Shown one piece after another: positions 1-64,000 of a stretch of 64,000 bases of DNA (within the stretch, counting starts at the first letter, position 1; each line of letters opens with the position of its first letter). Source of the DNA: a virus. The notes under the pieces are model-generated. The model saw only the letters and a program-made list of their open reading frames with translations. It made no database searches and had not been told where the DNA came from. The position numbers and the translations under genes were made by a program. The stretch lies in IMG/VR virus record IMGVR_UViG_3300021138_000017, positions 1-64,000 of that record; one strand, given 5' to 3'.

Positions 1-577
1 GATAGTTGTCTTTTAGATTACAGCCTCGCTTAATCCAGCCAGTAAGTTCGTTTACAGACATTTCTTTGCGATCAACTATGCGACATACTCTTACTTTTGG
101 GACTCTCATTTTTGTAAGTGTCGATTCTTTTGCTTTCTTACCATAGTTAGGATTATTACTACCAGAAAAATCTGCGTGATTATCCTTCATTTTTTGTTTT
201 TGCTTATCTGTTCGTTTAGAGCCCTTATGTTTAGTATGCCCAAACTTTTTTCGTTCTTCTGTAGAATATGTTTTACCTATGTTCCAACCGCCACCACCGT
301 TTTCTATGGTTCTATTAGCCCAAATTCTGTTACCAAAATCATCCACAGAAGTTGTAATGCGGTATAGGTTACTGTAATGCCTACCAAGAGATACCATTTC
401 ATCACGATTTTTTCCGGAATAAATAACTTGAGTAGTAATATCGTCACCGTGTTGTTTAATATGCTTTTTCCAATCAATGCCCGAGCCTTTGTATTCGTAA
501 GGATCGTAATGAGTTTGACCTAAATATTTTAGTCCTGTTTTCTTATGCGTCTTAATGTAAAGCGTGTAAATAGTCAT
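1..577 (-). CDS. GIY-YIG-like homing endonuclease (3' end cut by window)
   Basis: A minus-strand gene starts at the ATG at 577 and runs off the window edge after 192 codons, so its C-terminus is missing. The N-terminus has an IYTLY...YLGQT pair (residues 3-22) resembling the GIY and YIG signatures, followed by a YKGSGIDWKKH segment typical of phage T4 Seg-like endonucleases. Residues about 100-148 (GKTYSTEERKKFG, then NPNYGKK) resemble NUMOD3 DNA-binding repeats that follow such catalytic domains. A Shine-Dalgarno AAGGAA lies 8-13 bases before the start. Such enzymes cut phage DNA and spread their own gene. Family assignment is by motif reading; activity is inferred. Confidence 0.75.
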   Translation of the reverse strand, partial: MTIYTLYIKTHKKTGLKYLGQTHYDPYEYKGSGIDWKKHIKQHGDDITTQVIYSGKNRDEMVSLGRHYSNLYRITTSVDDFGNRIWANRTIENGGGGWNIGKTYSTEERKKFGHTKHKGSKRTDKQKQKMKDNHADFSGSNNPNYGKKAKESTLTKMRVPKVRVCRIVDRKEMSVNELTGWIKRGCNLKDNY

Positions 578-638
578 TGCTGATAGTTCCTTTTTAACTG
601 TTAGAGTAGTTGGATCTGCCAGGATCGCGAACTACACT

Positions 639-646
639 TATTTAGT
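639..646 (-). promoter_or_regulatory. late-type promoter octamer ACTAAATA
   Basis: ACTAAATA on the minus strand upstream of the homing endonuclease gene matches the T4 late element TATAAATA in its last six bases. It would give a leader of about 57 nt. That leader contains an imperfect hairpin (GTAGTT about 630 pairing with AACTAC about 608, with an internal GATC/GATC). Structured leaders restrain translation of several T4 homing endonuclease mRNAs; the same role here is inference. Confidence 0.5.
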
Positions 647-688
647 TCATATTCATCTTTCATTGATTTTATTAGGTTACCAAAATAG

Positions 689-717
689 TTGACAGTATGG
701 TTAAATTCTGTTACAAT
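689..717 (+). promoter_or_regulatory. sigma70-like promoter TTGACA-17-TACAAT
   Basis: TTGACA at 689-694 and TACAAT at 712-717 are separated by 17 bp. The promoter lies between divergent genes and drives the small-gene cluster that begins at 750. Confidence 0.75.
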
Positions 718-749
718 AATAGTATAGAGTTAAAAGGATGAATTGTAAA

Positions 750-923
750 ATGACACCACAACAAATGATTTTGAAACTAAGAAGCGGAAGACTCGACGAA
801 CTAGATGTTTGCGGTTATGAAATCGCTAATATGATTCAGGAACTACTGGATACAATTAGAACCCTTAATAATATTAATAGAAATAGCGAAGGATTATATT
901 CGCTCGAAGATGAGAATGATTGA
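750..923 (+). CDS. small phage protein, 57 aa, unknown function
   Basis: The protein (MTPQQMILKL...) is mainly acidic and helical and has no recognised domain. An in-frame ATG at 738 overlaps the AAGGA ribosome-binding site at 734-738. The ATG at 750 sits at a usable distance from that site and is the better start. It is the first gene after the sigma70-like promoter at 689-717, and its end overlaps the start of the zinc-ribbon reading frame at 910. I do not recognise a function. Confidence 0.6.
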   Translation: MTPQQMILKLRSGRLDELDVCGYEIANMIQELLDTIRTLNNINRNSEGLYSLEDEND

Positions 924-1082
924 TAACTTTAATAATGCTGTTACTAATAACGATCATCTGATAGGATACCGTTGCTATCGATGTAGCGGTGTGTTCCAAA
1001 GTATGTGGGCACCACTTGTAATAAATGTCGTGACGAAGAATCATATTATGCGGCTATGAAAAAAGGATTATTAAATGGATAA
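910..1082 (+). pseudogene. zinc-ribbon small protein split by a -1 frameshift
   Basis: The first frame begins at the ATG at 910 and encodes a CYRC knuckle (YRCYRCSGVFQ), then runs into unrelated sequence and stops at 1057-1059. The frame one base back encodes KYVGTTCNKCRDEE, which supplies the second CNKC knuckle, and stops at 1080-1082, overlapping the next gene in the same compact style as its neighbours. The switch falls in the AAA run at 998-1000, so one extra A would restore a normal CxxC...CxxC zinc ribbon of about 57 aa. This may be a true mutation, a sequencing or assembly error, or a programmed frameshift. The sequence alone cannot decide. Confidence 0.6.
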
Positions 1083-1260
1083 AACCATAAAGGTTTTTAA
1101 AATTACAGTTGTTGTTTTTTTAATGATTTTATCAGTAGCGATGTTTATTATGTTAGATGATCATACTGTAAAGTATGATTGTAATATGTTGATGGGCGGA
1201 TGGCATCCTGATGTACCAGCCCAAGTACAAGAAGAATGTAGAAAAGGAACACAAACATGA
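1075..1260 (+). CDS. small single-pass membrane protein
   Basis: This 61-aa protein has a short basic N-terminus, then one hydrophobic helix (about residues 9-28, VFKITVVVFLMILSVAMFIM), then a polar tail with two cysteines (YDCNM and EECRKG). That pattern predicts an inner-membrane anchor with the tail outside the cytoplasm. It overlaps the preceding frameshifted gene by 8 nt and the next gene by 4 nt (ATGA), so it is translationally coupled. Similar tiny anchored proteins are common in T4-like phages and their roles are mostly unknown. Confidence 0.6.
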   Translation: MDKTIKVFKITVVVFLMILSVAMFIMLDDHTVKYDCNMLMGGWHPDVPAQVQEECRKGTQT

Positions 1261-1709
1261 CTTTAATAGCCAAACCTATTGTTGATAAACAGTTTTGGGT
1301 AATACAGCAAAACGAAGAAAAAGTTGGCAACGTAGAAGCCTGTGCCGGTGGGTATCAAGTAAAAATAAACAATCAAGTAATAGCACAATACAAAACTATA
1401 AAATTAGTTGAGCGTAATGTTGACATACAATTTGAACCTTCCGCCAAAATAGTAAAGAAAAAGATATCTACCAATACCGTACACGGATTTCCCACAGCAG
1501 GTAGAGCGCACAATCCTATGTGGGACGTACCACAAAAATTACCAGTGTATACTAAAACAAAAAAAAGTAAAAGTTGGCATGCCGCCGGCTGGTATACAGT
1601 TAAAAAAGGTCGTAAATGGGAAGCTATGCAAGATCCCAAATTAATTTTATTACAAAGATATCCTTATAAAGGACCATTTCATACAGAAGAAGAGGCAATA
1701 CCAAAATGA
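1257..1709 (+). CDS. conserved-type phage protein, 150 aa, unknown function
   Basis: A lysine-rich soluble protein whose N-terminal half looks like beta-strand-rich sequence (VEACAGGYQVKINNQVIAQY). The middle carries aromatic motifs (HAAGWYTVKKGRKWEAM) followed by a FHTEEEAI tail. The start overlaps the upstream stop (ATGA) and the end overlaps the next start, placing it in the same operon as the MazG-like gene. No function is recognised. Confidence 0.65.
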   Translation: MTLIAKPIVDKQFWVIQQNEEKVGNVEACAGGYQVKINNQVIAQYKTIKLVERNVDIQFEPSAKIVKKKISTNTVHGFPTAGRAHNPMWDVPQKLPVYTKTKKSKSWHAAGWYTVKKGRKWEAMQDPKLILLQRYPYKGPFHTEEEAIPK

Positions 1710-2074
1710 CAAATTTATTTCGTGACCAAGAAAAATTCATGCGAGCTTGCGAACAAACAGTAGACGAGGAAAACATTTCACAATATGCTATGTATTTGAA
1801 ATTAATCGATGAAGAAGTTTCCGAACTACATCAGGCTGTTGTTGCTAATGATAAGGTAGAACAGTTAGATGCCCTTGTTGATATTTTAGTTGTCACCATA
1901 GGAGCCATACATAGCGCAGGCTTTGATGGCGAAGGTGCTTGGAAAGAAGTTATGTCCACTAACTTTGCCAAAATCGATCGTCAATTAGGTAAGGTACGTC
2001 GCAGAGAAGATGGTAAAGTTTTAAAACCTGATGGATGGATACCTCCTCAATTAGAAAACTTTTTGAAGAGGTAA
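1706..2074 (+). CDS. MazG/PRA-PH-like nucleotide pyrophosphohydrolase
   Basis: The 122-aa protein belongs to the all-alpha NTP pyrophosphohydrolase superfamily by motif: an EExxE metal-binding helix (LIDEEVSELHQA, about residues 33-44) followed by a second acidic helix (DALVDILVVTIGAI, about 51-65). The DGKVLKPDGWIPP segment near the C-terminus is typical of the phosphoribosyl-ATP pyrophosphohydrolase-like branch in phages. Such enzymes hydrolyse (d)NTPs or related pyrophosphates, and in phages are thought to affect nucleotide pools or alarmone signalling. The start overlaps the upstream gene by 4 nt. The substrate cannot be determined here. Confidence 0.8.
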   Translation: MTNLFRDQEKFMRACEQTVDEENISQYAMYLKLIDEEVSELHQAVVANDKVEQLDALVDILVVTIGAIHSAGFDGEGAWKEVMSTNFAKIDRQLGKVRRREDGKVLKPDGWIPPQLENFLKR

Positions 2075-2076
2075 CA

Positions 2077-2283
2077 GTGAGCTTACATCTACAAAAATTT
2101 ATAGAACGCATACGTGGGCACGAAGCTCGTGGTGTTAAAGATTTTGTAATGCCAATGGCGGATGCCAAAGGCATGCACGCTGATTTAACTGAATTGCTTC
2201 TTGAACTTAAACAGTATCAAGAAGCCGAGCTGTCGTCAAAAGACGAAGTCATACAGGTTCAAATCGATGGCGGAAAATTTTAA
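2077..2283 (+). CDS. small conserved-type phage protein, GTG start
   Basis: A GTG at 2077 is preceded by GAGG (2068-2071) at good spacing and lies 2 nt after the upstream stop. It is preferred over the ATG at 2035 inside the MazG-like gene. The 68-aa product (SLHLQKFIERIRGHEARG...) is a helical protein with a VMPMADAKGMHADLTELLLELKQ core, a pattern I associate with small uncharacterised proteins of T4-like phages. The function is unknown. Confidence 0.65.
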   Translation: MSLHLQKFIERIRGHEARGVKDFVMPMADAKGMHADLTELLLELKQYQEAELSSKDEVIQVQIDGGKF

Positions 2284-2300
2284 TATGCGTCTATTTACTA

Positions 2301-2308
2301 TATAAATA
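2301..2308 (+). promoter_or_regulatory. late promoter TATAAATA
   Basis: An exact match to the T4 late promoter element lies 7 nt before the ATG at 2316. Initiation at the usual T4 distance would leave a leader of only about 2 nt. Confidence 0.6.
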
Positions 2309-2315
2309 TAGCATT

Positions 2316-2603
2316 ATGTCACGTCCTAAACCAAAAATTTTAGCAGAAGTAACAAATAAATCTACTTACAAAAGTGAGCAGGTGCTAGCCTCTGAAGGTA
2401 TTTGGGCGGTGTATTTTTCCGATGAACCTATCAATTTAAAAACCAGCAATATGTTAGTTCAATACCCTGGACCCAAATATAAAAAAGTATCATTTAGTAA
2501 TCCAGGACATGCCATTAATCTAGCTAAAAAACTAAATCAACAATTTAAAACAGACAAATTTAGTGTAGTATTGCTAAAGCAAGGCGATAAAATTTTTCCT
2601 TAA
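2316..2603 (+). CDS. small phage protein, 95 aa, unknown function
   Basis: A basic protein (MSRPKPKILAEV...) with an aromatic central segment (EGIWAVYFSDEP) and a C-terminal helix (NPGHAINLAKKLNQQF). There is no Shine-Dalgarno sequence. Instead an exact late promoter TATAAATA ends 7 nt upstream, so the transcript is nearly leaderless. It ends in TAATG, which overlaps the GTG start of the next gene. The function is not recognised. Confidence 0.65.
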   Translation: MSRPKPKILAEVTNKSTYKSEQVLASEGIWAVYFSDEPINLKTSNMLVQYPGPKYKKVSFSNPGHAINLAKKLNQQFKTDKFSVVLLKQGDKIFP

Positions 2604-2604
2604 T

Positions 2605-3000
2605 GTGCGCGATCTTAGACAACAATTAACACACGATTTAGTAAAAAAATTAGATGTTGATTTAGGTATTACCTATAAAATTGCCATGAAAACTTGGTGG
2701 CATAATATAAGACCAGATGGCGGTATGCGACTTACTGACAAAGGTTATCAAATATTAAATCAAATGCTTAAACTGCCACAATACAAAATTGAGTTGACTG
2801 GTATCAATAAAATAAACAATAGTGTGTTGTTAGACTTAGATAGGAAAATACAGAATCCCTATTACATTATGGCCAAACATACAGTTCCATATAGACTTGT
2901 GTTATTTGGGGATAAAGAAGCTATGTTAATTACATTATATGGGGATTTAATTAAATTTTTGAACAATTATTCTGTTGATTCTGTCCAAAAAACCAGCTAA
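2605..3000 (+). CDS. phage protein, 131 aa, GTG start, unknown function
   Basis: The only long frame here begins with GTG at 2605, immediately after the upstream stop; the overlapping ATG at 2603 gives a frame that stops after eight codons. The protein contains DVDLGITYKIAMKTWWHNIR and GGMRLTDKGYQILNQMLKL, suggesting a mixed alpha/beta fold with a winged-helix-like central part. It resembles a type of conserved hypothetical protein found in T4-like phages of aquatic bacteria. No function can be assigned. Confidence 0.65.
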   Translation: MRDLRQQLTHDLVKKLDVDLGITYKIAMKTWWHNIRPDGGMRLTDKGYQILNQMLKLPQYKIELTGINKINNSVLLDLDRKIQNPYYIMAKHTVPYRLVLFGDKEAMLITLYGDLIKFLNNYSVDSVQKTS

Positions 3001-3024
3001 AGTATAGTACTAATGTCAATAGCG

Positions 3025-3032
3025 AATAAATA
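3025..3032 (+). promoter_or_regulatory. late-type promoter octamer AATAAATA
   Basis: AATAAATA ends 7 nt before the ATG at 3040, the same spacing as at the 2316 gene. The match to the late octamer is slightly weaker. Confidence 0.4.
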
Positions 3033-3039
3033 TTAGACT

Positions 3040-3201
3040 ATGGACCAACGAAGGAAATCTATAGAAAAAAGACTACTAAAAGAAATTTTTTCTAATGATA
3101 AAATAGCGCAGTCTAAAAAAATACGAGTTCAACTACATCTAGCTTGGCACGCTCGTGGCAATCTCCCAATTGACGGCAATATAGTGAAAGGATATAATTA
3201 G
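3040..3201 (+). CDS. small basic protein, 53 aa
   Basis: A 53-codon frame (MDQRRKSIEKRLLKEIF...) rich in Lys and Arg. It ends with HLAWHARGNLPIDGNI, which suggests a small nucleic-acid-associated or regulatory protein, though this is only composition. A late-type octamer ends 7 nt upstream and there is no clear ribosome-binding site. The next gene begins 2 nt after its stop. Confidence 0.5.
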   Translation: MDQRRKSIEKRLLKEIFSNDKIAQSKKIRVQLHLAWHARGNLPIDGNIVKGYN

Positions 3202-3202
3202 T

Positions 3203-3295
3203 ATGATGATAACTATAACCGCATTAATCATCGGGGCTGTAATTGTATATTCAATGATTGAAATCAAAGATTACATTAACAACACCCGCAACTGA
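3203..3295 (+). CDS. tiny membrane protein, 30 aa
   Basis: A frame of 30 codons (MMITITALIIGAVIVYSMIE...) consists of one hydrophobic helix followed by a short charged tail (IKDYINNTRN). AAGGA at 3188-3192 could serve as ribosome-binding site. Position and coupling to the 3040 gene support it, but such a short frame could be fortuitous. Confidence 0.4.
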   Translation: MMITITALIIGAVIVYSMIEIKDYINNTRN

Positions 3296-3368
3296 ATATT
3301 ATCTCTAGCAATAATGCTAGAATTAATATACGTAACAGAGATGTTACATTTTTAAAAGGAAATCAAGA

Positions 3369-3917
3369 ATGAAAAAAATTATAGCAATTTTAGTATCAAC
3401 TTTTGTAGTAGGCTCAGCTATGGCTGCGTCGGTATCTTTAGAAGACCAATTCCAAAGTGGTGACAATGGTGCGGCTGATAGCCATAACTATTCTGTAACT
3501 ATCAAAGAATCTGTTACTAAAAATATCACAGCTGACATTGCTGCAACACAGTATGTGAGTCCTACTGACAGTTTAAGTACTCGTGCTGAAGTAGGTGGTA
3601 CATATAGTCATCCAGTTGGACCAGTAGGAGTTTATACTCGTGTAGCTGTTGGCAATAAATTTACAGGCAGCACAGACTTTGGATACTATTCAGTTGAACC
3701 AGGTGTTACAGCGGCATTAGGATCTGGAGTTTCAGCTAAATTGGGATATCGCTATCGCACAGCATTTGACAACACTATCAGCGACAAGACTAACACAGTA
3801 CGTGCTACAGTTGCTTATGATTTAACTAAGAAAGATCAAATCGGTGTACGCTATGACAAGCAGTATGGTGATAGTCAATCACACACAGTGAATTTAATTT
3901 ATACACGTGGTTTCTAA
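3369..3917 (+). CDS. OmpX/opacity-like outer-membrane beta-barrel protein
   Basis: The 182-aa product starts with a classical signal peptide (MKKIIAILVSTFVVGSAMA, likely cleaved before ASVSL). It continues with alternating polar/hydrophobic strands such as SVTIKESVTKNITADIAATQ and VSAKLGYRYRT, and ends in aromatic LIYTRGF, the C-terminal phenylalanine signal used for outer-membrane assembly. Its length matches eight-stranded small barrels. AAAAGGAAA lies before the start, and a perfect terminator follows at 3932-3955. A phage-encoded barrel could alter the infected cell surface, for example excluding other phages. The family is inferred from features, not alignment. Confidence 0.75.
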   Translation: MKKIIAILVSTFVVGSAMAASVSLEDQFQSGDNGAADSHNYSVTIKESVTKNITADIAATQYVSPTDSLSTRAEVGGTYSHPVGPVGVYTRVAVGNKFTGSTDFGYYSVEPGVTAALGSGVSAKLGYRYRTAFDNTISDKTNTVRATVAYDLTKKDQIGVRYDKQYGDSQSHTVNLIYTRGF

Positions 3918-3931
3918 TAGTAACTAGCATC

Positions 3932-3955
3932 AAAAACCCGCTTAGGCGGGTTTTT
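3932..3955 (+). terminator. Rho-independent terminator
   Basis: A perfect 10-bp stem AAAAACCCGC / GCGGGTTTTT with a TTAG loop follows the outer-membrane protein gene and insulates it from the tmRNA promoter that begins at 3957. Confidence 0.9.
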
Positions 3956-3956
3956 C

Positions 3957-3985
3957 TTGACTTTTTATTGTAAATAATATATAAT
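3957..3985 (+). promoter_or_regulatory. sigma70-like promoter of the tmRNA gene
   Basis: TTGACT at 3957-3962 and TATAAT at 3980-3985 are separated by exactly 17 bp. Transcription should begin near 3992, just before the acceptor half of the tmRNA. Confidence 0.85.
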
Positions 3986-3991
3986 GTTAGT

Positions 3992-4346
3992 ATTGTTGTA
4001 ATTCCTTTGTAGTAAAGGCATTGTGGACGTGGGTTCGATTCCCACCATCTCCACCGAAGTGTATTGTGCAACCAAATGGGAGTGCAAAGTTCGTGGGACA
4101 GTATATTTCGTTGGGGGTGACCTGGTTTCGACATGGTGAGATAGCGAAAAAGGCAACACGGGAAGGTGAAACCCGTAGGGTTGGGGAGACTCGGCCGTAG
4201 AAGCAAATCTCGTAAATGCAAAAGCATCTACTGGCGAAGTAACTGTTTCAGGTAAGAACATCAAGTTCCGCACTTTAGCAGCCAAAGGCCAATCTTTAGC
4301 AGTTTAATCACTGCTTTGCGGAGTTATCCGTCGAAACAGAAAATAA
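3992..4346 (+). ncRNA. ssrA: circularly permuted (two-piece) tmRNA
   Basis: The 3' half of the tRNA-like domain comes first: T stem-loop GTGGG-TTCGATT-CCCAC at 4029-4045, then acceptor strand CATCTCC (4046-4052) and ACC. After about 57 nt the 5' half follows: GGGGGTG at 4113-4119 (all 7 positions pair with the acceptor strand, two as G-U) and the tmRNA signature GGTTTCGACATGG. A tag frame with resume codon GCA at about 4218 ends at TAA 4305-4307 and encodes ...TLAAKGQSLAV. The terminal A of CCA is not encoded (ACCG). The RNA rescues stalled ribosomes and tags proteins for proteolysis. Permuted ssrA genes are known from alphaproteobacteria, some betaproteobacteria and some cyanobacteria. Exact RNA ends are estimates. 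Confidence 0.88.
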
Positions 4347-4349
4347 CAG

Positions 4350-4375
4350 ATAGGAGCTTCGGCTCCTATTCTTTT
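4350..4375 (+). terminator. Rho-independent terminator of the tmRNA
   Basis: An 8-bp stem ATAGGAGC / GCTCCTAT with a TTCG tetraloop is followed by TCTTTT, directly after the tmRNA sequence. Confidence 0.9.
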
Positions 4376-4390
4376 GACAGCAATCTCTGG

Positions 4391-4419
4391 TTGACTTTTA
4401 TGTAAATAACAAGTATAAT
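4391..4419 (+). promoter_or_regulatory. sigma70-like promoter
   Basis: TTGACT at 4391-4396 and TATAAT at 4414-4419 are separated by 17 bp. The promoter drives the 4447 gene and the metallophosphoesterase. Confidence 0.85.
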
Positions 4420-4446
4420 ATATAAATTACTTAAAGAAAGGCAAAT

Positions 4447-4620
4447 ATGGCTGGAACATCAAAATCAATTTACTTAACAATATACAAAAAAGGCACATTA
4501 AAAACTGAGTTTACAAAAGTATTTTTTAATGCCAAAGATTATAATGCTTATGTTAAAAAAGATGAATTCCAAGAAAAATGGCCTAAAGCTGAATTTGATA
4601 TTATAAAAGAAATTTATTAA
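4447..4620 (+). CDS. small phage protein, 57 aa, unknown function
   Basis: A lysine-rich protein (MAGTSKSIYLTIYKKGTLKT...) with two predicted beta strands followed by a helix and KAEFDIIKEIY at the end. AGAAAGG (4435-4441) is placed correctly before the ATG. It stands between a consensus promoter and the metallophosphoesterase gene, whose AGGAGGG site begins right after its stop, so the two are probably co-transcribed. The function is unknown. Confidence 0.65.
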   Translation: MAGTSKSIYLTIYKKGTLKTEFTKVFFNAKDYNAYVKKDEFQEKWPKAEFDIIKEIY

Positions 4621-4631
4621 AGGAGGGCATG

Positions 4632-5225
4632 ATGCCCAGTGTATTTTTAGTAAGTGACACACACTTTGGGCACAAAGGAGTATGCCACTTTACACGTAAC
4701 GATGGAGTAACTAAACTTCGACCCTGGGACACTCCTGAGGAGATGGACGAAGCTATGATTGCGAAATGGAACGAACGTGTTAAGCCTACGGATAAAGTTT
4801 ATCACTTAGGTGACGTTGTTATTAACCGTAGGGCTTTACCGACGCTAGCCAGATTAAACGGTGACAAAGTTTTAATTCGTGGAAACCATGACATTTTTCC
4901 AGATGACGAATATCGTCAATACTTTCGCGAATTACGTGCTTACCATGTGATGAACGGAATGATATTGAGTCATATTCCTATTCATCCAGAAAGTCTAGGA
5001 AGATTTGGAACTAACATACATGGACACTTACACGCTAGTCGTGTGATGTTATCTGGATTCAACGGTAAACAAACTGATATCGTTGATACAAGATATCACT
5101 GCGTATGCGTTGAGCAAACTGACTTCGCACCAATCTTGTTTGAAGAAGTTCTAGCACGTATCGAAGCTGAAGGTGGACAAATAGGTTTCCAAAATGGGAA
5201 TGGTACCACCCAAACCAGTATGTAA
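4632..5225 (+). CDS. calcineurin-like metallophosphoesterase
   Basis: The 197-aa protein carries the metallophosphoesterase metal-binding motifs in order: SDTHFGH (D-x-H, residues 8-14), HLGDVV (GD), RGNHD (GNHD), SHIPIHP and NIHGHLH (GH-x-H). These coordinate two metal ions for phosphoester cleavage. The length fits the compact phage/bacterial branch, which includes nucleotidases and phosphodiesterases; the substrate is unknown. AGGAGGG at 4621-4627 favours the ATG at 4632 over the one at 4629. Upstream coupling to the 4447 gene suggests one transcript. Confidence 0.85.
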   Translation: MPSVFLVSDTHFGHKGVCHFTRNDGVTKLRPWDTPEEMDEAMIAKWNERVKPTDKVYHLGDVVINRRALPTLARLNGDKVLIRGNHDIFPDDEYRQYFRELRAYHVMNGMILSHIPIHPESLGRFGTNIHGHLHASRVMLSGFNGKQTDIVDTRYHCVCVEQTDFAPILFEEVLARIEAEGGQIGFQNGNGTTQTSM

Positions 5226-5337
5226 TTGCTGATCCCTCTAGTATTCAGCATCCGCCGGGGCGAAACAGGGAATGGGCTGCCGTCTGCGGGGTTTGATAGT
5301 TTTCCTGACACACAAAAAATTATCACTTATTCAATCA
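5226..5337 (+). other. GC-rich non-coding leader, possible RNA structure
   Basis: No gene is seen between the metallophosphoesterase and the QueC-like gene. The stretch includes an imperfect hairpin (GCTGA 5228-5232 with TCAGC 5246-5250) and a GC-rich block (5252-5290) whose CCGC and GCGG ends can pair. The block stands out from the AT-rich surroundings. It may be a terminator-like or regulatory RNA element; I could not match it to a known riboswitch consensus. Confidence 0.3.
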
Positions 5338-5345
5338 GCTAAATA
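5338..5345 (+). promoter_or_regulatory. late-type promoter octamer GCTAAATA
   Basis: GCTAAATA ends 8 nt before the ATG at 5354. It has the same core as the other late octamers and would give a leader of about 3 nt. Confidence 0.5.
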
Positions 5346-5353
5346 TTTCCATA

Positions 5354-5980
5354 ATGAATATCATATGCGGTCCTGCCGATGATCAACGTGAAATAACACT
5401 TACACTACCTAACAAAAGATCTAGAATAGGAGTTTTAGTAAGCGGTGGCATAGACAGTGCTATACTGTATTACCTGTTGCATTTAGAAAACACCGCCACA
5501 GGTAATATTCACGAAATACGCCCTATTTCAATTTTAAGAAAAGAAGGATCTAGATATTTTAGTCATTTAGTAGTAGGAGCCGTTAATCAACAATTCAATA
5601 TACCATTCATAGAACCTCAACTGTTTGGTGATAACTCATTACCTGAAGAAAAACAAATTAAGTCTTTGGTTGATCAAAGTCTTGTTTCGGGATTTAACAT
5701 AGTTTACGCTGGAGTAATAGAACAGTTGCCACAACATATGGTTGACTGGCAACCTATTCCCAGTAAAGAAACCGCAAGATTCAAAACACCATTTCAAACT
5801 ATTAATAAAAGTCACATTATAGATATAACTATTAAGTTTAAACAAGAAACTTTGTTTTATATTACTCACAGTTGTGCTAGTGCTGATTACCAAGTAGGAA
5901 GATGTAATCGCTGTAACGGTTGTAATGAAAGATCTTGGGGATTTGAAAAACTAGGATTGGTAGATCCCGGAACTATATAA
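5354..5980 (+). CDS. queC: QueC-like 7-cyano-7-deazaguanine synthase
   Basis: The N-terminal PP-loop SGGIDSA (residues 30-36) binds ATP. The C-terminus has a cysteine cluster of QueC spacing (HSCASADYQVGRC, then NRCNGC) followed by NERSWGFEKLG, matching the zinc site of preQ0 synthases. At 208 aa it is near normal length. QueC converts carboxydeazaguanine and ammonia to preQ0, used for queuosine in tRNA or for deazaguanine modification of phage DNA. No QueD, QueE, FolE or DNA-transglycosylase gene is visible in this window, so its partner steps lie elsewhere or are host-supplied. It overlaps the convergent sulfotransferase-like gene by 30 bp. The family call is firm; the pathway role is inferred. 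Confidence 0.72.
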   Translation: MNIICGPADDQREITLTLPNKRSRIGVLVSGGIDSAILYYLLHLENTATGNIHEIRPISILRKEGSRYFSHLVVGAVNQQFNIPFIEPQLFGDNSLPEEKQIKSLVDQSLVSGFNIVYAGVIEQLPQHMVDWQPIPSKETARFKTPFQTINKSHIIDITIKFKQETLFYITHSCASADYQVGRCNRCNGCNERSWGFEKLGLVDPGTI

Positions 5981-6559
5981 GTCTTGGATAATACTAACTA
6001 ATTCGTTATAATTTTTAGGTTTTGGAGTTTTTTTAGTGGGTGTAATAAAATTAACAAAATCTTCGTAATATAATTCTAAATTAACATCAATTTCACTACA
6101 AAGTTTATTACACTCTAACATGTGTATAATACAGTATTTAATTTCTTCCAAATTAATATTAATTATTTCTTCGGATGAAAAATCATTAATTACTCCACCT
6201 AAAGTACGATTTTTTAGAGTTGTAGTTGCTGTATAATAGGTCCAAATTTTTCTATTTCTGGCAAGATAAAAACTGGCTATTTGTTCAACTACATTTTTAC
6301 GATTAAGTTTAATTTTAAAATTGTCATTGGAAAAAATATATTTTTTAAGTGTTTCGGGATAATTAGAAATATGACTAACTATTATTTTTATGGCATGTCT
6401 ATTGTTTGATTGTTGAATAAATTCTTCTAGACAAAAATCAGGTGCTGGCTCAATATAATATTTAATATCAGTGTTTAAATTGGTAATATGGTGTAAGAGA
6501 GCATTACTGCCAGTTCTTGGACTGGCAAAAATGATTACTGGCCATTTATTAATATTCAT
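5951..6559 (-). CDS. sulfotransferase-like protein
   Basis: The N-terminus reads VIIFASPRTGSNALLHHI (residues 8-25), a good match to the 5'-phosphosulfate loop of PAPS-dependent sulfotransferases (SxRTGSxxL). KLNRKNVVEQIASFYLARN further on resembles the 3'-phosphate-binding region (R..N...S...A). At 202 aa it is shorter than most family members, but complete by motif. It would transfer sulfate from PAPS to a carbohydrate or small molecule. It lies downstream of a 2OG-oxygenase-like gene on the same strand and is probably co-transcribed with it. The acceptor is unknown. Confidence 0.65.
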   Translation of the reverse strand: MNINKWPVIIFASPRTGSNALLHHITNLNTDIKYYIEPAPDFCLEEFIQQSNNRHAIKIIVSHISNYPETLKKYIFSNDNFKIKLNRKNVVEQIASFYLARNRKIWTYYTATTTLKNRTLGGVINDFSSEEIININLEEIKYCIIHMLECNKLCSEIDVNLELYYEDFVNFITPTKKTPKPKNYNELVSIIQDLYSSGIYQS

Positions 6560-6592
6560 TTAAAACAAAATCCATATTTTTCATTAAATATT

Positions 6593-7171
6593 TCATGCTA
6601 AAGCAACTCCATGTATAGGTGGTAAAATAGGGTCAACATCTATATTATCACAAGTCCAAGGCATAAGCCTAATACTAAGAGCTATTGCCGAATTGTTTCC
6701 ATCGTTACGTAGAGAATGAAAAGTTCCTATATCGCTTATGAATGGTTTATCGCACATAACAGTGTCTAATTCTAAAGCAAAAGAATCTGAAATCATTGGT
6801 ACTATTGGCCAGTTGTTGGCTTCCCCATAATAAAATACTTTTGTAGAATCAGTTACTTCATACCAAGACCATGTTAATTTGTCACAGGATTTTAAAGGTA
6901 AGAAAAGACACCTACAAGATTTTCTGGGATCTTTAGTTTCTTTAGGCTTGTCTGAATGTATGCTAAATCGAGTATTTGGAGGCAAATAAACCAACATAAT
7001 TTTAGCTGTTGTATATTCAGTGTTGTCAATTTTTAAAATATTAAAAATCTCAACTTGTTTATCTTTAGACAAGGGCACAACTTGACTAGAAGAATATTCA
7101 ACAGAACCAATGACTGAAAGTATATTGTCAGTTAAAATATTATTCCACACAACTGATTTATAGTAATTCAT
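6593..7171 (-). CDS. 2OG-Fe(II) oxygenase / Asp-beta-hydroxylase-like protein
   Basis: Starting at the ATG at 7171 gives a 192-aa protein. A longer reading to 7285 would overrun the divergent gene and its promoter. The conserved core is MVYLPPNTRFSIHSDK (HxD), a distal FHSLRNDGNNSAIALSIRL segment (His plus Arg), and a strand-rich middle, as in cupin-fold Fe(II)/2-oxoglutarate hydroxylases of the aspartyl/asparaginyl type. GCTAAATA ends exactly 5 nt before the ATG, so the mRNA is predicted to be leaderless. It is divergent from a similar oxygenase-like gene at 7198. The substrate is unknown. Confidence 0.6.
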   Translation of the reverse strand: MNYYKSVVWNNILTDNILSVIGSVEYSSSQVVPLSKDKQVEIFNILKIDNTEYTTAKIMLVYLPPNTRFSIHSDKPKETKDPRKSCRCLFLPLKSCDKLTWSWYEVTDSTKVFYYGEANNWPIVPMISDSFALELDTVMCDKPFISDIGTFHSLRNDGNNSAIALSIRLMPWTCDNIDVDPILPPIHGVALA

Positions 7172-7176
7172 GCTGA

Positions 7177-7184
7177 TATTTAGC
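7177..7184 (-). promoter_or_regulatory. late-type promoter GCTAAATA (divergent, abutting)
   Basis: On the minus strand GCTAAATA ends 5 nt before the ATG at 7171, so a start at the T4 late distance falls on the A of ATG. It directly abuts the plus-strand octamer at 7185-7192. Confidence 0.65.
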
Positions 7185-7192
7185 ACTAAATA
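7185..7192 (+). promoter_or_regulatory. late-type promoter ACTAAATA (divergent, abutting)
   Basis: ACTAAATA ends 5 nt before the ATG at 7198, predicting a leaderless mRNA. Together with the minus-strand octamer it fills the 26-bp intergenic space as 5+8+8+5. Confidence 0.65.
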
Positions 7193-7197
7193 AATCC

Positions 7198-7815
7198 ATG
7201 TCAAACGATAACTTGCTATTTGCCAGCGTAAATTTACCTTTATTAAATAAAACAGAAGCTGCCAAGCAATTACTTGCTTTACCAAAAAAGTGTAGTTTTT
7301 GGGATGCCTATCGATATACTAAAATGATTCCGCTTATGAGCAAAGGTGGATTAGTGGCGTCAAACAATTTATCCGGAGAATTTAAATGGAATAATTATAC
7401 ACCCGATATTATCAGAGATTGGTTTGATAATATAGTGTTTCCTTGGATGGGGATGAAGTCTAGAGTAATGGCTTTGATTACACAACCCGGAATAGCTAAT
7501 TATGAACATATAGATTGCGACCCGCATGAACTTAATAGTAAACAACATAAGTTTAGAATTGTTTTACAGGGAGATACTAGCACATTATATTTTATTACCG
7601 ATAAAGGAAATATCCATGTGCCTAATCTTGATAAATGTTTTATTATGGACGGCGGCTGGCCGCATGGAATGATTAATAATACCGATGATGTTAAAGTAAC
7701 ATTAGCCGTTGGGGCTCCGTGGACCGGTAATAATAATTATGACAACATTGAATTAATTATGAATCGTAACGAATATTCTATGCCTGTTGACCTTATTCCT
7801 TATTGGAAAAAATGA
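7198..7815 (+). CDS. aspartyl/asparaginyl beta-hydroxylase-like oxygenase
   Basis: The 205-aa protein has YEHIDCDPHE (HxD iron motif, about residue 103), KFRIVLQGD on a following strand, and a distal GGWPHGMINN (second His) with KVTLAVG. This order is typical of the Fe(II)/2OG aspartyl/arginyl hydroxylase fold. The transcript is predicted leaderless from ACTAAATA at 7185-7192. Its stop overlaps the start of the next oxygenase-like gene (ATGA), so the two are made together. It may hydroxylate a protein side chain or a small metabolite; nothing here identifies the substrate. Confidence 0.65.
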   Translation: MSNDNLLFASVNLPLLNKTEAAKQLLALPKKCSFWDAYRYTKMIPLMSKGGLVASNNLSGEFKWNNYTPDIIRDWFDNIVFPWMGMKSRVMALITQPGIANYEHIDCDPHELNSKQHKFRIVLQGDTSTLYFITDKGNIHVPNLDKCFIMDGGWPHGMINNTDDVKVTLAVGAPWTGNNNYDNIELIMNRNEYSMPVDLIPYWKK

Positions 7816-8459
7816 ACGATTTTTATTACAAAACAAAATTTAATTTTTCCAATGATGCTAGTAACTGGATAATTGATAGGTATACTGACTGTTTTAATTC
7901 TAAATTTTTTCATGATTTAGATATTACACAACATAACAGACAGTGCCAAACAGAGTGGCAAAATAGTAAAGCCGGAAAAGAATTAATAGACTTTTTATCC
8001 CTATATCACTGCGATATAAACTACTATGGTATTGGGGTATTCATTAGTAATTCAGATATCACTGTTAAAACAAATCCTCATATAGATGCTAAGTTTTTCC
8101 AAGGCTCTAGTTATCGTATTAAATCTAGATTCAATGTAATGGTTTTAGGAAATCCAGAAGATAAAATGATTTGGTGGGACCATATTGAGTATAACGACAG
8201 ACGGTTAATTGAATCAAAATTCAATACTATTACTGGGCAGGAGTATAGTAGTAAAGCAATACCTGGAAATAATTCTATAGACAGATGGAACTATCTTGGT
8301 AATCCAACTGTTCAAGTGGCTAATTTATTAACTCCTAGTGCTTTTGTTCGAACTGATTGTGCTCATGGGTTGATACTAAGCCCTGTACCTAGATTAATTG
8401 TCACTGTAGCCTTGGACAAATCTTTGTCTGAAATTAATAAAATACTTGACTTTCAATAA
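7812..8459 (+). CDS. 2OG-Fe(II) oxygenase-like protein
   Basis: The ATG at 7812 overlaps the previous stop and gives 215 aa; a TTG at 7803 is less likely. Candidate iron ligands are NPHIDAKFF (HxD) and RTDCAHGLIL (distal His), followed by SPVPRLIVTVAL, which supplies the 2-oxoglutarate-binding Arg. Spacing between the two His motifs is about 100 residues, as in the family. It pairs with the preceding oxygenase gene in a two-gene unit. Overall similarity to known members looks low, so the family call is by motif only. Confidence 0.55.
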   Translation: MNDFYYKTKFNFSNDASNWIIDRYTDCFNSKFFHDLDITQHNRQCQTEWQNSKAGKELIDFLSLYHCDINYYGIGVFISNSDITVKTNPHIDAKFFQGSSYRIKSRFNVMVLGNPEDKMIWWDHIEYNDRRLIESKFNTITGQEYSSKAIPGNNSIDRWNYLGNPTVQVANLLTPSAFVRTDCAHGLILSPVPRLIVTVALDKSLSEINKILDFQ

Positions 8460-8474
8460 AGTTCAGTATATAAT
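8446..8474 (+). promoter_or_regulatory. sigma70-like promoter
   Basis: TTGACT at 8446-8451 lies inside the end of the upstream gene. TATAAT is at 8469-8474 after a 17-bp spacer. The promoter drives the 8498 and omega-like genes and perhaps the tRNAs. Confidence 0.85.
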
Positions 8475-8497
8475 ATACTATAACTTAAGGAGTTAAT

Positions 8498-8668
8498 ATG
8501 GCAAAACAACAAAAACAGCAATCGTCTTCGGAACTGAGCAAAACTCTAGCAGGACAATTATCAAAAACAGAAAAACGTATATTAATAGCTCGTGAAATAA
8601 GAAAAGACAAAGAAAAAACTTTTCAAATTATGAAAAAATTTAAAAACACTCAATTTTTATCTAAATAA
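8498..8668 (+). CDS. small basic protein, 56 aa
   Basis: The frame encodes a Lys/Gln-rich helical protein (MAKQQKQQSSSELSKTLAG...) ending in MKKFKNTQFLSK. AAGGAG (8487-8492) is well placed before the ATG and a consensus sigma70-like promoter stands just upstream. It precedes the omega-like gene by 9 nt. Composition suggests RNA or polymerase contact, but nothing shows this directly. Confidence 0.6.
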   Translation: MAKQQKQQSSSELSKTLAGQLSKTEKRILIAREIRKDKEKTFQIMKKFKNTQFLSK

Positions 8669-8677
8669 GGAAACACA

Positions 8678-8974
8678 ATGAAATTAATTCAACAAGAATT
8701 ACCAGATGGAAAAATTATTCCAAGGTTAGAACAATCAAGATATGATCCATCTGATATTGTTGGCCGCACAAGTCAAGCGGCAGCTGATAAAGTTGGGCGT
8801 TATGAATTAATAATGATAGGAGCTACACGAGCTCGAGAATTAAAGGCAGGTCATGCCAAAAAAGTTAATTCTATACACGGTACTTTAGTTACTGCTATGT
8901 TGGAAATTGAAGCAGGGCTTATTGATCGCGATGAGTATATAATTAAAGCAATGGCCCCACAAAAACAAAGGTAA
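8678..8974 (+). CDS. RNA polymerase omega (RpoZ)-like subunit
   Basis: The 98-aa protein contains VGRYELIMIGATRARELKAG followed by GTLVTAMLEIEAGLID. These line up with the two conserved blocks of bacterial omega (NRFDLVLVAARRARQ and TVIALREIEEGLI). The length also fits. In bacteria omega supports assembly of beta-prime into RNA polymerase. A phage copy could replace or supplement the host subunit and change promoter choice, which fits a genome with two promoter classes. It is cotranscribed with the 8498 gene and followed by tRNA-Ser. Homology is by eye but both blocks are distinctive. Confidence 0.72.
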   Translation: MKLIQQELPDGKIIPRLEQSRYDPSDIVGRTSQAAADKVGRYELIMIGATRARELKAGHAKKVNSIHGTLVTAMLEIEAGLIDRDEYIIKAMAPQKQR

Positions 8975-8986
8975 AGTTATGAATAA

Positions 8987-9079
8987 GGAGAGCTGGCCGA
9001 GCGGTCGAAGGCACCCGCCTACTAAGCGGGCATGGGCCTAAACAGTCCATCTAGGGTTCGAATCCCTAGCTCTCCGCCA
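8987..9079 (+). tRNA. tRNA-Ser with anticodon ACU
   Basis: The class II tRNA folds with acceptor GGAGAGC/GCTCTCC, D stem GCC/GGC, anticodon stem CCCGC/GCGGG around loop CTACTAA, a long variable arm, T loop TTCGAAT and encoded GCCA. The anticodon at loop positions 34-36 is ACT. Ordinary bacterial tRNA-Ser for AGY codons has GCT in the otherwise identical loop CTGCTAA, so this is a G34-to-A change. It should favour AGU codons. Confidence 0.92.
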
Positions 9080-9132
9080 AAAATTTCTAACTGACTTCTA
9101 GTCAGTGCTAAGTAAAATAGCAAAGGAGATAT

Positions 9133-9336
9133 ATGGCATCTAAATCACGCAAAACTTCGTTAACAACCAAAACTGGTAAAACACTATTGGGCCCACTTAA
9201 CTTAAAACAGTTAACTGACTTGATGAATAAAACATCTAGACCTAAAGAAAAATCTAAGATTCAAAATCGTATCAAGTTGTTTATTAAAAATCAAAAGAAT
9301 CCTAAAAAGGACACAGTAGTAGAAGTAGCAGAGTAA
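9133..9336 (+). CDS. small basic protein, 67 aa
   Basis: A Lys/Thr-rich protein (MASKSRKTSLTTKTGKTLLG...) with a central helix LKQLTDLMNK and an acidic end VVEVAE. AAAGGAG lies at correct spacing before the ATG. The gene sits between tRNA-Ser and tRNA-Asn and is likely on the same transcript. Size and charge suggest nucleic-acid binding, but the function is not recognised. Confidence 0.6.
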   Translation: MASKSRKTSLTTKTGKTLLGPLNLKQLTDLMNKTSRPKEKSKIQNRIKLFIKNQKNPKKDTVVEVAE

Positions 9337-9343
9337 AAATTAT

Positions 9344-9419
9344 TGGCTTATAGCTCAGTCGGTAGAGCGTTTGACTGTTAATCAAAATGTCCCTGGTTCG
9401 AGCCCAGGTAAGCCAGCCA
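9344..9419 (+). tRNA. tRNA-Asn (GUU)
   Basis: Acceptor TGGCTTA/TAAGCCA, D arm GCTC...GAGC, anticodon stem TTTGA/TCAAA with loop CTGTTAA (anticodon GTT), T arm CCTGG TTCGAGC CCAGG, and encoded GCCA. All parts of the cloverleaf are present. Confidence 0.95.
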
Positions 9420-9435
9420 AACACAAGGAAACACA

Positions 9436-9600
9436 ATGAGTAAATTAAGTGACACAATAAAAGCGGCATTAGAAAAGAAAAAAGGCATACACCATATAGA
9501 AGGTGATGATGCTCCTGCCGTAGAAAAAAAGATTAAAAAAGCCACCACTCCTACCCCAAATAAAAAACCGCCTACAAGATCAGCTGGCAGAGGACGTTAG
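9436..9600 (+). CDS. small charged protein, 54 aa
   Basis: The frame encodes a protein with a helical acidic/basic N-terminus (MSKLSDTIKAALEKKKG) and a Lys/Pro/Arg-rich tail ending SAGRGR. AAGGAAAC lies before the ATG. It follows tRNA-Asn by 16 nt and ends head-on against the minus-strand oxygenase-like gene. Low-complexity composition prevents any functional call. Confidence 0.5.
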   Translation: MSKLSDTIKAALEKKKGIHHIEGDDAPAVEKKIKKATTPTPNKKPPTRSAGRGR

Positions 9601-10200
9601 TTATAAATTGAATAACAGTTTTTTGGCATCATCAAAATAAAATGTTCCAGAATTTTGCGGGCGTAGTGTTAGGATTTTTCTGTAATTTTTAGAATTAAGA
9701 TTACTCCAACTATGATATATATCGGTATTAAATAGAATCATTTCATTTGGTTGCGCTACCATTGTTTTTATAGATTGAAATTTATTCATTGTTTTATAAT
9801 CTGGGTATACATTTCTTGTATAATTTGTATCCCCTACCAAAGTTAAATTTTCAAATAATTTATCCTCATACCAATAAGTTGTACATTTATCGTCTAGTAT
9901 ATGTAGATGTAAATTTATGCTTAGTCTATTGTTAAGACCATCTTTGTGTATGCCTGATCCTCCGCCTGGCATAGTGGTAAAAATAGCCACTCTATCCTTT
10001 TTAAAATCAATTTGTGTAGACATTGGCAACATAGAAATAATTTGTTCAGATGTTTTGATATCCAAAGTATCATGACTATAACCTAAATAGTTTTTTATGT
10101 TAATTGGAACTTGGTTTGAAACAAAATTTAATACATGGTTCAAACCTGTAAATGTAAATCTTATGTAATAAGGACTAGAGTCTTCGATGATAGTGTACAC
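9601..10200 (-). CDS. 2OG-Fe(II) oxygenase-like protein, GTG start
   Basis: The start is GTG at 10200, placed exactly 5 nt after an ACTAAATA octamer, so the message is predicted leaderless. The 199-aa protein has GGGSGIHKDGLNNRLSINLH (HxD iron pair and adjacent strands), EMILFNTDIYHSW (distal His) and RKILTLRP (Arg for 2-oxoglutarate), the order expected for a cupin-fold Fe(II)/2OG oxygenase. It is divergent from the 10255 gene, which has its own leaderless sigma70-type promoter. The substrate is unknown. Confidence 0.6.
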   Translation of the reverse strand: MYTIIEDSSPYYIRFTFTGLNHVLNFVSNQVPINIKNYLGYSHDTLDIKTSEQIISMLPMSTQIDFKKDRVAIFTTMPGGGSGIHKDGLNNRLSINLHLHILDDKCTTYWYEDKLFENLTLVGDTNYTRNVYPDYKTMNKFQSIKTMVAQPNEMILFNTDIYHSWSNLNSKNYRKILTLRPQNSGTFYFDDAKKLLFNL

Positions 10201-10205
10201 TCGAA

Positions 10206-10213
10206 TATTTAGT
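10206..10213 (-). promoter_or_regulatory. late-type promoter ACTAAATA
   Basis: On the minus strand the octamer ends 5 nt before the GTG at 10200, the same leaderless geometry as at 7198. Confidence 0.6.
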
Positions 10214-10219
10214 AAACAC

Positions 10220-10248
10220 TTGACTTATTATTCATATTCTTGTATAAT
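10220..10248 (+). promoter_or_regulatory. sigma70-like promoter, leaderless geometry
   Basis: TTGACT at 10220-10225 and TATAAT at 10243-10248 have a 17-bp spacer. Six bases (AGTAGT) separate the -10 box from the ATG at 10255. Confidence 0.85.
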
Positions 10249-10254
10249 AGTAGT

Positions 10255-10428
10255 ATGAATAACACAATGACCTTAGATTACGCCTGCGAAATTATTGAAA
10301 CTTTTGCAGAAGTAAACCAAATGGATGGGTTATCTGCCATCGAAGCTTTGGTAAAATATTATAGACAAATTTCACCCTTAGAGCGTAAGGCTCTGGAAGT
10401 GTTTATGGACGAAACCAAAAAAGGTTGA
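10255..10428 (+). CDS. small acidic protein, 57 aa, leaderless mRNA
   Basis: The ATG at 10255 lies six bases after a consensus TATAAT, so transcription should begin on the start codon; an upstream in-frame ATG at 10240 lies before the transcription start and cannot be used. The product (MNNTMTLDYACEIIETF...) looks like a compact helical protein. Its stop TGA (10426-10428) is embedded in the -35 hexamer of the next promoter. Small acidic proteins with this layout are common in T4-like phages; the function is unknown. Confidence 0.6.
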   Translation: MNNTMTLDYACEIIETFAEVNQMDGLSAIEALVKYYRQISPLERKALEVFMDETKKG

Positions 10429-10453
10429 CTTTTTATTCTTTTAGTTGTATAAT
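10425..10453 (+). promoter_or_regulatory. sigma70-like promoter of the MoxR-like gene
   Basis: TTGACT at 10425-10430 overlaps the upstream stop codon. TATAAT is at 10448-10453 with a 17-bp spacer. It shares the 15-mer GGTTGACTTTTTATT with the promoters at 13998 and 14296. Confidence 0.88.
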
Positions 10454-10499
10454 AGCAGTATAGTAACATTTATTAACTCGTATATAAGGAACATAGCCC

Positions 10500-11585
10500 A
10501 TGTCAGACTCAAGACAAGTAACAACCGTACAAGCAAGACGTAGCTTGCTTAAAGCATTTAAACATCAACGCCCGTTATTTTTATGGGGTCCTCCAGGTAT
10601 TGGTAAATCCGAATTGGTTGCCAGTGTAACAGAAGAACTAGGCGGATACATGATTGACTTACGTTTGGGTCAAATGGAGCCAACAGATATTCGCGGTATT
10701 CCGTTTTACAATAAAGATTTAGGTAAAATGGATTGGGCAGAACCTATTGACTTACCTAGCGAAGAATTAGCAAGTCAGTATCCTGTTGTAGTATTATTTT
10801 TAGATGAAATGAATTCATCTGCTCCGTCAGTACAAGCGGCGGCTTATCAACTTATTTTAAATCGTCGCATTGGCAAATATAAATTGCCTAAAAATGTTGT
10901 AATGGTTGCCGCAGGTAATCGTGAATCAGACAAAGGCGTAACGTATCGTATGCCTACTCCGTTAGCTAATCGTTTCATACATCAAGAAATGAAAACAGAT
11001 TTTGCTAGTTGGCAGGATTGGGCAGTAACTCATAACATTAGTAAAGATGTTATTGGTTACCTTGGTTCTAATAAACAAGATCTATATGACTTTGATCCAA
11101 AATCTTCTAGCCGTGCGTTTGCGACTCCTCGCTCATGGAGCTTTGTATCAGAATTATTAGAAGACGAAGACCATGATGAAGATACAATTACTAATTTAAT
11201 TTCAGGTACCATTGGCGAAGGACTTGCTATTAAATTTAATGCTCATCGTAAAATTGCGGGACGTATGCCTAACCCGGAAGATATTTTATCAGGTAAGGTA
11301 ACTACTTTAGATGTTAAAGAAGTATCAGCTATGTATTCTTTAGTTATCAGTATGTGCTATGAACTTAAAGAAGCAGTAGATAAAAAAGTAGCTGACAAGG
11401 ATTTCCATACAATGGCAGACTACTTCTTTGCTTATATGATGAAGAATTTTGAAACTGAGTTAGTGGTTATGGGAGCTCGTATTGCTCTTACTGTTTATAA
11501 TTTACCATTCCAACCAACAAAGTTGAAAAACTTTGATGAGTTCCATAAAAAGTATGGTAAGTATATTCTTCAAGCATCAGTTTAA
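10500..11585 (+). CDS. MoxR-type AAA+ ATPase
   Basis: The 361-aa protein has Walker A GPPGIGKS (residues 30-37), Walker B LFLDEMN (99-105), a sensor-1 type VAAGNRE segment and an arginine-finger region MPTPLANRFIH, all in the AAA+ order of the MoxR branch. MoxR ATPases usually act with VWA-domain proteins as chaperones for metal insertion or complex assembly. The VWA partner here is probably the 14354 product, separated by an array of small genes. A consensus promoter drives it and a branched hairpin with a T run follows. The client is unknown. Confidence 0.88.
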   Translation: MSDSRQVTTVQARRSLLKAFKHQRPLFLWGPPGIGKSELVASVTEELGGYMIDLRLGQMEPTDIRGIPFYNKDLGKMDWAEPIDLPSEELASQYPVVVLFLDEMNSSAPSVQAAAYQLILNRRIGKYKLPKNVVMVAAGNRESDKGVTYRMPTPLANRFIHQEMKTDFASWQDWAVTHNISKDVIGYLGSNKQDLYDFDPKSSSRAFATPRSWSFVSELLEDEDHDEDTITNLISGTIGEGLAIKFNAHRKIAGRMPNPEDILSGKVTTLDVKEVSAMYSLVISMCYELKEAVDKKVADKDFHTMADYFFAYMMKNFETELVVMGARIALTVYNLPFQPTKLKNFDEFHKKYGKYILQASV

Positions 11586-11592
11586 CAACTAC

Positions 11593-11650
11593 GGGAGGGT
11601 GGTGTAGTTTTATACACAGGGCTGTGTTCGCACCGACCTCCTACCTTTTT
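11593..11650 (+). terminator. branched hairpin with T run, probable terminator
   Basis: GGAGG (11594-11598) pairs with CCTCC (11637-11641) and GGTG (11601-11604) with CACC (11631-11634). Inside lies a second hairpin, ACACA/TGTGT (11614-11618 with 11623-11627). Five Ts follow (11646-11650). It fits a terminator after the MoxR-like gene, though the closing stem and GTGT/ACAC arm also look like a reduced tRNA-like fold. Confidence 0.55.
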
Positions 11651-11673
11651 ATGAGATACAAACAGGAAATATT

Positions 11674-11943
11674 ATGGCTAGAGATTTATATCCACATCTT
11701 GTCTTTGTTGTAGATACTGAACCATTTTATCACGATTTGATACGTCGCTATAACAGTTTGGGCACAGATTGTAATCAGGAAAGACTTGAGATCCGTAAAG
11801 AAATTGCTCAAAGATGCGAAGGTATGAGTAAATGGTTAGTTGAGCATGGCTATCAGTGTGGTAGAGATTATCAGCAGACTAGTTCGGGCTATAGATTTGC
11901 TAGTGAGCCATTGGTTACAATGTTTAAGTTGGTGTGGGGTTGA
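11674..11943 (+). CDS. WL/YG...FKL small-protein family, member 1
   Basis: An 89-aa protein whose C-terminal half has KWLVEHGYQCG and ends LVTMFKLVWG. The same plan, a Trp-containing helix followed by a YG turn, two or three strands and a terminal F-x-L-K segment, recurs in the small proteins encoded between 12707 and 14299 and at 17871. CAGGAAA lies before the ATG. The N-terminal half (MARDLYPHLVFVVD...) is not shared. The family function is unknown; location next to the MoxR-like gene suggests a link to that complex. Confidence 0.6.
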   Translation: MARDLYPHLVFVVDTEPFYHDLIRRYNSLGTDCNQERLEIRKEIAQRCEGMSKWLVEHGYQCGRDYQQTSSGYRFASEPLVTMFKLVWG

Positions 11944-11955
11944 TGTAGAAAAACT

Positions 11956-12717
11956 ATGACTATACCAAATAAAATTGTCAATTCCATATATGGCCCTATG
12001 ATCATTAACAGTAATGATCAATATATAGGGCGTAGTATTGAACTATTGGGATCTTGGGCCAAAGACGATATTGAACTAATAGAAAGTTTTTGTAGCCATA
12101 TATTAGAACACAAACCCTCAATGACGTTTTATGATGTTGGAGCCAATATAGGAAGCCATAGTATAGCCTTGGCTAAGAAATTTGGTAATAGGATTTCTAT
12201 TAGAGCATTTGAAGCACAGCGTCAGATATACTATATGTTATGTGGTAATGTAGCAATTAATGGATTAGATAATGTTATCTGCGAATATCTAGCTGTAAGC
12301 AATAACTCTGACCAAATCATAGATATAGCACTACCTGATTATAATACTGTCAATAACTTTGGAGGAGTGGAATTAATCAAACCCCAACACAGTGATAATC
12401 AAAATATGATTAAGCCTAATACTGAATCTGTAGTAACTTGTACATTAGATAATTTTGATGAGTCAGTTGATTTTATAAAAATGGACGTTGAAGGTATGGA
12501 ACATTTGGCTTTGGCAGGTGCCGAAAATCTTTTAAAAAATCATAGACCTATTTGTTTTGTTGAAATAGCTAAAACTGATAAATCAAAAGTAAAATCTATA
12601 TTTCGAAATTTAAACTATAATGCCTACGAATATAACTCAGGAGATTGGATATTTTGTCCCGCAGAAGGCGGTTTACAAATGGAAGGCGTTGACAAGGTTG
12701 ATTTAAATGAGATATAG
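11956..12717 (+). CDS. FkbM-family SAM-dependent methyltransferase
   Basis: The 253-aa protein has the SAM-binding motif YDVGANIGSHSIALA (residues 59-73), the acidic FEAQRQ after strand two and the FkbM signature FIKMDVEGMEHLALAGAENLL (about 172-192), followed by FVEI. FkbM enzymes O-methylate sugars or polyketides. With the epimerase and glycosyltransferases further downstream it may methylate surface glycans. It stands inside the small-paralog array, and the next gene overlaps its end by 11 nt. The acceptor is inferred, the family is clear. Confidence 0.85.
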   Translation: MTIPNKIVNSIYGPMIINSNDQYIGRSIELLGSWAKDDIELIESFCSHILEHKPSMTFYDVGANIGSHSIALAKKFGNRISIRAFEAQRQIYYMLCGNVAINGLDNVICEYLAVSNNSDQIIDIALPDYNTVNNFGGVELIKPQHSDNQNMIKPNTESVVTCTLDNFDESVDFIKMDVEGMEHLALAGAENLLKNHRPICFVEIAKTDKSKVKSIFRNLNYNAYEYNSGDWIFCPAEGGLQMEGVDKVDLNEI

Positions 12718-12964
12718 TTTATATCTTGAACCAGAGGTAGGAAAGAAATTTAAATATATTTTAGAAATTGCTGGTATGTTAAATTTCCACAAGGCAAGGA
12801 ATTGGCTTACAGATACATATGGTCCTTGTGAACCATTGGCTCACGGCGATAAAGTTGATAACAAACATTGGACTTATCAAATAGTTTATGATCATTATGT
12901 GATACGTATATTTGATGATGAAGAATTATCATGGTTTAAACTTAAATATGGTGAACCTAATTGA
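12707..12964 (+). CDS. WL/YG...FKLKY small-protein family, member 2
   Basis: This 85-aa protein best shows the family layout: a Trp helix and turn NWLTDTYGPCEPL, a beta segment HWTYQIVYDHYVIRIF and the end ELSWFKLKYGEPN. It begins inside the FkbM gene and its TGA overlaps the TTG of the next gene, so four family members in a row are translationally coupled. No known domain is recognised. Confidence 0.65.
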   Translation: MRYSLYLEPEVGKKFKYILEIAGMLNFHKARNWLTDTYGPCEPLAHGDKVDNKHWTYQIVYDHYVIRIFDDEELSWFKLKYGEPN

Positions 12965-13209
12965 ACTACTACTATGAACTAAAAGAAAATGGTACTGTAT
13001 TTGGTGAAGATTTAGGTCGTTATGTTGTCATGCCCGACTGTAGTCCAGCTAACGGCGGAGCTATGAATTATAGCCTACATGATCATTTGCTAAAATACAG
13101 CAGTCGTGTTTGGATTGAAAATGAAAACGGCGTAAGTCGTATTGATAATAGACCAGTAAATACCAAAGAATTTATTTGGATTAAATTAAAGGCCAAATCC
13201 GTCAAATGA
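12961..13209 (+). CDS. small-protein family, divergent member 3 (TTG start)
   Basis: A TTG start overlaps the previous TGA (TTGA). The product is 82 aa (NYYYELKENGTVFG...) and ends EFIWIKLKAKSVK, which fits the terminal Φ-x-LK segment of the family, but the WL..YG turn is not evident. GGTGA seven bases before the TTG may be the ribosome-binding site. Its ATGA junction with the next gene keeps it in the coupled array. Membership is weaker than for its neighbours. Confidence 0.5.
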   Translation: MNYYYELKENGTVFGEDLGRYVVMPDCSPANGGAMNYSLHDHLLKYSSRVWIENENGVSRIDNRPVNTKEFIWIKLKAKSVK

Positions 13210-13442
13210 TAATGCGCTCAGACCCGTCAGCTACATTTAAACAAAATAAATTTCTATTGGCTGAAAACGGCAGTAGTCCTAGTTTAATGATTTTTGACTA
13301 CAAATGGTGGGCAGAGAACGAACGGGAAATATTAAATTGGATGGCGGAGAATTTGCCACGTGGCATAGACCATCATCAAGGTATGTTTGTGTACTTTGAT
13401 ACAAATCAAGAACGATTACATTTTTTACTAAGATGGTCATAA
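13206..13442 (+). CDS. small-protein family, member 4
   Basis: A 78-aa protein with NWMAENLPRGID in place of the WL..YG turn, a FVYFDT strand and the terminal LHFLLRWS. The start overlaps the upstream TGA (ATGA); a second ATG at 13212 is also possible. The next gene starts within its stop (TAATG). The function is unknown. Confidence 0.55.
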   Translation: MIMRSDPSATFKQNKFLLAENGSSPSLMIFDYKWWAENEREILNWMAENLPRGIDHHQGMFVYFDTNQERLHFLLRWS

Positions 13443-13711
13443 TGAGTAAAGATGAATATTATGCCAACACTAGTTCTAGAATAGATACCATTACTAGTAA
13501 CGATACGTGGGTTAAAATTGTTCGAGCTAAAGAAGAATTCAATGCTATACCCGAACATAACAGTTTTGATATCGATGGATTTGGTTCTTGGTTAACAAAT
13601 ACTTACGGGGTAAAATTAAATTATACCCATGACGGTATGATGTCATTAGATAATACTATATTAGATGAAAAAAAGTACCTTGTGTTTTTACTAAAATTTG
13701 GAGAAAAATGA
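13442..13711 (+). CDS. small-protein family, member 5
   Basis: Starting at the ATG at 13442 (TAATG overlap; the in-frame 13433 is less likely) gives 89 aa. It contains GSWLTNTYGVKLNY, very similar to NWLTDTYGPCEPL of the 12707 product, and ends YLVFLLKFGEK. This is direct evidence of paralogy. The next gene overlaps by ATGA. The function is unknown. Confidence 0.65.
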   Translation: MSKDEYYANTSSRIDTITSNDTWVKIVRAKEEFNAIPEHNSFDIDGFGSWLTNTYGVKLNYTHDGMMSLDNTILDEKKYLVFLLKFGEK

Positions 13712-14001
13712 AAGTAGAAATTAAACACAACTTAATTATCTTTGATGACCCACGAGAATGGGAGTCAATTAGTTTTGAAATAGTACGTGAGTATGGTGCT
13801 AGTATGCTTATATCTTGGAAATGTCGGCGAGAGTTAGGATTCTCAGTAAGACGCCATAAAGGACTCAAACCATATAATGGCGAAGATGACGGGCTGATTT
13901 TGCCTGGCAGATTTTACTATTCAGAACAAATACACTTAGATTTTTTCAACGAAGCCGCTCAAAGCTGGTTTGTATTAAAATACATAAAAGCGGAAGGTTG
14001 A
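13708..14001 (+). CDS. small-protein family, member 6
   Basis: A 97-aa protein (MKVEIKHNLIIFDDPREWES...) with a longer, Arg-rich middle (WKCRRELGFSVRRHKG) and the terminal AQSWFVLKYIKAEG, which matches the SWFKLKYGEPN end of the 12707 product. Its TGA (13999-14001) lies inside the -35 hexamer of the promoter for the next gene. The function is unknown. Confidence 0.6.
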   Translation: MKVEIKHNLIIFDDPREWESISFEIVREYGASMLISWKCRRELGFSVRRHKGLKPYNGEDDGLILPGRFYYSEQIHLDFFNEAAQSWFVLKYIKAEG

Positions 14002-14026
14002 CTTTTTATTGTTTTGGTGCTATAAT
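13998..14026 (+). promoter_or_regulatory. sigma70-like promoter, leaderless geometry
   Basis: TTGACT at 13998-14003, a 17-bp spacer and TATAAT at 14021-14026. Six bases (AGTATT) then separate it from the ATG at 14033. Confidence 0.88.
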
Positions 14027-14032
14027 AGTATT

Positions 14033-14299
14033 ATGAAATATAAAATTACCAAATTAGATCGTAGGCACAATGGATTTGGATCTTTTAAGTATTCCATTAG
14101 TCCTATTTCATACTCTAATCGAGTAGACGACTTAATTGAACTTAGAAATTGGTGCTGGATGACTTATGGTCCAGGAACAGAGTTAAAATATTTTTCAGTG
14201 GGAAATACATGGGCTTGGAATACAGAATTTAATCATTTAAAAATCTATCTAAGATCAGACGAAGAAATGGTAGTTTTTAAACTTAAATACTATGGTTGA
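14033..14299 (+). CDS. small-protein family, member 7, leaderless mRNA
   Basis: The start is set at the ATG at 14033, six bases beyond TATAAT; an in-frame ATG at 14009 lies inside the promoter and cannot be transcribed from it. The 88-aa product contains NWCWMTYGPGTELKY, matching the WLTDTYGP turn of the 12707 product, and ends MVVFKLKYYG. It thus carries both family signatures. Its stop again overlaps the -35 box of the next promoter. Confidence 0.65.
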   Translation: MKYKITKLDRRHNGFGSFKYSISPISYSNRVDDLIELRNWCWMTYGPGTELKYFSVGNTWAWNTEFNHLKIYLRSDEEMVVFKLKYYG

Positions 14300-14324
14300 C
14301 TTTTTATTCAATAGACACTATAAT
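14296..14324 (+). promoter_or_regulatory. sigma70-like promoter of the VWA gene
   Basis: TTGACT at 14296-14301 (overlapping the upstream TGA), 17-bp spacer, TATAAT at 14319-14324. The gene it drives has a normal leader with AAGGAAGA. Confidence 0.88.
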
Positions 14325-14353
14325 AGTAGTATAGTTAATAACAAGGAAGAATT

Positions 14354-15628
14354 ATGACCGCTAAAGGCACAACAGCAGATACTAAAGATTCTAGCAAATT
14401 CAAAGACTTACTGGGTCCTACAGATCCTAAACTAGACGCACAAGTACGTGAAAAACTTATTACTGCCAGAGTAGGCTTACTGCTACGTGCTAGTTTTTTT
14501 GGTAATTTGGCCACTCGTTTAACACTTGTAAATGCCGATGAGTGGTGTGGTACAGCGGCAACAGATGGACGTAGATTTTATTATAACAGTCGTTTTATTG
14601 ATATGCTACGCCCAAAAGAAATTGAATTTTTGTTTGGACATGAAGTTCTACATTGTGTGTACGATCATATGGGCAGGAGACAAGATAGAAATCCTAAACT
14701 TTGGAACATTGCCGATGACTATTGTGTAAATGCTGATTTAATCAAACACCGTGTAGGTGAGAAAATTACCACAGTGCCTTGTTTATATGATCCAAAATAT
14801 GAAAATATGTGCGCCGAAGAAGTATACGACATACTTTATGAAAACGCTGAAAAAATTGACATCAACGATTTGATTGAAAAATTATTAGATGATCACTTAG
14901 ACGACGGAGGTGGCGACGGCAGTGACGAAGATGAAGGCAGTGGTCGTCCTAAACTAAGCCAAGCAGAAAAAGACGCTATACGTGATGAAATTAAAGAAGC
15001 AGTACTAGCGGCTGCCGCGGCTTCAGACAATGCTGGTAATATACCCGCTGGCATTAAACGTCTTATTCAAGATATGACCGCTCCTAAAATGAATTGGCGC
15101 GAGCTATTACGTATGCAACTTGAATCAACTATTAAATCTGATTTCACTTGGATGAGATCAAGTCGCAGAAGTTGGCATATGGACGCAATTATGCCAGGCT
15201 TGAAACCCGAAGAAATGATTGATATTGCTATTGCCATAGACACATCTGGATCTATCGACGGTGACATGCTTAAAGATTTCTTAAGCGAGATACAAGGTAT
15301 TATGGAACAATTTGCCGCTTATAAAATACACTTGTTTACATTTGATACCAATGTACATAATCCACGGCAATATGACAGCGAGAATTTAGACAGTATCGCT
15401 GATTATGAACCTCAAGGTGGCGGCGGAACTGATTTTACTGCTATATACAGCTACTTAAAAGAAGAACAAATTGAACCTAAGCGTCTAGTAGTACTAACGG
15501 ACGGATATCCTTATGGTAGTTGGGGCGACGAACACTACTGTGATACAGTTTGGATAATACATGGCAGTAGCACTATAGTACCACCTTGGGGACAATATGC
15601 GTACTATGAAGAAGAAGTAACTCACTAA
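14354..15628 (+). CDS. VWA-domain protein with HEVLH zinc-peptidase-like motif
   Basis: The 424-aa protein has an N-terminal metallopeptidase-like region with HEVLHCVYDH (HExxH at residues 96-100), an acidic Asp/Gly-rich linker (about 179-196) and a C-terminal von Willebrand A domain with MIDAS motif IDTSGSIDG (about 295-303) and LTDGYP. This arrangement is typical of VWA-containing predicted metallopeptidases that pair with MoxR ATPases, such as the 10500 product. Together they probably form a remodelling or maturation machine. AAGGAAGA precedes the ATG. Whether the HExxH site is catalytic is unknown. Confidence 0.85.
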   Translation: MTAKGTTADTKDSSKFKDLLGPTDPKLDAQVREKLITARVGLLLRASFFGNLATRLTLVNADEWCGTAATDGRRFYYNSRFIDMLRPKEIEFLFGHEVLHCVYDHMGRRQDRNPKLWNIADDYCVNADLIKHRVGEKITTVPCLYDPKYENMCAEEVYDILYENAEKIDINDLIEKLLDDHLDDGGGDGSDEDEGSGRPKLSQAEKDAIRDEIKEAVLAAAAASDNAGNIPAGIKRLIQDMTAPKMNWRELLRMQLESTIKSDFTWMRSSRRSWHMDAIMPGLKPEEMIDIAIAIDTSGSIDGDMLKDFLSEIQGIMEQFAAYKIHLFTFDTNVHNPRQYDSENLDSIADYEPQGGGGTDFTAIYSYLKEEQIEPKRLVVLTDGYPYGSWGDEHYCDTVWIIHGSSTIVPPWGQYAYYEEEVTH

Positions 15629-15636
15629 AGGATTAT

Positions 15637-15798
15637 ATGGACAAATTTAGATTGTGGTATTTTAAAAATCGCACCGAAATTACTTGGTTTCTGATGGGTT
15701 GGTTAACACTATCTGGGCTAGAAGATTTAAGTAATGGCAATTACGTTGGAGCTACAATGTCCTTAGTTTTAGCTTACATTAACTATAAACTCAAATAA
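15637..15798 (+). CDS. small membrane protein, 53 aa
   Basis: The frame encodes a basic N-terminus (MDKFRLWYFKNRTEIT), then a hydrophobic helix (WFLMGWLTLSGL), a short polar turn and a second helix (YVGATMSLVLAYINYKL), consistent with a two-pass membrane protein. AAAGGA lies before the start, 8 nt after the VWA gene. A terminator follows. Similar tiny membrane proteins occur in T4-like phages without known roles. Confidence 0.6.
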   Translation: MDKFRLWYFKNRTEITWFLMGWLTLSGLEDLSNGNYVGATMSLVLAYINYKLK

Positions 15799-15815
15799 TC
15801 TAAATTAATTTAACC

Positions 15816-15845
15816 AAAATGCCCCGTAAAAGGGGCATTTTATTT
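15816..15845 (+). terminator. Rho-independent terminator
   Basis: AAAATGCCCC (15816-15825) pairs with GGGGCATTTT (15832-15841), followed by a T-rich tail. It closes the MoxR-VWA region. Confidence 0.9.
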
Positions 15846-15864
15846 TATCGTAATATAAAATTCA

Positions 15865-15872
15865 GTTAAATA
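15865..15872 (+). promoter_or_regulatory. late-type promoter GTTAAATA
   Basis: The octamer ends 5 nt before the ATG at 15878, which is the leaderless late geometry. Confidence 0.55.
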
Positions 15873-15877
15873 TTATT

Positions 15878-16135
15878 ATGGAAAACATTACTCAAATCAC
15901 TTTATCGGATCTTGAAGCTTTAAGAGCTATCGTAGATCTCGCGGCATCTCGCGGAGCATTTCGCGGTGCCGAATTAACACAAGTTGGTGTTGTTTATGAC
16001 AAACTCACAACTTTTCTAAAAGCCGTAGTGGAGCAAGCACAAGCTGAAGCAAGTGCTACAGGCACTGTAGCTGATGGAGAAACTGATACAACTGATACAG
16101 TTAGTACGCCAATTGATTCAGCACAAGGAGGCTAA
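15878..16135 (+). CDS. conserved-type T4-like phage protein, 85 aa
   Basis: The protein starts with a helical domain (ITQITLSDLEALRAIVDLAA, then SRGAFRGAELTQVGVVYDKL) of a type I recognise from T4-like cyanophages and relatives, and ends in a Thr/Asp-rich tail. The mRNA is predicted leaderless from GTTAAATA. The next gene follows with a strong AAGGAGG site. The function is not established. Confidence 0.65.
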   Translation: MENITQITLSDLEALRAIVDLAASRGAFRGAELTQVGVVYDKLTTFLKAVVEQAQAEASATGTVADGETDTTDTVSTPIDSAQGG

Positions 16136-16136
16136 C

Positions 16137-16892
16137 ATGGCACAACAAATTAAACACGTAGGAAAAATAGGCGATAGAAAAATATTGGTACTATTTAGAG
16201 AAGTTCCGGGCGATACTCATATGTGCCTTGTTGTATATCCAGAAGTACTTAATGCGTCATGGCAAGATGCTATTCAGCGTGTGGTAGAAAGCGATATTGG
16301 ACAACAAGCTAATCAGTTAGCCGATGCTTTACATCGTTCCTTACTGCCAGATGGAAGACCAATACTTGAAACATTACATCAAGAACGTATGATTAAAAAA
16401 GTTCGTTGTGCTGATGTAATTATGACTCCAACTACTAATGCTAACATTCGTTTAGATGAACTTAATAAATTAATTAACGAAATGAATCAAGGCGAAGAAG
16501 CACGTAAGAAAATGGAAGAAAATGATGCCGCTCGCGGTATGGTTGATCCACAAGTTAAACGTGCTGCCGAGGCAAAATACAGAGAAGAACAATTGGCTAG
16601 ACAACAAGAATCTGAAAGTCGTTTTCAAATTCCCGATACACTTACAGCACCTACAGATGGTGTACTAAGCGATCGTGCTATTGCTGCCAATATGTTAGCA
16701 CAGGCAAAGCGTATGGAACAAGAAGCAAATTCCATGATAGCCGAAGCAGCTCGTATGAAGAAAGATGCTGAGCGTATGGTACCAGGTGTTAATCCATCAG
16801 AAGCTACATGGACCCCTCCTGTAGCGGAAGCTCCGAAGCGTCGTGGTCGTCCATCTAAAGCAACTGCCGCGGTGAACGATGCTGCCAATTGA
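16137..16892 (+). CDS. T4-like phage protein with C-terminal AT-hook-like motif
   Basis: The ATG at 16137 follows AAGGAGG at ideal spacing. The 251-aa product has an N-terminal globular region (GDRKILVLFREVPGDTHMCLVV), a conserved helical stretch RLDELNKLINEMNQGEEARKK, a long charged coiled-coil-like region (LAQAKRMEQEANSMIAEA) and the basic KRRGRPSKA near the end, an AT-hook core (RGRP). AT-hooks bind the minor groove of AT-rich DNA. The body resembles a conserved uncharacterised protein of marine T4-like phages. DNA binding is inferred. Confidence 0.65.
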   Translation: MAQQIKHVGKIGDRKILVLFREVPGDTHMCLVVYPEVLNASWQDAIQRVVESDIGQQANQLADALHRSLLPDGRPILETLHQERMIKKVRCADVIMTPTTNANIRLDELNKLINEMNQGEEARKKMEENDAARGMVDPQVKRAAEAKYREEQLARQQESESRFQIPDTLTAPTDGVLSDRAIAANMLAQAKRMEQEANSMIAEAARMKKDAERMVPGVNPSEATWTPPVAEAPKRRGRPSKATAAVNDAAN

Positions 16893-17181
16893 TGATGTAT
16901 TAGAACAGTGGGAGATTATTGTTTCGGAAGTAAACAAAACAGATGTCCCACTAGAATGTATTAAAAAAATTATTTTTAAATTAGACGATAAAAAACAACG
17001 TACTGTAAACTTACATACATTGGCAAAACAGGGTTTATCAATAGAAGACATTGAAGAAATTATTTCAAGAATGTTTGCCGAGTTAGAAGACAGAATTCGT
17101 GATGTAGATTTTATTGTTGATATTAAAAGTGTAGCGGCATTAGTTCAGCCGGAAACTGATAGACTGTTAGGAAATCTTTGA
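16879..17181 (+). CDS. phage protein, 100 aa, unknown function
   Basis: A helical acidic protein (MLPIDDVLEQWEIIVSEV...) with GLSIEDIEEIISRMFAELEDRI in the middle. It overlaps the upstream gene by 14 nt and the TTG of thyX by 4 nt, so it belongs to the same operon. It resembles a small conserved protein of T4-like phages by size and position only. The function is unknown. Confidence 0.6.
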   Translation: MLPIDDVLEQWEIIVSEVNKTDVPLECIKKIIFKLDDKKQRTVNLHTLAKQGLSIEDIEEIISRMFAELEDRIRDVDFIVDIKSVAALVQPETDRLLGNL

Positions 17182-17846
17182 AAGTATCATTAGTATCATC
17201 AAGTCAACCTAGTAAAGAATTAGCGGACCAAGGTATTGTAAATGCCCAAGAGTTAGTGGCGTATTGTGCTAGAGTAAGTAATCCCTCAAATCAGTTCAAT
17301 ACAGAAACCAGCGAAAAATTAATAAGATATCTTGTTAAACATCAACACTGGAGCCCGTTAGAAACTGTTAATGCCTGTTTAGAAATAGAAACTACTCGTG
17401 ATATCGCAAGACAAATACTTAGACATAGAAGTTTCAGCTTTCAAGAATTTTCTCAACGATACGCAGACCCTACTCGCGACCTTAAATTTACCACAAGAGA
17501 AGCCAGACTTCAAGATACCAAAAACAGACAGAACAGCGTCGAAGTTGATGATCAACTATTACAAAATGATTGGTATCGAGCTCAACAACGAGCCATCTAT
17601 GCCGCTCAAAGAGAATATGAGTGGGCTATTAATCAGGGCATAGCCAAAGAACAAGCTCGTGCTGTACTGCCCGAAGGTCTTATTGAAAGTAGGATATACA
17701 TGAATGGCACTTTGCGTTCATGGTTGCACTATGTTGAATTACGCAGTGGTCCAGAAACACAAAAAGAACACAGAGAAATTGCCATAGCCTGTGCTGGTGT
17801 ATTAGAATCAATCTTTCCAATGGCTTCGGAATTTGTTGTAAAATAA
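17178..17846 (+). CDS. thyX: flavin-dependent thymidylate synthase ThyX
   Basis: The 222-aa protein carries the ThyX signature RHRSFSFQEFSQRY (residues 82-95; consensus RHRxxSxNxxSxRY-like). The N-terminal CARVSNP and the C-terminal LRSGPETQKEHREIAIAC are also typical. ThyX makes dTMP from dUMP with FAD, NADPH and methylenetetrahydrofolate, boosting thymidine supply for this AT-rich genome. Translation begins at TTG (17178) overlapping the upstream TGA. Length is normal. Confident. Confidence 0.95.
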   Translation: MKVSLVSSSQPSKELADQGIVNAQELVAYCARVSNPSNQFNTETSEKLIRYLVKHQHWSPLETVNACLEIETTRDIARQILRHRSFSFQEFSQRYADPTRDLKFTTREARLQDTKNRQNSVEVDDQLLQNDWYRAQQRAIYAAQREYEWAINQGIAKEQARAVLPEGLIESRIYMNGTLRSWLHYVELRSGPETQKEHREIAIACAGVLESIFPMASEFVVK

Positions 17847-17864
17847 CAATTTATCTGCTATAAT
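17836..17864 (+). promoter_or_regulatory. sigma70-like promoter, leaderless geometry
   Basis: TTGTAA (17836-17841), 17-bp spacer, TATAAT (17859-17864), then AGTAGT and the ATG at 17871. The -35 lies within the end of thyX. Confidence 0.7.
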
Positions 17865-17870
17865 AGTAGT

Positions 17871-18116
17871 ATGCGTACTATTAATTTCCACAGTTTTACT
17901 ATGTCAGATGTAGAAGATCCTGAACTATATGCCGCGGTACCTTTAAGTAAATTTATGGATACTGATTTAGGTAAATGGATCAAAGCTAACTGCTTAGATC
18001 CTAGATATAGTGTTCGTCCTGATGTAAATTCCTATGGATATCGTGTGATTGTGTATGGCGAGGTTGAAGATATCTCTGCTACAGAATTTTATTTAAAGTT
18101 TCATAATGTTCAATAA
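17871..18116 (+). CDS. small-protein family-like, leaderless mRNA, 81 aa
   Basis: The ATG follows TATAAT by six bases, as for the 10255 and 14033 genes. The product (MRTINFHSFTMSDVEDPELY...) contains GKWIKANCLDPRY and ends ATEFYLKFHNVQ, which fits the terminal F-x-LK pattern of the array near 12.7-14.3 kb but lacks the YG turn, so it is a probable distant member. The next gene begins within its last codons. Confidence 0.55.
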   Translation: MRTINFHSFTMSDVEDPELYAAVPLSKFMDTDLGKWIKANCLDPRYSVRPDVNSYGYRVIVYGEVEDISATEFYLKFHNVQ

Positions 18117-18327
18117 ACCCTTAGACTTTTATTTAAAATGGTCAGCTAGTTTTGTAGCGTTACTACACGTTTATTTGGTAGCACACGACGTAACTCCATA
18201 TTATAAATTTTCCGGATTAACTGCCGCAATACTATGGGTATGGATCAGCATTTTATGGCGAGAACCCAGTTTAATATTATTAAATTTAATAATGATTGGC
18301 ATTTATATTAAAGGCTTACTGTTTTGA
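18106..18327 (+). CDS. small multi-pass membrane protein, 73 aa
   Basis: Hydrophobic segments at about residues 12-27 (ASFVALLHVYLVA), 37-50 (GLTAAILWVWISILW) and 54-73 (LILLNLIMIGIYIKGLLF) suggest two or three membrane helices. It overlaps the upstream gene by 11 nt and the TTG start of the epimerase gene by 4 nt (TTGA). The function is unknown. Confidence 0.6.
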   Translation: MFNKPLDFYLKWSASFVALLHVYLVAHDVTPYYKFSGLTAAILWVWISILWREPSLILLNLIMIGIYIKGLLF

Positions 18328-19277
18328 AAATATTAGTTACTGGTGGATTAGGTTTCATAGGACACAATGTTGTTCGTGAGCTTGAAAATTTAAATCATAA
18401 TGTGTCTATAATAGATAACAAAACAGACTACGGGTTTATATCAAAGCAGGAATTAGATTACATAATGTTTGAACGCTTTTGTAGAATAAAAACCCGTGAT
18501 ATAAATTACAATGACATAGAAAAATTACACGTTGATTATATGTTTAAAAATGTTGACGTAGTTGTACATTTAGCCAGCTTTCCCAGACAAAGTATAGTCA
18601 ATCAAAATCCTATGGCAGGTAGTAGAGTAATGAGTGAAGGGCTATTACGGTTGTTAGAATTATCTGTAAAAAATAATGTTAAAAAGTTTGTGTATGTTAG
18701 TAGCAGTATGGTATATGGTAATTTCATCTCTACTGAAATAGATGGTATTAATGAAGACACCGATTGTTATCCTATCGGACCATATGCTATTATGAAATTA
18801 ACAGGAGAATGGTTAGTTAAAGATTACACACGTAGATTTGGCATTACTCACACAATTATACGTCCAAGTGCTGTGTATGGTCCGTATGATATCGAAAATA
18901 GAGTTGTAAGTAAATTCTTAAGTAATGCTATGCGAGGAAACGAACTTGTTGTTAAAGGTATCAATGATGAACTTGATTTTACATTTGTAGATGATGCAGC
19001 TATGGGTATTGCTTTAGCTGCCACAAGCAATAATACTGACAATACCATATACAACATTACAAAATGTCAAAGTCGAACACTTCTAGAAGCCGCAGAATTA
19101 GCAATTAAAATAGCAGGCAAAGGTTCAATACGTGTAGAATCAAGGGACGATAATTTTCCTCGTCGAGGGCAATTAAATATTGTTCGTGCCAGGAAGGATT
19201 TTGGATATCATCCTACTGTAACAATAGAGGAAGGATTTCAAACATACTATGACTGGCTTAAGAAAATCAATCACTGA
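18324..19277 (+). CDS. NAD-dependent epimerase/dehydratase (extended SDR)
   Basis: The 317-aa protein begins KILVTGGLGFIGHNVV with the Rossmann GxxGxxG (residues 7-13). It has VVHLASFPRQS, a VYVSSSMVYG strand and the catalytic YxxxK (Tyr154, Lys158), as in UDP-sugar epimerases and dehydratases such as GalE and RmlB. It would act on a nucleotide sugar feeding the glycosyltransferases encoded nearby. TTG start with TTGA overlap. Its end overlaps the next gene by 29 nt. The exact sugar is unknown. Confidence 0.88.
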   Translation: MKILVTGGLGFIGHNVVRELENLNHNVSIIDNKTDYGFISKQELDYIMFERFCRIKTRDINYNDIEKLHVDYMFKNVDVVVHLASFPRQSIVNQNPMAGSRVMSEGLLRLLELSVKNNVKKFVYVSSSMVYGNFISTEIDGINEDTDCYPIGPYAIMKLTGEWLVKDYTRRFGITHTIIRPSAVYGPYDIENRVVSKFLSNAMRGNELVVKGINDELDFTFVDDAAMGIALAATSNNTDNTIYNITKCQSRTLLEAAELAIKIAGKGSIRVESRDDNFPRRGQLNIVRARKDFGYHPTVTIEEGFQTYYDWLKKINH

Positions 19278-20445
19278 TAAAATACATTATATTCCAACAG
19301 AGGAAGTAGAAAAAATAGTATGGAATGGCGATAGTGTTGAATATGATACAGCATTGTATGAATTAGGAAAAAACTACGATGAATTTATTGTTTTAAATCC
19401 AGCATTTTCCTTTTTGACACTAAAAGAAGAATTGCCTATCACTGCAGTAGTGGATAGTTGTATTACTTGGAAATATCAGGATTCATGGGTAGGAAAATAT
19501 TTTACAAAAAACTGGATCAACGAAAAACAATACCACGAAGTAAATCTAAATCTTATATGTAAAAAAAATGCCGCTTTTAAAAATATAAAGTTTAATGACA
19601 TTGCTGTTACTGATTTATATAATTTAAAATATCAAATGGTGTGGTACTTAGACAACAAATTTACAGAAGAAAAAATTTGGGTATACAAGTGCTATTTAGA
19701 AAATATAGAAACAAAAGGAACTAAATACATGGGATCCATAAGTCCTATAGACAGGTCAGCAAAAACCCCGGATGTTGTTTTTATCAGTTACAATGAAGTA
19801 AACGCCGAAGAGAATTGGCTACGTGTTTTAACTAAAGCACCCAATGCTAAACGTGTAAATGGTATCAAAGGTATTGTAAATGCCCATAAACAAGCTGCTG
19901 AACTATCTTCTACAGATATGTTTTATGTTGTCGATGGAGATGCTTACTTAACCGATGACTTCAATTTTGATTTTCAACCTGATATATTTAATAGAGAATG
20001 TGTTTATGTTTGGACTAGTCAAAATCCCATTAACAATTTAACCTATGGGTACGGCGGGGTAAAACTATTACCAAAAGATTTAGTACTTAAAGTAAACCAG
20101 TCTACAATAGACATGACTACAAATATAAGTCGCAAGTTTAAAATTTTTAATCAAGTAAGTAACATTACTAGATTTAACACAGATGAATTTAACACATTTC
20201 GTAGTGCGTTTAGAGAGTGTGCTAAGTTATCTTCTAGAATATTTTTACAAGAAGACTATTTAAAAAATAAAGAAAGATTAACAGTTTGGTGTACAGAAGG
20301 TTTTGATAAACCCTATGGTGAATGGGCTATCAAAGGAGCTTTAGCTGGCAAAAAATACGGTGAAGAAAATATCAATAATCCCGACAGTATTAGACTAATT
20401 AATAGTTTAGAATTTATAAAATTAAAATTTGAAGAGTTAATGTGA
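19249..20445 (+). CDS. glycosyltransferase-like protein
   Basis: The 398-aa protein has an N-terminal region of unknown type and, from about residue 175, a GT-A-like domain: DVVFISYNEVNAEENWLRVL, KRVNGIKGIVNAHKQAAE and MFYVVDGDAYLTDDF, where DGD probably binds metal and nucleotide. The 34259 product shares this whole block (VIYLSYDEPNKEENW, RVDGVKG, FILIDGDN), so the two are paralogues placed at both ends of the enzyme cluster. Donor and acceptor are unknown. Confidence 0.65.
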   Translation: MTGLRKSITDKIHYIPTEEVEKIVWNGDSVEYDTALYELGKNYDEFIVLNPAFSFLTLKEELPITAVVDSCITWKYQDSWVGKYFTKNWINEKQYHEVNLNLICKKNAAFKNIKFNDIAVTDLYNLKYQMVWYLDNKFTEEKIWVYKCYLENIETKGTKYMGSISPIDRSAKTPDVVFISYNEVNAEENWLRVLTKAPNAKRVNGIKGIVNAHKQAAELSSTDMFYVVDGDAYLTDDFNFDFQPDIFNRECVYVWTSQNPINNLTYGYGGVKLLPKDLVLKVNQSTIDMTTNISRKFKIFNQVSNITRFNTDEFNTFRSAFRECAKLSSRIFLQEDYLKNKERLTVWCTEGFDKPYGEWAIKGALAGKKYGEENINNPDSIRLINSLEFIKLKFEELM

Positions 20446-21317
20446 TTAAAAAAATTATATACATCCTAGCATTTATTTTACCTTCGCTTACTTTAGCAGA
20501 AAATATAACAATTATTGTTCCGTTTTCTGCTGGGGGAGCGTTTGATATTATGGCAAGAAAAGTTGACTCTTTTCTACATAAGTTAAATTACGAAACAGTT
20601 GTAGTAGATATACCCGGAGCAGGTGGAGCTGTGGGTGTTACTAAATTACTTAATAGTCCGCCAAATACTTTGATGTTAACTAGCCCTTCAATTTATGTTG
20701 TAATGATTGAAAAAAATTTAGCATTGGATAATTTTAAAATAATATCAATTATGGGAGAAGTTCCGCAAATTTTAGCTGTACGCAAAGATCGCAATTTAAC
20801 TTGCGAAAAATTAAAAAACGATGATAAGACTTATTTTTTAGGGTCAGCTGGCAAGGATAGTCAAACATCTGTTCCTGTTTATTTTATCACAGAAAAGTAT
20901 AAACACTTTATCGAAGTTCCATATAAAGGAGCTAATCTTGCTTTATTGGATGTATTATCTGGACAAATAGATGGTGTTTTTCTTAATGGATATAGTAATC
21001 AATATAAAGAAATTGAATTTATAGCAAATAGTTCTCAAAAAGAATTTGATGGCATACCTTCACTGGAAAAATGTTTTGGAATTAAAAAATCTTTTGTAGG
21101 AGAATACCTACTGATAGCTAGTCCTAACAGCGATGAAAAGTTTATCAAAAACATGAATCAAATGATGATAAACTTTGCTAATAGCGATGAAGGTCAAACC
21201 TACTATAAACAAGTAGGAATAAAAAATACAGTTTCAGATTTAGCATCTACAACCAAAACTTTTAAAAATTCATATAATCTATGGAAACAAATTTTAAAAA
21301 ACAGGTACGAAAAATGA
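20442..21317 (+). CDS. Bug/TctC-type periplasmic solute-binding protein
   Basis: The 291-aa protein has a signal peptide (MIKKIIYILAFILPSLTLA) and then ITIIVPFSAGGAFDIMAR and IPGAGGAVGVTKLL, both hallmarks of the Bug/TctC family. VPYKGANLALLDVLSGQIDG in the middle also fits. These proteins capture carboxylates in the periplasm, often for tripartite tricarboxylate transporters, and the family is strongly expanded in betaproteobacteria. No membrane transport subunits are nearby. The GTG start overlaps the upstream stop. A Bug protein in a phage is unusual and suggests capture from a host. Confidence 0.82.
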   Translation: MIKKIIYILAFILPSLTLAENITIIVPFSAGGAFDIMARKVDSFLHKLNYETVVVDIPGAGGAVGVTKLLNSPPNTLMLTSPSIYVVMIEKNLALDNFKIISIMGEVPQILAVRKDRNLTCEKLKNDDKTYFLGSAGKDSQTSVPVYFITEKYKHFIEVPYKGANLALLDVLSGQIDGVFLNGYSNQYKEIEFIANSSQKEFDGIPSLEKCFGIKKSFVGEYLLIASPNSDEKFIKNMNQMMINFANSDEGQTYYKQVGIKNTVSDLASTTKTFKNSYNLWKQILKNRYEK

Positions 21318-21345
21318 ATTTAAAGTATAAGACTAACTAGATCAT

Positions 21346-21353
21346 ACTAAATA
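21346..21353 (+). promoter_or_regulatory. late-type promoter ACTAAATA
   Basis: The octamer precedes the 21377 gene and would give a leader of about 18 nt that includes TAGGAG, so this is a late promoter with a conventional ribosome-binding site. Confidence 0.55.
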
Positions 21354-21376
21354 TTACATTATAGGAGAATAGCAAA

Positions 21377-21685
21377 ATGCCAGTTAAAGCAACCATAACA
21401 TCAGTTAAACCTTCAGGAGCACAATGGTTTTCAGACGTATCTGCCGAAAATGCCGCAATAGGAAAAAGTAATGTAGACTGGTCAAAAGAACAACCAGGAT
21501 TTATCAGCGTAACAACCACAAATCCTGATGAGAATACAAGAATTATAGAATATACGTTTGATACTGTAGAAAATTATACAGCATGGTTACAGGCAAGAAG
21601 TAATTTATCATCTTTTAAAACAGTTGCCGAATACCACACTAATAATAATTTTGTTACTGTTAGACACGAAACAATTAATCAATAA
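21377..21685 (+). CDS. small protein, 102 aa, unknown function
   Basis: A beta-rich protein (PVKATITSVKPSGAQWFSDV...) with VTTTNPDENTRIIEYTFDTVE and a C-terminal VAEYHTNNNFVTVRHE, compatible with a small ferredoxin-like or monooxygenase-like (ABM) fold; that is only a resemblance. TAGGAG precedes the ATG and a late-type promoter lies upstream. Confidence 0.55.
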   Translation: MPVKATITSVKPSGAQWFSDVSAENAAIGKSNVDWSKEQPGFISVTTTNPDENTRIIEYTFDTVENYTAWLQARSNLSSFKTVAEYHTNNNFVTVRHETINQ

Positions 21686-21710
21686 ATCTATTGTATAGCC
21701 CTAAGTAAAT

Positions 21711-21718
21711 TATAAATA
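21711..21718 (+). promoter_or_regulatory. late promoter TATAAATA
   Basis: An exact T4 late element 28 nt before the ATG at 21747. It is the likely promoter of the PP-loop/ATP-grasp cluster. Confidence 0.6.
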
Positions 21719-21746
21719 TGAACATGATTACCAGGTTCATAAAATA

Positions 21747-22988
21747 ATGTTTTTTTCTGAAGATCCAGAATTCACTAAACACGGCTACTATCAAATTAAC
21801 GATGTAAAAACTTTGAGTAAGTTTGAAGCTTATCAATTATCGGGAAAAGATTGGAGTAAAATTAAATTTATTTTCAACGATGAAATTTATGATCAATACG
21901 ATTGGACCGTTGAACCAGAAGAAGATATTTATGATTTATATTGCCAAAGAGCCCAGCAATTAAGAGAAAAATATGACTATCTTGTTTTAATGTATAGCGG
22001 AGGAGTTGATAGTCATACCGTATTAGAAACTTTTTTATTCAATAATATCAAATTAGACGAAGTATGTACTTTTTCTACGTCTGATTTTACTAAAAAATAT
22101 GACAAATTAAATCAAGAAGTTTTTAATTCGGCTATACCTTTTATCAACACATTAAATTTACATCAATTAGGTATAAATTTTAGAACGGTAGAGATAGGTC
22201 AATTAATCATAGACCAATGGGATGATGAATTCCATTTTGAAAATTTTCAATTTTACGCCAACAGTGCTCAATGGATTACTGTTTCTAGATCACATCAATT
22301 TAAATCTAAGATTAAAGAACACATGGATTTAATTGAAAAAGGAAAAACAGTTTGTTATATTTGGGGAGCAGATAAACCTAGTATACATATACAAGATAAT
22401 CAATATGTTTTTACAGTCAACGACGCTAGTATAGATTTTGGCACCAGGCAGTATGTTACTAGATCAATAATGAAAGATAATTTCTTTAATTTTTATGATG
22501 AAGCATTTTATATATCAAAAGATGCTCCAAAAATTTCTATTAAACAATCTCATTTATTAGTAAAATTAATGAAAACTATTCCTATAAGTGATTCTAGATT
22601 ACGGAAAAAAACAGAATTATCAAGTACAGGACCATTTGTTATTCATCACAAAATACAAAACATTCCTATTTATCTAAGTAAAAAGACAGTAGATGGTGCT
22701 ATATATCCAAAAGCAATATTGAGTAACTTTGGAGATGATAAATTATATAACTCTAGTTTAATACTTTCTCCCAAAGATAATTGGTTTTCTTTATCTAATC
22801 ACTCCAATCGTTGGAAATTTGAACAAAAAGTAAAAAATTTAATAAATGAAAATAGAAATTATTACAAATACGATCATTACGCTCCTAATTATAGACTTTT
22901 TAAACAGGAAGAATATAAAAATATTATTCCAAATCATGCCATGTATTTTTTTAGCAAATACCATGTGATTGGAGATATTGTACAGTAA
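21747..22988 (+). CDS. PP-loop ATPase (asparagine-synthase-like), long type A
   Basis: The 413-aa protein has an N-terminal region (GYYQINDVKTLSKFEAYQ) and the ATP pyrophosphatase loop YSGGVDSH (residues 83-90), as in asparagine synthetase C-domains and other adenylating enzymes. It lacks an obvious glutaminase domain. The 25914 product is a full-length paralogue with the loop at the same residues. Such enzymes adenylate a carboxyl or carbonyl group for amide or thio transfer. The stop overlaps the ATG of the ATP-grasp gene, so the two proteins are probably made together. The substrate is unknown. Confidence 0.72.
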   Translation: MFFSEDPEFTKHGYYQINDVKTLSKFEAYQLSGKDWSKIKFIFNDEIYDQYDWTVEPEEDIYDLYCQRAQQLREKYDYLVLMYSGGVDSHTVLETFLFNNIKLDEVCTFSTSDFTKKYDKLNQEVFNSAIPFINTLNLHQLGINFRTVEIGQLIIDQWDDEFHFENFQFYANSAQWITVSRSHQFKSKIKEHMDLIEKGKTVCYIWGADKPSIHIQDNQYVFTVNDASIDFGTRQYVTRSIMKDNFFNFYDEAFYISKDAPKISIKQSHLLVKLMKTIPISDSRLRKKTELSSTGPFVIHHKIQNIPIYLSKKTVDGAIYPKAILSNFGDDKLYNSSLILSPKDNWFSLSNHSNRWKFEQKVKNLINENRNYYKYDHYAPNYRLFKQEEYKNIIPNHAMYFFSKYHVIGDIVQ

Positions 22989-24088
22989 TGAATATAGTTA
23001 TTTTAGATCCCCAAACTACTCATACCGATTTTATAGCTCAAAGTTTAGCAAAATATCATACTGTGTTTACTGAAATAGAAAACATAAACGTTAAAACTGA
23101 TCTTGTAATTCCCTTATTACACAACTACCAAATGCGTTTAAAATTTAGAGCTTGGATCAATAAATTGAAAATTCCTTGCTTAATGCCAAGTCTTGAAAAT
23201 TCTTATCTTGAATGGAGTAAAATTAAATCTAAACAACTTTTACTAGAATTGGGAATACCAACTCCTTCTTATAAAATATATACCACAGAAGATCTTTTAG
23301 TAAATTTTTATAATATTCCTAGACCGTTTGTATTAAAGTATGAACAAGATTTTAGGTTTGGGCTACAAACTATTATTATTACTGATGAAAACTATAAAGA
23401 AGAATATGAAAAATTAATAGCTAATGGATTAGAAAGAATAGAAATAATGAAATACAAAGGTCCATTTGTTAATTTGTTTATTGTAGAAGAATATATAAAT
23501 GGTGAAGAGGAAATATCATACCATGCTCTTTGTAATGAACATCAGTGGTCTTATTTAGGCTCTGCTAGAGATTACAAACGTAGATATGAAAATGATATAG
23601 GATACAACACAGACGGTATGGGGTCATATTCTATAGGAAATAATTATCCAATCATTGACCAATATGCCAATTCTATTATACAACACTTGAAATCACAAGG
23701 CAACCCGTATATGGGATTTTTTTATCTAGGAATAATTATTTCAAATGGTGTTCCATTTGTATTAGAGATAAATACAAGACCCGGCTGTCCAGAAATACAA
23801 TCTATTCTTCCAACTATAGATAACGAATTAGGAGATTTATTTTTATCGGTAGCAACCAATAAACCATTTGATATAAAGTTTAATGATAAAAAAGCAGTAA
23901 CAGTCCTTGTTCAAGGAAAATTAAAAAACAAACCAATAGATTTAATTTGTGGTTGTTCAAAAACTAGAGACGAGTTTACACTAACCGCTATAGACACTAC
24001 GATAACAAATGCTAGCGACAAAATTTACAATTATTTAAAATTGCTTGATAACTGCGAGTATAGAAAAGATATAGGATACCTTAAATAA
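22988..24088 (+). CDS. PurD-like ATP-grasp ligase
   Basis: The 366-aa protein shows PurD-like order: SKQLLLELGIPTPSYKIY (about 76-93), FVLKYEQDFRFGLQTIII, FIVEEYINGEEE, DYKRRYENDIGYNTDGMGSY and FVLEINTRPGCPEIQSILP. These correspond to the glycinamide-ribonucleotide synthetase motifs DHK...GPNTGGMG and the metal-binding E-x-N-x-R-x-G-DPE-x-Q. ATP-grasp enzymes form an amide by way of an acyl phosphate. Divergence (GYNTDGMG for GPNTGGMG, GCPE for GDPE) and the neighbourhood suggest a substrate other than phosphoribosylamine. It is coupled to the PP-loop gene by TAATG. Confidence 0.75.
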   Translation: MNIVILDPQTTHTDFIAQSLAKYHTVFTEIENINVKTDLVIPLLHNYQMRLKFRAWINKLKIPCLMPSLENSYLEWSKIKSKQLLLELGIPTPSYKIYTTEDLLVNFYNIPRPFVLKYEQDFRFGLQTIIITDENYKEEYEKLIANGLERIEIMKYKGPFVNLFIVEEYINGEEEISYHALCNEHQWSYLGSARDYKRRYENDIGYNTDGMGSYSIGNNYPIIDQYANSIIQHLKSQGNPYMGFFYLGIIISNGVPFVLEINTRPGCPEIQSILPTIDNELGDLFLSVATNKPFDIKFNDKKAVTVLVQGKLKNKPIDLICGCSKTRDEFTLTAIDTTITNASDKIYNYLKLLDNCEYRKDIGYLK

Positions 24089-24149
24089 AAACTAACTACT
24101 ATATGAATCAAGTTATAACTTATTTGAAATTAACGGAATTATTTTAAAA

Positions 24150-24992
24150 ATGATTTTTAAAAACTATGCTGAAATTTTAGCCCACTATACTTCGGTAAAA
24201 AAAGGAAATTATGTTACTCCTGATTATATACTGAATAAACACAGCGATGGTATAAATTTATTTCGTAGATATTGTCCACATAGAATGTATCCTTTGGCCG
24301 ATGTAGGCAATACAGTAGAAAATATTGTGTGTAAATTCCACGGATTTGAGTGGGACAAAAATGGATCTCCGGTTAACAATGATCGTAAGATAAGTTGCGG
24401 TAAAGCAAAAATTGGAAAATCTGGATTAATATTTAAAAATTTTGTTGAACCAGATCACTACTGGGTAGATGATTTAGCAAAAGAAACTAATTTAGAGTAT
24501 AGCCATATTGAAACAGGTAAAAGTAACGGAAGTTGGCTATGGGCAATGGATATACAATCTGACCTGTTACATATTCGCAAAGGTGATGATGTTGTTCACC
24601 CAGGATTGTCTGCTGTTACTAATTTAGACGAATGCGAAATGGAACAAGGAGAAGGATGGATATTACAAACTTGTTCTACCGGCTGGTGGCTTTTTATATA
24701 TCCATATGCTTACGTTGAATGGAGTCCAGGCTGTTTAGCAATTAATAATCTCATACCAGATAATCCAGCAAGCGAATTTAAATTTGAATGGATAACACAG
24801 TATTATTATGACCCATCTGTGTCTTTGGAAAAACGCAAAGAATTTGAAACTTTAGAAGATGTGTTTAAAGAAGACATAGCTACCATTGAGTTACAAAAAG
24901 GTAAATATTTTCCTTTAGCCAAATCTACATGTAGATTAGAAGAACACTCTGTTTACTTTGGCGAGTGGGTAACTAAAAATCGCAGGGATTAA
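24150..24992 (+). CDS. Rieske-type iron-sulfur oxygenase-like protein
   Basis: The N-terminal half has the Rieske signature YCPHRMYPLADVG...VCKFHGFEW: Cys42/His44 and Cys61/His64 bind a 2Fe-2S cluster. The rest resembles the catalytic part of ring-hydroxylating or choline-monooxygenase-like enzymes; SDLLHIRKGDDVVHPGL may supply mononuclear iron ligands. At 280 aa it is shorter than typical alpha subunits (about 400), so it might be a trimmed or divergent oxygenase. The next gene starts 3 nt after its stop. No ferredoxin or reductase gene is nearby. Confidence 0.75.
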   Translation: MIFKNYAEILAHYTSVKKGNYVTPDYILNKHSDGINLFRRYCPHRMYPLADVGNTVENIVCKFHGFEWDKNGSPVNNDRKISCGKAKIGKSGLIFKNFVEPDHYWVDDLAKETNLEYSHIETGKSNGSWLWAMDIQSDLLHIRKGDDVVHPGLSAVTNLDECEMEQGEGWILQTCSTGWWLFIYPYAYVEWSPGCLAINNLIPDNPASEFKFEWITQYYYDPSVSLEKRKEFETLEDVFKEDIATIELQKGKYFPLAKSTCRLEEHSVYFGEWVTKNRRD

Positions 24993-24995
24993 ATT

Positions 24996-25910
24996 ATGAT
25001 AAGACACAATAATTGGATGTCATATAGCTTTGATGATGGATCAATAAATGGGGCCAAACCTAATATGTATTCAACATTCAAACTTCATTTCAAAAAGGGA
25101 CTAAAATATAAAACTATGTCTTACTATGATGCTTTATACTATAATGCTAGTGTAATGCGTGATGAGTTTTCGGAACCTTTTGATGTATTGCTATCAGGCG
25201 GAATTGATAGTGAAGTTGTTGTGAGAGTTTTTAAAGATTTAGGCATTAAACAAAATGTTTTTACTATTAGATTTGAAAATGATCATAATATACAAGATGT
25301 AGAAGCTGCCAAGAAAATTTGCGATAATATAGGTGTTGACTTAAAAATCATTGACTGGAATCTACAAAAGTTTTTTGAAAATGATGTTCAGGTAATGTTT
25401 GATAAAACATTTTGCCCTTATGTTGGAAGAATGTTACGGCATGCTTGGTTTGATTTACTTGACAATATTCCAGTTATGGCCGAGGGAGAACCGTATTGGA
25501 GACGAGAGCTACTTGAAGATTATACACAAAAGTCTGAATGGAAACTATGGTGGAGAGAAGATTATTTTACTGCCTCTATATACGGCAATACTGTAGGCAG
25601 AACCGTTATCACTGAATGGTACAATTATACTCCTGAAATAGTAATGAATTATCATCATTTACCTTTAGCCAAACAGTTGCTCAATGATGAATTTAAAGGA
25701 AAAATTAGTTGTTGGAGTAGTAGAATACCTATACATCAACACTTATGGCCTGATATATTACAAAGACCTAAAATGTACGGGTACGAAGGACCAAATCAAC
25801 CTGGGTACTGGCCCGAGTTTATTAGAACATTTGCCAATAATGTGTCACTCAAAGCATCTAACGAACTGTATAAATTTTCTGTATCTGAATTAGAAAACAT
25901 CTTTAACTAA
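24996..25910 (+). CDS. PP-loop ATPase, short type B
   Basis: The 304-aa protein has the PP-loop LLSGGIDSEVVVRVF (residues 65-79). It is followed by VFTIRFENDHNIQDVEAAKKI and a C-terminal Trp/Tyr-rich domain. The 28541 product is a paralogue with the same plan (FLSGGTDSEIVLRNF, then IVLKFENNYNITEVKEA). This second pair is distinct from the longer 21747/25914 pair. The enzyme should adenylate a substrate. The next PP-loop gene begins 3 nt downstream, so one of each type are adjacent. The reaction is unknown. Confidence 0.7.
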   Translation: MIRHNNWMSYSFDDGSINGAKPNMYSTFKLHFKKGLKYKTMSYYDALYYNASVMRDEFSEPFDVLLSGGIDSEVVVRVFKDLGIKQNVFTIRFENDHNIQDVEAAKKICDNIGVDLKIIDWNLQKFFENDVQVMFDKTFCPYVGRMLRHAWFDLLDNIPVMAEGEPYWRRELLEDYTQKSEWKLWWREDYFTASIYGNTVGRTVITEWYNYTPEIVMNYHHLPLAKQLLNDEFKGKISCWSSRIPIHQHLWPDILQRPKMYGYEGPNQPGYWPEFIRTFANNVSLKASNELYKFSVSELENIFN

Positions 25911-25913
25911 ATT

Positions 25914-27122
25914 ATGTTTTTTGAAAACGATATTGACTTTGTCAAATTTGGATACTATCAAGTTGATAATATAAAAACTTTTAGCAAGTTTGAAGCTTAT
26001 CAATTTGCTAAAGGAGACATGAGTAAAATTCAATTTATATTTAATGACGATATTATGTCTCAATATGATTGGACGATAGAGCCCGAAAAAGATATTTACG
26101 AACTGTACGCTGAAAGGGCTAGACAAATACGTAACAAATATGACTATCTAGTATTATTGTACAGCGGCGGTATAGATAGCCACACAGTATTAAAATCATT
26201 TTTAGACAATAATATACACCTAGATGAAATTTTTACATTTACTAATGCCAAAGTAGAATCAACAACAGGTAAATTTAATCAAGAAGTTTTTAATGCCGCT
26301 ATTCCATTTGTAAGTTCTCTTAATCTTGTCAAACTGGGAACCAAGTTTAGACTATTTGATATTAGCGATTTAATTATTAATATGTATCAAGACGATTTTG
26401 TCGTTGAAAATTATCATTTGTATAATCAAGGTCCTGCCAATAACTGGACTAGCGCCATAAGATCTCATGTACTTAAATCTAAAGTAGAAGATCATTTAAA
26501 ATTAACAGAACAAGGCAAAACTGTTTGTTATATATGGGGTTTTGATAAACCCTTTTTACGATTCGATAATAATAAATATTCTATTTCTTTTATAGATGCT
26601 TGTATTGATTTAAATATGAGACAATTTATAAACAAAAAAACGTTTATATCTAAATTCGCAAACTTTTTCGATGAAGCATTTTACACCTGCCGAGAATTTC
26701 CAGAAATATCTATTAAACAAGGTCATTTGCTATTGAAATTAATTAAAACCATCAAACCTACTGATAAAATATTACGATTTAAAGAAGAAATTCCAACTAT
26801 TGGACCATTTGTAATACATCATTACAAAGAACAGTATAAATTTTTACCAAAAAATCTAGTCGATGCCGCAATTTATCCAGAGGCAAATTTACTACAATTT
26901 GGCGATGATAAAACTAAAGGTAGTATTATTATTCCGCAAAAAGATAAATGGTTCACTAGTTCTAATCATGATAATCAAAAAAGATGGTTTCAAAATTTTA
27001 ATAATTTAATAAAACAAAATAAAAACTTTTATGTATTTCGAAACAATGAAGTTATGAATATAAAGAGCATTTTTAGTAAACAGTATTGTATAGGTGAATA
27101 CAATCCTTTTGAGAATACCTAA
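25914..27122 (+). CDS. PP-loop ATPase, long type A, second copy
   Basis: This 402-aa protein matches the 21747 product over its length: the same opening (GYYQVDNIKTFSKFEAYQ), loop YSGGIDSH at the same residues 83-90, GKTVCYIWGFDKPF and ISIKQGHLLLKLIKTI. It is clearly a gene duplication that has diverged, rather than a recent copy. Both copies retain the intact PP-loop. It follows the type B gene by 3 nt and meets the minus-strand GNAT gene tail to tail. Confidence 0.72.
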   Translation: MFFENDIDFVKFGYYQVDNIKTFSKFEAYQFAKGDMSKIQFIFNDDIMSQYDWTIEPEKDIYELYAERARQIRNKYDYLVLLYSGGIDSHTVLKSFLDNNIHLDEIFTFTNAKVESTTGKFNQEVFNAAIPFVSSLNLVKLGTKFRLFDISDLIINMYQDDFVVENYHLYNQGPANNWTSAIRSHVLKSKVEDHLKLTEQGKTVCYIWGFDKPFLRFDNNKYSISFIDACIDLNMRQFINKKTFISKFANFFDEAFYTCREFPEISIKQGHLLLKLIKTIKPTDKILRFKEEIPTIGPFVIHHYKEQYKFLPKNLVDAAIYPEANLLQFGDDKTKGSIIIPQKDKWFTSSNHDNQKRWFQNFNNLIKQNKNFYVFRNNEVMNIKSIFSKQYCIGEYNPFENT

Positions 27123-27124
27123 GA

Positions 27125-27703
27125 TTATTCAATAAGCATAAAACTTTTCATATTGCTTTTCCACACTGACTCACCTTTATTAGTTAAGTAATGCGTCATT
27201 ACCAATTGCTTACAACTCTCGGGTACAGGATATAATGACCCGCAGACATTATATCTAGTTGACTCCATAGCAAAGTCTGTGTTAGTATTAATTTTAATTA
27301 ACTTTAGGTACTCTGTAAAGCCTCGCAAATTATATTCTCTGCTGATAAACACACAATCTAACTTTTTTATTTTTGCCATAGCCAACTGAAATGGTAAACA
27401 GTATGTAGTGTTTAAAAATTTATCTCCTCCACTAAACTTACCAGAATGGCGATAGTCTGGATGTATCCACATTCTAGTACTACATCTACCGATACCTTTT
27501 CCCCATCGTTCTTCGTTTATTTCCAAGGCACTGAAGCAGACAATTTTGTCATCAATAGTTACCACTGGAAAAGATGCGTAGTTTCTAGGGTTTAGATTGA
27601 TGTAATTGTTTTTTAATTTATCTTTAGAATTTTCAATGTAGTCTTGACAATTATTCCATAAATCTTGGTCGAAACTACTAGCATAATCAACTATTTTAAT
27701 CAT
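27125..27703 (-). CDS. GNAT-like acetyltransferase
   Basis: The start at 27703 (MIKIVDYASSFDQDLW...) leaves a 26-bp divergent spacer to the desaturase gene; an upstream in-frame start at 27748 would overlap that gene. The 192-aa protein has VVTIDDKIVCFSALEI, RCSTRMWIHPDYRHSGKF and VFISREYN, resembling the strands and the acyl-CoA pyrophosphate loop of GNAT acyltransferases, though the RxxGxG/A loop is degenerate. It is the only minus-strand gene within the cluster. The substrate is unknown. Confidence 0.5.
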   Translation of the reverse strand: MIKIVDYASSFDQDLWNNCQDYIENSKDKLKNNYINLNPRNYASFPVVTIDDKIVCFSALEINEERWGKGIGRCSTRMWIHPDYRHSGKFSGGDKFLNTTYCLPFQLAMAKIKKLDCVFISREYNLRGFTEYLKLIKINTNTDFAMESTRYNVCGSLYPVPESCKQLVMTHYLTNKGESVWKSNMKSFMLIE

Positions 27704-27716
27704 TGTTTGATATTTA

Positions 27717-27724
27717 CTTAAATA
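27717..27724 (+). promoter_or_regulatory. late-type promoter CTTAAATA
   Basis: The octamer ends 5 nt before the ATG at 27730 (leaderless late geometry). An AGTAAATA on the other strand (27711-27718) overlaps it by two bases and ends 7 nt before the GNAT start, making another 26-bp divergent unit. Confidence 0.55.
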
Positions 27725-27729
27725 TTTAA

Positions 27730-28560
27730 ATGCAAAAAATAAATTCATTCCTTTACTACATACTGTATCCTGTCCATCTAATTGCGTGGATAGGATTAGC
27801 AGTTTATCTCACATTTTTTAATTTTACATTTATAAACTTAATAGAACTAACAATTGGTTGGATTTTAATCGAAGGATTAGGAGTAGCGGTTATACTACAT
27901 CGTTATGTAAGCCATCGATCAGTAGAAATAAAACCCATACTCAAACCTGTGTTATTATGGTTAAGTTGTTTAAGCCTACAAGGCAGTCCGCTAGGTTGGG
28001 CGGCAGTACATAGAGGAAGTCATCATAGATACAGCGATACTGAAAAAGACGCACATTCTCCATCTAAAGGAAAATTGTATGCTTGGCATACATGGCTACA
28101 TGATTGGGATAGATATTTCAATCCAAAATATGTCATTGACTTAATTAAAGATCCTATTCATTTATGGTTTGCTAAACACTATAACTGGGTGATATTTTTC
28201 ACTTATGCTGTAGTTGGTGTAATTTCTTGGCAGTTACTTTTATTTGGGTTTATAATTCCGGCAGCTATCAGTTTGTATATGGAAAGTAATATTAATGTTT
28301 TTTGTCATACCCCAGGACAAGGATACAGAAATTTTGATACTAAAGATAATAGTCAAAATGTTCCATTGCTTGCTTGGATTACCTGGGGACAGGGGTGGCA
28401 CAATAATCATCATGCTAAAGCTAGTTCATACGATTTTGGAACTTCAGTTAGTGGCAAACCATACGAATGGGATTTTAGTTTAATATTTTTACCATTAATT
28501 GCTACAAAAGAAAGTAGACAAGCCATTTTAAACAATAGAAATGCTGTTCACTCACAATAA
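27730..28560 (+). CDS. membrane acyl-lipid/acyl-CoA desaturase
   Basis: The 276-aa protein has the three histidine boxes of the membrane fatty-acid desaturase family: HRYVSH (residues 57-62), HRGSHH (94-99) and WHNNHH (about 222-227). Long hydrophobic segments lie at about 10-60 and 150-190. The family uses a di-iron centre and O2 to introduce a double bond, usually delta-9, into a fatty acyl chain in the membrane. In the phage it may change host lipid fluidity or make a lipid part of the cluster's product. The mRNA is predicted leaderless. Confident in family. Confidence 0.9.
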   Translation: MQKINSFLYYILYPVHLIAWIGLAVYLTFFNFTFINLIELTIGWILIEGLGVAVILHRYVSHRSVEIKPILKPVLLWLSCLSLQGSPLGWAAVHRGSHHRYSDTEKDAHSPSKGKLYAWHTWLHDWDRYFNPKYVIDLIKDPIHLWFAKHYNWVIFFTYAVVGVISWQLLLFGFIIPAAISLYMESNINVFCHTPGQGYRNFDTKDNSQNVPLLAWITWGQGWHNNHHAKASSYDFGTSVSGKPYEWDFSLIFLPLIATKESRQAILNNRNAVHSQ

Positions 28561-29467
28561 TCATTTAACCTATAGCGTAGGAAACAAAGAATATGGCTAT
28601 AGAGATAATTCTGTTGAACGGTATTCTGTAAATTTAGGGCAAGTTGATTTAGATAGATATTCTAAAAGCTCTTATGCAAATGAATTACATAGAACAGCAA
28701 AATTAGTAAATCAAGATTTAGGAAATGATCTAGTGCTGTTTTTATCAGGCGGAACTGACAGTGAAATAGTTTTACGTAATTTTGTTCATAATGGTTTCAA
28801 ACCCAGATGTATTGTTCTCAAGTTTGAAAATAACTACAATATAACCGAAGTTAAAGAAGCACATGAAATCGCGCAGGCGCTTGACGTAAAATTAGAAACT
28901 GTTGACTTTAATGTACATGAATTTTTTTATTCAGGAGAAGCTATAGAGTTCGGGGAACAAATACAGTGTACTCAACTTACGTATCTTATGATTTATAATA
29001 GTATTTTAAAATTAGGTACTCCTGCGGTTATGGGAGGAGAAGCCTTATTAACACGCTATGTTAATCAGACTGATAGCTATTGGTATTATACGTTTAGAGA
29101 AAACGAGGATGCCAGTGCCATACGTTTTTCTAATAAATTTAATATACCGTTAGTTAATGAGTGGTTCAGTTACACTCCTGAACTCTTACTATATTATTTA
29201 GAACATCCTAGTATAAAAAGACTAGTTTCAGAAAAATATAATTACAAAATAACTTCTGTTAGCAGTAAAAACTCTATACTAAATGAATTGTATCCTGGTA
29301 CTAGAACAAAAAATAAAAAACACGGATTTGAAAGTTTATTGGCATTTAATAATCTAGCTTACGAAGATATTGGTAAAAATCAAATACCACGATTAGAATT
29401 TAGCTTGGATGGAATACCCTATAGTCAAGCAATACTAAACTTAAAAGGTTTCTATGAAAGTTGTTGA
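28541..29467 (+). CDS. PP-loop ATPase, short type B, second copy
   Basis: The 308-aa protein starts inside the end of the desaturase gene. It has PP-loop FLSGGTDSEIVLRNF (residues 67-81) and IVLKFENNYNITEVKEAHEIA, matching the 24996 product. The last third includes GEALLTRYVNQTDSYWYY, another Trp/Tyr-rich region shared with its paralogue. It overlaps the next gene (acetyltransferase-like) by 14 nt. Placement after the desaturase suggests that it acts in the same pathway. Confidence 0.7.
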   Translation: MLFTHNNHLTYSVGNKEYGYRDNSVERYSVNLGQVDLDRYSKSSYANELHRTAKLVNQDLGNDLVLFLSGGTDSEIVLRNFVHNGFKPRCIVLKFENNYNITEVKEAHEIAQALDVKLETVDFNVHEFFYSGEAIEFGEQIQCTQLTYLMIYNSILKLGTPAVMGGEALLTRYVNQTDSYWYYTFRENEDASAIRFSNKFNIPLVNEWFSYTPELLLYYLEHPSIKRLVSEKYNYKITSVSSKNSILNELYPGTRTKNKKHGFESLLAFNNLAYEDIGKNQIPRLEFSLDGIPYSQAILNLKGFYESC

Positions 29468-30023
29468 ACTAACTAACGAACACGAGGTTTCTATTAGACA
29501 CTTGTTTAACAAAAATCAATCTGTATTCGATGATCAAAACAGTGCTGAATTTTTAGAATACAAAATATTTTTAGAAACATATTTGTCAAATTTATCTAGA
29601 TATAAAGCATTTGGTTTAGAAGATAGCAGTGGTATGCTATTAGGTTTGATATCTTTTTATATTAGCCATAACGAACCAGTTTGGTATATTACTACACTTC
29701 GTTCAACAAATAATAAAATCATTGGACCTATCTTAATAGAAGCTGTTATAAAATATAATGAAGAATACGGTAGGTATAGATTTTATACATTGTTGCCAAC
29801 AAAATACAGTAAATTTTTAAGAAAATTTGTATTCAGCAAAAATATCAAAGAAAGATATGAGTACATTGATGAATGTTTAGTGCCAGCAAAAACTAAGTGT
29901 ATCTATCAAAATTTTTGGAATATACTTTTCAACAGAACGTTGTCTCTTGAAGACAATATAGTTAGATGTACATATCTAAAACAAGAATATAGAAAAAATA
30001 TACCTATTGGTGGGAATTTATAA
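29454..30023 (+). CDS. acyltransferase-like (GNAT-type fold) protein
   Basis: A 189-aa protein with KAFGLEDSSGMLLGLISFYIS and PVWYITTLRSTNNKIIGPILIEAV, which read like the central strands and the helix of a GNAT domain. The canonical acetyl-CoA loop is not clear. It overlaps both its neighbours (14 nt and 1 nt), so it is tightly bound into the operon. Other folds are possible; this is a low-confidence family call. Confidence 0.4.
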   Translation: MKVVELTNEHEVSIRHLFNKNQSVFDDQNSAEFLEYKIFLETYLSNLSRYKAFGLEDSSGMLLGLISFYISHNEPVWYITTLRSTNNKIIGPILIEAVIKYNEEYGRYRFYTLLPTKYSKFLRKFVFSKNIKERYEYIDECLVPAKTKCIYQNFWNILFNRTLSLEDNIVRCTYLKQEYRKNIPIGGNL

Positions 30024-30625
30024 TGATGGTAAGCCCGTACAAATTATTTGAATCTACGTTGAATTGCTATAAAATCAATAGTAATGAGGAATTAGGCAAC
30101 ACCTTACGCGAGTTTTTTAATCAACCAACAAACGACTATCTTTGGAAATTATCAACTCATAGACAAACAGTTACCCACGCCTTAAGGAATACAGAAACAA
30201 TACATTTGAGACACTTGGAACATTTTCCTAAAAACTTTGATACACTACAACTAAATCAACTTATGGAAGTAAAACAATCTCTACTAGCGGAAATAGCTGT
30301 ATTTAAAAAAGCTGTAAATTGGTTTGAAGAAGTTTTAATGAACACAGGCGCAAACACAGTAGAATTAGGTAGGATTTTTATTAGCAAGTTGTCTCCAAAT
30401 TCTAAAGTTGATCTTCATACGGATGAAGGAAATTATTTTAGCTATTATGACAGATTTCATTTTACAGTTACTGCCGCTGTAGATAATATATTTTCTATAC
30501 AAGACAAAAACTATACTTTAGAACAAGACTCTTTATACTGGGTTAACAATCATGTTCCGCATTGGTTAGAAAATAAAAGTAAATTTGGTAGAATAAATTT
30601 TATTGTAGACGCTAGACTATCATGA
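30023..30625 (+). CDS. aspartyl/asparaginyl beta-hydroxylase-like oxygenase
   Basis: The 200-aa protein has RIFISKLSPNSKVDLHTDEG (HxD iron pair), RFHFTVTAAVDN, and VNNHVPHWLENKS with GRINFIVD (distal His and Arg), the full motif set of the Asp/Arg hydroxylase branch of Fe(II)/2OG oxygenases. This is the clearest member of the six oxygenase-like proteins in the window. The ATG overlaps the upstream stop, and the next, TauD-like gene overlaps by ATGA. Substrate unknown. Confidence 0.75.
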   Translation: MMVSPYKLFESTLNCYKINSNEELGNTLREFFNQPTNDYLWKLSTHRQTVTHALRNTETIHLRHLEHFPKNFDTLQLNQLMEVKQSLLAEIAVFKKAVNWFEEVLMNTGANTVELGRIFISKLSPNSKVDLHTDEGNYFSYYDRFHFTVTAAVDNIFSIQDKNYTLEQDSLYWVNNHVPHWLENKSKFGRINFIVDARLS

Positions 30626-31506
30626 ACATTGAAAATATATATGATACATGGGGATCTATAATTTATTTAGATTCGCCAGAAGAATTTTTTACTATGGACA
30701 AAGATTATTGGAGAAATTTAATATATGCCCGTAAACTTATAATTTTTAAAAAAGTAAACTTTACAAAAACACAATACGCTGAATTTAGTTTTCACTTTGG
30801 AAGTCCTTGGAAAATAGAAGACTATCGATATTCTAAAGAATGGGCAGAAATTGTAAACACCAAATATGGTAATCAAATTATCAGTCCTTTCAGTAACGAA
30901 CTTATTAAAAAAATACCTCCAGAGTTTATGCCTTGGCATGCTGATATACCAAATAGACAGTTCAACCCTTTTCCTTTTAGAAGTTTATGGATAACCAGTA
31001 ATCCAAATCCTGACAATTCAGGTCAAACTATATGGATGAATTTAGAAGAATCATTTGACTATCTTACAGATGAAATGAAGGAACTAATACCTAAAGTTAC
31101 AGTAGTACAGCAAAGTTGGTATGAGCCAGGAAAAGATATACAAGAATTTCCTTTAATAAAAATTCATCCTATTACCAAAACAAAATCTTTACGATTAAAT
31201 CATTATAATTGGGGGTTAAACAAATCTGCTTGGATAATTGATGTAAAGATAAACAATGTTTCTCAAAAAAATTGTGCTCTTATTAAAGAGTATCTAGACT
31301 ACCTGGAAAGAATAAACAAATTAAAATACCAACATCGTTGGGATTTATATGACATAGCACTGTATGATAATTATTCGTTCGTTCACGCTAGAACTGCTTT
31401 AAACTTTGACAACAATAATAGCATAAGACATTTTTATAGAATCAATATAGATCATCTCGATGATAAAGAATGGCATAATCATAAAACCCAATATTTTAAT
31501 TTATAA
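30622..31506 (+). CDS. TauD-like Fe(II)/2OG dioxygenase
   Basis: The 294-aa protein has MPWHADIPNRQ with the HxD pair (His106, Asp108), a SGQTIWMNLEES strand, a distal His in YSFVHARTAL and Arg in RHFYRINID for 2-oxoglutarate. Length and order fit the TauD/TfdA/clavaminate-synthase family, whose members hydroxylate or desaturate small molecules. It follows another 2OG enzyme by ATGA coupling. Its stop TAA lies within the late promoter of the radical SAM gene. Confidence 0.8.
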   Translation: MNIENIYDTWGSIIYLDSPEEFFTMDKDYWRNLIYARKLIIFKKVNFTKTQYAEFSFHFGSPWKIEDYRYSKEWAEIVNTKYGNQIISPFSNELIKKIPPEFMPWHADIPNRQFNPFPFRSLWITSNPNPDNSGQTIWMNLEESFDYLTDEMKELIPKVTVVQQSWYEPGKDIQEFPLIKIHPITKTKSLRLNHYNWGLNKSAWIIDVKINNVSQKNCALIKEYLDYLERINKLKYQHRWDLYDIALYDNYSFVHARTALNFDNNNSIRHFYRINIDHLDDKEWHNHKTQYFNL

Positions 31507-31509
31507 ATA
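31502..31509 (+). promoter_or_regulatory. late promoter TATAAATA, leaderless geometry
   Basis: The exact late element contains the upstream stop codon and ends 5 nt before the ATG at 31515. An ATG at 31509 lies within the element itself. Confidence 0.65.
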
Positions 31510-31514
31510 TGTCT

Positions 31515-32762
31515 ATGCTAAAAAAAGTAATACCAATTAGTTCTACCGTCTGTGCTGTTCCTTGGATGCATCTTAATTTTGAACCTAGTGGTAAAGTAAT
31601 TACTTGTTGTCTCACTAGTAGTTTTCAAGCACACTTGGGCGACTTAAAGTCGCAGTCAATTGAAGAAATTTGGAATAGTGATAAACAAAAATCTATACGC
31701 AAGGATATGATAGAAGGTAAGGAACCTGGAGTATGTTCTAAGTGCTTTGACAGAGAACGAGTCACAGGAGAAAGTGGTAGGGTTTATCATAACAGAGATT
31801 TTCCTGAAGTAATAGAGTCTATACCCGATATTACCTTAGAAGATGGTACGTGTACAACAATGGATTTAAAATACTGGGATTTTAGATTTAGTAATATTTG
31901 TAACTTCAAATGCCGTAGTTGTGGTCCAAGATACAGTAGTGCTTGGGTACCTGATGCTAAAAAATTAGGATATACTGATCAAGAAAAAGTTTGGACAATA
32001 GATAATATTGATGATAAAACTAACTATGATTTTCTCGAAGATCAAATTGACACAGTAAAAAGAATTTATTTTGCCGGAGGCGAACCGTTACTAATGCCTG
32101 AACATTGGCAAATACTAGATATGCTCGTTGAAAAGAAAAGATTTGATGTTAAACTTTCTTACAACACTAATTGTTCGGTGTTAGAATATAATAAAAAAAA
32201 TATCATTGATTATTGGAGCCAGTGGCAATCTGGTAAGTTAGAAATTTGGCCCAGTATTGACGAAATTGGAGAAAGAGCAGAACTCATTCGTTCTGGAACA
32301 GTATGGTCTACTGTAGATAGCAATCTTAAAAAATTAGTTCTTATAGAAAAAGCTCTTATACGTCCTCATATTACAGTAGCGGCATGGAATGTTCATAGAC
32401 TTCCTGAAATTATTGAGTATTTTATTAGTGTAGGTGTCATAAGCGAAAAATGGCGTTATCAAAATTTTTACTTAAATTTACTAGAATATCCACAATATTA
32501 TAATGTGCAAATACTATCAGACGAATTTAAAAAAGCTACTATAACTAAACTACAGTCCTTTATTGAAGATTATAATAAAAAATATAATGTTGACATAAAC
32601 TATTTGTTTAAATATACTCTACATGAATTAGAAAAACCACACAATGAATCTCTAGCTAGAAAATTCCTAAGTATGACAAACAGTATAGACATTGTAAGAA
32701 ACGAAAAATTACTCGATGTAGTAACAGAATTACAACACTTAAAAGACCAATATGAAAATTAA
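31515..32762 (+). CDS. radical SAM protein with N-terminal SPASM/twitch domain
   Basis: Promoter geometry favours the ATG at 31515 (leaderless) over 31509. The protein (about 415 aa) opens with a cysteine-rich auxiliary iron-sulfur region (CAVPWMHLNF, VITCCLTS, CSKCFDRE), then the radical SAM motif FSNICNFKCRSCGPR (CxxxCxxC, about residue 130) and FAGGEPLLMPEHW (GGE). Such proteins make 5'-deoxyadenosyl radicals for methylation, peptide or small-molecule chemistry; similar ones occur in T4-like cyanophages. It overlaps the second radical SAM gene by 11 nt. Confidence 0.85.
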   Translation: MLKKVIPISSTVCAVPWMHLNFEPSGKVITCCLTSSFQAHLGDLKSQSIEEIWNSDKQKSIRKDMIEGKEPGVCSKCFDRERVTGESGRVYHNRDFPEVIESIPDITLEDGTCTTMDLKYWDFRFSNICNFKCRSCGPRYSSAWVPDAKKLGYTDQEKVWTIDNIDDKTNYDFLEDQIDTVKRIYFAGGEPLLMPEHWQILDMLVEKKRFDVKLSYNTNCSVLEYNKKNIIDYWSQWQSGKLEIWPSIDEIGERAELIRSGTVWSTVDSNLKKLVLIEKALIRPHITVAAWNVHRLPEIIEYFISVGVISEKWRYQNFYLNLLEYPQYYNVQILSDEFKKATITKLQSFIEDYNKKYNVDINYLFKYTLHELEKPHNESLARKFLSMTNSIDIVRNEKLLDVVTELQHLKDQYEN

Positions 32763-33723
32763 TAAAATTTTTAGAGATTTATCTAGACCCAGCTATTTTT
32801 GTGTAGACTGGATGCTACACGATCGTTGTACTTACGACTGTAGCTATTGTCCACCGAGTAACAAAAGTGGAACTGATAGTTGGCTGACTTTAGACACACT
32901 AGATGAATTTTGCGATGGATTAGATCGTCATGTTCAAACTGTCAATCCTGATATGCAAATACACATAATATTCTCAGGAGGTGAGCCCACTGTATGGCGT
33001 GATTTCAGTGAGCTAGTAGATAGAATGGCAGCTAGAAGGTGGGCTATGAGTTTGAACAGTAATGGATCAAGAAGCCTTAGATGGTGGCAGGAAAATGCTC
33101 ATAAATTTGTAAAAATATATTTAAGTTATCACACAGAACAAGTTAATGATGAAGATTTTTTAGAAAAAGTAAAAGTTTGTGAAGAACACACAGTTGTAGG
33201 AGTAAACGTAATGATGAATCCTGATCCTGAACGATTCGAACAAGCTATAAGATTTACAGAAAGATTGCGTACAGAAACTGAAAAATGCCACTATGCCCAT
33301 CACCAAATACAATATAACTTTGGTAATACTGAAATAAAAGTTCCGCAATATACAGAAGAACAAAAACTTACTATTCTTAACTTAAAACACAGATGGACTC
33401 CTAAATATAATTTATCAAAATATGACAGTAATCATATGATGGAATATGAGGATGGAACTAAAAGTCATTTCAATGGATTACAATTAATAAAAACTAATCA
33501 AGCTAATTTCCAAGGTTGGGAATGTGCAGCAGGACTAGAGGGTATTTGGATTAGTGCTAGAGGAGAAATTATGCGTGGTACTTGCCACGTTAGTGGCCTT
33601 TTAGGTAATATACTTGAACCTGACAAAATTCAATGGCCTACCGAAACTGTTACTTGTCCGTATGCGTGGTGTGGCTGTTTGCCTGACATGTTAAATACAA
33701 AAACTCGTCCTCAAAATGTTTAA
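32752..33723 (+). CDS. radical SAM enzyme with C-terminal cysteine cluster
   Basis: The 323-aa protein has the motif HDRCTYDCSYCPPSNKSG (CxxxCxxC, about residues 24-31) and IIFSGGEPTVWRDF (SGGEP). Its C-terminus carries WECAAGLEGIWISARGEIMRGTC and CPYAWCGC, a SPASM-like site for auxiliary Fe-S clusters. The paired radical SAM genes probably act in sequence or as a complex. The substrate is unknown. It overlaps the methyltransferase-like gene by 8 nt. Confidence 0.88.
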   Translation: MKINKIFRDLSRPSYFCVDWMLHDRCTYDCSYCPPSNKSGTDSWLTLDTLDEFCDGLDRHVQTVNPDMQIHIIFSGGEPTVWRDFSELVDRMAARRWAMSLNSNGSRSLRWWQENAHKFVKIYLSYHTEQVNDEDFLEKVKVCEEHTVVGVNVMMNPDPERFEQAIRFTERLRTETEKCHYAHHQIQYNFGNTEIKVPQYTEEQKLTILNLKHRWTPKYNLSKYDSNHMMEYEDGTKSHFNGLQLIKTNQANFQGWECAAGLEGIWISARGEIMRGTCHVSGLLGNILEPDKIQWPTETVTCPYAWCGCLPDMLNTKTRPQNV

Positions 33724-34258
33724 CCAAGACGCTTTCAGCAATGGACAAATAGACAGTAAACTATGGTTATGTAGAGAATTAGAATCCTTAGAATGGTCTA
33801 GTGATTATACTCAAATATATGGCGGATGGTATGGGGTTCTTGCTTTTTTACTACTAAGTCGAGAAAAATTTTGTGTAGGTCGTATTGAAAGTTTTGATAT
33901 AGACCCTACTTGTGAACATATAGCCGACATGATTAATGAAAACTGGGTAATAAAGGAATGGCGATTTAAAGCGTTTACTTTAGACTGTAGTAAAGGTGTT
34001 AGAGGTAATCCTGACTTAATAATTAATACCAGTAGCGAACATTTTAACAATACAGAATGGTTTGATAATATTAGACCAGGAACTCGTGTTATTATACAAG
34101 GAAACAATATGCCGCACGAGGATCATTTTGTACATACCAATACTCTGGAAGATTTTGTTAGGCAGTATCCTTTGTCAGAAATAGCGTATAAAGGATCTTT
34201 AGAATTTAAATACCCTGATTGGATTTTTACAAGATTTATGCTGATTGGTACAAAATAA
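33716..34258 (+). CDS. class I SAM methyltransferase-like protein
   Basis: The 180-aa protein has QIYGGWYGVLAFLLLSR in place of the usual glycine-rich loop, then IESFDIDPTCEHIADMI (acidic end of strand 2) and LIINTSSEHF (strand 4), the order of a Rossmann methyltransferase. I associate this compact form with T4-like phages, where it often accompanies radical SAM genes. The stop directly abuts the convergent glycosyltransferase gene, with no terminator visible. Activity is inferred. Confidence 0.65.
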   Translation: MFNQDAFSNGQIDSKLWLCRELESLEWSSDYTQIYGGWYGVLAFLLLSREKFCVGRIESFDIDPTCEHIADMINENWVIKEWRFKAFTLDCSKGVRGNPDLIINTSSEHFNNTEWFDNIRPGTRVIIQGNNMPHEDHFVHTNTLEDFVRQYPLSEIAYKGSLEFKYPDWIFTRFMLIGTK

Positions 34259-35194
34259 TTACCAACCTTCTATTTCTCGTATAACATCCATTTCAGTTAC
34301 CATTACTCCTTTGTTTTTTCTATCAATCATATAATAATTTTTGAAAAACTTACTGGATTTTTCGTCTAACATAATAATAGGCAAATCAAGTTGATTGTGT
34401 AAGTCTGGACTTATTCTTCCTGCGATTATTTCTGGGTTGTGTCCATCGATAGTATCATAGATTTTCTTTAGTGCATCAAAATCTCTAACTTCTCTGTAAT
34501 CCCAAGCTGAGTTAAGCATAGTCATATACGTGCCCATTCTGGAACCCAACATTGACCAAATGCCATTTTCAACGTCACGCCCAACATTATGCCAAATACT
34601 TAGATTATCTAAATTCCTTTTGTGTGCTTGCTCTTTAAAACTTGCTACAGATGGCTTCACACCTCGATTCAAACACATTTTTACGCCTTCTCTAAATCCT
34701 GCACGCCAGGCTTGAAATGGACTGGCATTTATGTAAGTAGTAGAATAACAGTCGTACATGGCAATGTATTTAGGATCAAAACAAAATTCAACAGTGGTTT
34801 CGTCATCACCAGCAGAAGATTCGTGTGTTCGCATGTTATAAACAAATTCTTTGGTCCAGCAACTTAGACCGCCGTTTCCATATAGTAAACCATTTGTATT
34901 ATTACGTGCTTTCCAACGAAATACATGAGTAGAATTTAAGTCATTTAATATTAATTGTTTATTAAAAAAATCTTCATCAGGAATATTATCTCCGTCAATT
35001 AAAATAAATCTATCAGTATCACTAGCGTCTGCGGCTGCTTTGTGCGCGGCGTCTGATCCTTTAACTCCGTCAACCCTAGTAGCCCAAGGTATCATGTTAT
35101 GTATTTTTACCCAATTCTCTTCTTTGTTTGGTTCGTCGTAACTCAAGTATATTACGTCTAATGTATCTATATCTATAATTGTTTGATTATTCAT
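34259..35194 (-). CDS. glycosyltransferase-like protein, paralogue of the 19249 product
   Basis: The 311-aa protein carries DVIYLSYDEPNKEENWVKIH, RVDGVKGSDAAHKAAADA and RFILIDGDNIPDEDFF, matching the GT-A-like block of the 19249 product. DGD probably serves as the DxD metal site. Downstream GYGG/GNGGLSCWTKEF segments also align. It lacks the N-terminal region of its paralogue. It is the last gene of a six-gene minus-strand operon, overlapping its upstream neighbour by 8 nt. Confidence 0.65.
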   Translation of the reverse strand: MNNQTIIDIDTLDVIYLSYDEPNKEENWVKIHNMIPWATRVDGVKGSDAAHKAAADASDTDRFILIDGDNIPDEDFFNKQLILNDLNSTHVFRWKARNNTNGLLYGNGGLSCWTKEFVYNMRTHESSAGDDETTVEFCFDPKYIAMYDCYSTTYINASPFQAWRAGFREGVKMCLNRGVKPSVASFKEQAHKRNLDNLSIWHNVGRDVENGIWSMLGSRMGTYMTMLNSAWDYREVRDFDALKKIYDTIDGHNPEIIAGRISPDLHNQLDLPIIMLDEKSSKFFKNYYMIDRKNKGVMVTEMDVIREIEGW

Positions 35195-35507
35195 GTAAAT
35201 TCCATTTAGTATGTGGCACTAATTCACTTACAACAACACTGACGTCATCAGGATGGCAAGGTGTCCCAGTATTTCTTGGTGATAATTTTTTTATAAAAAC
35301 AGTATTTATAATTTTTAAAGTTTTATCGACAACTTTAGCGTGTGTAGGTGGATTTAAATATATTTCTCTACTAATGTCTATATAATTACCTGGTAAATCT
35401 TCCTGACTATAAAAAAGAGGAGAACCTTGATCATCATAATACAATCTATACAGTATAGGGTTTATTTTTTTAGGCTGTAATGCCGCCCAAAATTCCTGTT
35501 CATTCAT
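35187..35507 (-). CDS. small phage protein, 106 aa, unknown function
   Basis: The protein (MNEQEFWAALQPKKINPILY...) contains YYDDQGSPLFYSQEDLPGNYIDI and PCHPDDVSVVVSE, a compact beta-rich pattern seen in uncharacterised proteins of T4-like aquatic phages. It overlaps both neighbours by 8 nt in the operon. The function is unknown. Confidence 0.6.
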   Translation of the reverse strand: MNEQEFWAALQPKKINPILYRLYYDDQGSPLFYSQEDLPGNYIDISREIYLNPPTHAKVVDKTLKIINTVFIKKLSPRNTGTPCHPDDVSVVVSELVPHTKWNLHE

Positions 35508-35745
35508 CAGTTGACCTTAATTCAGATCGTTTTTCCTGTATGGTTTTTTCTTTGAAAAATTTACGAGGATTGCCACACATAGCACAGTTAGGATCTCCGC
35601 AGGTAGTGGCATGTAATTTTGCTAATTGATGCTCAGGTTCTGTAGGAAACCCGTGAGCTTTAGCAATAGCTTTTTGTTTTTCAATAGCTGTTTGATCTTT
35701 GTGTAATCTTTTACTGTGTTTAAGTTTATCTGCGTCTTTACTCAT
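35500..35745 (-). CDS. small protein with putative zinc knuckle, 81 aa
   Basis: A basic N-terminal helix (KLKHSKRLHKDQTAIEKQKAI) precedes HATTCGDPNCAMCGNPRKFF, a short cysteine cluster (CxxxxCxxC with nearby His) that could bind zinc. The rest is charged. It overlaps its neighbours by 8 nt on each side. Nucleic-acid binding is plausible but unproven. Confidence 0.6.
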   Translation of the reverse strand: MSKDADKLKHSKRLHKDQTAIEKQKAIAKAHGFPTEPEHQLAKLHATTCGDPNCAMCGNPRKFFKEKTIQEKRSELRSTDE

Positions 35746-36469
35746 TTGCTAGATCCTTTATGTGATAATGCACTAACCCCCACTGTGCTACTGTATTGAT
35801 TCTAACTCCTGGGTTAGTATGCTCTAGTATTAACTCATCGTGCCAGTTATCTGAAATAGTGGGGATAATATGTTTTTTCATATGTACTATTGTTGGCGCT
35901 AATCCTTTGGGTAATGTAACAGTTTCAATTCCCATTACAATTGCCGCAATACTATAAACAACATCAGTAGTAGGCAAATCATCTGGAAATTTTAATAATA
36001 ATTTATATTGATCCCAATTTTCAAAAATATTACGAACTATTTCAAAAAAATCCTTTGCTGTATTACTTATTTGCCAGTAAGTTATGGCATTATATAAATC
36101 AGGAAGATTATTGTTATCAAATATTTTGCGATAATATCTAGATATGCTTGTTTGATTATAAAAATCTCTACAGCCTTGACTGATAACTACGTCCCGATTA
36201 CTAAACAAATCCCACCAATGATCAATGGGACCGGCACACCACATATCTGCTTCTAATTTGATTGTTTTTTCATAAGGACTAGCTTCATAACATTGCCAAT
36301 CATTAGCTAAACCACCTTGATTTCCGTAAGGCAACATGTCTTCAGTTAATATTGTAATGTCAGCATCAGGATGCCAATGTAATATTGTTTCAGCTAATCG
36401 CTCGGCACATTTTACATATACGTCTCCTATAGCCGGAATTAAATATCCGTATTCAATTAGATTTTTCAA
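35738..36469 (-). CDS. glycosyltransferase-like protein (GT-A type)
   Basis: The 243-aa protein has GYLIPAIGDVYVKCAERLAE and DADITILTED, followed by KTIKLEADMWCAGPIDHWW, where EAD in the AD-MWC segment resembles the DxD region of GT8-like enzymes, and later TDVVYSIAAIVMG. It overlaps the next GT-like gene by 17 nt. With two other glycosyltransferases nearby, it may build or decorate a surface glycan. Family by eye, donor unknown. Confidence 0.55.
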   Translation of the reverse strand: MKNLIEYGYLIPAIGDVYVKCAERLAETILHWHPDADITILTEDMLPYGNQGGLANDWQCYEASPYEKTIKLEADMWCAGPIDHWWDLFSNRDVVISQGCRDFYNQTSISRYYRKIFDNNNLPDLYNAITYWQISNTAKDFFEIVRNIFENWDQYKLLLKFPDDLPTTDVVYSIAAIVMGIETVTLPKGLAPTIVHMKKHIIPTISDNWHDELILEHTNPGVRINTVAQWGLVHYHIKDLANE

Positions 36470-37253
36470 CTAAGTCTCCTAAAGATTTTTTACCCATAGC
36501 ATGAAAATCTTGACAAAATGTAATGTACTTTGCTTTATTATCTGGCGTTGTAAAATCTACTCTATATTGATCAATATCTAATTGTGATAAGGTACTGTTA
36601 GCAGGCAACGATGCCAAATTCCAAGGTATACCTTTGTGTTCTAATGAATGTCCATTTACTATATTCAGTGCTATACTTAAAGCAAAATCATTGCGATAAG
36701 TATCTTTGATTATATTGTACAAATCCCTGTAGTGTTGCCAATTATTTTTTACCATGTTCATTATATTAAAAATCATTTCAGCTTCTTTAGAACGACGAAA
36801 CAACATCACAGTTGCCCACCACATGGGCATTTTATAATTTCCAAGATTATTTAATTCATCAAAATTTTCTCTGTGTAATATGTCATAGGCTGTTTTATGT
36901 GCTAAAAAATCCGCGTCTACATCTAATATTTTAGTTAGTTCATTACTGGCAACAACATAGTCGGCATCTAATACTAGAGTAGTATCCCAAGGACTTAGTT
37001 TATAAGCATCAACACGATTGCCGTTATACCAAGTAACATTTATTGTTTGATCATGAAATTTTCTAGAATACTTGCCTTCTGGTGTAGCTGAAATTACTTT
37101 TTCAAATGAATATGTTGAAGGTATAGCTAAATCCGTTACAACAGCTACGGGCAAGTTTAAATGCCTGCGGATGTTTTTTGCTGACCAATTGGCCAAAGCA
37201 AGATAGTCTATTGTTTCATTATTAAACGCAAAAATTAATACGCCCGTGGTCAT
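36453..37253 (-). CDS. glycosyltransferase-like protein (GT-A type)
   Basis: The 266-aa protein has GVLIFAFNNETIDYLALANW, VAVVTDLAIP, DAYKLSPWDTTLVLDADYVV (DxD at DAD, about residues 94-96) and a PMWWATVMLFRRS segment, matching a GT-A fold that uses a nucleotide sugar. The end region with HSLEHKGIPWNLAS contains conserved-looking His residues. The ATG overlaps the upstream stop (ATGA). Confidence 0.62.
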   Translation of the reverse strand: MTTGVLIFAFNNETIDYLALANWSAKNIRRHLNLPVAVVTDLAIPSTYSFEKVISATPEGKYSRKFHDQTINVTWYNGNRVDAYKLSPWDTTLVLDADYVVASNELTKILDVDADFLAHKTAYDILHRENFDELNNLGNYKMPMWWATVMLFRRSKEAEMIFNIMNMVKNNWQHYRDLYNIIKDTYRNDFALSIALNIVNGHSLEHKGIPWNLASLPANSTLSQLDIDQYRVDFTTPDNKAKYITFCQDFHAMGKKSLGDLVEKSN

Positions 37254-37558
37254 CTGTTTTTGCTAAGTTGTTCATACTCATCATGCCAAGCTGCCATTTG
37301 TTCTTTCCAACGTTCTTGACTTAACTTCATTAGATCTCTTGTATTAATTTGTATGGGATTTTCGTAGAGGTCTGGTAAAAATGCTACTCCATCACTGCCA
37401 CAAGTGAATATCATAGTTTGTAACTCCGGACCAGCACGCCACATTCCACCATTGTAAGCAAATACCATTTTTCCTTGATATTTTTCTCGTAGTGTACGTT
37501 TGGCAGCTTCATAGGCAAAACGAGCTCGACTATGTGCTATTAAATTATCAGTATCCAT
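37250..37558 (-). CDS. small phage protein, 102 aa, leaderless mRNA
   Basis: The first gene of the minus-strand operon. The ATG at 37558 lies six bases after TATAAT on the minus strand, so the mRNA should begin at the start codon. The product has RARFAYEAAKRTLREKYQGK, VFAYNGGMWRAGPELQTMIF and LSQERWKEQMAAWHDEYEQL, helices at both ends around a beta segment. I associate this pattern with small proteins of T4-like phages, but the function is unknown. Confidence 0.62.
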   Translation of the reverse strand: MDTDNLIAHSRARFAYEAAKRTLREKYQGKMVFAYNGGMWRAGPELQTMIFTCGSDGVAFLPDLYENPIQINTRDLMKLSQERWKEQMAAWHDEYEQLSKNR

Positions 37559-37564
37559 ACTGTT

Positions 37565-37592
37565 ATTATACTGTTTTAAATAAAAAAGTCAA
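37565..37592 (-). promoter_or_regulatory. sigma70-like promoter, leaderless geometry
   Basis: On the minus strand TTGACT (37592-37587), a 16-bp spacer, TATAAT (37570-37565), AACAGT, then the ATG at 37558. It is the promoter for the glycosyltransferase operon. Confidence 0.82.
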
Positions 37593-37617
37593 CAGTTTTA
37601 AAGAATTTTGGTAATAC

Positions 37618-40600
37618 TTATCCTAAACGTCCAGAAGCAGTACCACAGTTATTGAATGTTACCGTTGAGGATCCTTTAACTAAGTAGTAGCCAGCACTGC
37701 CCCCGTATCCGGCTCCACCACCATAACCAGCACCGTTACCATTTCCGCCGCCACCGTTATTTCCAGGAGTGCCTGGACAACCTGGAGTTCCTGGGCTTCC
37801 CGGATTTCCCGGAGCTCCGGTGTTACCAAATGCTCCACCGGCACCTCCGTGTCCACCTGTACCACCGGCACCTCCTGCCCCACCTGTACCAGCGTTAGTT
37901 CCTCCAGCACTTCCAGCCGATCCAGCACTTCCTGCGCTTCCACTTGATCCAGAACCTGCTGATTGATTATATCCTTGTCCTACACCACCGGCTCCGCCAG
38001 CTCCACCACCGCCACCTGCACCACCTGCTCCTCCGCATGTATAAACGGTACTGTTTTGGTATTGTCCAATAGAATAACAACCGCAGTTATGAGTTCCGGT
38101 TTCTAAAGCACCGGTTTGATAAGTTTTTCCATCATAAGGGGAAACTACAGTTGTACCAGGTCCTGGTATTAAACCAGCGCCACAACTATATACAACTAAG
38201 CAATTCCAAATCCAAGTATTGTGGTACCTATAATCTCCACAGCAATAGCAAAGATATTGTGATACTACAGAAACAGGGGGATACTGGCTATACTGAAAAT
38301 TGTACCCCGAACTGCCGTAATATCCGCCACCACCTGCCCCACCTGGTCCACCACATCCACCAACTCCACCTGCTCCTCCACCGCCACCACCTGCTGATAC
38401 AGATCCATAATTATTAATTATAGTAGAAGTAGTTGTTTGAGCGCAGATAGCGTTTCCACCTGTACCACCCGGAGCTGATCCACCATATCCTTGTATACTA
38501 CCATAATTGTTAAGTGTCATGGTACTACCTGATGGAAATGAACCAATAGTTAATGCGTTATTGCCAGGAGTTCCGCCAACTGTTACTCCATTATTAATTG
38601 TAACAGTATAAGCGGCTTGTGGCTTAGGACTAAACAAACTAGATAAATTTAAATTAGTAACAGGCGATGCTACTGTATACGATTTAGATTGTAAATATCC
38701 CAGTGTTCCCGGAGAAGTAAATTTGTGTATAATTTTTCCTCCAGAAGATGTTATTGTTCCACCAGCAAATTTTTGCGGAGCAGGATAAGAAATAATTACG
38801 ACACCAGATCCGCCTAATCCAGCATATAGACTTGGATAACAACCACCATCGTACCCACCGGCACCACCACCACCAGATCCTGTTCCTGCTGCTCCAGGGT
38901 TAGCATTATTATATCTAGATCCGCCAGCACCACCGATGCCACAGGTGTTGCCACCCGGATTTCCACCACATCCAGAACTGTTGCCACCACCACCACCGGC
39001 CGCATAACGTAGAGTAGAACCAGTTATATCGCTGGCCACTCCTGCTCCACCGGCACCACCATTTATTCCACTTGGGCAGGCGTTAGCACCAGCACCACCA
39101 GCACCACCACCACCACCACCACCTCCAGGATGGCCACCGTATCCTCCAGGATTGCCCTGTCCAGGTGTTCCACTTCCTCCAGCACAACCAGGTGCCCCAT
39201 AAGTTCCGCCCCCAGATCCTCCAGCAGTTCCAGCAGGCGAATTACCGCTACCACCACCGTAGGCGGTCATACCATTAAATGAAGAATCAGACCCTGGTAA
39301 ATTGCCTCCAGTAGCTCCAGCTCCTACTACCACAGGATACGCATTAAGACTACACAATGGTGTTGTTCCAGTTAGCAAACCACCAGCGCCACCGCCACCG
39401 CCACCAGTTTCAATACTGCCACTTAAATTTTGACCGCCACCACCGCCTCCTACTATAAGATATCTTACAGTAACAGATGATGGTGGTTTACTTCCATAAA
39501 CTCTACTAACACAATTACAGGTCCAATATACATAAACAGAACCTGGCGCACTTATAGCTGCTCCAGCACTTCCATAATTGCTAACATAGCCGTTATCTCC
39601 ACCGGATGCTCCCCAACCGCCGCCGCCACCGGCATTGCCACCGTTACCATTACCTTCTCCACCTCTTTGTCCGGCTCCGCCACCGCTACTCTGTGCGGGA
39701 CCAAAACGGTTACCTTGACCTGCTCCGGCACCACCTGCTGATCCGCCAATTCCTATATAACAAGATGAAGCTATTGGGCTTCCCGGTAATACTCTTCCAC
39801 CACCTCCACCGCCGTATCCTCCACAGCAAGGACAAGAACCACCGTTTCCTCCTGGTTGTCCAATATTACCTCCGCAGCCTCCATAAGGAGCCCCACCTGC
39901 TCCACCACCGGCACCACCACCACCGCCAGCATTGCCGTAATAACCGCCGCCGCCTCCACCACCGCCACCTGCGATATATCCAGTAGGACTTGTATTATTA
40001 ATTGTTATTGGATAACTTATACTTAAGGCTGGTCCTCCAGGTTGACCGGAGCCTCCACAATTACCACCATGTCCACCTTGTCCTATAATATATCCGCGAT
40101 TTATTAAATTAAAAGTGTCCCCAGTTGTTCCACCATTAATTGTCAATCCAGCATTACTAATAGCGGTAGCATATAAGTAAACTCCGCTGTTAACTGTAAT
40201 AGTTACCGTAGTAGATCCGGCGGTATATCCAGGTAAAGAGGGTACATTTAACACCGCGTTAGCTCGAGGACTACTATATGTATAATTTACTACGCCAGGT
40301 GTAACCACTTCAATTTCAACTACTCCTGGAGAACCGTTACCTCCCTTACGAGCAGGATATCCATAACAGGTAATATGTGCTCCGCTTCCTCCGTTGCCAT
40401 ATCCAGTAGCATTATTACCGCAATTATTGCCACATACACCAGCACCTGCTGAGCCACAACCATAACTATAACCCGCTGACCCACCTGGTCCAGAACTTGT
40501 ACATCTACCGCCAGGACTGCCGGCTGAACCGCTGGCACCCGAATGTGGTGAAATAGCTGTTGTAAAAGTGCCTCCGCCTCCAGACGCTGTGGGACCTACT

Positions 40601-43497
40601 GTTCCAGTTTTACTAGCTCCGCCGCCACCGCCAGTGGCTGTAACATAACTACCAAAACTGCTAGTTCCACCAGAAGCGCCTGCTCCTTCGGGGTATGCTC
40701 CTGCTCCACCACTGCCAACTCCGATATTAGTAAACAGCGAAATACAATTACTACAAACTACGATATATCCGCCACCAGCTCCGCCGCCACCAGCGCCATT
40801 ATAACAGTCTTGATAACAACCAGTTCGAGCACCACCACCACCGCCACCGCCACCTATAACTCTAACCAATAATTGAGTATTAGTTGTGGGCTTAATAAAT
40901 AGGCCCGGACTTGTGTATGTAACAGGTAATGGTGTAGGAGCATTAGTAAAAATACCTGGACTTGTGTATGTGTGTATTGTATTACAACCAGATGATGTAA
41001 CAGTACCACCTGCAAATTGTACGTTGCCAGGATAAGATATAATCACTATACCTTGATATCCATTACCTCCAGGATAGTTGGTATGGCTACCCCCACAATA
41101 GCTTCCTCCACCGCCTCCTGCTCCATAGACTGTACCAGGATATCCTGGGGCATGACTGGGGCCGCCGCCGTGACCACCGCCACCAGAACCCCCGTTAGCG
41201 CCACCATTTCCAGCGGTTATGTATCCAGCTCCACCGCCACCACCGGCATAAGTAACACTTGATCCTGAAATATTACTCGACGAACCACATCCACCTGCCT
41301 CGGCACCACCTCCATTTGTGTACCCTGAACGTCCAGCACCACCGCCACCACCTGTGGCATAGTAAACACCTGATCCTACTGACCCGGGATAACCTTGGCC
41401 TGGAACGCCTGTTCCTGCTGTTGATCCTATTCGAGCGCCACCACCAGATGCCCCTGGAGAAGCTGGATTAGGAACACATTGTCCACCGCGAGAAGTCAAT
41501 GTACCTGGACTATAGAAATAATGATAAACAACTCCACCAGAACTGGTTACACATCCACCACACCATACTTGACTTCCTGAATAGGCTACAACTACAATGC
41601 CAGGACCGCCATTACCGCCAGCTCTATACCAAAATCCACCACCGCCACCACCGCCAGTAGCATAAGCGCCACATATAGACAAACATGGGTTACAGTAAGG
41701 ATCTCCGCCATTAGCATGTCCGCCACCGTCTGAACTGGATCCGTAATATCCCGATCCACCGCCTGCGTAATAATTTCCTGTTATATTGCTTTTTCTACCA
41801 GCTCCACCATAAGAGGGACCTGCGTCATAATTGCTAGCACTGCCACCAGAACCACCTGCTCCGCCGCCACCTGCTGATGCGTATACACCGGTATTAGCGG
41901 ATCCATTTCCTCCAGGATAGCCTTGACCGCATACTCCTGAACCAGCCCCTCCGCCGTTAGTTCCTTGTCCAGCACCACCTCCCGATCCTCCAGGATTACC
42001 CCCAGCCAGTGCGCCACCACCTCCGCCACCGCCGTAAGCTCGAAAACCCGCAAATACACTGTCTCCGCCATTACATCCTGTTCCGTAGTTTTGTGCTATG
42101 GCAGCCCCTGCTCCACCACCACCAACACAAACTGAATAGTTACAGCTTCCGTTGAGAGTAGTACTAGAACAAATCATACCACCCGCTCCTCCGCCGCCAC
42201 CTTTAGAATTACCACCTGATCCGCCACCACCTCCTCCGCCAACAAGAAGGAAATTCACTGTTTTAATGCCAAAAGGTGTAAATGTTGGACTGGTACCACC
42301 TCCTCCACCACCGCAGGCTTTAGCAATACAAGTTGGGCCTGATGATATTTTACTGAGAGAGCCAGCACTTCCTACATTTTTTCCAGATCCACCTCCGCCC
42401 CCACATCCTACGGTTATACTATAATTAATTGGAGTACCTGGCGGAACTGCTATACATCCTGGAACAAATCCACCAGCTCCACCACCAGAACCTAATCCGC
42501 CACCGCCACCGCCACCTCCACCTATTACAAGATATTTTACAGGTAAATATGCCGGAGCGTCATTGGTAACACTAACAGAAGAATTTATAGTGGGAGTTCC
42601 CCAAGTATTAGTCAAATATGTGGTTTCTGGCGCAATATAAGTTACGACTGTTGTAGGTGCTGTACCAAATGATACGCCTGAAGTTGCTGTTCCTCCACTT
42701 ATAACATCAGTAGTGGTACTAGCCCAAGTAGTCGAAATAGTAATTGTACTAGATCCATCATAAGATGCTAATACTCTTACTTGATTGCTTGAATATGAAG
42801 GAGAAGTATCATGCTGTATATATAATATAGTCGGAGTAGAAGTTAATTGAGCAAAACCTTTTGAAGTAGCTAAAGTTGTTGGTGTTCCTGTGCCACCAAT
42901 TTTAGTAGTTCCGGTATATGTTTGCCCATTAATTGTTTTACTAGCACCTGTACTGGACAAATAAATTGTTCCACATACATTATTAATAAAATTATTCCAC
43001 TCAGTATCTCCAGGTTGCCCTGTTGAAGTTTTACTTAATTGTATTTTAACTAACCCGCCGGAATTAAAAAAATGATTAGCAGATGCCGCATTAGCAAAAG
43101 TTATAGTATCTGTATATGTAATTGACCAAGTGCCACCAATACCTGCCCCCGAAGTAGCACTAGCTGTACCTGTCCATGTAGTATACTGAGCGCCTGATGA
43201 GTTGGCATTAAATTTATGACTGTTTATACTGGAAATATCATTAGCTACATTAGAAAGTATGGTTATTAATTGCCCTTTTGAAGGATCAATTCTTGATGTA
43301 ATTGCGGTACCTTGATGAGCGGCGGCATTGGCAATAGCATCGTTTAATGACGCCCATTCTGATGCCTGAACCTTTGCGTATTGATTAACACTTGTTACAG
43401 CAGTTTGACCATAAGCTGTATTCCAAACCGCGTTAGTGTTGCCGGCAAAAGTGTTAAAATCTGACGCTTGTATTAATCCGCCAGTTACGTAGGTCAT
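37618..43497 (-). CDS. giant glycine-rich tail fibre / adhesin, 1959 aa
   Basis: Residues 1-310 form an N-terminal module that is also encoded by the next gene (43517). The remainder is a series of glycine-rich domains that begin with YLVIGGGGGGG-like strands, contain long GGAGG blocks and often end GVVIISYPG...FAGGTITSSGG...HKFTSPG; I count about six or seven. A cysteine-rich insert lies at about residues 1735-1820 (YLCYCCGDY...CGCYS) and a collagen-like Gly-x-Pro run at about 1887-1915. Such polyglycine-II structures form receptor-binding tips in T4-like gp38 adhesins. AGGAAAA precedes the start. Probably host recognition. Confidence 0.85.
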   Translation of the reverse strand: MTYVTGGLIQASDFNTFAGNTNAVWNTAYGQTAVTSVNQYAKVQASEWASLNDAIANAAAHQGTAITSRIDPSKGQLITILSNVANDISSINSHKFNANSSGAQYTTWTGTASATSGAGIGGTWSITYTDTITFANAASANHFFNSGGLVKIQLSKTSTGQPGDTEWNNFINNVCGTIYLSSTGASKTINGQTYTGTTKIGGTGTPTTLATSKGFAQLTSTPTILYIQHDTSPSYSSNQVRVLASYDGSSTITISTTWASTTTDVISGGTATSGVSFGTAPTTVVTYIAPETTYLTNTWGTPTINSSVSVTNDAPAYLPVKYLVIGGGGGGGGGLGSGGGAGGFVPGCIAVPPGTPINYSITVGCGGGGGSGKNVGSAGSLSKISSGPTCIAKACGGGGGGTSPTFTPFGIKTVNFLLVGGGGGGGSGGNSKGGGGGAGGMICSSTTLNGSCNYSVCVGGGGAGAAIAQNYGTGCNGGDSVFAGFRAYGGGGGGGALAGGNPGGSGGGAGQGTNGGGAGSGVCGQGYPGGNGSANTGVYASAGGGGAGGSGGSASNYDAGPSYGGAGRKSNITGNYYAGGGSGYYGSSSDGGGHANGGDPYCNPCLSICGAYATGGGGGGGFWYRAGGNGGPGIVVVAYSGSQVWCGGCVTSSGGVVYHYFYSPGTLTSRGGQCVPNPASPGASGGGARIGSTAGTGVPGQGYPGSVGSGVYYATGGGGGAGRSGYTNGGGAEAGGCGSSSNISGSSVTYAGGGGGAGYITAGNGGANGGSGGGGHGGGPSHAPGYPGTVYGAGGGGGSYCGGSHTNYPGGNGYQGIVIISYPGNVQFAGGTVTSSGCNTIHTYTSPGIFTNAPTPLPVTYTSPGLFIKPTTNTQLLVRVIGGGGGGGGARTGCYQDCYNGAGGGGAGGGYIVVCSNCISLFTNIGVGSGGAGAYPEGAGASGGTSSFGSYVTATGGGGGASKTGTVGPTASGGGGTFTTAISPHSGASGSAGSPGGRCTSSGPGGSAGYSYGCGSAGAGVCGNNCGNNATGYGNGGSGAHITCYGYPARKGGNGSPGVVEIEVVTPGVVNYTYSSPRANAVLNVPSLPGYTAGSTTVTITVNSGVYLYATAISNAGLTINGGTTGDTFNLINRGYIIGQGGHGGNCGGSGQPGGPALSISYPITINNTSPTGYIAGGGGGGGGGYYGNAGGGGGAGGGAGGAPYGGCGGNIGQPGGNGGSCPCCGGYGGGGGGRVLPGSPIASSCYIGIGGSAGGAGAGQGNRFGPAQSSGGGAGQRGGEGNGNGGNAGGGGGWGASGGDNGYVSNYGSAGAAISAPGSVYVYWTCNCVSRVYGSKPPSSVTVRYLIVGGGGGGQNLSGSIETGGGGGGAGGLLTGTTPLCSLNAYPVVVGAGATGGNLPGSDSSFNGMTAYGGGSGNSPAGTAGGSGGGTYGAPGCAGGSGTPGQGNPGGYGGHPGGGGGGGGAGGAGANACPSGINGGAGGAGVASDITGSTLRYAAGGGGGNSSGCGGNPGGNTCGIGGAGGSRYNNANPGAAGTGSGGGGAGGYDGGCYPSLYAGLGGSGVVIISYPAPQKFAGGTITSSGGKIIHKFTSPGTLGYLQSKSYTVASPVTNLNLSSLFSPKPQAAYTVTINNGVTVGGTPGNNALTIGSFPSGSTMTLNNYGSIQGYGGSAPGGTGGNAICAQTTTSTIINNYGSVSAGGGGGGAGGVGGCGGPGGAGGGGYYGSSGYNFQYSQYPPVSVVSQYLCYCCGDYRYHNTWIWNCLVVYSCGAGLIPGPGTTVVSPYDGKTYQTGALETGTHNCGCYSIGQYQNSTVYTCGGAGGAGGGGGAGGAGGVGQGYNQSAGSGSSGSAGSAGSAGSAGGTNAGTGGAGGAGGTGGHGGAGGAFGNTGAPGNPGSPGTPGCPGTPGNNGGGGNGNGAGYGGGAGYGGSAGYYLVKGSSTVTFNNCGTASGRLG

Positions 43498-43513
43498 TGC
43501 TTTTTCCTGTTGT

Positions 43514-43521
43514 TATTTAAC
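43514..43521 (-). promoter_or_regulatory. late-type promoter GTTAAATA
   Basis: On the minus strand this octamer lies at the end of the 43517 gene and would give an 11-nt leader containing AGGAAAA before the ATG at 43497. Confidence 0.45.
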
Positions 43522-44464
43522 TGTTAGTTACCGAAACAGAAGAAGCTACTGTCGGAGTGCCCCAAGTATTGGTTAAGTGTGTAGTTTCCGGCGCATAGTA
43601 AGTTACAACTGTTGTAGGAGCAGTGCCAAAGACTATACCTGTGGTTGCTGTACCACCACTTATTACCGCAGTTGGTCCAGAATTATGCCATGTTGTTACA
43701 AAAGTTAAAGTTGTACTTCCGTTGTAGGCGGCAGATATACTTAGATTGTTAGTTGAATAACTATATCCAGTGTCGTACTGTGTATACAATACAGCCGGTG
43801 TGGAATTCAATTGAGCAAAACCTATAGTGGTATTTAAAACACTAGGAGTACCAGTGCCACCAATTTTGGTAGTTCCAGTATACGTTTGCCCATTAATCGT
43901 TTTACTAGTACCTGTGCTAGACAAATAAATTGTTCCACATACTGTTCCAATAAAACTATTCCATTCTGCGTCTCCCGCATGTCCTGTGGATGTTTTACTA
44001 AACTGTATTTTAACTGTAGCCCCAGAATTAAAAAAACTAGTGGCTGCTGTAGCGTTGGCAAATGTTACTGTATCTGTAAATGTAATTGTCCAGGGATTAG
44101 AACCAGTACCTGTAATATCAGTAACACTGGCAGTACCTGTCCATGCTGTATACTGACTTCCTTGAGAAGCGGCATTGTAAACATTTGATGTACAGCTAGT
44201 TATGTCAGTAGATAAATTTGGTAATACCGCTACTGTTTGCCCGGCAGTAGGACTAGTTCTTGATGTAATTGTAGTGCCTTGATGAGCGGCTGCGTTAGCA
44301 ATAGTACTATTTAATGATGCCCAATTTGCCGCACTAACTGTGGCACCTTGGCTAACTGTGGACACAGACGTTTGTCCATATTTGGTATTCCAAACAGCGT
44401 TGATATTACCAGCAAAAGTATTAAAGTCTGTAGCTTGTACTAATCCACCAGTCGAATAGGTCAT
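43517..44464 (-). CDS. tail fibre module protein, 315 aa (duplicate of giant fibre N-terminus)
   Basis: The protein is nearly collinear with residues 1-310 of the giant fibre: TGGLVQATDFNTFAGNINAV against TGGLIQASDFNTFAGNTNAV, NAAAHQGTTITSR against NAAAHQGTAITSR, and both close with ETT.LTNTWGTPT. It ends where the giant fibre's first glycine-rich domain begins. It could be a partner that co-trimerises or an alternative baseplate adaptor. AGGACA precedes the ATG. Confidence 0.8.
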   Translation of the reverse strand: MTYSTGGLVQATDFNTFAGNINAVWNTKYGQTSVSTVSQGATVSAANWASLNSTIANAAAHQGTTITSRTSPTAGQTVAVLPNLSTDITSCTSNVYNAASQGSQYTAWTGTASVTDITGTGSNPWTITFTDTVTFANATAATSFFNSGATVKIQFSKTSTGHAGDAEWNSFIGTVCGTIYLSSTGTSKTINGQTYTGTTKIGGTGTPSVLNTTIGFAQLNSTPAVLYTQYDTGYSYSTNNLSISAAYNGSTTLTFVTTWHNSGPTAVISGGTATTGIVFGTAPTTVVTYYAPETTHLTNTWGTPTVASSVSVTNS

Positions 44465-44478
44465 TACTATGTCCTGTC

Positions 44479-45789
44479 TTATTTAATTGTAACAATAGCT
44501 TCAACTGTACCTACGCCAGAATCTAATTTAGCTACCAGTGCTCGACCAATCACATTAAATGCTGTAGCTTCTCCAGGCTTGGCAGCACGTGCCATGCCAT
44601 CTCCGGCCGAAACTAGTCTATCACCTTTTTGTATAATCCCCGTTACCTTAACTGGTACACGTCCTGTCATAGCAACAGGAGGATGAGTTGAGCTATCTCC
44701 TGCTTGACTATTCATTAAGTAAGCTGCATTTGTGCTTATTACACCAAATACATTTTCACTTAAATCTGTGTTTGATTGAGTAATTTCTGCTATGCCACCT
44801 AGTTCAACTACTGTTCCAGCTTCATATAAAGCATCAGCTTCAAAACGTTCCGCTACGTCAGCGTATACTGCTTGTACATTACGAGCAGTAACGTTACCTG
44901 TTGATCCATTAATTGACAAACAGGATGTTAATGATCCGCCAACATTGGCAAATAAAGAAATATTACCGTTAAGGTCATAATTTGTTAATGACACGTTATT
45001 ATTGGCTACATTAATACCAAAATCTGAATTAAGTCCTACTCTAAACGCACTTGTTGATCCACTAGTAGCGTTTCCGTTATTAGAAACTGATAATGTTCCA
45101 CTAGTTCCTGTATTAACATCGGAACGCATAATTTGGCTGGGCAACAATCCTTGTAAACTTTGGGCATTAGTTGTAGTGCCGTAAAAAACAGCATTTCCAC
45201 TGCTAATTGTTGTTGAAAGTTGAATCCCAGGATGGATATTGGCAAATCCAGTAATTGCTGTAGCCGGAGTAAATGTAGCATCTTGGCTGACTATACCTAC
45301 AATATTTCCACCGGTGTATAATTCAACTACAACGTGTTGACGTGCTGAATTATCAGTAATAGTTGTGGGGATAGCTCCTGTTATACCAGTAGCTGCCGTA
45401 TAAATTGGTCCAATTAACAACCACTGTGAACCAGTCCATACATTTAATTGTTGATTAGTATTGTCATACCATAAATCGCCAACACTGTTGTTACCAGTTG
45501 GGGCTGAACTTGCGTTGTTTATTACGCCCAAAGTTTTAAACACAGCACCATTATAAACACTTAGTACTGTTGTAGAAGTATTATACCATAGTTGTCCTTT
45601 TAAAACAACAGATGGAGGTGTAGAGTTGGCGGCATTTTCTAGTAAATGAACAAAATTATCGTCCAGAAATTGACCATAACCAGCATAGTTTTTACCAACC
45701 AAAGTTTGTGAGCAACTATTGGTATTGATAGTACCGTCTGGTATTGTAGTAAGAACGTTTCCGTTCGTTAAATTAATAGTGTATGACAT
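44479..45789 (-). CDS. tail fibre / virion structural protein, 436 aa
   Basis: The N-terminus (SYTINLTNGNVLTTIPDGTI) and the repeated tryptophan motifs KGQLWYNTSTTVLSVYNG and VGDLWYDNTNQQLNVWTGSQW are typical of fibre proteins of T4-like marine phages. The C-terminal third (DVAERFEADALYEAGTVVEL, FGVISTNAAYLMN, GRVPVKVTG, KGDRLVSAGDGMAR) is a domain widely found near the ends of tail proteins. A late-type ACTAAATA and GGAG precede the ATG. Confidence 0.8.
   Translation of the reverse strand: MSYTINLTNGNVLTTIPDGTINTNSCSQTLVGKNYAGYGQFLDDNFVHLLENAANSTPPSVVLKGQLWYNTSTTVLSVYNGAVFKTLGVINNASSAPTGNNSVGDLWYDNTNQQLNVWTGSQWLLIGPIYTAATGITGAIPTTITDNSARQHVVVELYTGGNIVGIVSQDATFTPATAITGFANIHPGIQLSTTISSGNAVFYGTTTNAQSLQGLLPSQIMRSDVNTGTSGTLSVSNNGNATSGSTSAFRVGLNSDFGINVANNNVSLTNYDLNGNISLFANVGGSLTSCLSINGSTGNVTARNVQAVYADVAERFEADALYEAGTVVELGGIAEITQSNTDLSENVFGVISTNAAYLMNSQAGDSSTHPPVAMTGRVPVKVTGIIQKGDRLVSAGDGMARAAKPGEATAFNVIGRALVAKLDSGVGTVEAIVTIK
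44480..44487 (-). promoter_or_regulatory. late-type promoter ATTAAATA
   Basis: The minus-strand octamer overlaps the end of the 44479 gene and would give a short leader with AGGACA before the ATG at 44464. It mirrors the arrangement before the giant fibre gene. Confidence 0.4.
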
Positions 45790-45808
45790 TTATTTGACTC
45801 CGTCTTTA

Positions 45809-45816
45809 TATTTAGT
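45809..45816 (-). promoter_or_regulatory. late-type promoter ACTAAATA
   Basis: Minus strand. Initiation at the late distance gives a leader of about 15 nt with GGAG before the ATG at 45789. It is the likely promoter of the 44479 structural gene. Confidence 0.55.
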
Positions 45817-45836
45817 TTGGTATAATATACTCATAT

Positions 45837-46448
45837 TTATGCGGCGCTCAAGTTCGTTAGTGTTTGAATTCTTAAAGTATAATCAATTTGAATTTGTCTG
45901 TTAAGCGACTTTTGAACCGGATGAAAAATTACATGGGTTATTAAGTATAAATCAGTAGCGGATCCATTCCAACATTGTAATCCTAACTCATCAAAAACAT
46001 AATCACCATTAAAATTAGTACTGTTATCAAATGCCTGTTGTCCTGGGGGTTCCCCGTAATCTAATAAACAAGTTACTAAAATATCTGTATAAACATTACC
46101 AGATGTGTGTAAAACCGTCATATTATTATTAGTTGGGTCTAAATTTGAAGCAGAATTTTGATCAACTACTTTGGCATAAGTTTCGTTGTACAACGAAGCA
46201 TTTTGTCCTATTACATTTGGCGGCAAATAAGTTATTACACCTGTAGGATCTACTGCACTTCCCCCGTTTCCAAAAGCCATAGTATAAATCCAACCTGTAT
46301 TAAGTTGGTTACTAAGCGTATTAGCCATAGCTATAGAAATATTTTCATAATTAATAGCATTAGATTTATCTACTAATACTTCTCCGGTATTACGGTCTGT
46401 TATTTTTAAAAAACCCTGAATAATAGGGGTTATAGTTTGATTAGGCAT
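45837..46448 (-). CDS. virion/tail structural protein, 203 aa
   Basis: The ATG at 46448 has GGAG at seven bases upstream. An earlier in-frame ATG at 46487 has none and would extend into the preceding gene. The protein contains GFLKITDRNTGEVLVDKSNAI, MAFGNGGSAVDPTGVITYLPP and YTLRIQTLTNLSAA, like small tail or baseplate proteins of T4-like phages. It starts within the stop of the 47-aa gene, which carries a shortened copy of its GFLKI segment. The exact role is unknown. Confidence 0.65.
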   Translation of the reverse strand: MPNQTITPIIQGFLKITDRNTGEVLVDKSNAINYENISIAMANTLSNQLNTGWIYTMAFGNGGSAVDPTGVITYLPPNVIGQNASLYNETYAKVVDQNSASNLDPTNNNMTVLHTSGNVYTDILVTCLLDYGEPPGQQAFDNSTNFNGDYVFDELGLQCWNGSATDLYLITHVIFHPVQKSLNRQIQIDYTLRIQTLTNLSAA

Positions 46449-46584
46449 CTTTTTGCTCCACAAATACTTTACGAGTTTTTGGGTCATAAATTTTTAAAAA
46501 TCCAGCAACATTAACGGTGCCAGTCTCATTAGGCTGTTTTTCCGGAACTGTTGGTTTTTGTTGAATAGGTGTGTTATTTTCCAT
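46441..46584 (-). CDS. 47-aa protein resembling the N-terminus of its neighbour
   Basis: The short protein ends VAGFLKIYDPKTRKVFVEQK, similar to the IQGFLKITDRNTGEVLVDKS segment near the start of the 45837 product. This suggests a partial duplication of a structural-protein N-terminus. An AATAAATA octamer ends 6 nt before the ATG. Its stop overlaps the next start. It may be a virion decoration or attachment peptide. Confidence 0.5.
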   Translation of the reverse strand: MENNTPIQQKPTVPEKQPNETGTVNVAGFLKIYDPKTRKVFVEQKDA

Positions 46585-46590
46585 ATAATC

Positions 46591-46598
46591 TATTTATT
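46591..46598 (-). promoter_or_regulatory. late-type promoter octamer AATAAATA
   Basis: Minus strand, ending 6 nt before the ATG at 46584, in the gap after the giant structural gene. A near-leaderless start is likely. Confidence 0.4.
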
Positions 46599-46620
46599 CT
46601 AATTTCAAAGTCGAAAAACC

Positions 46621-49600
46621 TTATGTTAACCCTCGCAAAAATCTAGCAGGTGGGGTATTAGTTTCCTGTAAAGGAACACCGTCGCTAGCTGAATAAAACC
46701 CTTGATTATACCATGTGACCCCACGTTTTACTAAAATAGTAACTTCTGATCCATTTGCCGGAGCTGTTGTAAACACTACTGTTACAGGAGTCAAAGTAGT
46801 AATTGTATAATTGCCTATTTGCTTAATTCCGCCGACATAAACTTCAACTGATTCAAGCGGATCTACGTATGAATAATCATATGTGAACGGTTCTAAATTG
46901 ATAGGTCCTTCATCAAATAAAACAGTATCAAATCCCTGAATTATAGTTTCTATGTTAATATTTGTAGCTATGTAAGTTGTTGTAGTTCCGTCTCCTACAA
47001 AATTATTACTTACAACATAGTCTTGGAACTCTTTTGGTAGTAAATTTCCTCGTCCCATATCGTAAACAATAGAGCCATTACTGTGACTAGCGGCAGCTGT
47101 ACCAGCTGTGCCGCGCAATAGACTACTTATAGTATTGGCGTTTGTATCAATTTCTCTATACATTATACGTTCGCCGTTAATAGTTACTACTCCCCAGATA
47201 TTTGCCGAAAAGTTTGGTATAGTAAGTGCTGAAGCATTATTAACATATATGATATCAGCTGTAGCAGAAACTGATGCGGTTAACGATGTAGTTGTTTGCG
47301 GGGTCATACGATAGGTTGCTTGTACACCACGCATGTCTTGGAAAATTCTAAATTCCATTGCTTCTGGCACTATAGAATCTGTAACAGATGTTATTATAAC
47401 TACATCAGTTGACTGTAATGTATTGGGTAAAATTAACATTGTACCAGAGACAGTATAATCTACTATTGGCATTAATATTTGTCCATTTAATGACACACGC
47501 AAACGATCAACGTTAGTAATTAATCTTCCTAAATCTAAATTATTTGATGTAATTGTAGTGCCAATACTATAACTGTAGCTTCCTGGTTCTCCTGTAATGT
47601 TGCCTTGATCAAATTCGGTATCATCAAAACCTTCTGATATTGTTACTCCTTCGGTTATAGGCCCAACAAAAACTTGTGTTTCTAGTCTTTGTTCACGAGT
47701 GTCATGCCAAGTAGTGATAGTAATTGTCTCTCCTGCGCTAATTGTAACGTTTCTAAAGGTTATTTGATGATTTAAAGGATCAATAACGGCTTGAGACCCA
47801 GTTGTAACAGCAATATAAATTCTTGTACCTAATAGAGGAGCTGATGCAAAAGTCACTGTAGTTCCCAATGTTTGTGGATTTACAGTATATCCTGATACTT
47901 GCGGTATATCATTAAAATAAACCAGCACATCGCTGTCAACTATGGTACTTTGATCAAATCCTAATCTTTGAGCAACTTCAAATGTAGTAGTTACCCCGTC
48001 TCCTATATAACTTATACCACCAGCTACAACTAATTGATTACCAGCAAGTGTTACAACCGCATTTACTGGATTGGTATATTGTAAACTAATAGTAGGATCT
48101 AAGTTGTAAGTATATACTCCATTTGTTGAAGATATTGTTTGAACAATAGGCACACTCCAACTATAATGTACTGTAGTATTATTAATAGTAGTTGGACCAA
48201 TAGCAACTAAACTTATAAAATCCGTTGAAGTATAAGCGTTATTAAATGTAATAGCGGTAGTGCCGTATGTTGTTCCAGAAGTATAAGTATACTCAGTATT
48301 ATTTAAATATGCGCCATTAACAAATATAGCAAATTCTTGTATTAATGCGTATTGAACGGGCACAATAATAGGATTTACTATAGCTGACCCAGTATATGTT
48401 TGTTTATAAAGTTGGTTTCCACCACCTAATTCATAAACATTAACACCTATTTGATCTCCTTGTACTACTCTACTAGACGATGTATTAATGATAACAGTTT
48501 GTATTGTCCAATTAACTGTATAATCAACTCCTACTAATAAATTGTATCCTTGGGTATAATCAACAACTTCAATCAATACTGGATAAGGTTCTAATCCACC
48601 AAATCTTATAGTAGGGTTGCTTGATCTATATATTGAATTGTAAGTAGCTAAAGGAAACCCGTGTCCTACTCCTGCCCAATCAGCACCAGGTGTAGTATAA
48701 ACTCTAAAATCCATAGTATCAAATTCAATACCTGGAACTAATTCTTCAGGCGCATGACTTTCATAAGTGTCTACATAAGCTCCACCGTTGATATTAATAT
48801 CTGAGGGACGTGTTCCTAAATAAGGATCAAGATAAGAACTAGCAAAAATTGTATCTAATATTCCTAAATCATAAGTAGGCTGTCCATTGGCATCAATACT
48901 TAAATTGTCCCAAGGATTAAAATCAAAATTTCCTCTATCAAATCCTGTATCTTGATTAAAAGATAATCCGCTTACTTGTACACCTGGATAATCTATTCCA
49001 TCTATTAATAAAGGCAGAGACAAACCTGGTGTACTAGGAGTTGACACATAATAACCCATAGTTCTATTGACACCACTTAGTGTTTTAGCTTTTACTAATG
49101 TCCAATCGCTAGGAATAAATTGTTGGTAAAAATATAAAGTATATTGAAGTGAGGGACTAGTATTTAAAACCAAAGCTGACAATGTAATTGTATTTCCGCT
49201 TATATTTAACACCGTTGTATTGTTAGCTATTCCAGGACCATCGACTATTTGTCCAACAATAATTCCGCTAGCGTCAGTAACAAATATTCTATTTGATCCT
49301 GTTGTTAATGTAGCTGTAGTAACGAAAGTAGTATTGGTAATATTGATATTTGCTTGATATACAATATTTTTGTATCTAACTTGTGTTCCTTCGGTATATG
49401 TACCTCCGGGCATCCATTCTACTATACTTGTATTGTATTCATAACGATCATATTTTACTATAACTCGAAAGGATCTTACCAATGAGTTATTCATAATAGG
49501 ATAAGCAATCGCGCCTGTTCCATTTCCACCGCTGAATGTTATTGTGGCAGTATTAATATAACCTGATCCAACGTTTGTCATTACAACTTGTGTCACTTGC

Positions 49601-52600
49601 CCATTAGAATTAATCAAAGCATATCCTGTGGCCAATATCCCGCCAGACATTGGAGAACTAAATGTAACAGTAGGTTGCGTTGTATAGCCACTTCCTCCAT
49701 TTTCTATAATTACACCGTCAATACTCAATAAGAAGTTATTGTACCACTGACTGTAAGTGCTTGGCTCTAACCACAACTGTGCGTTTGGAGCGGCGTCACT
49801 CACAGTTGAATAATGAGTTGTTTGAGCTATAGTATATGGTAAACCAGACATATTGTAATTGATTACAGGACTTACAAACTGAGGTACTTGTAAAGTTGAA
49901 TTCCATATAGCTGGCAAATCAAAGTCTGTTAAATCTCCACCAAAAGTATCTTTTCCATCATAAATTAAATTAAATTGTTTTACTTGTACATGATAAGGCT
50001 TTACTTCTTGAAAATAATCAATAACAAATTCTTGATTATCAGGCAAATAAGTTTGATAAGGTAATAAATTCCTAATAGTATGGTCAACATCAACGTAACT
50101 GGTTTTTATTAACCACGATGGGTCAGTAAATTCACTGTATACATAGTTAAACATTAAAATTAAACTGCTATTACGTTCATATAATAAATCATTAATATAA
50201 ATTTGCTCGTTTAAGGCTTGAATTATATAACGTGTTTCTGTTTGTGGTGTTTCGTCAAAATATTGACTGTCAAAAACTTGAGAATCAAATCCAAAATTTC
50301 CAACTGTGTAATTCCACAAATCTTCGGCAAATTGTATAGTACCATCTTCTAATCCAACACGCTGCCAATCATTAACAGGATCAACACCAGTACGTAGCCA
50401 AATTTCATATTTTCCGGCACCATTATTAATAACTCTTACACTTGACCCAACAGGAGCAGTGGAATAACTTAATGAACCTAGTTGTCCATAATTTTGTACT
50501 GCGGCAACTGGTGCTTGAGTATAATTATATCCTGGCAAGTACCAATTAATGTAATACCAATATTCTGGTGTATTATAATGTTGTATTTGTACTAAACTTA
50601 ACTGCAAATCTGACTCTACTTCATATATGGTCCAACGTCCGCTTTGTGTACTGTCGTTGTCAACAAGATATCTGTAACCTACAGGAACTAGAGATAAATT
50701 TTGATAACCTAATACTTCTAAGTTAGGCACTTCGAAATTCCAAAATAAAGTATTTGCTGTACCAGTACCAGAACCAACACCGGTAGCCACAAAACTTAAT
50801 CCAATAGTGTTATTTGCAGCGCCTATTGTTGTAAAATTTGTGTTTCCTAAAGTTGATATTGTATATGTTTTTCCAATAACAAAACTTCCAGCAGTTATTG
50901 TAATAATTTGAGGTGGCAAAGGTTCAGAAGAATCAAGCAAGGTAAAACTACGTGTTTCTGAAATAGGATATTGAGCTAAAATTGTATTTGCTCTAGTTAA
51001 ATAATTTTTTAATGCTAAAAATCTATCGGCAAACATACTTTGACGTGGTCTAAATTCTACCCCGTATTTCATGCCAGGACTCAACAATGGGTCAGGAACA
51101 AGATTTCCAATTCTATCTACCCCGCATAAACTATCTTGAAATTTTCTATACAGTTGAGTATTTAAAAACGAATCAGAGATGCCATCTTTAATAATTTGAT
51201 ATTCTTGATGAATTATAGCATCATTAAGTTGTTGATCAAATCCAATGCTTAAAATTGTGTTGTTGCTTGATAATATATTTTTTGCGTTATATATGGCTAT
51301 GGTTGAAGAATTCAATCCTGCTATATAAGGTAATCCACTACTGCGAGGATCATAGATATAACTTGCTACACCGTTGGCACTGAGAGTTTTTCCAGCACCT
51401 TGTTGTATTGTTGTTATTCCTTTTACCCAATAATAGTATAATGTTGTAAAAATATTATTTTTTCCAAGTTGTGACGATATTGAATAAGATATTGTACTTA
51501 AAACAGTGCCTTGTCCAGTATAACTTACGGGAGGCGAAGTACTTTCTATCCATTGATATACATCTACACTACTGCCAGGAAAAGTTTGTCCCCATCTACG
51601 ACTAGCATATACTATGTCATCCTGGTTAGGATCAATAAATCTTACTGTATTAGTATCCCACCACATTTCACCTAAATGTTCTGGACCCCAATAATTACCA
51701 TTATTATGTACTGAGCCTGTATTGTATTGTGCTGGATCAACTGCCCCAATGTAATTAATATTTTGTCTAGCCAAACCTAAAATTTTACCCTGTAATGGGT
51801 CAAAGAAATCAAAGTAAGTTTGTGTTGCTCCGTTAATAGTGCTGTTAACTCCTATTTCTTGATTGCCATTGTAGGCAAAAACACTATTAATAGAGTATAC
51901 ATCTACAACTGGTTGTTGAGTACGTATAGCTTTCCACGCAGGAGAATTTGTAGGATTATCAAATACTACAATATATCCGTAATTTGCGGTATTAGTAATT
52001 GGACCGCCAGTTGCGCCAACAACCAATTTACCTGTAACATAACTAGATGAAGTTCCAAATGCGTCACCTGTTTGTACATTACTATTGTATATTTGTTGAC
52101 CAAAAGCAAATTGTCCTGGATTTGACGGAGAATTATTACTGCTAGGGAAATAATCATATGTATATGCTACTCCGCCATTAATTATTGGATTAAAGAATGT
52201 GGTACTGTGTTCATCAAAATAAGTTTTTCCGCTATCAAATGTAGTTGGTTCATATACGTTGCCATTAGGACTGCCTACTATTAAATTGACAGCACTTGAA
52301 TCAATACTTAAAGATGCTCCAAATTGTCCATAAACAACAGGAAGAGGGCTTAAAATTTGTTGTGTAAATATAAATGTTTCAAATTCCAATAAATCAAATA
52401 CCGAATTTACAACTCCAGGTAGCACTGTAAGTAAATTTCCTGCGGTTGCGGCTGCCGAATTTAGTACTCCTATGGTTAATCTTCCTGAAACAACAGTAAC
52501 GGTATTTCCGGCAGCAGGCGGTGTTACAAAATATATACTTTTTGTTGATGGATCATAAGAATAATCAGCACTTCCTTGTATTATTGCGTTGACGTAAACA

Positions 52601-55600
52601 ACAGTAGTATAGTTGTTAGCTGTTTCGTATAAATTACCTATATAAAATACTGAAGTAGAGCCATCACATGAAAATTGTAAATCAGGAGTAGCCGAAGCAA
52701 ATATATTAGGAACATTACTGGCATTTATTGCTGCCGCAAATCCTGTCACTGTATTATTTGGAGAGGCTGGTACAGTAACTATACTATTGTTTATACGTAA
52801 TGTTCCGCCAGGAATTAAAATTGGGTTAGCAAAAGTAGAAGTTGTTGTACCGTAAACTCTAGATTGATTTACTTGATGATCTACAGACCCAGCTTGTACT
52901 ACATAAGTGCTGTCAAAAGGAGCACCTACATAAACACTACAATTAAGCGGACAAGCAGCAGTAACTGATCCATACATAGCTACTTCATTAGCAGTAGATG
53001 ACGTAAGTTGTTGTATTTGCTGTATTTGATTAGTTTCAATTTCAATGATATCACCTACAGTAAATTCAATATTAGTAAAAGTAACAGTATTTCCATTTAC
53101 ACTATACTGACCTGAATAAGATTGGGCTGTTGTAAGTAAGAATATATTGTTAACACTAACAGCCAACGGATATGTTACATTTCCAGGAACTGTATAAGTC
53201 ATTTGACTTGTATTACTAACAATATAACGTATTACACTACGATCAAAAATGTAAACAACACCAGCTTCGGTTAAATCGTTGACAGAAGCATTTGGGGCTC
53301 CAACCATTATTTGTCTACCATCTGTAGTAGTTGACACAGAAATTCCAAAATTGTCACCGTTAAGTGATTGGTTTGACGAAATGTAAGTAACATACTGCCA
53401 ATAAGTATCAGTTATTACGATTATTTTCGCACCCAAGGCTGGTACAGATCCGCTGGCAAATGTCAGCACAGTTGTTGCGGAATTAAATGTATAATCTAAA
53501 TATGGTCGTTGTAATTGTCCGTTGACAGTTACAGAAAAATTATAGTAATTTGTGGCATTGTATAGCAGTGAGTTAAGAGCAAATGATGTATTACTGTAAT
53601 TTCCTGTTCCAGAAATTGTAAACCCAGTTAAAATACTGTTAACTGTGTTTGTTACTGTTAATGTAATATTATTAGCAGGAGTGGCACCGCCTACTAGATT
53701 TCCATTAATGACTATAGTGTCACCAATTTCATATCCTAACCCACCGTTAATTATAGTAATAGAATATAAACCACGAACTACATTAACTGTAAAGATAGCG
53801 CCTACGCCAAATCCAGAAGTACTGGACTGTTGAATATCATAATAATTGTAATCATCTAACTGAGCCTGTTGATTTCTTGTAATTTTAATAATTTGATTGG
53901 CACTAGGAGGATTAGTGAATATCACAGATGTTGCGCTAACTGTATAATCAATATTCAATATTGCTGTATAACTGTCATTAAAAGTAACAGTCAACTGTCC
54001 AGGGTGTGTTGAGCCATTTATTTGTAAACTATTAGAATAATTAAAAGTAGATGTAAATCCATCTGATGTATATGTAACCGATTGTGTTTCTACATCAATA
54101 CGTTCATAAGCATACACAATATTTTTTGCTGGCGCAGAAATATACATCCATCTTTCGTCAGCACTTATAGTACCTGCCGTACCAAAATTTATAGAACTAA
54201 AATCAAGATCTGGTGCTACTAAAAGCTGTGTAATAGAATACTGAGCAGTATTAGGATTACGATACACCACTGCAGCGTATCCTGCCCCAGAATTACTATT
54301 TTTTGCTCCCACTACTGCCCATATTGCTGAACCAAATGATACAAAATTTCCAAAAGTTTGTGTAGCTGTAGCTGTTAATTTTAATAAATTACTGTATTCA
54401 TAATCTGTTGTACTATTATGAAAATAACAGTACACACCCCCTTGATTGGTATTTAAATTTGGAGCACCAACTAGTAAACCTACATTATTATATGCCTGTG
54501 CTACGCTAGTCGCATATTGTGCCGATGATCGTAAGTCTTGTGAGATAGTTGAATTAGTTACAAATGGACTTTGTTTTTCTAAAGTTTCCCAATGTCCATT
54601 TCCATCGTTGTCTACCCAGGCTTTAGATCCAGGCACTAAACTGTTTACATAAGGCAACGTTGAAATATCACTAGCTTGACTTACTCTAGCATTTTGTAAA
54701 TGGAAAATTAATCCTGTGCCTGTAACAAAAGTTACATTTGTATTTGTAAATGTAAAGGAAATTGTAAATGTTGTCGGCGAGGGAACTCCTAAAATTCTAT
54801 ACACACCATCAACACCAGAATTGAAATATTTTATTATTATTAAATCAGATACTGCTAAACCATGTGGTTGATTAAATTGTGCTGTGCTTGTGCCATTAAG
54901 ATTGTCAGATAATCTTGTCATTTGACCAAAAATATCATTAACTCTGTAAACTCCCCAATCATAACTATTAACTTTAGCAATCCATATATAAGTTCCTATA
55001 CCAATAGTAGAAAGATTAGTATCAATAGAAGTTGGATTAGCGATGTCAAACACTGTTATATCAATATCATCTAAGCACACATAGCCAGCAGAAGGCAAAG
55101 CTGATGGCAAACTACTGTTTTCATAAGTTGTAGGTAATATATTTGTAGAAGTTATAGCATAACTTTCTTTCCACAAATTATTTAGATAAAGTGTTTGATT
55201 GGCTTGACTAGCTTCGCCAGGATTTATAACTTGTATTGTAGAAGGATTATAATTTAATAATGCTTGATTTAATTGTATTTCAAAAAAACTTCTATTAGCT
55301 TGGGCACCATATGTTCCTGATAAAATAGCCCAATTTTCATAAATTTTATACTGTCCAGATTCTTTTCCGAGATTAGCCGCGTTAAATATTTCGGCTGCTT
55401 GTAAAGTACCTTTGGTTCCAATAAATTGTTGATAAAGTTGCACTTGACTGACACCGTTAAGATTCATATTCGTCATATATTGACGTGGTCTAAATCCTAT
55501 AAGCCCAAAGGCAAATAAATTATTATCACTAGTTAAGTTTGCTTCGTAAACGTTGTAAGCATTGGCTAGCTGATTGGCTTTGTTGGCTAAATTTGGTAAA

Positions 55601-58600
55601 AGTCCGTTATCAATAGCTTGATAATCACTCTTTACCCATTCACTATAATTAAATGTTTTTTGTGGTTCGCTTATAACCAATGCTTGCCAATAAGTATTTT
55701 TATATAAAACAATAACACCTTTGGTATACTTTGTATATGAATTCCATTGTTCAATATTATTTAAATTAAGTATAAATCCTTGAGCATTGAGTTGCCCATC
55801 CCACTGTGTGGTTGTAGCAGCAGTTAATTTTAAACGTATTTGTCTGGCAGCGGTTATTGGATCATATATTAAGTCATTAAATTGGCTTGTATTATTCAAT
55901 ACTATCATATCTTCATAATTTGTATATTGAAGAGTCAAGTAATTTATAGTTTGATTATTGGTTGTTGTTAATGTAAAGGTATTATTGTCTCTATTAACAA
56001 TCATTGTTCTTACATCTAATACTTTAAAATTTTGATCCAATAACATATTTTCCGGAGTTACACTGGCAATAGTATCAACTATAGATATTGGTTGAGTAGA
56101 TGTTATAGATGTAGCACAAGGATTAAGATTAATAATTGTACCAACCGTCCAATTTTGAGTGGCAAAATTTAAAAATTCAGTGGCCATCTGGAACCAGTTC
56201 AGTGTATACCCATTTTCTATATTAGCAAACGTCAAGCCTTGACTTTCTAAGTATGTTCCGTAGCCCAATAAAAAGTCGCATACACCAGCGGTATTGGTAA
56301 ATGTATAACCGTAAGGTATTTGTTTTACATTCTGTGTATACTGCGAAGGAACTTGAACTGTTTGATCCCCGGCAGTAATTGTTTTGTATAAACCAACTGG
56401 ATTACTAATTTGTACATTAAAATAAGGTTGAATATTACTATATCCATACACAGTATATCCAATTCCTCCAGACCCTAATTGAGCAATTTCAACAATCACA
56501 GAACTATATGTTATACTGTTAAAGGGTTGATTTTTATAAAATAATACATTATAACTAGATGGTGTAATTTCTAAATTGTTATTAGTAGATTCAGGGCCAG
56601 CACGTTCTGTGAATATTTGAATATACATAGGATCACTAAAGGAGGCCATACGATAACATAAACGAACATCTAAGTTAGACAAAGCATTAGTTAAATCTGT
56701 AGTACTATTAACGCCTGTTTGTTGATTATAATCTACTATCCAATTAATATAAGAAGCTTTGCTTGTGCCATTGCCATAAATTTCTACACCAGAAGCATTT
56801 AATCTATAACGTTTGTTATACAAATACTGACCTAAAGTTGTGTCATAACGATATAAATCTCTGTCAGCAAATAAAGAGAAGAACTGAGCAGGCTTTGTAA
56901 GAGCTAACATACGCATTATAGCAAACGGATACGAAGAAGAATTCCACCAAGATGCTTGTGCTGGGCCACCATCTCCTGCTATCCAAGATTTTTGATAAGA
57001 TAACGGATCTGTCAACCCAACTATAGATTCATTTGGTGGTAAAAGTTCGCCTTCTGTACCTGATGGTATGATTTTTGTAAGTCCTGGTCTGGCGTATTCG
57101 GGTAAAATATAAGGTCCTGCTGGGTTGGCAACAAGTCCTGCTTCTAAATCATCCCATAAAACTGTATTGCCAGAAGTATAAGGTGCTGGGCCATATCTTA
57201 AAGTCCACCAGGCTGGTTCTTCCGAAAACCCTAACATTTCCCAAGGAGTAGTATTTGGTGTTTCTGTATCATAGAAATAAAGATACAATCCTCTCCAGTT
57301 GCCCTGTAGTAATTGTTGTTGATTTATACGATTAGCTGATTGACTATAATTCCAAGTAAAAGGATTGCTGGCAATATAATCTTGTTCAGTATAATTTACT
57401 CTATTTTGCCCTACCCAAGACAAAAACGATTCGCTCATTATCTGATTAATTTCAGCGTATGTATAAGGTGTGGTACGGAAAAATCCTGGCAATAGAGCTG
57501 TTGTTTGTTCGGGATAAAATGTTGGATCAACACTGTCAGTTGATAAAGGTATAGGATTATCGTCTACTTTAATATTGTCATAAATTCTTTTTTCAAATTC
57601 AATTAAAACTTCATCACGTATATCACCAAAAGCAATAGTTTTACTGCCATCATGACCTTGAATTACTAAAGTAGGTTCAGAATATGTATAATCAAGATAT
57701 AAACTAGGAGTATATTTAGGATATAAACCCATTTTACTAGGTGTGTTTGGACACCAACTTGCTACAGTTGTAGGGTATTCGTTAATAGTGACTACATCAC
57801 CAACATTTAAAGGTATTAAAATTGTTAATTTAGGGGCGTCTGTTGATACTGTATATTGACTACCACGCAATAACAATACTCCATTTACATAAACCAATAA
57901 TCCAAGATAGTTACCTGATGTGAAATTATAAGTTTGTATAGTATTAAAAGTTTGTCTTGTTATTGGGTTAACAGTTGTTGAATTAGAAGTGTAGTTTGAA
58001 CCAACCGGTAACATATCACTCCAATAAAAAGGACTATTACTGTTGTTATTTTTAGTGATATAAGTTATAGCAGTATCAAGTATACTGCTTACTGATTGTC
58101 CAACTCCGATATCTAATTGAGTTACTGCGTTTAATAACTTATTTTTGTATTTTACATATTCTCTACTATTAAATTCAATTGCAGCAAAAACATTATAGTT
58201 TAGTGAACGTAAAAAATAACCAGCCAATGTTAAGGGCGAAGACTGTTGTAATATTTGTTGTCCGTATGGTACAATGTTGCCTAAATCTCGTGAATTATTT
58301 GGTCCATTTATAACTCCAGTAAAATCTACTAAATTTTCACAAATGGTAGAATATTGTTGACGTATAGTTCCTAGTGTAAATTGTTTACTGTTACCGTTAA
58401 AAGGATTATTTTCTAAGTTGATAGGAATTTGATAAAATCCTTGATTACTTACCTGCTGACTATATGCTAATACTTCAATAACATCTCCTACAACATAACC
58501 AGTTCCATTTAAAGTAATTGTAGTAGTATTAACCGCAGTATCTGTTATGTAAGTGTATGTTGACGGTAATTGGTAAACATTATTAATAAAAATTTGTAAA

Positions 58601-61350
58601 GGTGGCACATTCAAACTTGTTTCCACAACAACATCTAGTTGAAGAGGCAAAGTATTATATGTAAATTGGAATTGTTGCCTTGGTAGACTTGGTATTGCGG
58701 CTGTTTGCCAACCAATTTCTAAAACAAAATCAGTTCTGTTAGCGTATTGTCTTACAAATCCACTGCTTACATCAACAGTTATACCAACACCCGATGGTGT
58801 ATATATAAAAGTGTCAGTATACAAATTGTTATCAAATAATATATCACCTATATTGTCAAGACTAAAAAATGATAAGGGAATACCTAATACAGCGTCAACT
58901 GGGTTATCAGGATTTTCTGCGTAACTTAATAATTTACAGCCTACAAAATTAGAGCTGGGATATTGACTAGTGTCACCAAAACTATAACCACTACTATTAA
59001 ACACGTCAAACAATGGAGGTTGATTAACTTGGGTTTTTTGTTGTGTTTCGTACCAGTTTGTGCTGTCATAATAAAAACTAACACCGGTTAATGTATTGCC
59101 ATTTAAACATACAGTTGTTTGATTTGCTAATACTGGGCTATAAGATACAGGAACTAAATTTATAACAGGTGTTGTTGATATTTCAGGAGCCGGAATAACA
59201 AAGTTTACTTGATAAATTTGATTTCTAACATTAGGATTACTGTCAACAGCAAATATTATTAAACTACCTTGTGCTAATTGATATCCATCGGTTCCATAAC
59301 CAGTTTGTCCATTTACATTAAGTAAAGCATCTGTTTGCGTTAAATCTATGATATTTACCGAAGGCACACCTTGCGTACCAAAATTATAAAGTTTCAACCC
59401 AGAACGGAATTCTAAAATAGGTCTATTAGCTCTGGCTACATCTATAAAAACCGGTTGTGATTTATTATATGCCGCCGATGCCGCAATAACATCTTTATGA
59501 AACCATCTATTGCTACGAGTCCATGGATTTAGATCCGGACTAGCCATACTGATTGTCATATAATCAGGCACTAATGGCTGATGAATGTTGGCATCATAGG
59601 CTGTGTAACCGTATGGGAACTTATCATAAGGAATAGATACTTGTCCTAAATAAGTTTCAGGAGTAATAAAATCACTTACAGGTATAAGTGTAATACTACT
59701 TCCTACCCCGTAGACGTAGTAACTTTTTCCCTGATAAGATGAAGGAAATACTGTTCCTTGAAATGTAACATTGAGGCCATTTGTAAATACTACCCCGTTT
59801 GGACTTGTGTAATTTTTATGACCTAAAATTTCTTCTTCTATATTAATGGAAGCAGTAGTATCTTCTTGAATCAAATTTATAACACCAAAAAATGTTGGGT
59901 CAACACTGTCTTGATAGTATACAAAAGGCAACGCAGAAGTCAATAAAGGTATTTGTTCAAAAAGCCCACTAGAATTTCTATACCATTGAGTATTGGCATA
60001 CTCTAAACCAAAATTAATTGTAAACTGTTCAGTTGATTCTGCTACAGCTTGAACAAAATTTAATTTTATTGTGTTTACTACATATTGAATTTGCCAAATT
60101 CCTGTTTGAACAGTAGTATCATTATTAGTGAATATTATAGTACGACCGTTGAGATTTGTTATACCATCAATACCGTTTGGATATGCTGTCAAGAAAACCG
60201 ATATAGGTACATTATTAATTTGATTGAAAGATAAAGTCGATGGTGCTACTAAGTTTACTGTACCAATGCTGGTCATTGAGTAGTAAAAATTTTGAGCATC
60301 AGCGGCAGGAACATCAAAAGTAACAGTTCCTAAATCAGTACCATTATTACTAACTCCTAAAACTGTGCGAGATGATATATTAGGCGAATAACTTAAAACT
60401 CCGTCGATACCTGGTTCCGTTTGTATCCAAAATTCGGGTCCTGTTCCAGTAGTAGCATCTACAATATTTAATTGACCTCGGAAATTAAATTCCACATCAT
60501 TACAATAATATAAAGTATCAGGAGCATCTTGTGGTACTGTAAATGTAACAGTACCTCTTGTAGCCCCGGAATTTGTAACTCCTTCTAACCATAAATTTGT
60601 AGTACCAAAACTTAGTTCTGTTTTTATATAAAATGCCAGGGATAAATTTTGAACTAGGTTCCAAGTATATGTATTACCGCGAACTAAGGTTAATGTAGGG
60701 TTCAATTCTTGCTCTATTGACCAGCCGCTTGTTCCACTGTTTGTCACACGATAGTTAACGGCTTCTGGAGTATTTTGAGCTACAACAAATTGATAAGCTC
60801 CTGTGCGAGCTAATGATAATGTAGGATTAACTCCATTATATCCACTGAATGTATATCCTGAACTGGTTCTAGAAACTGTAAATGTTTGTGTAGTTGGTAT
60901 AGTTGTTGCGGCAACTGTTACTGTTTGTGGTCCTTGAGGAACCCAATAATACTGAGAATAATTATTGATTTTATCAAAATCTACAAAAGGATCCCAACTA
61001 TAATATTCACTTTCAAATAGTCTGTCTGCTTGATTAGTTATACCACCCTGTGTGTTAATAGCATCAAGTATGCCAGGGTATGTTATAGCATCAGTAATTT
61101 TTGCTGTTACTGGGTCTACAGATATAACACCTGGTTCAAGTTGATAATTTCTACGACTTGCTGTAGGTTCTATAACATAATAATCGTTTGGATTTACACC
61201 TGGACCAACTTTTTGGCCTATATAACCTTGTGTTTGTTTATATTGCGGTTCTTGAGTTAGTTGGTCTATAGTCGCATTTAAAAACTGTTTATTAACAGGC
61301 GTTTGAAATATTTCAGGTAATAGATTAACGGTACGAACTGAATTAACCAT
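46621..61350 (-). CDS. giant virion structural protein, 4909 aa
   Basis: One uninterrupted frame. The N-terminus (VNSVRTVNLLPEIFQTPVNK, then TQGYIGQKVGPGVN) resembles large baseplate-associated proteins of T4-like aquatic phages. Residues about 160-390 hold repeated beta domains (NPTLSLARTGAYQF, NPTLTLVRGNTYTW). Between about 2290 and 3135 seven VGAP-like motifs recur (for example LVGAPNLNTNQGGVYCY, MVGAPNASVNDLTEAG, IVGSPNGNVY), suggesting an FG-GAP beta-propeller. Later parts have GSGYTTQPTVTFSSP repeats. It starts in the stop of the upstream baseplate gene (TAATG) with GGAG before it. Probably a baseplate or side-fibre scaffold. Confidence 0.8.
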   Translation of the reverse strand: MVNSVRTVNLLPEIFQTPVNKQFLNATIDQLTQEPQYKQTQGYIGQKVGPGVNPNDYYVIEPTASRRNYQLEPGVISVDPVTAKITDAITYPGILDAINTQGGITNQADRLFESEYYSWDPFVDFDKINNYSQYYWVPQGPQTVTVAATTIPTTQTFTVSRTSSGYTFSGYNGVNPTLSLARTGAYQFVVAQNTPEAVNYRVTNSGTSGWSIEQELNPTLTLVRGNTYTWNLVQNLSLAFYIKTELSFGTTNLWLEGVTNSGATRGTVTFTVPQDAPDTLYYCNDVEFNFRGQLNIVDATTGTGPEFWIQTEPGIDGVLSYSPNISSRTVLGVSNNGTDLGTVTFDVPAADAQNFYYSMTSIGTVNLVAPSTLSFNQINNVPISVFLTAYPNGIDGITNLNGRTIIFTNNDTTVQTGIWQIQYVVNTIKLNFVQAVAESTEQFTINFGLEYANTQWYRNSSGLFEQIPLLTSALPFVYYQDSVDPTFFGVINLIQEDTTASINIEEEILGHKNYTSPNGVVFTNGLNVTFQGTVFPSSYQGKSYYVYGVGSSITLIPVSDFITPETYLGQVSIPYDKFPYGYTAYDANIHQPLVPDYMTISMASPDLNPWTRSNRWFHKDVIAASAAYNKSQPVFIDVARANRPILEFRSGLKLYNFGTQGVPSVNIIDLTQTDALLNVNGQTGYGTDGYQLAQGSLIIFAVDSNPNVRNQIYQVNFVIPAPEISTTPVINLVPVSYSPVLANQTTVCLNGNTLTGVSFYYDSTNWYETQQKTQVNQPPLFDVFNSSGYSFGDTSQYPSSNFVGCKLLSYAENPDNPVDAVLGIPLSFFSLDNIGDILFDNNLYTDTFIYTPSGVGITVDVSSGFVRQYANRTDFVLEIGWQTAAIPSLPRQQFQFTYNTLPLQLDVVVETSLNVPPLQIFINNVYQLPSTYTYITDTAVNTTTITLNGTGYVVGDVIEVLAYSQQVSNQGFYQIPINLENNPFNGNSKQFTLGTIRQQYSTICENLVDFTGVINGPNNSRDLGNIVPYGQQILQQSSPLTLAGYFLRSLNYNVFAAIEFNSREYVKYKNKLLNAVTQLDIGVGQSVSSILDTAITYITKNNNSNSPFYWSDMLPVGSNYTSNSTTVNPITRQTFNTIQTYNFTSGNYLGLLVYVNGVLLLRGSQYTVSTDAPKLTILIPLNVGDVVTINEYPTTVASWCPNTPSKMGLYPKYTPSLYLDYTYSEPTLVIQGHDGSKTIAFGDIRDEVLIEFEKRIYDNIKVDDNPIPLSTDSVDPTFYPEQTTALLPGFFRTTPYTYAEINQIMSESFLSWVGQNRVNYTEQDYIASNPFTWNYSQSANRINQQQLLQGNWRGLYLYFYDTETPNTTPWEMLGFSEEPAWWTLRYGPAPYTSGNTVLWDDLEAGLVANPAGPYILPEYARPGLTKIIPSGTEGELLPPNESIVGLTDPLSYQKSWIAGDGGPAQASWWNSSSYPFAIMRMLALTKPAQFFSLFADRDLYRYDTTLGQYLYNKRYRLNASGVEIYGNGTSKASYINWIVDYNQQTGVNSTTDLTNALSNLDVRLCYRMASFSDPMYIQIFTERAGPESTNNNLEITPSSYNVLFYKNQPFNSITYSSVIVEIAQLGSGGIGYTVYGYSNIQPYFNVQISNPVGLYKTITAGDQTVQVPSQYTQNVKQIPYGYTFTNTAGVCDFLLGYGTYLESQGLTFANIENGYTLNWFQMATEFLNFATQNWTVGTIINLNPCATSITSTQPISIVDTIASVTPENMLLDQNFKVLDVRTMIVNRDNNTFTLTTTNNQTINYLTLQYTNYEDMIVLNNTSQFNDLIYDPITAARQIRLKLTAATTTQWDGQLNAQGFILNLNNIEQWNSYTKYTKGVIVLYKNTYWQALVISEPQKTFNYSEWVKSDYQAIDNGLLPNLANKANQLANAYNVYEANLTSDNNLFAFGLIGFRPRQYMTNMNLNGVSQVQLYQQFIGTKGTLQAAEIFNAANLGKESGQYKIYENWAILSGTYGAQANRSFFEIQLNQALLNYNPSTIQVINPGEASQANQTLYLNNLWKESYAITSTNILPTTYENSSLPSALPSAGYVCLDDIDITVFDIANPTSIDTNLSTIGIGTYIWIAKVNSYDWGVYRVNDIFGQMTRLSDNLNGTSTAQFNQPHGLAVSDLIIIKYFNSGVDGVYRILGVPSPTTFTISFTFTNTNVTFVTGTGLIFHLQNARVSQASDISTLPYVNSLVPGSKAWVDNDGNGHWETLEKQSPFVTNSTISQDLRSSAQYATSVAQAYNNVGLLVGAPNLNTNQGGVYCYFHNSTTDYEYSNLLKLTATATQTFGNFVSFGSAIWAVVGAKNSNSGAGYAAVVYRNPNTAQYSITQLLVAPDLDFSSINFGTAGTISADERWMYISAPAKNIVYAYERIDVETQSVTYTSDGFTSTFNYSNSLQINGSTHPGQLTVTFNDSYTAILNIDYTVSATSVIFTNPPSANQIIKITRNQQAQLDDYNYYDIQQSSTSGFGVGAIFTVNVVRGLYSITIINGGLGYEIGDTIVINGNLVGGATPANNITLTVTNTVNSILTGFTISGTGNYSNTSFALNSLLYNATNYYNFSVTVNGQLQRPYLDYTFNSATTVLTFASGSVPALGAKIIVITDTYWQYVTYISSNQSLNGDNFGISVSTTTDGRQIMVGAPNASVNDLTEAGVVYIFDRSVIRYIVSNTSQMTYTVPGNVTYPLAVSVNNIFLLTTAQSYSGQYSVNGNTVTFTNIEFTVGDIIEIETNQIQQIQQLTSSTANEVAMYGSVTAACPLNCSVYVGAPFDSTYVVQAGSVDHQVNQSRVYGTTTSTFANPILIPGGTLRINNSIVTVPASPNNTVTGFAAAINASNVPNIFASATPDLQFSCDGSTSVFYIGNLYETANNYTTVVYVNAIIQGSADYSYDPSTKSIYFVTPPAAGNTVTVVSGRLTIGVLNSAAATAGNLLTVLPGVVNSVFDLLEFETFIFTQQILSPLPVVYGQFGASLSIDSSAVNLIVGSPNGNVYEPTTFDSGKTYFDEHSTTFFNPIINGGVAYTYDYFPSSNNSPSNPGQFAFGQQIYNSNVQTGDAFGTSSSYVTGKLVVGATGGPITNTANYGYIVVFDNPTNSPAWKAIRTQQPVVDVYSINSVFAYNGNQEIGVNSTINGATQTYFDFFDPLQGKILGLARQNINYIGAVDPAQYNTGSVHNNGNYWGPEHLGEMWWDTNTVRFIDPNQDDIVYASRRWGQTFPGSSVDVYQWIESTSPPVSYTGQGTVLSTISYSISSQLGKNNIFTTLYYYWVKGITTIQQGAGKTLSANGVASYIYDPRSSGLPYIAGLNSSTIAIYNAKNILSSNNTILSIGFDQQLNDAIIHQEYQIIKDGISDSFLNTQLYRKFQDSLCGVDRIGNLVPDPLLSPGMKYGVEFRPRQSMFADRFLALKNYLTRANTILAQYPISETRSFTLLDSSEPLPPQIITITAGSFVIGKTYTISTLGNTNFTTIGAANNTIGLSFVATGVGSGTGTANTLFWNFEVPNLEVLGYQNLSLVPVGYRYLVDNDSTQSGRWTIYEVESDLQLSLVQIQHYNTPEYWYYINWYLPGYNYTQAPVAAVQNYGQLGSLSYSTAPVGSSVRVINNGAGKYEIWLRTGVDPVNDWQRVGLEDGTIQFAEDLWNYTVGNFGFDSQVFDSQYFDETPQTETRYIIQALNEQIYINDLLYERNSSLILMFNYVYSEFTDPSWLIKTSYVDVDHTIRNLLPYQTYLPDNQEFVIDYFQEVKPYHVQVKQFNLIYDGKDTFGGDLTDFDLPAIWNSTLQVPQFVSPVINYNMSGLPYTIAQTTHYSTVSDAAPNAQLWLEPSTYSQWYNNFLLSIDGVIIENGGSGYTTQPTVTFSSPMSGGILATGYALINSNGQVTQVVMTNVGSGYINTATITFSGGNGTGAIAYPIMNNSLVRSFRVIVKYDRYEYNTSIVEWMPGGTYTEGTQVRYKNIVYQANINITNTTFVTTATLTTGSNRIFVTDASGIIVGQIVDGPGIANNTTVLNISGNTITLSALVLNTSPSLQYTLYFYQQFIPSDWTLVKAKTLSGVNRTMGYYVSTPSTPGLSLPLLIDGIDYPGVQVSGLSFNQDTGFDRGNFDFNPWDNLSIDANGQPTYDLGILDTIFASSYLDPYLGTRPSDININGGAYVDTYESHAPEELVPGIEFDTMDFRVYTTPGADWAGVGHGFPLATYNSIYRSSNPTIRFGGLEPYPVLIEVVDYTQGYNLLVGVDYTVNWTIQTVIINTSSSRVVQGDQIGVNVYELGGGNQLYKQTYTGSAIVNPIIVPVQYALIQEFAIFVNGAYLNNTEYTYTSGTTYGTTAITFNNAYTSTDFISLVAIGPTTINNTTVHYSWSVPIVQTISSTNGVYTYNLDPTISLQYTNPVNAVVTLAGNQLVVAGGISYIGDGVTTTFEVAQRLGFDQSTIVDSDVLVYFNDIPQVSGYTVNPQTLGTTVTFASAPLLGTRIYIAVTTGSQAVIDPLNHQITFRNVTISAGETITITTWHDTREQRLETQVFVGPITEGVTISEGFDDTEFDQGNITGEPGSYSYSIGTTITSNNLDLGRLITNVDRLRVSLNGQILMPIVDYTVSGTMLILPNTLQSTDVVIITSVTDSIVPEAMEFRIFQDMRGVQATYRMTPQTTTSLTASVSATADIIYVNNASALTIPNFSANIWGVVTINGERIMYREIDTNANTISSLLRGTAGTAAASHSNGSIVYDMGRGNLLPKEFQDYVVSNNFVGDGTTTTYIATNINIETIIQGFDTVLFDEGPINLEPFTYDYSYVDPLESVEVYVGGIKQIGNYTITTLTPVTVVFTTAPANGSEVTILVKRGVTWYNQGFYSASDGVPLQETNTPPARFLRGLT

Positions 61351-64000
61351 TAGTAAACTCCATTATTAGAAGATTGTTGTAAGTTAGTACTGGTTAATGT
61401 ATTAATTACTTCAATATCATTTACCGTTGCGCCGTTAACAAATATTTGATTAGGAGCACATTGAACTTCGTACAAATCTCCAAATGTCTGTTGACTATTA
61501 AGTGGTACTAATACTACAGATGCTATGTAAGTTCCAATCTGTGCGTGTATATAAGCAGCCAATTCACTAAAATAAAAAGTTTGACCAAATGTCCAATTAG
61601 CAATATCAAAATAAGCATTCATTGTAGAAAGTGTTAAATTTCTTAATTGGTTATTACTAGCATTAGTATTTGCCGCAGGAATAATTTTAATTATAGCGCG
61701 AAGTGCTTGGTCTGCTTTGTTACCAAATAAAGGAACAAATTGAACACTATTAAGAATCATATTGTCACTGATCATTTTATAATTTTGTAATCCCGCATAC
61801 TGTGTTGTTAACTCTTCAATGGTTGGCGGTAATGGGTTTGTTACTGTATTTGTAGTATCTTGTATCCAAGCAGTATAAGCTGTATAATATTCCAATGTTA
61901 CAATATACAAATCAATAATATTTGTACTACCTGGATCAATTAAATTAGTAAGAGCGCTATTGTGCCTGTATTGGAAATATAAATTTTGTCTACCAACCTG
62001 TGCTATCCAACCTGTAACAGCAGTTAACACTCTGGAATCCTGTAAAGTCAAAGTCAATTGATAAAAAATATTTTCTTGATAAGCATAGAATATTTGTCCG
62101 GTTACATATTGCTGTTTTACCGCTTCAATAGAATTTAGTGTTGGGTATATTCCAACAACAACACCTTCTGGTTGAAGCAAATATCTTTGTAAATTGTCAA
62201 AATCAGTAGTAAGTTGGAAATATACATAAGGTTGTGGTGTCACAGTACTATTGGGAGATACTCCTACTATTTCTTGGAAAAAATCTGGATCAGTTGGGAT
62301 ACCATTATTATTATAATCTTGATATCCAACTAATACTTGATAGTCATCTACTAATCCATCACTTAATACTGGTTGTCCAATAATTTTTAGTTTAATATCT
62401 GACAGCAACGGAGAATTGTTATAAGGTTGACTGTTTGTTTTTAATACTTTTATGTAGTCATTGATAACTGTACCACTACGGCTATCATATATTGCTTGAT
62501 TAGTTTCAAAGAAAAAACGAACTTCTATAACACTACCAAAATAATAGTCAAGACTGCGAGATGATATTGTATACTGACTTCCATCATACGTGGCTTGTAT
62601 CAACCAACTGGCATCAAGATTAGCACCTGATGTATTACCTGCGTATGTTTGACTCCAAGTAGAATTAATGCTTAAATTAGAAGCGGTAATTACATACCAA
62701 GTATAAGGAGTTCCAGTAATATTACCAGTTGGATCATATCCCAAACCAAAGTTAGCATTTAATACTATTTGATTTAGAATAGTTTGCTGGATAGTTGTAC
62801 TAAAAGTGTTTACAAACAAAGGAATAACTTCAACAGCTATCGCTTCTGTAGGAACGTAAGTGTTTAATACTATAGGACCAACTCCACTAGTTAAATTTCC
62901 TAATCCTTGATTTGTACCATCTCCAACAATAGCTGTTGGACTAGCCCAAATAATTAAATGGTCTTCATCTTTAATAGGAACACCTAGTTGTAATTCATTG
63001 TTAACATCAAAATAATATCCAGTAGGAGGAACAAATTTTATTAAACAATTTTCTACAATAAATCTAGCATTATTACTGGCAGCTATTCCTACTGGAACAG
63101 GTTGCCCATTACTATTCATAAAATAACCTGTTGTTTCATTTACAATAGTGGTACTTTCTTGCCAAATATAATTGATAGCGGCTAAATTTACTCTGGGGAA
63201 ATAAGAGTAATAAAATTGTTTTAGTGTTTCTGTAACTAAAATAGGTTGTATTTGATTAATAATAAGATTATTAATTTCGTTTGTAGTTTGCCAAGTGAAT
63301 GTAAAGGCTGGCAAAGTATTTGTATACCACAAAGCTCCGTCACTTCCAAACACATTAGTAGATGAGTACTTTCCAGTTGGATCTACTAAGTCCAAATAAC
63401 GACTTGTGCCAATTGAACTGCGATTTAATGCTGAACTTTTAATAATAGAGTTATAAGTTGTAAACGGAAAATTAGTGTAGTCTTCGCCATTAACCATGCG
63501 ATTTTGTGTATAGTATCTAGCAGGAGCACGTTCTTTAATTTGTTGTATAGTTTCACGAGGAGCTGCATTAGTTACAGGATTTGTAAGTCCACAAGTAAAA
63601 GTAATAGTTTCTATTCCACCAGTGCGACTAACATAAGAAATAGGAATTTGTATAGACTGCATTTCTTCGGGATTAATTATATACTGTAATCCGTTAGAAG
63701 CACGAACATAAGTTCTAAATTGACCTACAGGAATAGCTGAAAATACGTTATCGCCAAATACTAAAGTAATTTGATCATTTGTTCGACTAGTTACAGAAAA
63801 TACAGTGCGTAAATTTGGTGTCATTTGTTCAACGGCTGCGGCATAAACTGAGGGAACCATAGACCATTCTTGAGTTATAGTGCCAACATTATCCAACTGA
63901 TATAACCAAATATCTGTATTATTAATTCCTTCTATGTTGATATTAACTGTACGATTAGCTACTTGATCTACTAAATTAAAATCCTGATTTTGTAATGTAC
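61350..64000 (-). CDS. baseplate wedge protein, gp6-like (5' end outside window)
   Basis: The frame is open to the window edge on the minus strand and includes at least 34 residues (TLQNQDFNLVDQVANRTVNI...) before a TTG at 63896, so the true start lies beyond 64000. The visible part (at least 880 aa) has TIQQIKERAPARYYTQNRMV followed by NGEDYTNFPFTTYNSIIKSS, which resembles the conserved core of T4 gp6/gpJ-like baseplate wedge proteins. Size exceeds T4 gp6 (660 aa). Its stop overlaps the start of the 4909-aa protein gene. Assignment to gp6 rather than another wedge protein is inference. Confidence 0.7.
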   Translation of the reverse strand, partial: TLQNQDFNLVDQVANRTVNINIEGINNTDIWLYQLDNVGTITQEWSMVPSVYAAAVEQMTPNLRTVFSVTSRTNDQITLVFGDNVFSAIPVGQFRTYVRASNGLQYIINPEEMQSIQIPISYVSRTGGIETITFTCGLTNPVTNAAPRETIQQIKERAPARYYTQNRMVNGEDYTNFPFTTYNSIIKSSALNRSSIGTSRYLDLVDPTGKYSSTNVFGSDGALWYTNTLPAFTFTWQTTNEINNLIINQIQPILVTETLKQFYYSYFPRVNLAAINYIWQESTTIVNETTGYFMNSNGQPVPVGIAASNNARFIVENCLIKFVPPTGYYFDVNNELQLGVPIKDEDHLIIWASPTAIVGDGTNQGLGNLTSGVGPIVLNTYVPTEAIAVEVIPLFVNTFSTTIQQTILNQIVLNANFGLGYDPTGNITGTPYTWYVITASNLSINSTWSQTYAGNTSGANLDASWLIQATYDGSQYTISSRSLDYYFGSVIEVRFFFETNQAIYDSRSGTVINDYIKVLKTNSQPYNNSPLLSDIKLKIIGQPVLSDGLVDDYQVLVGYQDYNNNGIPTDPDFFQEIVGVSPNSTVTPQPYVYFQLTTDFDNLQRYLLQPEGVVVGIYPTLNSIEAVKQQYVTGQIFYAYQENIFYQLTLTLQDSRVLTAVTGWIAQVGRQNLYFQYRHNSALTNLIDPGSTNIIDLYIVTLEYYTAYTAWIQDTTNTVTNPLPPTIEELTTQYAGLQNYKMISDNMILNSVQFVPLFGNKADQALRAIIKIIPAANTNASNNQLRNLTLSTMNAYFDIANWTFGQTFYFSELAAYIHAQIGTYIASVVLVPLNSQQTFGDLYEVQCAPNQIFVNGATVNDIEVINTLTSTNLQQSSNNGVY

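Follow-up and report, generated by a model that had tools for sequence, protein, structure and literature searches.

Does the tmRNA gene carried by this phage encode a working two-piece molecule, and what would its unusually long peptide tag do to the proteins that receive it? The window analysed here is a stretch of 64,000 nucleotides, positions 1-64000 of a virus record that is 76,594 bases long. Both Rfam and ARAGORN recognise a complete gene at 3992-4369 (+), which ARAGORN calls a permuted tmRNA (tmRNA*). This agrees with an earlier note, made from the letters alone, that had proposed an intact phage-encoded permuted (two-piece) tmRNA at 3992-4346; the mature gene ends at about 4347, with the terminator after it. 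The covariance-model check suggested there was carried out with cmscan and returned RF01850 beta_tmRNA with 110 bits (gathering 84, E 1.4e-32) and RF04321 tmRNA_permuted with 109.4 bits (gathering 47, E 2e-20). No non-permuted model outranked these in the search, and a match by chance is ruled out. RF01850 is the top match within its clan, which assigns the gene to the beta type, and RF04321 belongs to no clan. The elements of the gene are the following (window coordinates).

3957-3985, +: sigma-70-like promoter TTGACT-17-TATAAT, 11/12 consensus positions (called from the consensus match alone)
3992-4055, +: acceptor piece, comprising the P2 3' strand (TGTTGT), a hairpin, the T arm, the acceptor 3' strand and ACC (cmscan with RF01850 and RF04321, coordinates)
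4029-4045, +: T arm
4046-4055, +: acceptor 3' strand CATCTCC plus ACC, the final A not being encoded
4056-4112, +: intervening segment, 57 nt, whose ends form a 12-bp helix lengthening the acceptor stem (fold)
4113-4160, +: start of the coding piece, with the acceptor 5' strand GGGGGTG, the D-arm region GGTTTCGAC and the P2 5' strand GGCAAC (cmscan)
4113-4119, +: acceptor 5' strand GGGGGTG, followed by GGTTTCGACATGG up to 4136
4158-4196, +: PK1 region, with the stem ACGGG/CCCGT and an additional 7-bp hairpin with a GAGA loop (sequence, fold)
4218-4307, +: tag frame including the stop codon, AKASTGEVTVSGKNIKFRTLAAKGQSLAV plus stop, 29 aa (ARAGORN, relatives)
4298-4315, +: helix enclosing the stop codon of the tag, AGCAGT/ACTGCT (compensated in relatives)
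4319-4347, +: probable 3' pseudoknot, CGGA/TCCG with GTTAT/ATAAC (read from sequence alone)
4350-4369, +: terminator-like hairpin ATAGGAGC-TTCG-GCTCCTAT, then TCTTTT (sequence; scanner on the minus strand only)

The acceptor (3') half lies ahead of the 5' half in the sequence as well as in the ARAGORN and cmscan results. The seven acceptor pairs (G-C, G-C, G.U, G-C, G.U, U-A and G-C), described in the earlier note as spanning about 57 nt, all form across a segment of exactly that length. Concerning the flanking elements, the claimed promoter is present on the plus strand, and the claimed terminator is borne out in part, since the hairpin and TCTTTT are there but the scanner reported a terminator on the minus strand only. 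Another TTGACT-17-TATAAT promoter is located immediately past the tmRNA (4391-4419, +). The 29-codon tag reading frame had not been described before; its resume codon lies 10 nt downstream of a conserved CAAA, in short-tag relatives as well.

The window gene is intact and under strong structural constraint. G3.U70, the alanine identity pair, is present in the window and invariant in 214/214 related loci, as are G1-C72 and G2-C71, while pairs 4-7 vary and covary when the two strands are located independently. The acceptor stem is paired to 0.922, compared with 0.728 for shuffled partners (sd 0.031, maximum 0.838). Family-wide, the end helix of the intervening segment has a mean of 11.0 bp with its own partner versus 6.85 bp with swapped partners (sd 0.15), and the stop-codon helix shows compensating changes in relatives (TCGC/GCGA, GCTG/CAGC, TGGTTG/CAACCA). 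The intervening segment of the window tmRNA is expected to be cut out of the mature RNA, and the conserved end helix is consistent with such a removal, which would leave a two-piece mature molecule. Four permuted tmRNAs (L028, L031, L045 and L059) have the T loop GGCRGAG, not TTCGANT, and several have an altered D-arm region (GAATTAGTTTCGAC). In L033, L038 and L087, the intervening segment contains a short ORF with a Shine-Dalgarno-like start; the frame in L038, e.g., MTDTPYIIVTILLVVLVCVHVFL, ends beside the tmRNA 5' piece.

The tag of the window, AKASTGEVTVSGKNIKFRTLAAKGQSLAV, has 29 residues ending in SLAV, compared with the usual length of about 10. It is thus distinct from the canonical AND...ALAA tag of about 10 residues, exemplified by ANDEKFALAA in the Cupriavidus plasmid copy. 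A tag-pattern scan found 28 viral contigs, with nearly all matches inside recognisable permuted tmRNAs. Among the matches listed, 255 beta-type phage loci gathered with PK1-motif scans had a readable tag (near-duplicates counted in; a few short tags, L233 and L242, may be frameshifted), and their lengths were sharply bimodal: 10-14 aa for 138 tags, 21-35 aa for 117 and 15-20 aa for 0/255. The long tags fall into classes. Class I, to which the window belongs, reads GEVTVSGK[NG][VI]KF... and ends in LAV or FAV in 21/21 distinct sequences of 29 codons. Class II starts with TFEYFQVDFDV..., usually followed by ANDExFALAA, and class III with TFDFSAMSFTGNTV..., with related forms such as STLGTVKVSMGRGFRFARGTEAVAA; the C-terminal ends of both are mostly the canonical ...LAA. 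The motifs TFEYF, SFTGNTV and GEVTVSGK were seen repeatedly across many backbones.

The class I DNA pattern, a tight one that some variants would escape, had 0 matches in 84,980 prokaryote species genomes; three long tags had no convincing match in INPHARED, and Pfam and PHROG searches with the tags gave nothing significant. The idea that the tag was copied from a phage gene was rejected, as no second copy exists in the 76.6-kb record or in the fetched loci. In the PDB, the class I tag resembles short beta-hairpin repeats found in repetitive proteins that bind cell walls or act as toxins; no single stretch exceeded the threshold, and the resemblance was taken as convergence.

Selection on the tag differs among the classes. 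In classes II and III, pN/pS is 0.16-0.57 in the coding frame and 0.88-3.59 in the other frames, and short tags have values similar to the in-frame ones. Class I alone gives 0.69 in frame versus 0.76 in one other frame, which indicates weak amino-acid constraint; the argument for selection as protein is therefore weak for the window's own class, and the likeness of class I tags could reflect the recent spread of a cassette. In a tree of the tRNA-like half, which is coarse owing to its few columns, the tag classes are scattered, and well-supported branches require the short-tag label to change 6 times or more. Identical tRNA-like halves with different tags (L149/L152; L087 and L113/L123) provide evidence of swapping that is independent of this coarse tree. 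Because the tree scatters the classes and identical halves differ in their tags, the tag half, judged from these comparisons, moves between phages as an exchangeable module. Seven contigs (L004, L014, L021, L034, L035, L038 and L046) stop within or just ahead of the tag frame, as expected if co-existing phages share the tag module.

Among the products encoded by the record are a baseplate wedge of T4 type, a tail-lysozyme hub protein, a protein resembling a tape measure, a late sigma factor and SbcD. Comparison of the baseplate protein with its counterparts on other records gives identities of 81% for G006 and G017, 79% for G013, 68% for both G001 (344 kb) and G045 (317 kb), and 65% for G007; the closest relative by this protein (81% identical) has the same tag class as the window. 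Because the baseplate protein matches relatives with large records, the window's record probably represents only part of a large, freshwater-type myovirus genome of 200-340 kb. The earlier note also took the tmRNA as a pointer to the host lineage. Gammaproteobacterial hosts (Pseudomonas, Stenotrophomonas, Xanthomonas and Acinetobacter) possess one-piece tmRNA, and isolated phages of these four genera nevertheless carry permuted copies; therefore, a permuted phage tmRNA does not reveal the host lineage, and host identification by this route was rejected. The alternative that the earlier note had named as a refutation, namely a host gene next to a prophage border or contig join, would fit the fact that tmRNA genes are common integration sites. 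However, the phage structural genes on the record, the shared tag class of the relative with the 81%-identical baseplate, the finding of this gene at internal positions of related contigs as long as 344 kb and the absence of the class I tag from the bacterial genomes scanned leave this explanation with almost no probability.

The permuted tmRNA on a phage is already in the literature: according to PMC9004378, the two-piece form occurs in 53/133 distinct phage tmRNA structures, and 50 of those 53 come from marine or aquatic samples. A 2025 database paper reports 79 phage tmRNAs and founded RF04321 (PMC11915505). In the searched passages of PMC9004378, PMC11915505 and PMC7162821, no mention of long tags on phage tmRNAs was found, nor did an analysis of tags turn up in PMC9004378 or PMC7162821, and within the libraries searched the long-tag family is new, whereas permuted phage tmRNA itself is known. 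The window gene shares with the RF04321 and RF01850 permuted tmRNAs the gene order, the G3.U70 acceptor stem, the T arm, P2, PK1, the resume codon, the probable 3' pseudoknot and the terminator region, and differs in its 29-aa tag ending in LAV instead of an ANDxxFALAA of about 10 aa, its longer intervening segment and its phage location. The phages Melnitz and Mosig likewise are large marine or aquatic myophages with permuted ssrA (PMC9004378). However, Mosig has the short tag GEDNFALAA, and in Melnitz the gene is of alphaproteobacterial type and is accompanied by a glutamine riboswitch (same source); the Rfam search of the window returned no riboswitch. The isolated phages XacN1, Samunavirus UF_RH6, Menderavirus Moby and BUCT628 also contain ARAGORN-detectable permuted tmRNAs, but with tags of 12-14 aa, and the XacN1 tag ANANTFDYALAA has a class II-like start without the insert. 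The ssrA tag of Mesoplasma florum resembles that of the window in having about 27 residues rather than about 10, but it is Lon-specific and unrelated in sequence. Mollicute tmRNA is one-piece and cellular.

Proteins that might read the tag were sought on the phage records. ClpA, ClpP, Lon and SmpB are absent from the window's own record, itself a fragment. Lon was found in none of 17 phage records and SspB in none of 39. SmpB was absent from all 36 records searched, unlike in huge phages, for which tmRNA with SmpB has been published and phage-encoded ribosome rescue already proposed (PMC7162821). ClpP occurs in 21/43 records; in 10/21 phages its gene and the tmRNA are no more than 4 kb apart, against 1.4 expected, a count that includes related and thus non-independent phages. 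The loci with ClpP near the tmRNA (L196-L203, on records G003, G008, G028, G023, G031, G002, G009 and G038) represent at least 3 gene neighbourhoods. On class I contigs, ClpP is present in 1/8, versus 19/27 (Fisher p 0.011).

Among contigs of 100 kb or more, 12/28 encode a ClpA-sized unfoldase. The ones that were examined proved to be ClpA (TIGR02639, E about 1e-240 or lower, yet below the curated cut-off; best PDB match 1ksf), and all except one truncated copy contain the ClpP-docking IGF loop. Full-length ClpA with this loop is found in large phages related to the window at L325:668-2947, L326, L327, L329, L330, L331 and L332 (records G006, G012, G018, G005, G001, G004 and G032). ClpX-size proteins occur in G001, G045, G044, G047 and G055, with a zinc-binding start in those read. 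On the contigs of at least 100 kb, ClpA accompanies long tags in 10/13 cases versus 2/15 for short tags (Fisher p 0.0016 overall; 0.0018 for contigs of 100-200 kb). As proof, this association was rejected: it is confounded by phage lineage and vanishes within the window-type lineage as defined by the baseplate protein (6/10 long-tag versus 2/3 short-tag). Since the association follows phage lineage, phage ClpA is treated as a candidate reader and not as evidence.

Considering the gene form, the folding constraint and the conservation and swapping of the tag together, we favour, with reasonable confidence, a working two-piece tmRNA in large-myovirus infection that adds a selected, exchangeable 29-residue tag, most likely a degron. 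We infer that the window tmRNA is active in infection, and phage control of ribosome rescue through it, as the earlier note supposed, is plausible. In such a scheme, the acceptor strands and the intervening segment of one transcript would fold into a single long hairpin, from which host tRNA-processing enzymes may excise the segment and complete CCA, while the acceptor stem and P2 would hold the two pieces together. To judge from the anatomy, host AlaRS would charge the RNA with alanine via G3.U70, and SmpB, assumed to be that of the host, would be its partner at stalled ribosomes. Translation would resume at 4218, and a 29-residue phage-type tag (AKASTGEVTVSGKNIK...) would replace the bacterial one of about 10 residues. 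The tag insert and the C-terminus (LAV/FAV, not LAA) might then shift the choice of Clp-type unfoldase, host or phage ClpA/ClpX, and the speed of degradation. In E. coli, AAV and ASV variants decay slower than LAA (PMC9097571). That the long tag alters protease preference or decay is the most speculative part of this reading, and we propose it only tentatively, as somewhat doubtful. A self-contained phage circuit, in which the long tag would be read by phage ClpA/ClpX with phage or host ClpP, apart from host quality control, and tag modules would be exchanged between phages, seems rather unlikely.

Several other explanations bear on the same observations. If this were an ordinary phage tmRNA, for which only ribosome release, the essential part of trans-translation, matters, tag length would drift while the stop codon and its surrounding helix stayed. 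The weak amino-acid constraint in class I fits this picture; however, drift should populate the 15-20 aa range, in which none of the 255 loci among the matches listed falls, and the in-frame constraint in classes II and III and the return of TFEYF, SFTGNTV and GEVTVSGK on many backbones also argue against it, so we consider it rather unlikely. The extra length could also serve RNA structure instead of the peptide, given that class I conservation at synonymous sites almost equals that at other sites. Classes II and III, however, show an excess at third codon positions and a low pN/pS in the coding frame, and the lengths remain in frame, which makes this very unlikely.

Other possibilities concern the fate of the tagged product. 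The LAV/FAV end may escape ClpXP, so that truncated products are kept or host tmRNA is outcompeted to spare phage proteins; the LAV/FAV end in 21/21 distinct class I sequences, the slower E. coli decay of the AAV/ASV variants and the paucity of ClpP on class I contigs (1/8 versus 19/27, p 0.011) point in this direction. Nevertheless, classes II and III mostly have canonical ...LAA ends, ClpA is encoded by class I kin, and the loss of ClpP may stem from lineage or fragments; such a protective tag appears unlikely. Host Lon could also be the destination of long-tagged products, as in mollicutes, where the 27-residue tag of Mesoplasma florum is read by Lon and its sequence AANKNEENTNEVPTFMLNAGQANYAFA resembles classes II and III in length and aromatic content (PMC9097571). 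But class I is aromatic-poor, no phage Lon occurs in the 17 records, and the likeness is one of resemblance only, which makes this quite improbable. Returning to the favoured degron tag, phage tmRNAs are usually scored as mere presence or absence, and conserved long tags that are swapped between tRNA-like halves, often on genomes with ClpA, ClpX or ClpP, raise the testable question of whether phages rewrite the degradation signal during infection. If they do, long tags would be a source of new natural degrons.

Elsewhere in the window, a tRNA-Asn (9344-9419, +) has exactly the same 61-base core as its counterpart in cyanophage S-RIM8, and a 98-aa protein (8678-8974, +) matches RNA polymerase Rpb6/omega (Pfam PF01192, E 5.7e-8). 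An ORF of 4909 aa (46621-61350, minus strand) is very large for a phage protein. Beyond the window but within the record, a unit of about 69 bases is imperfectly repeated in tandem at L002 13178-13356.
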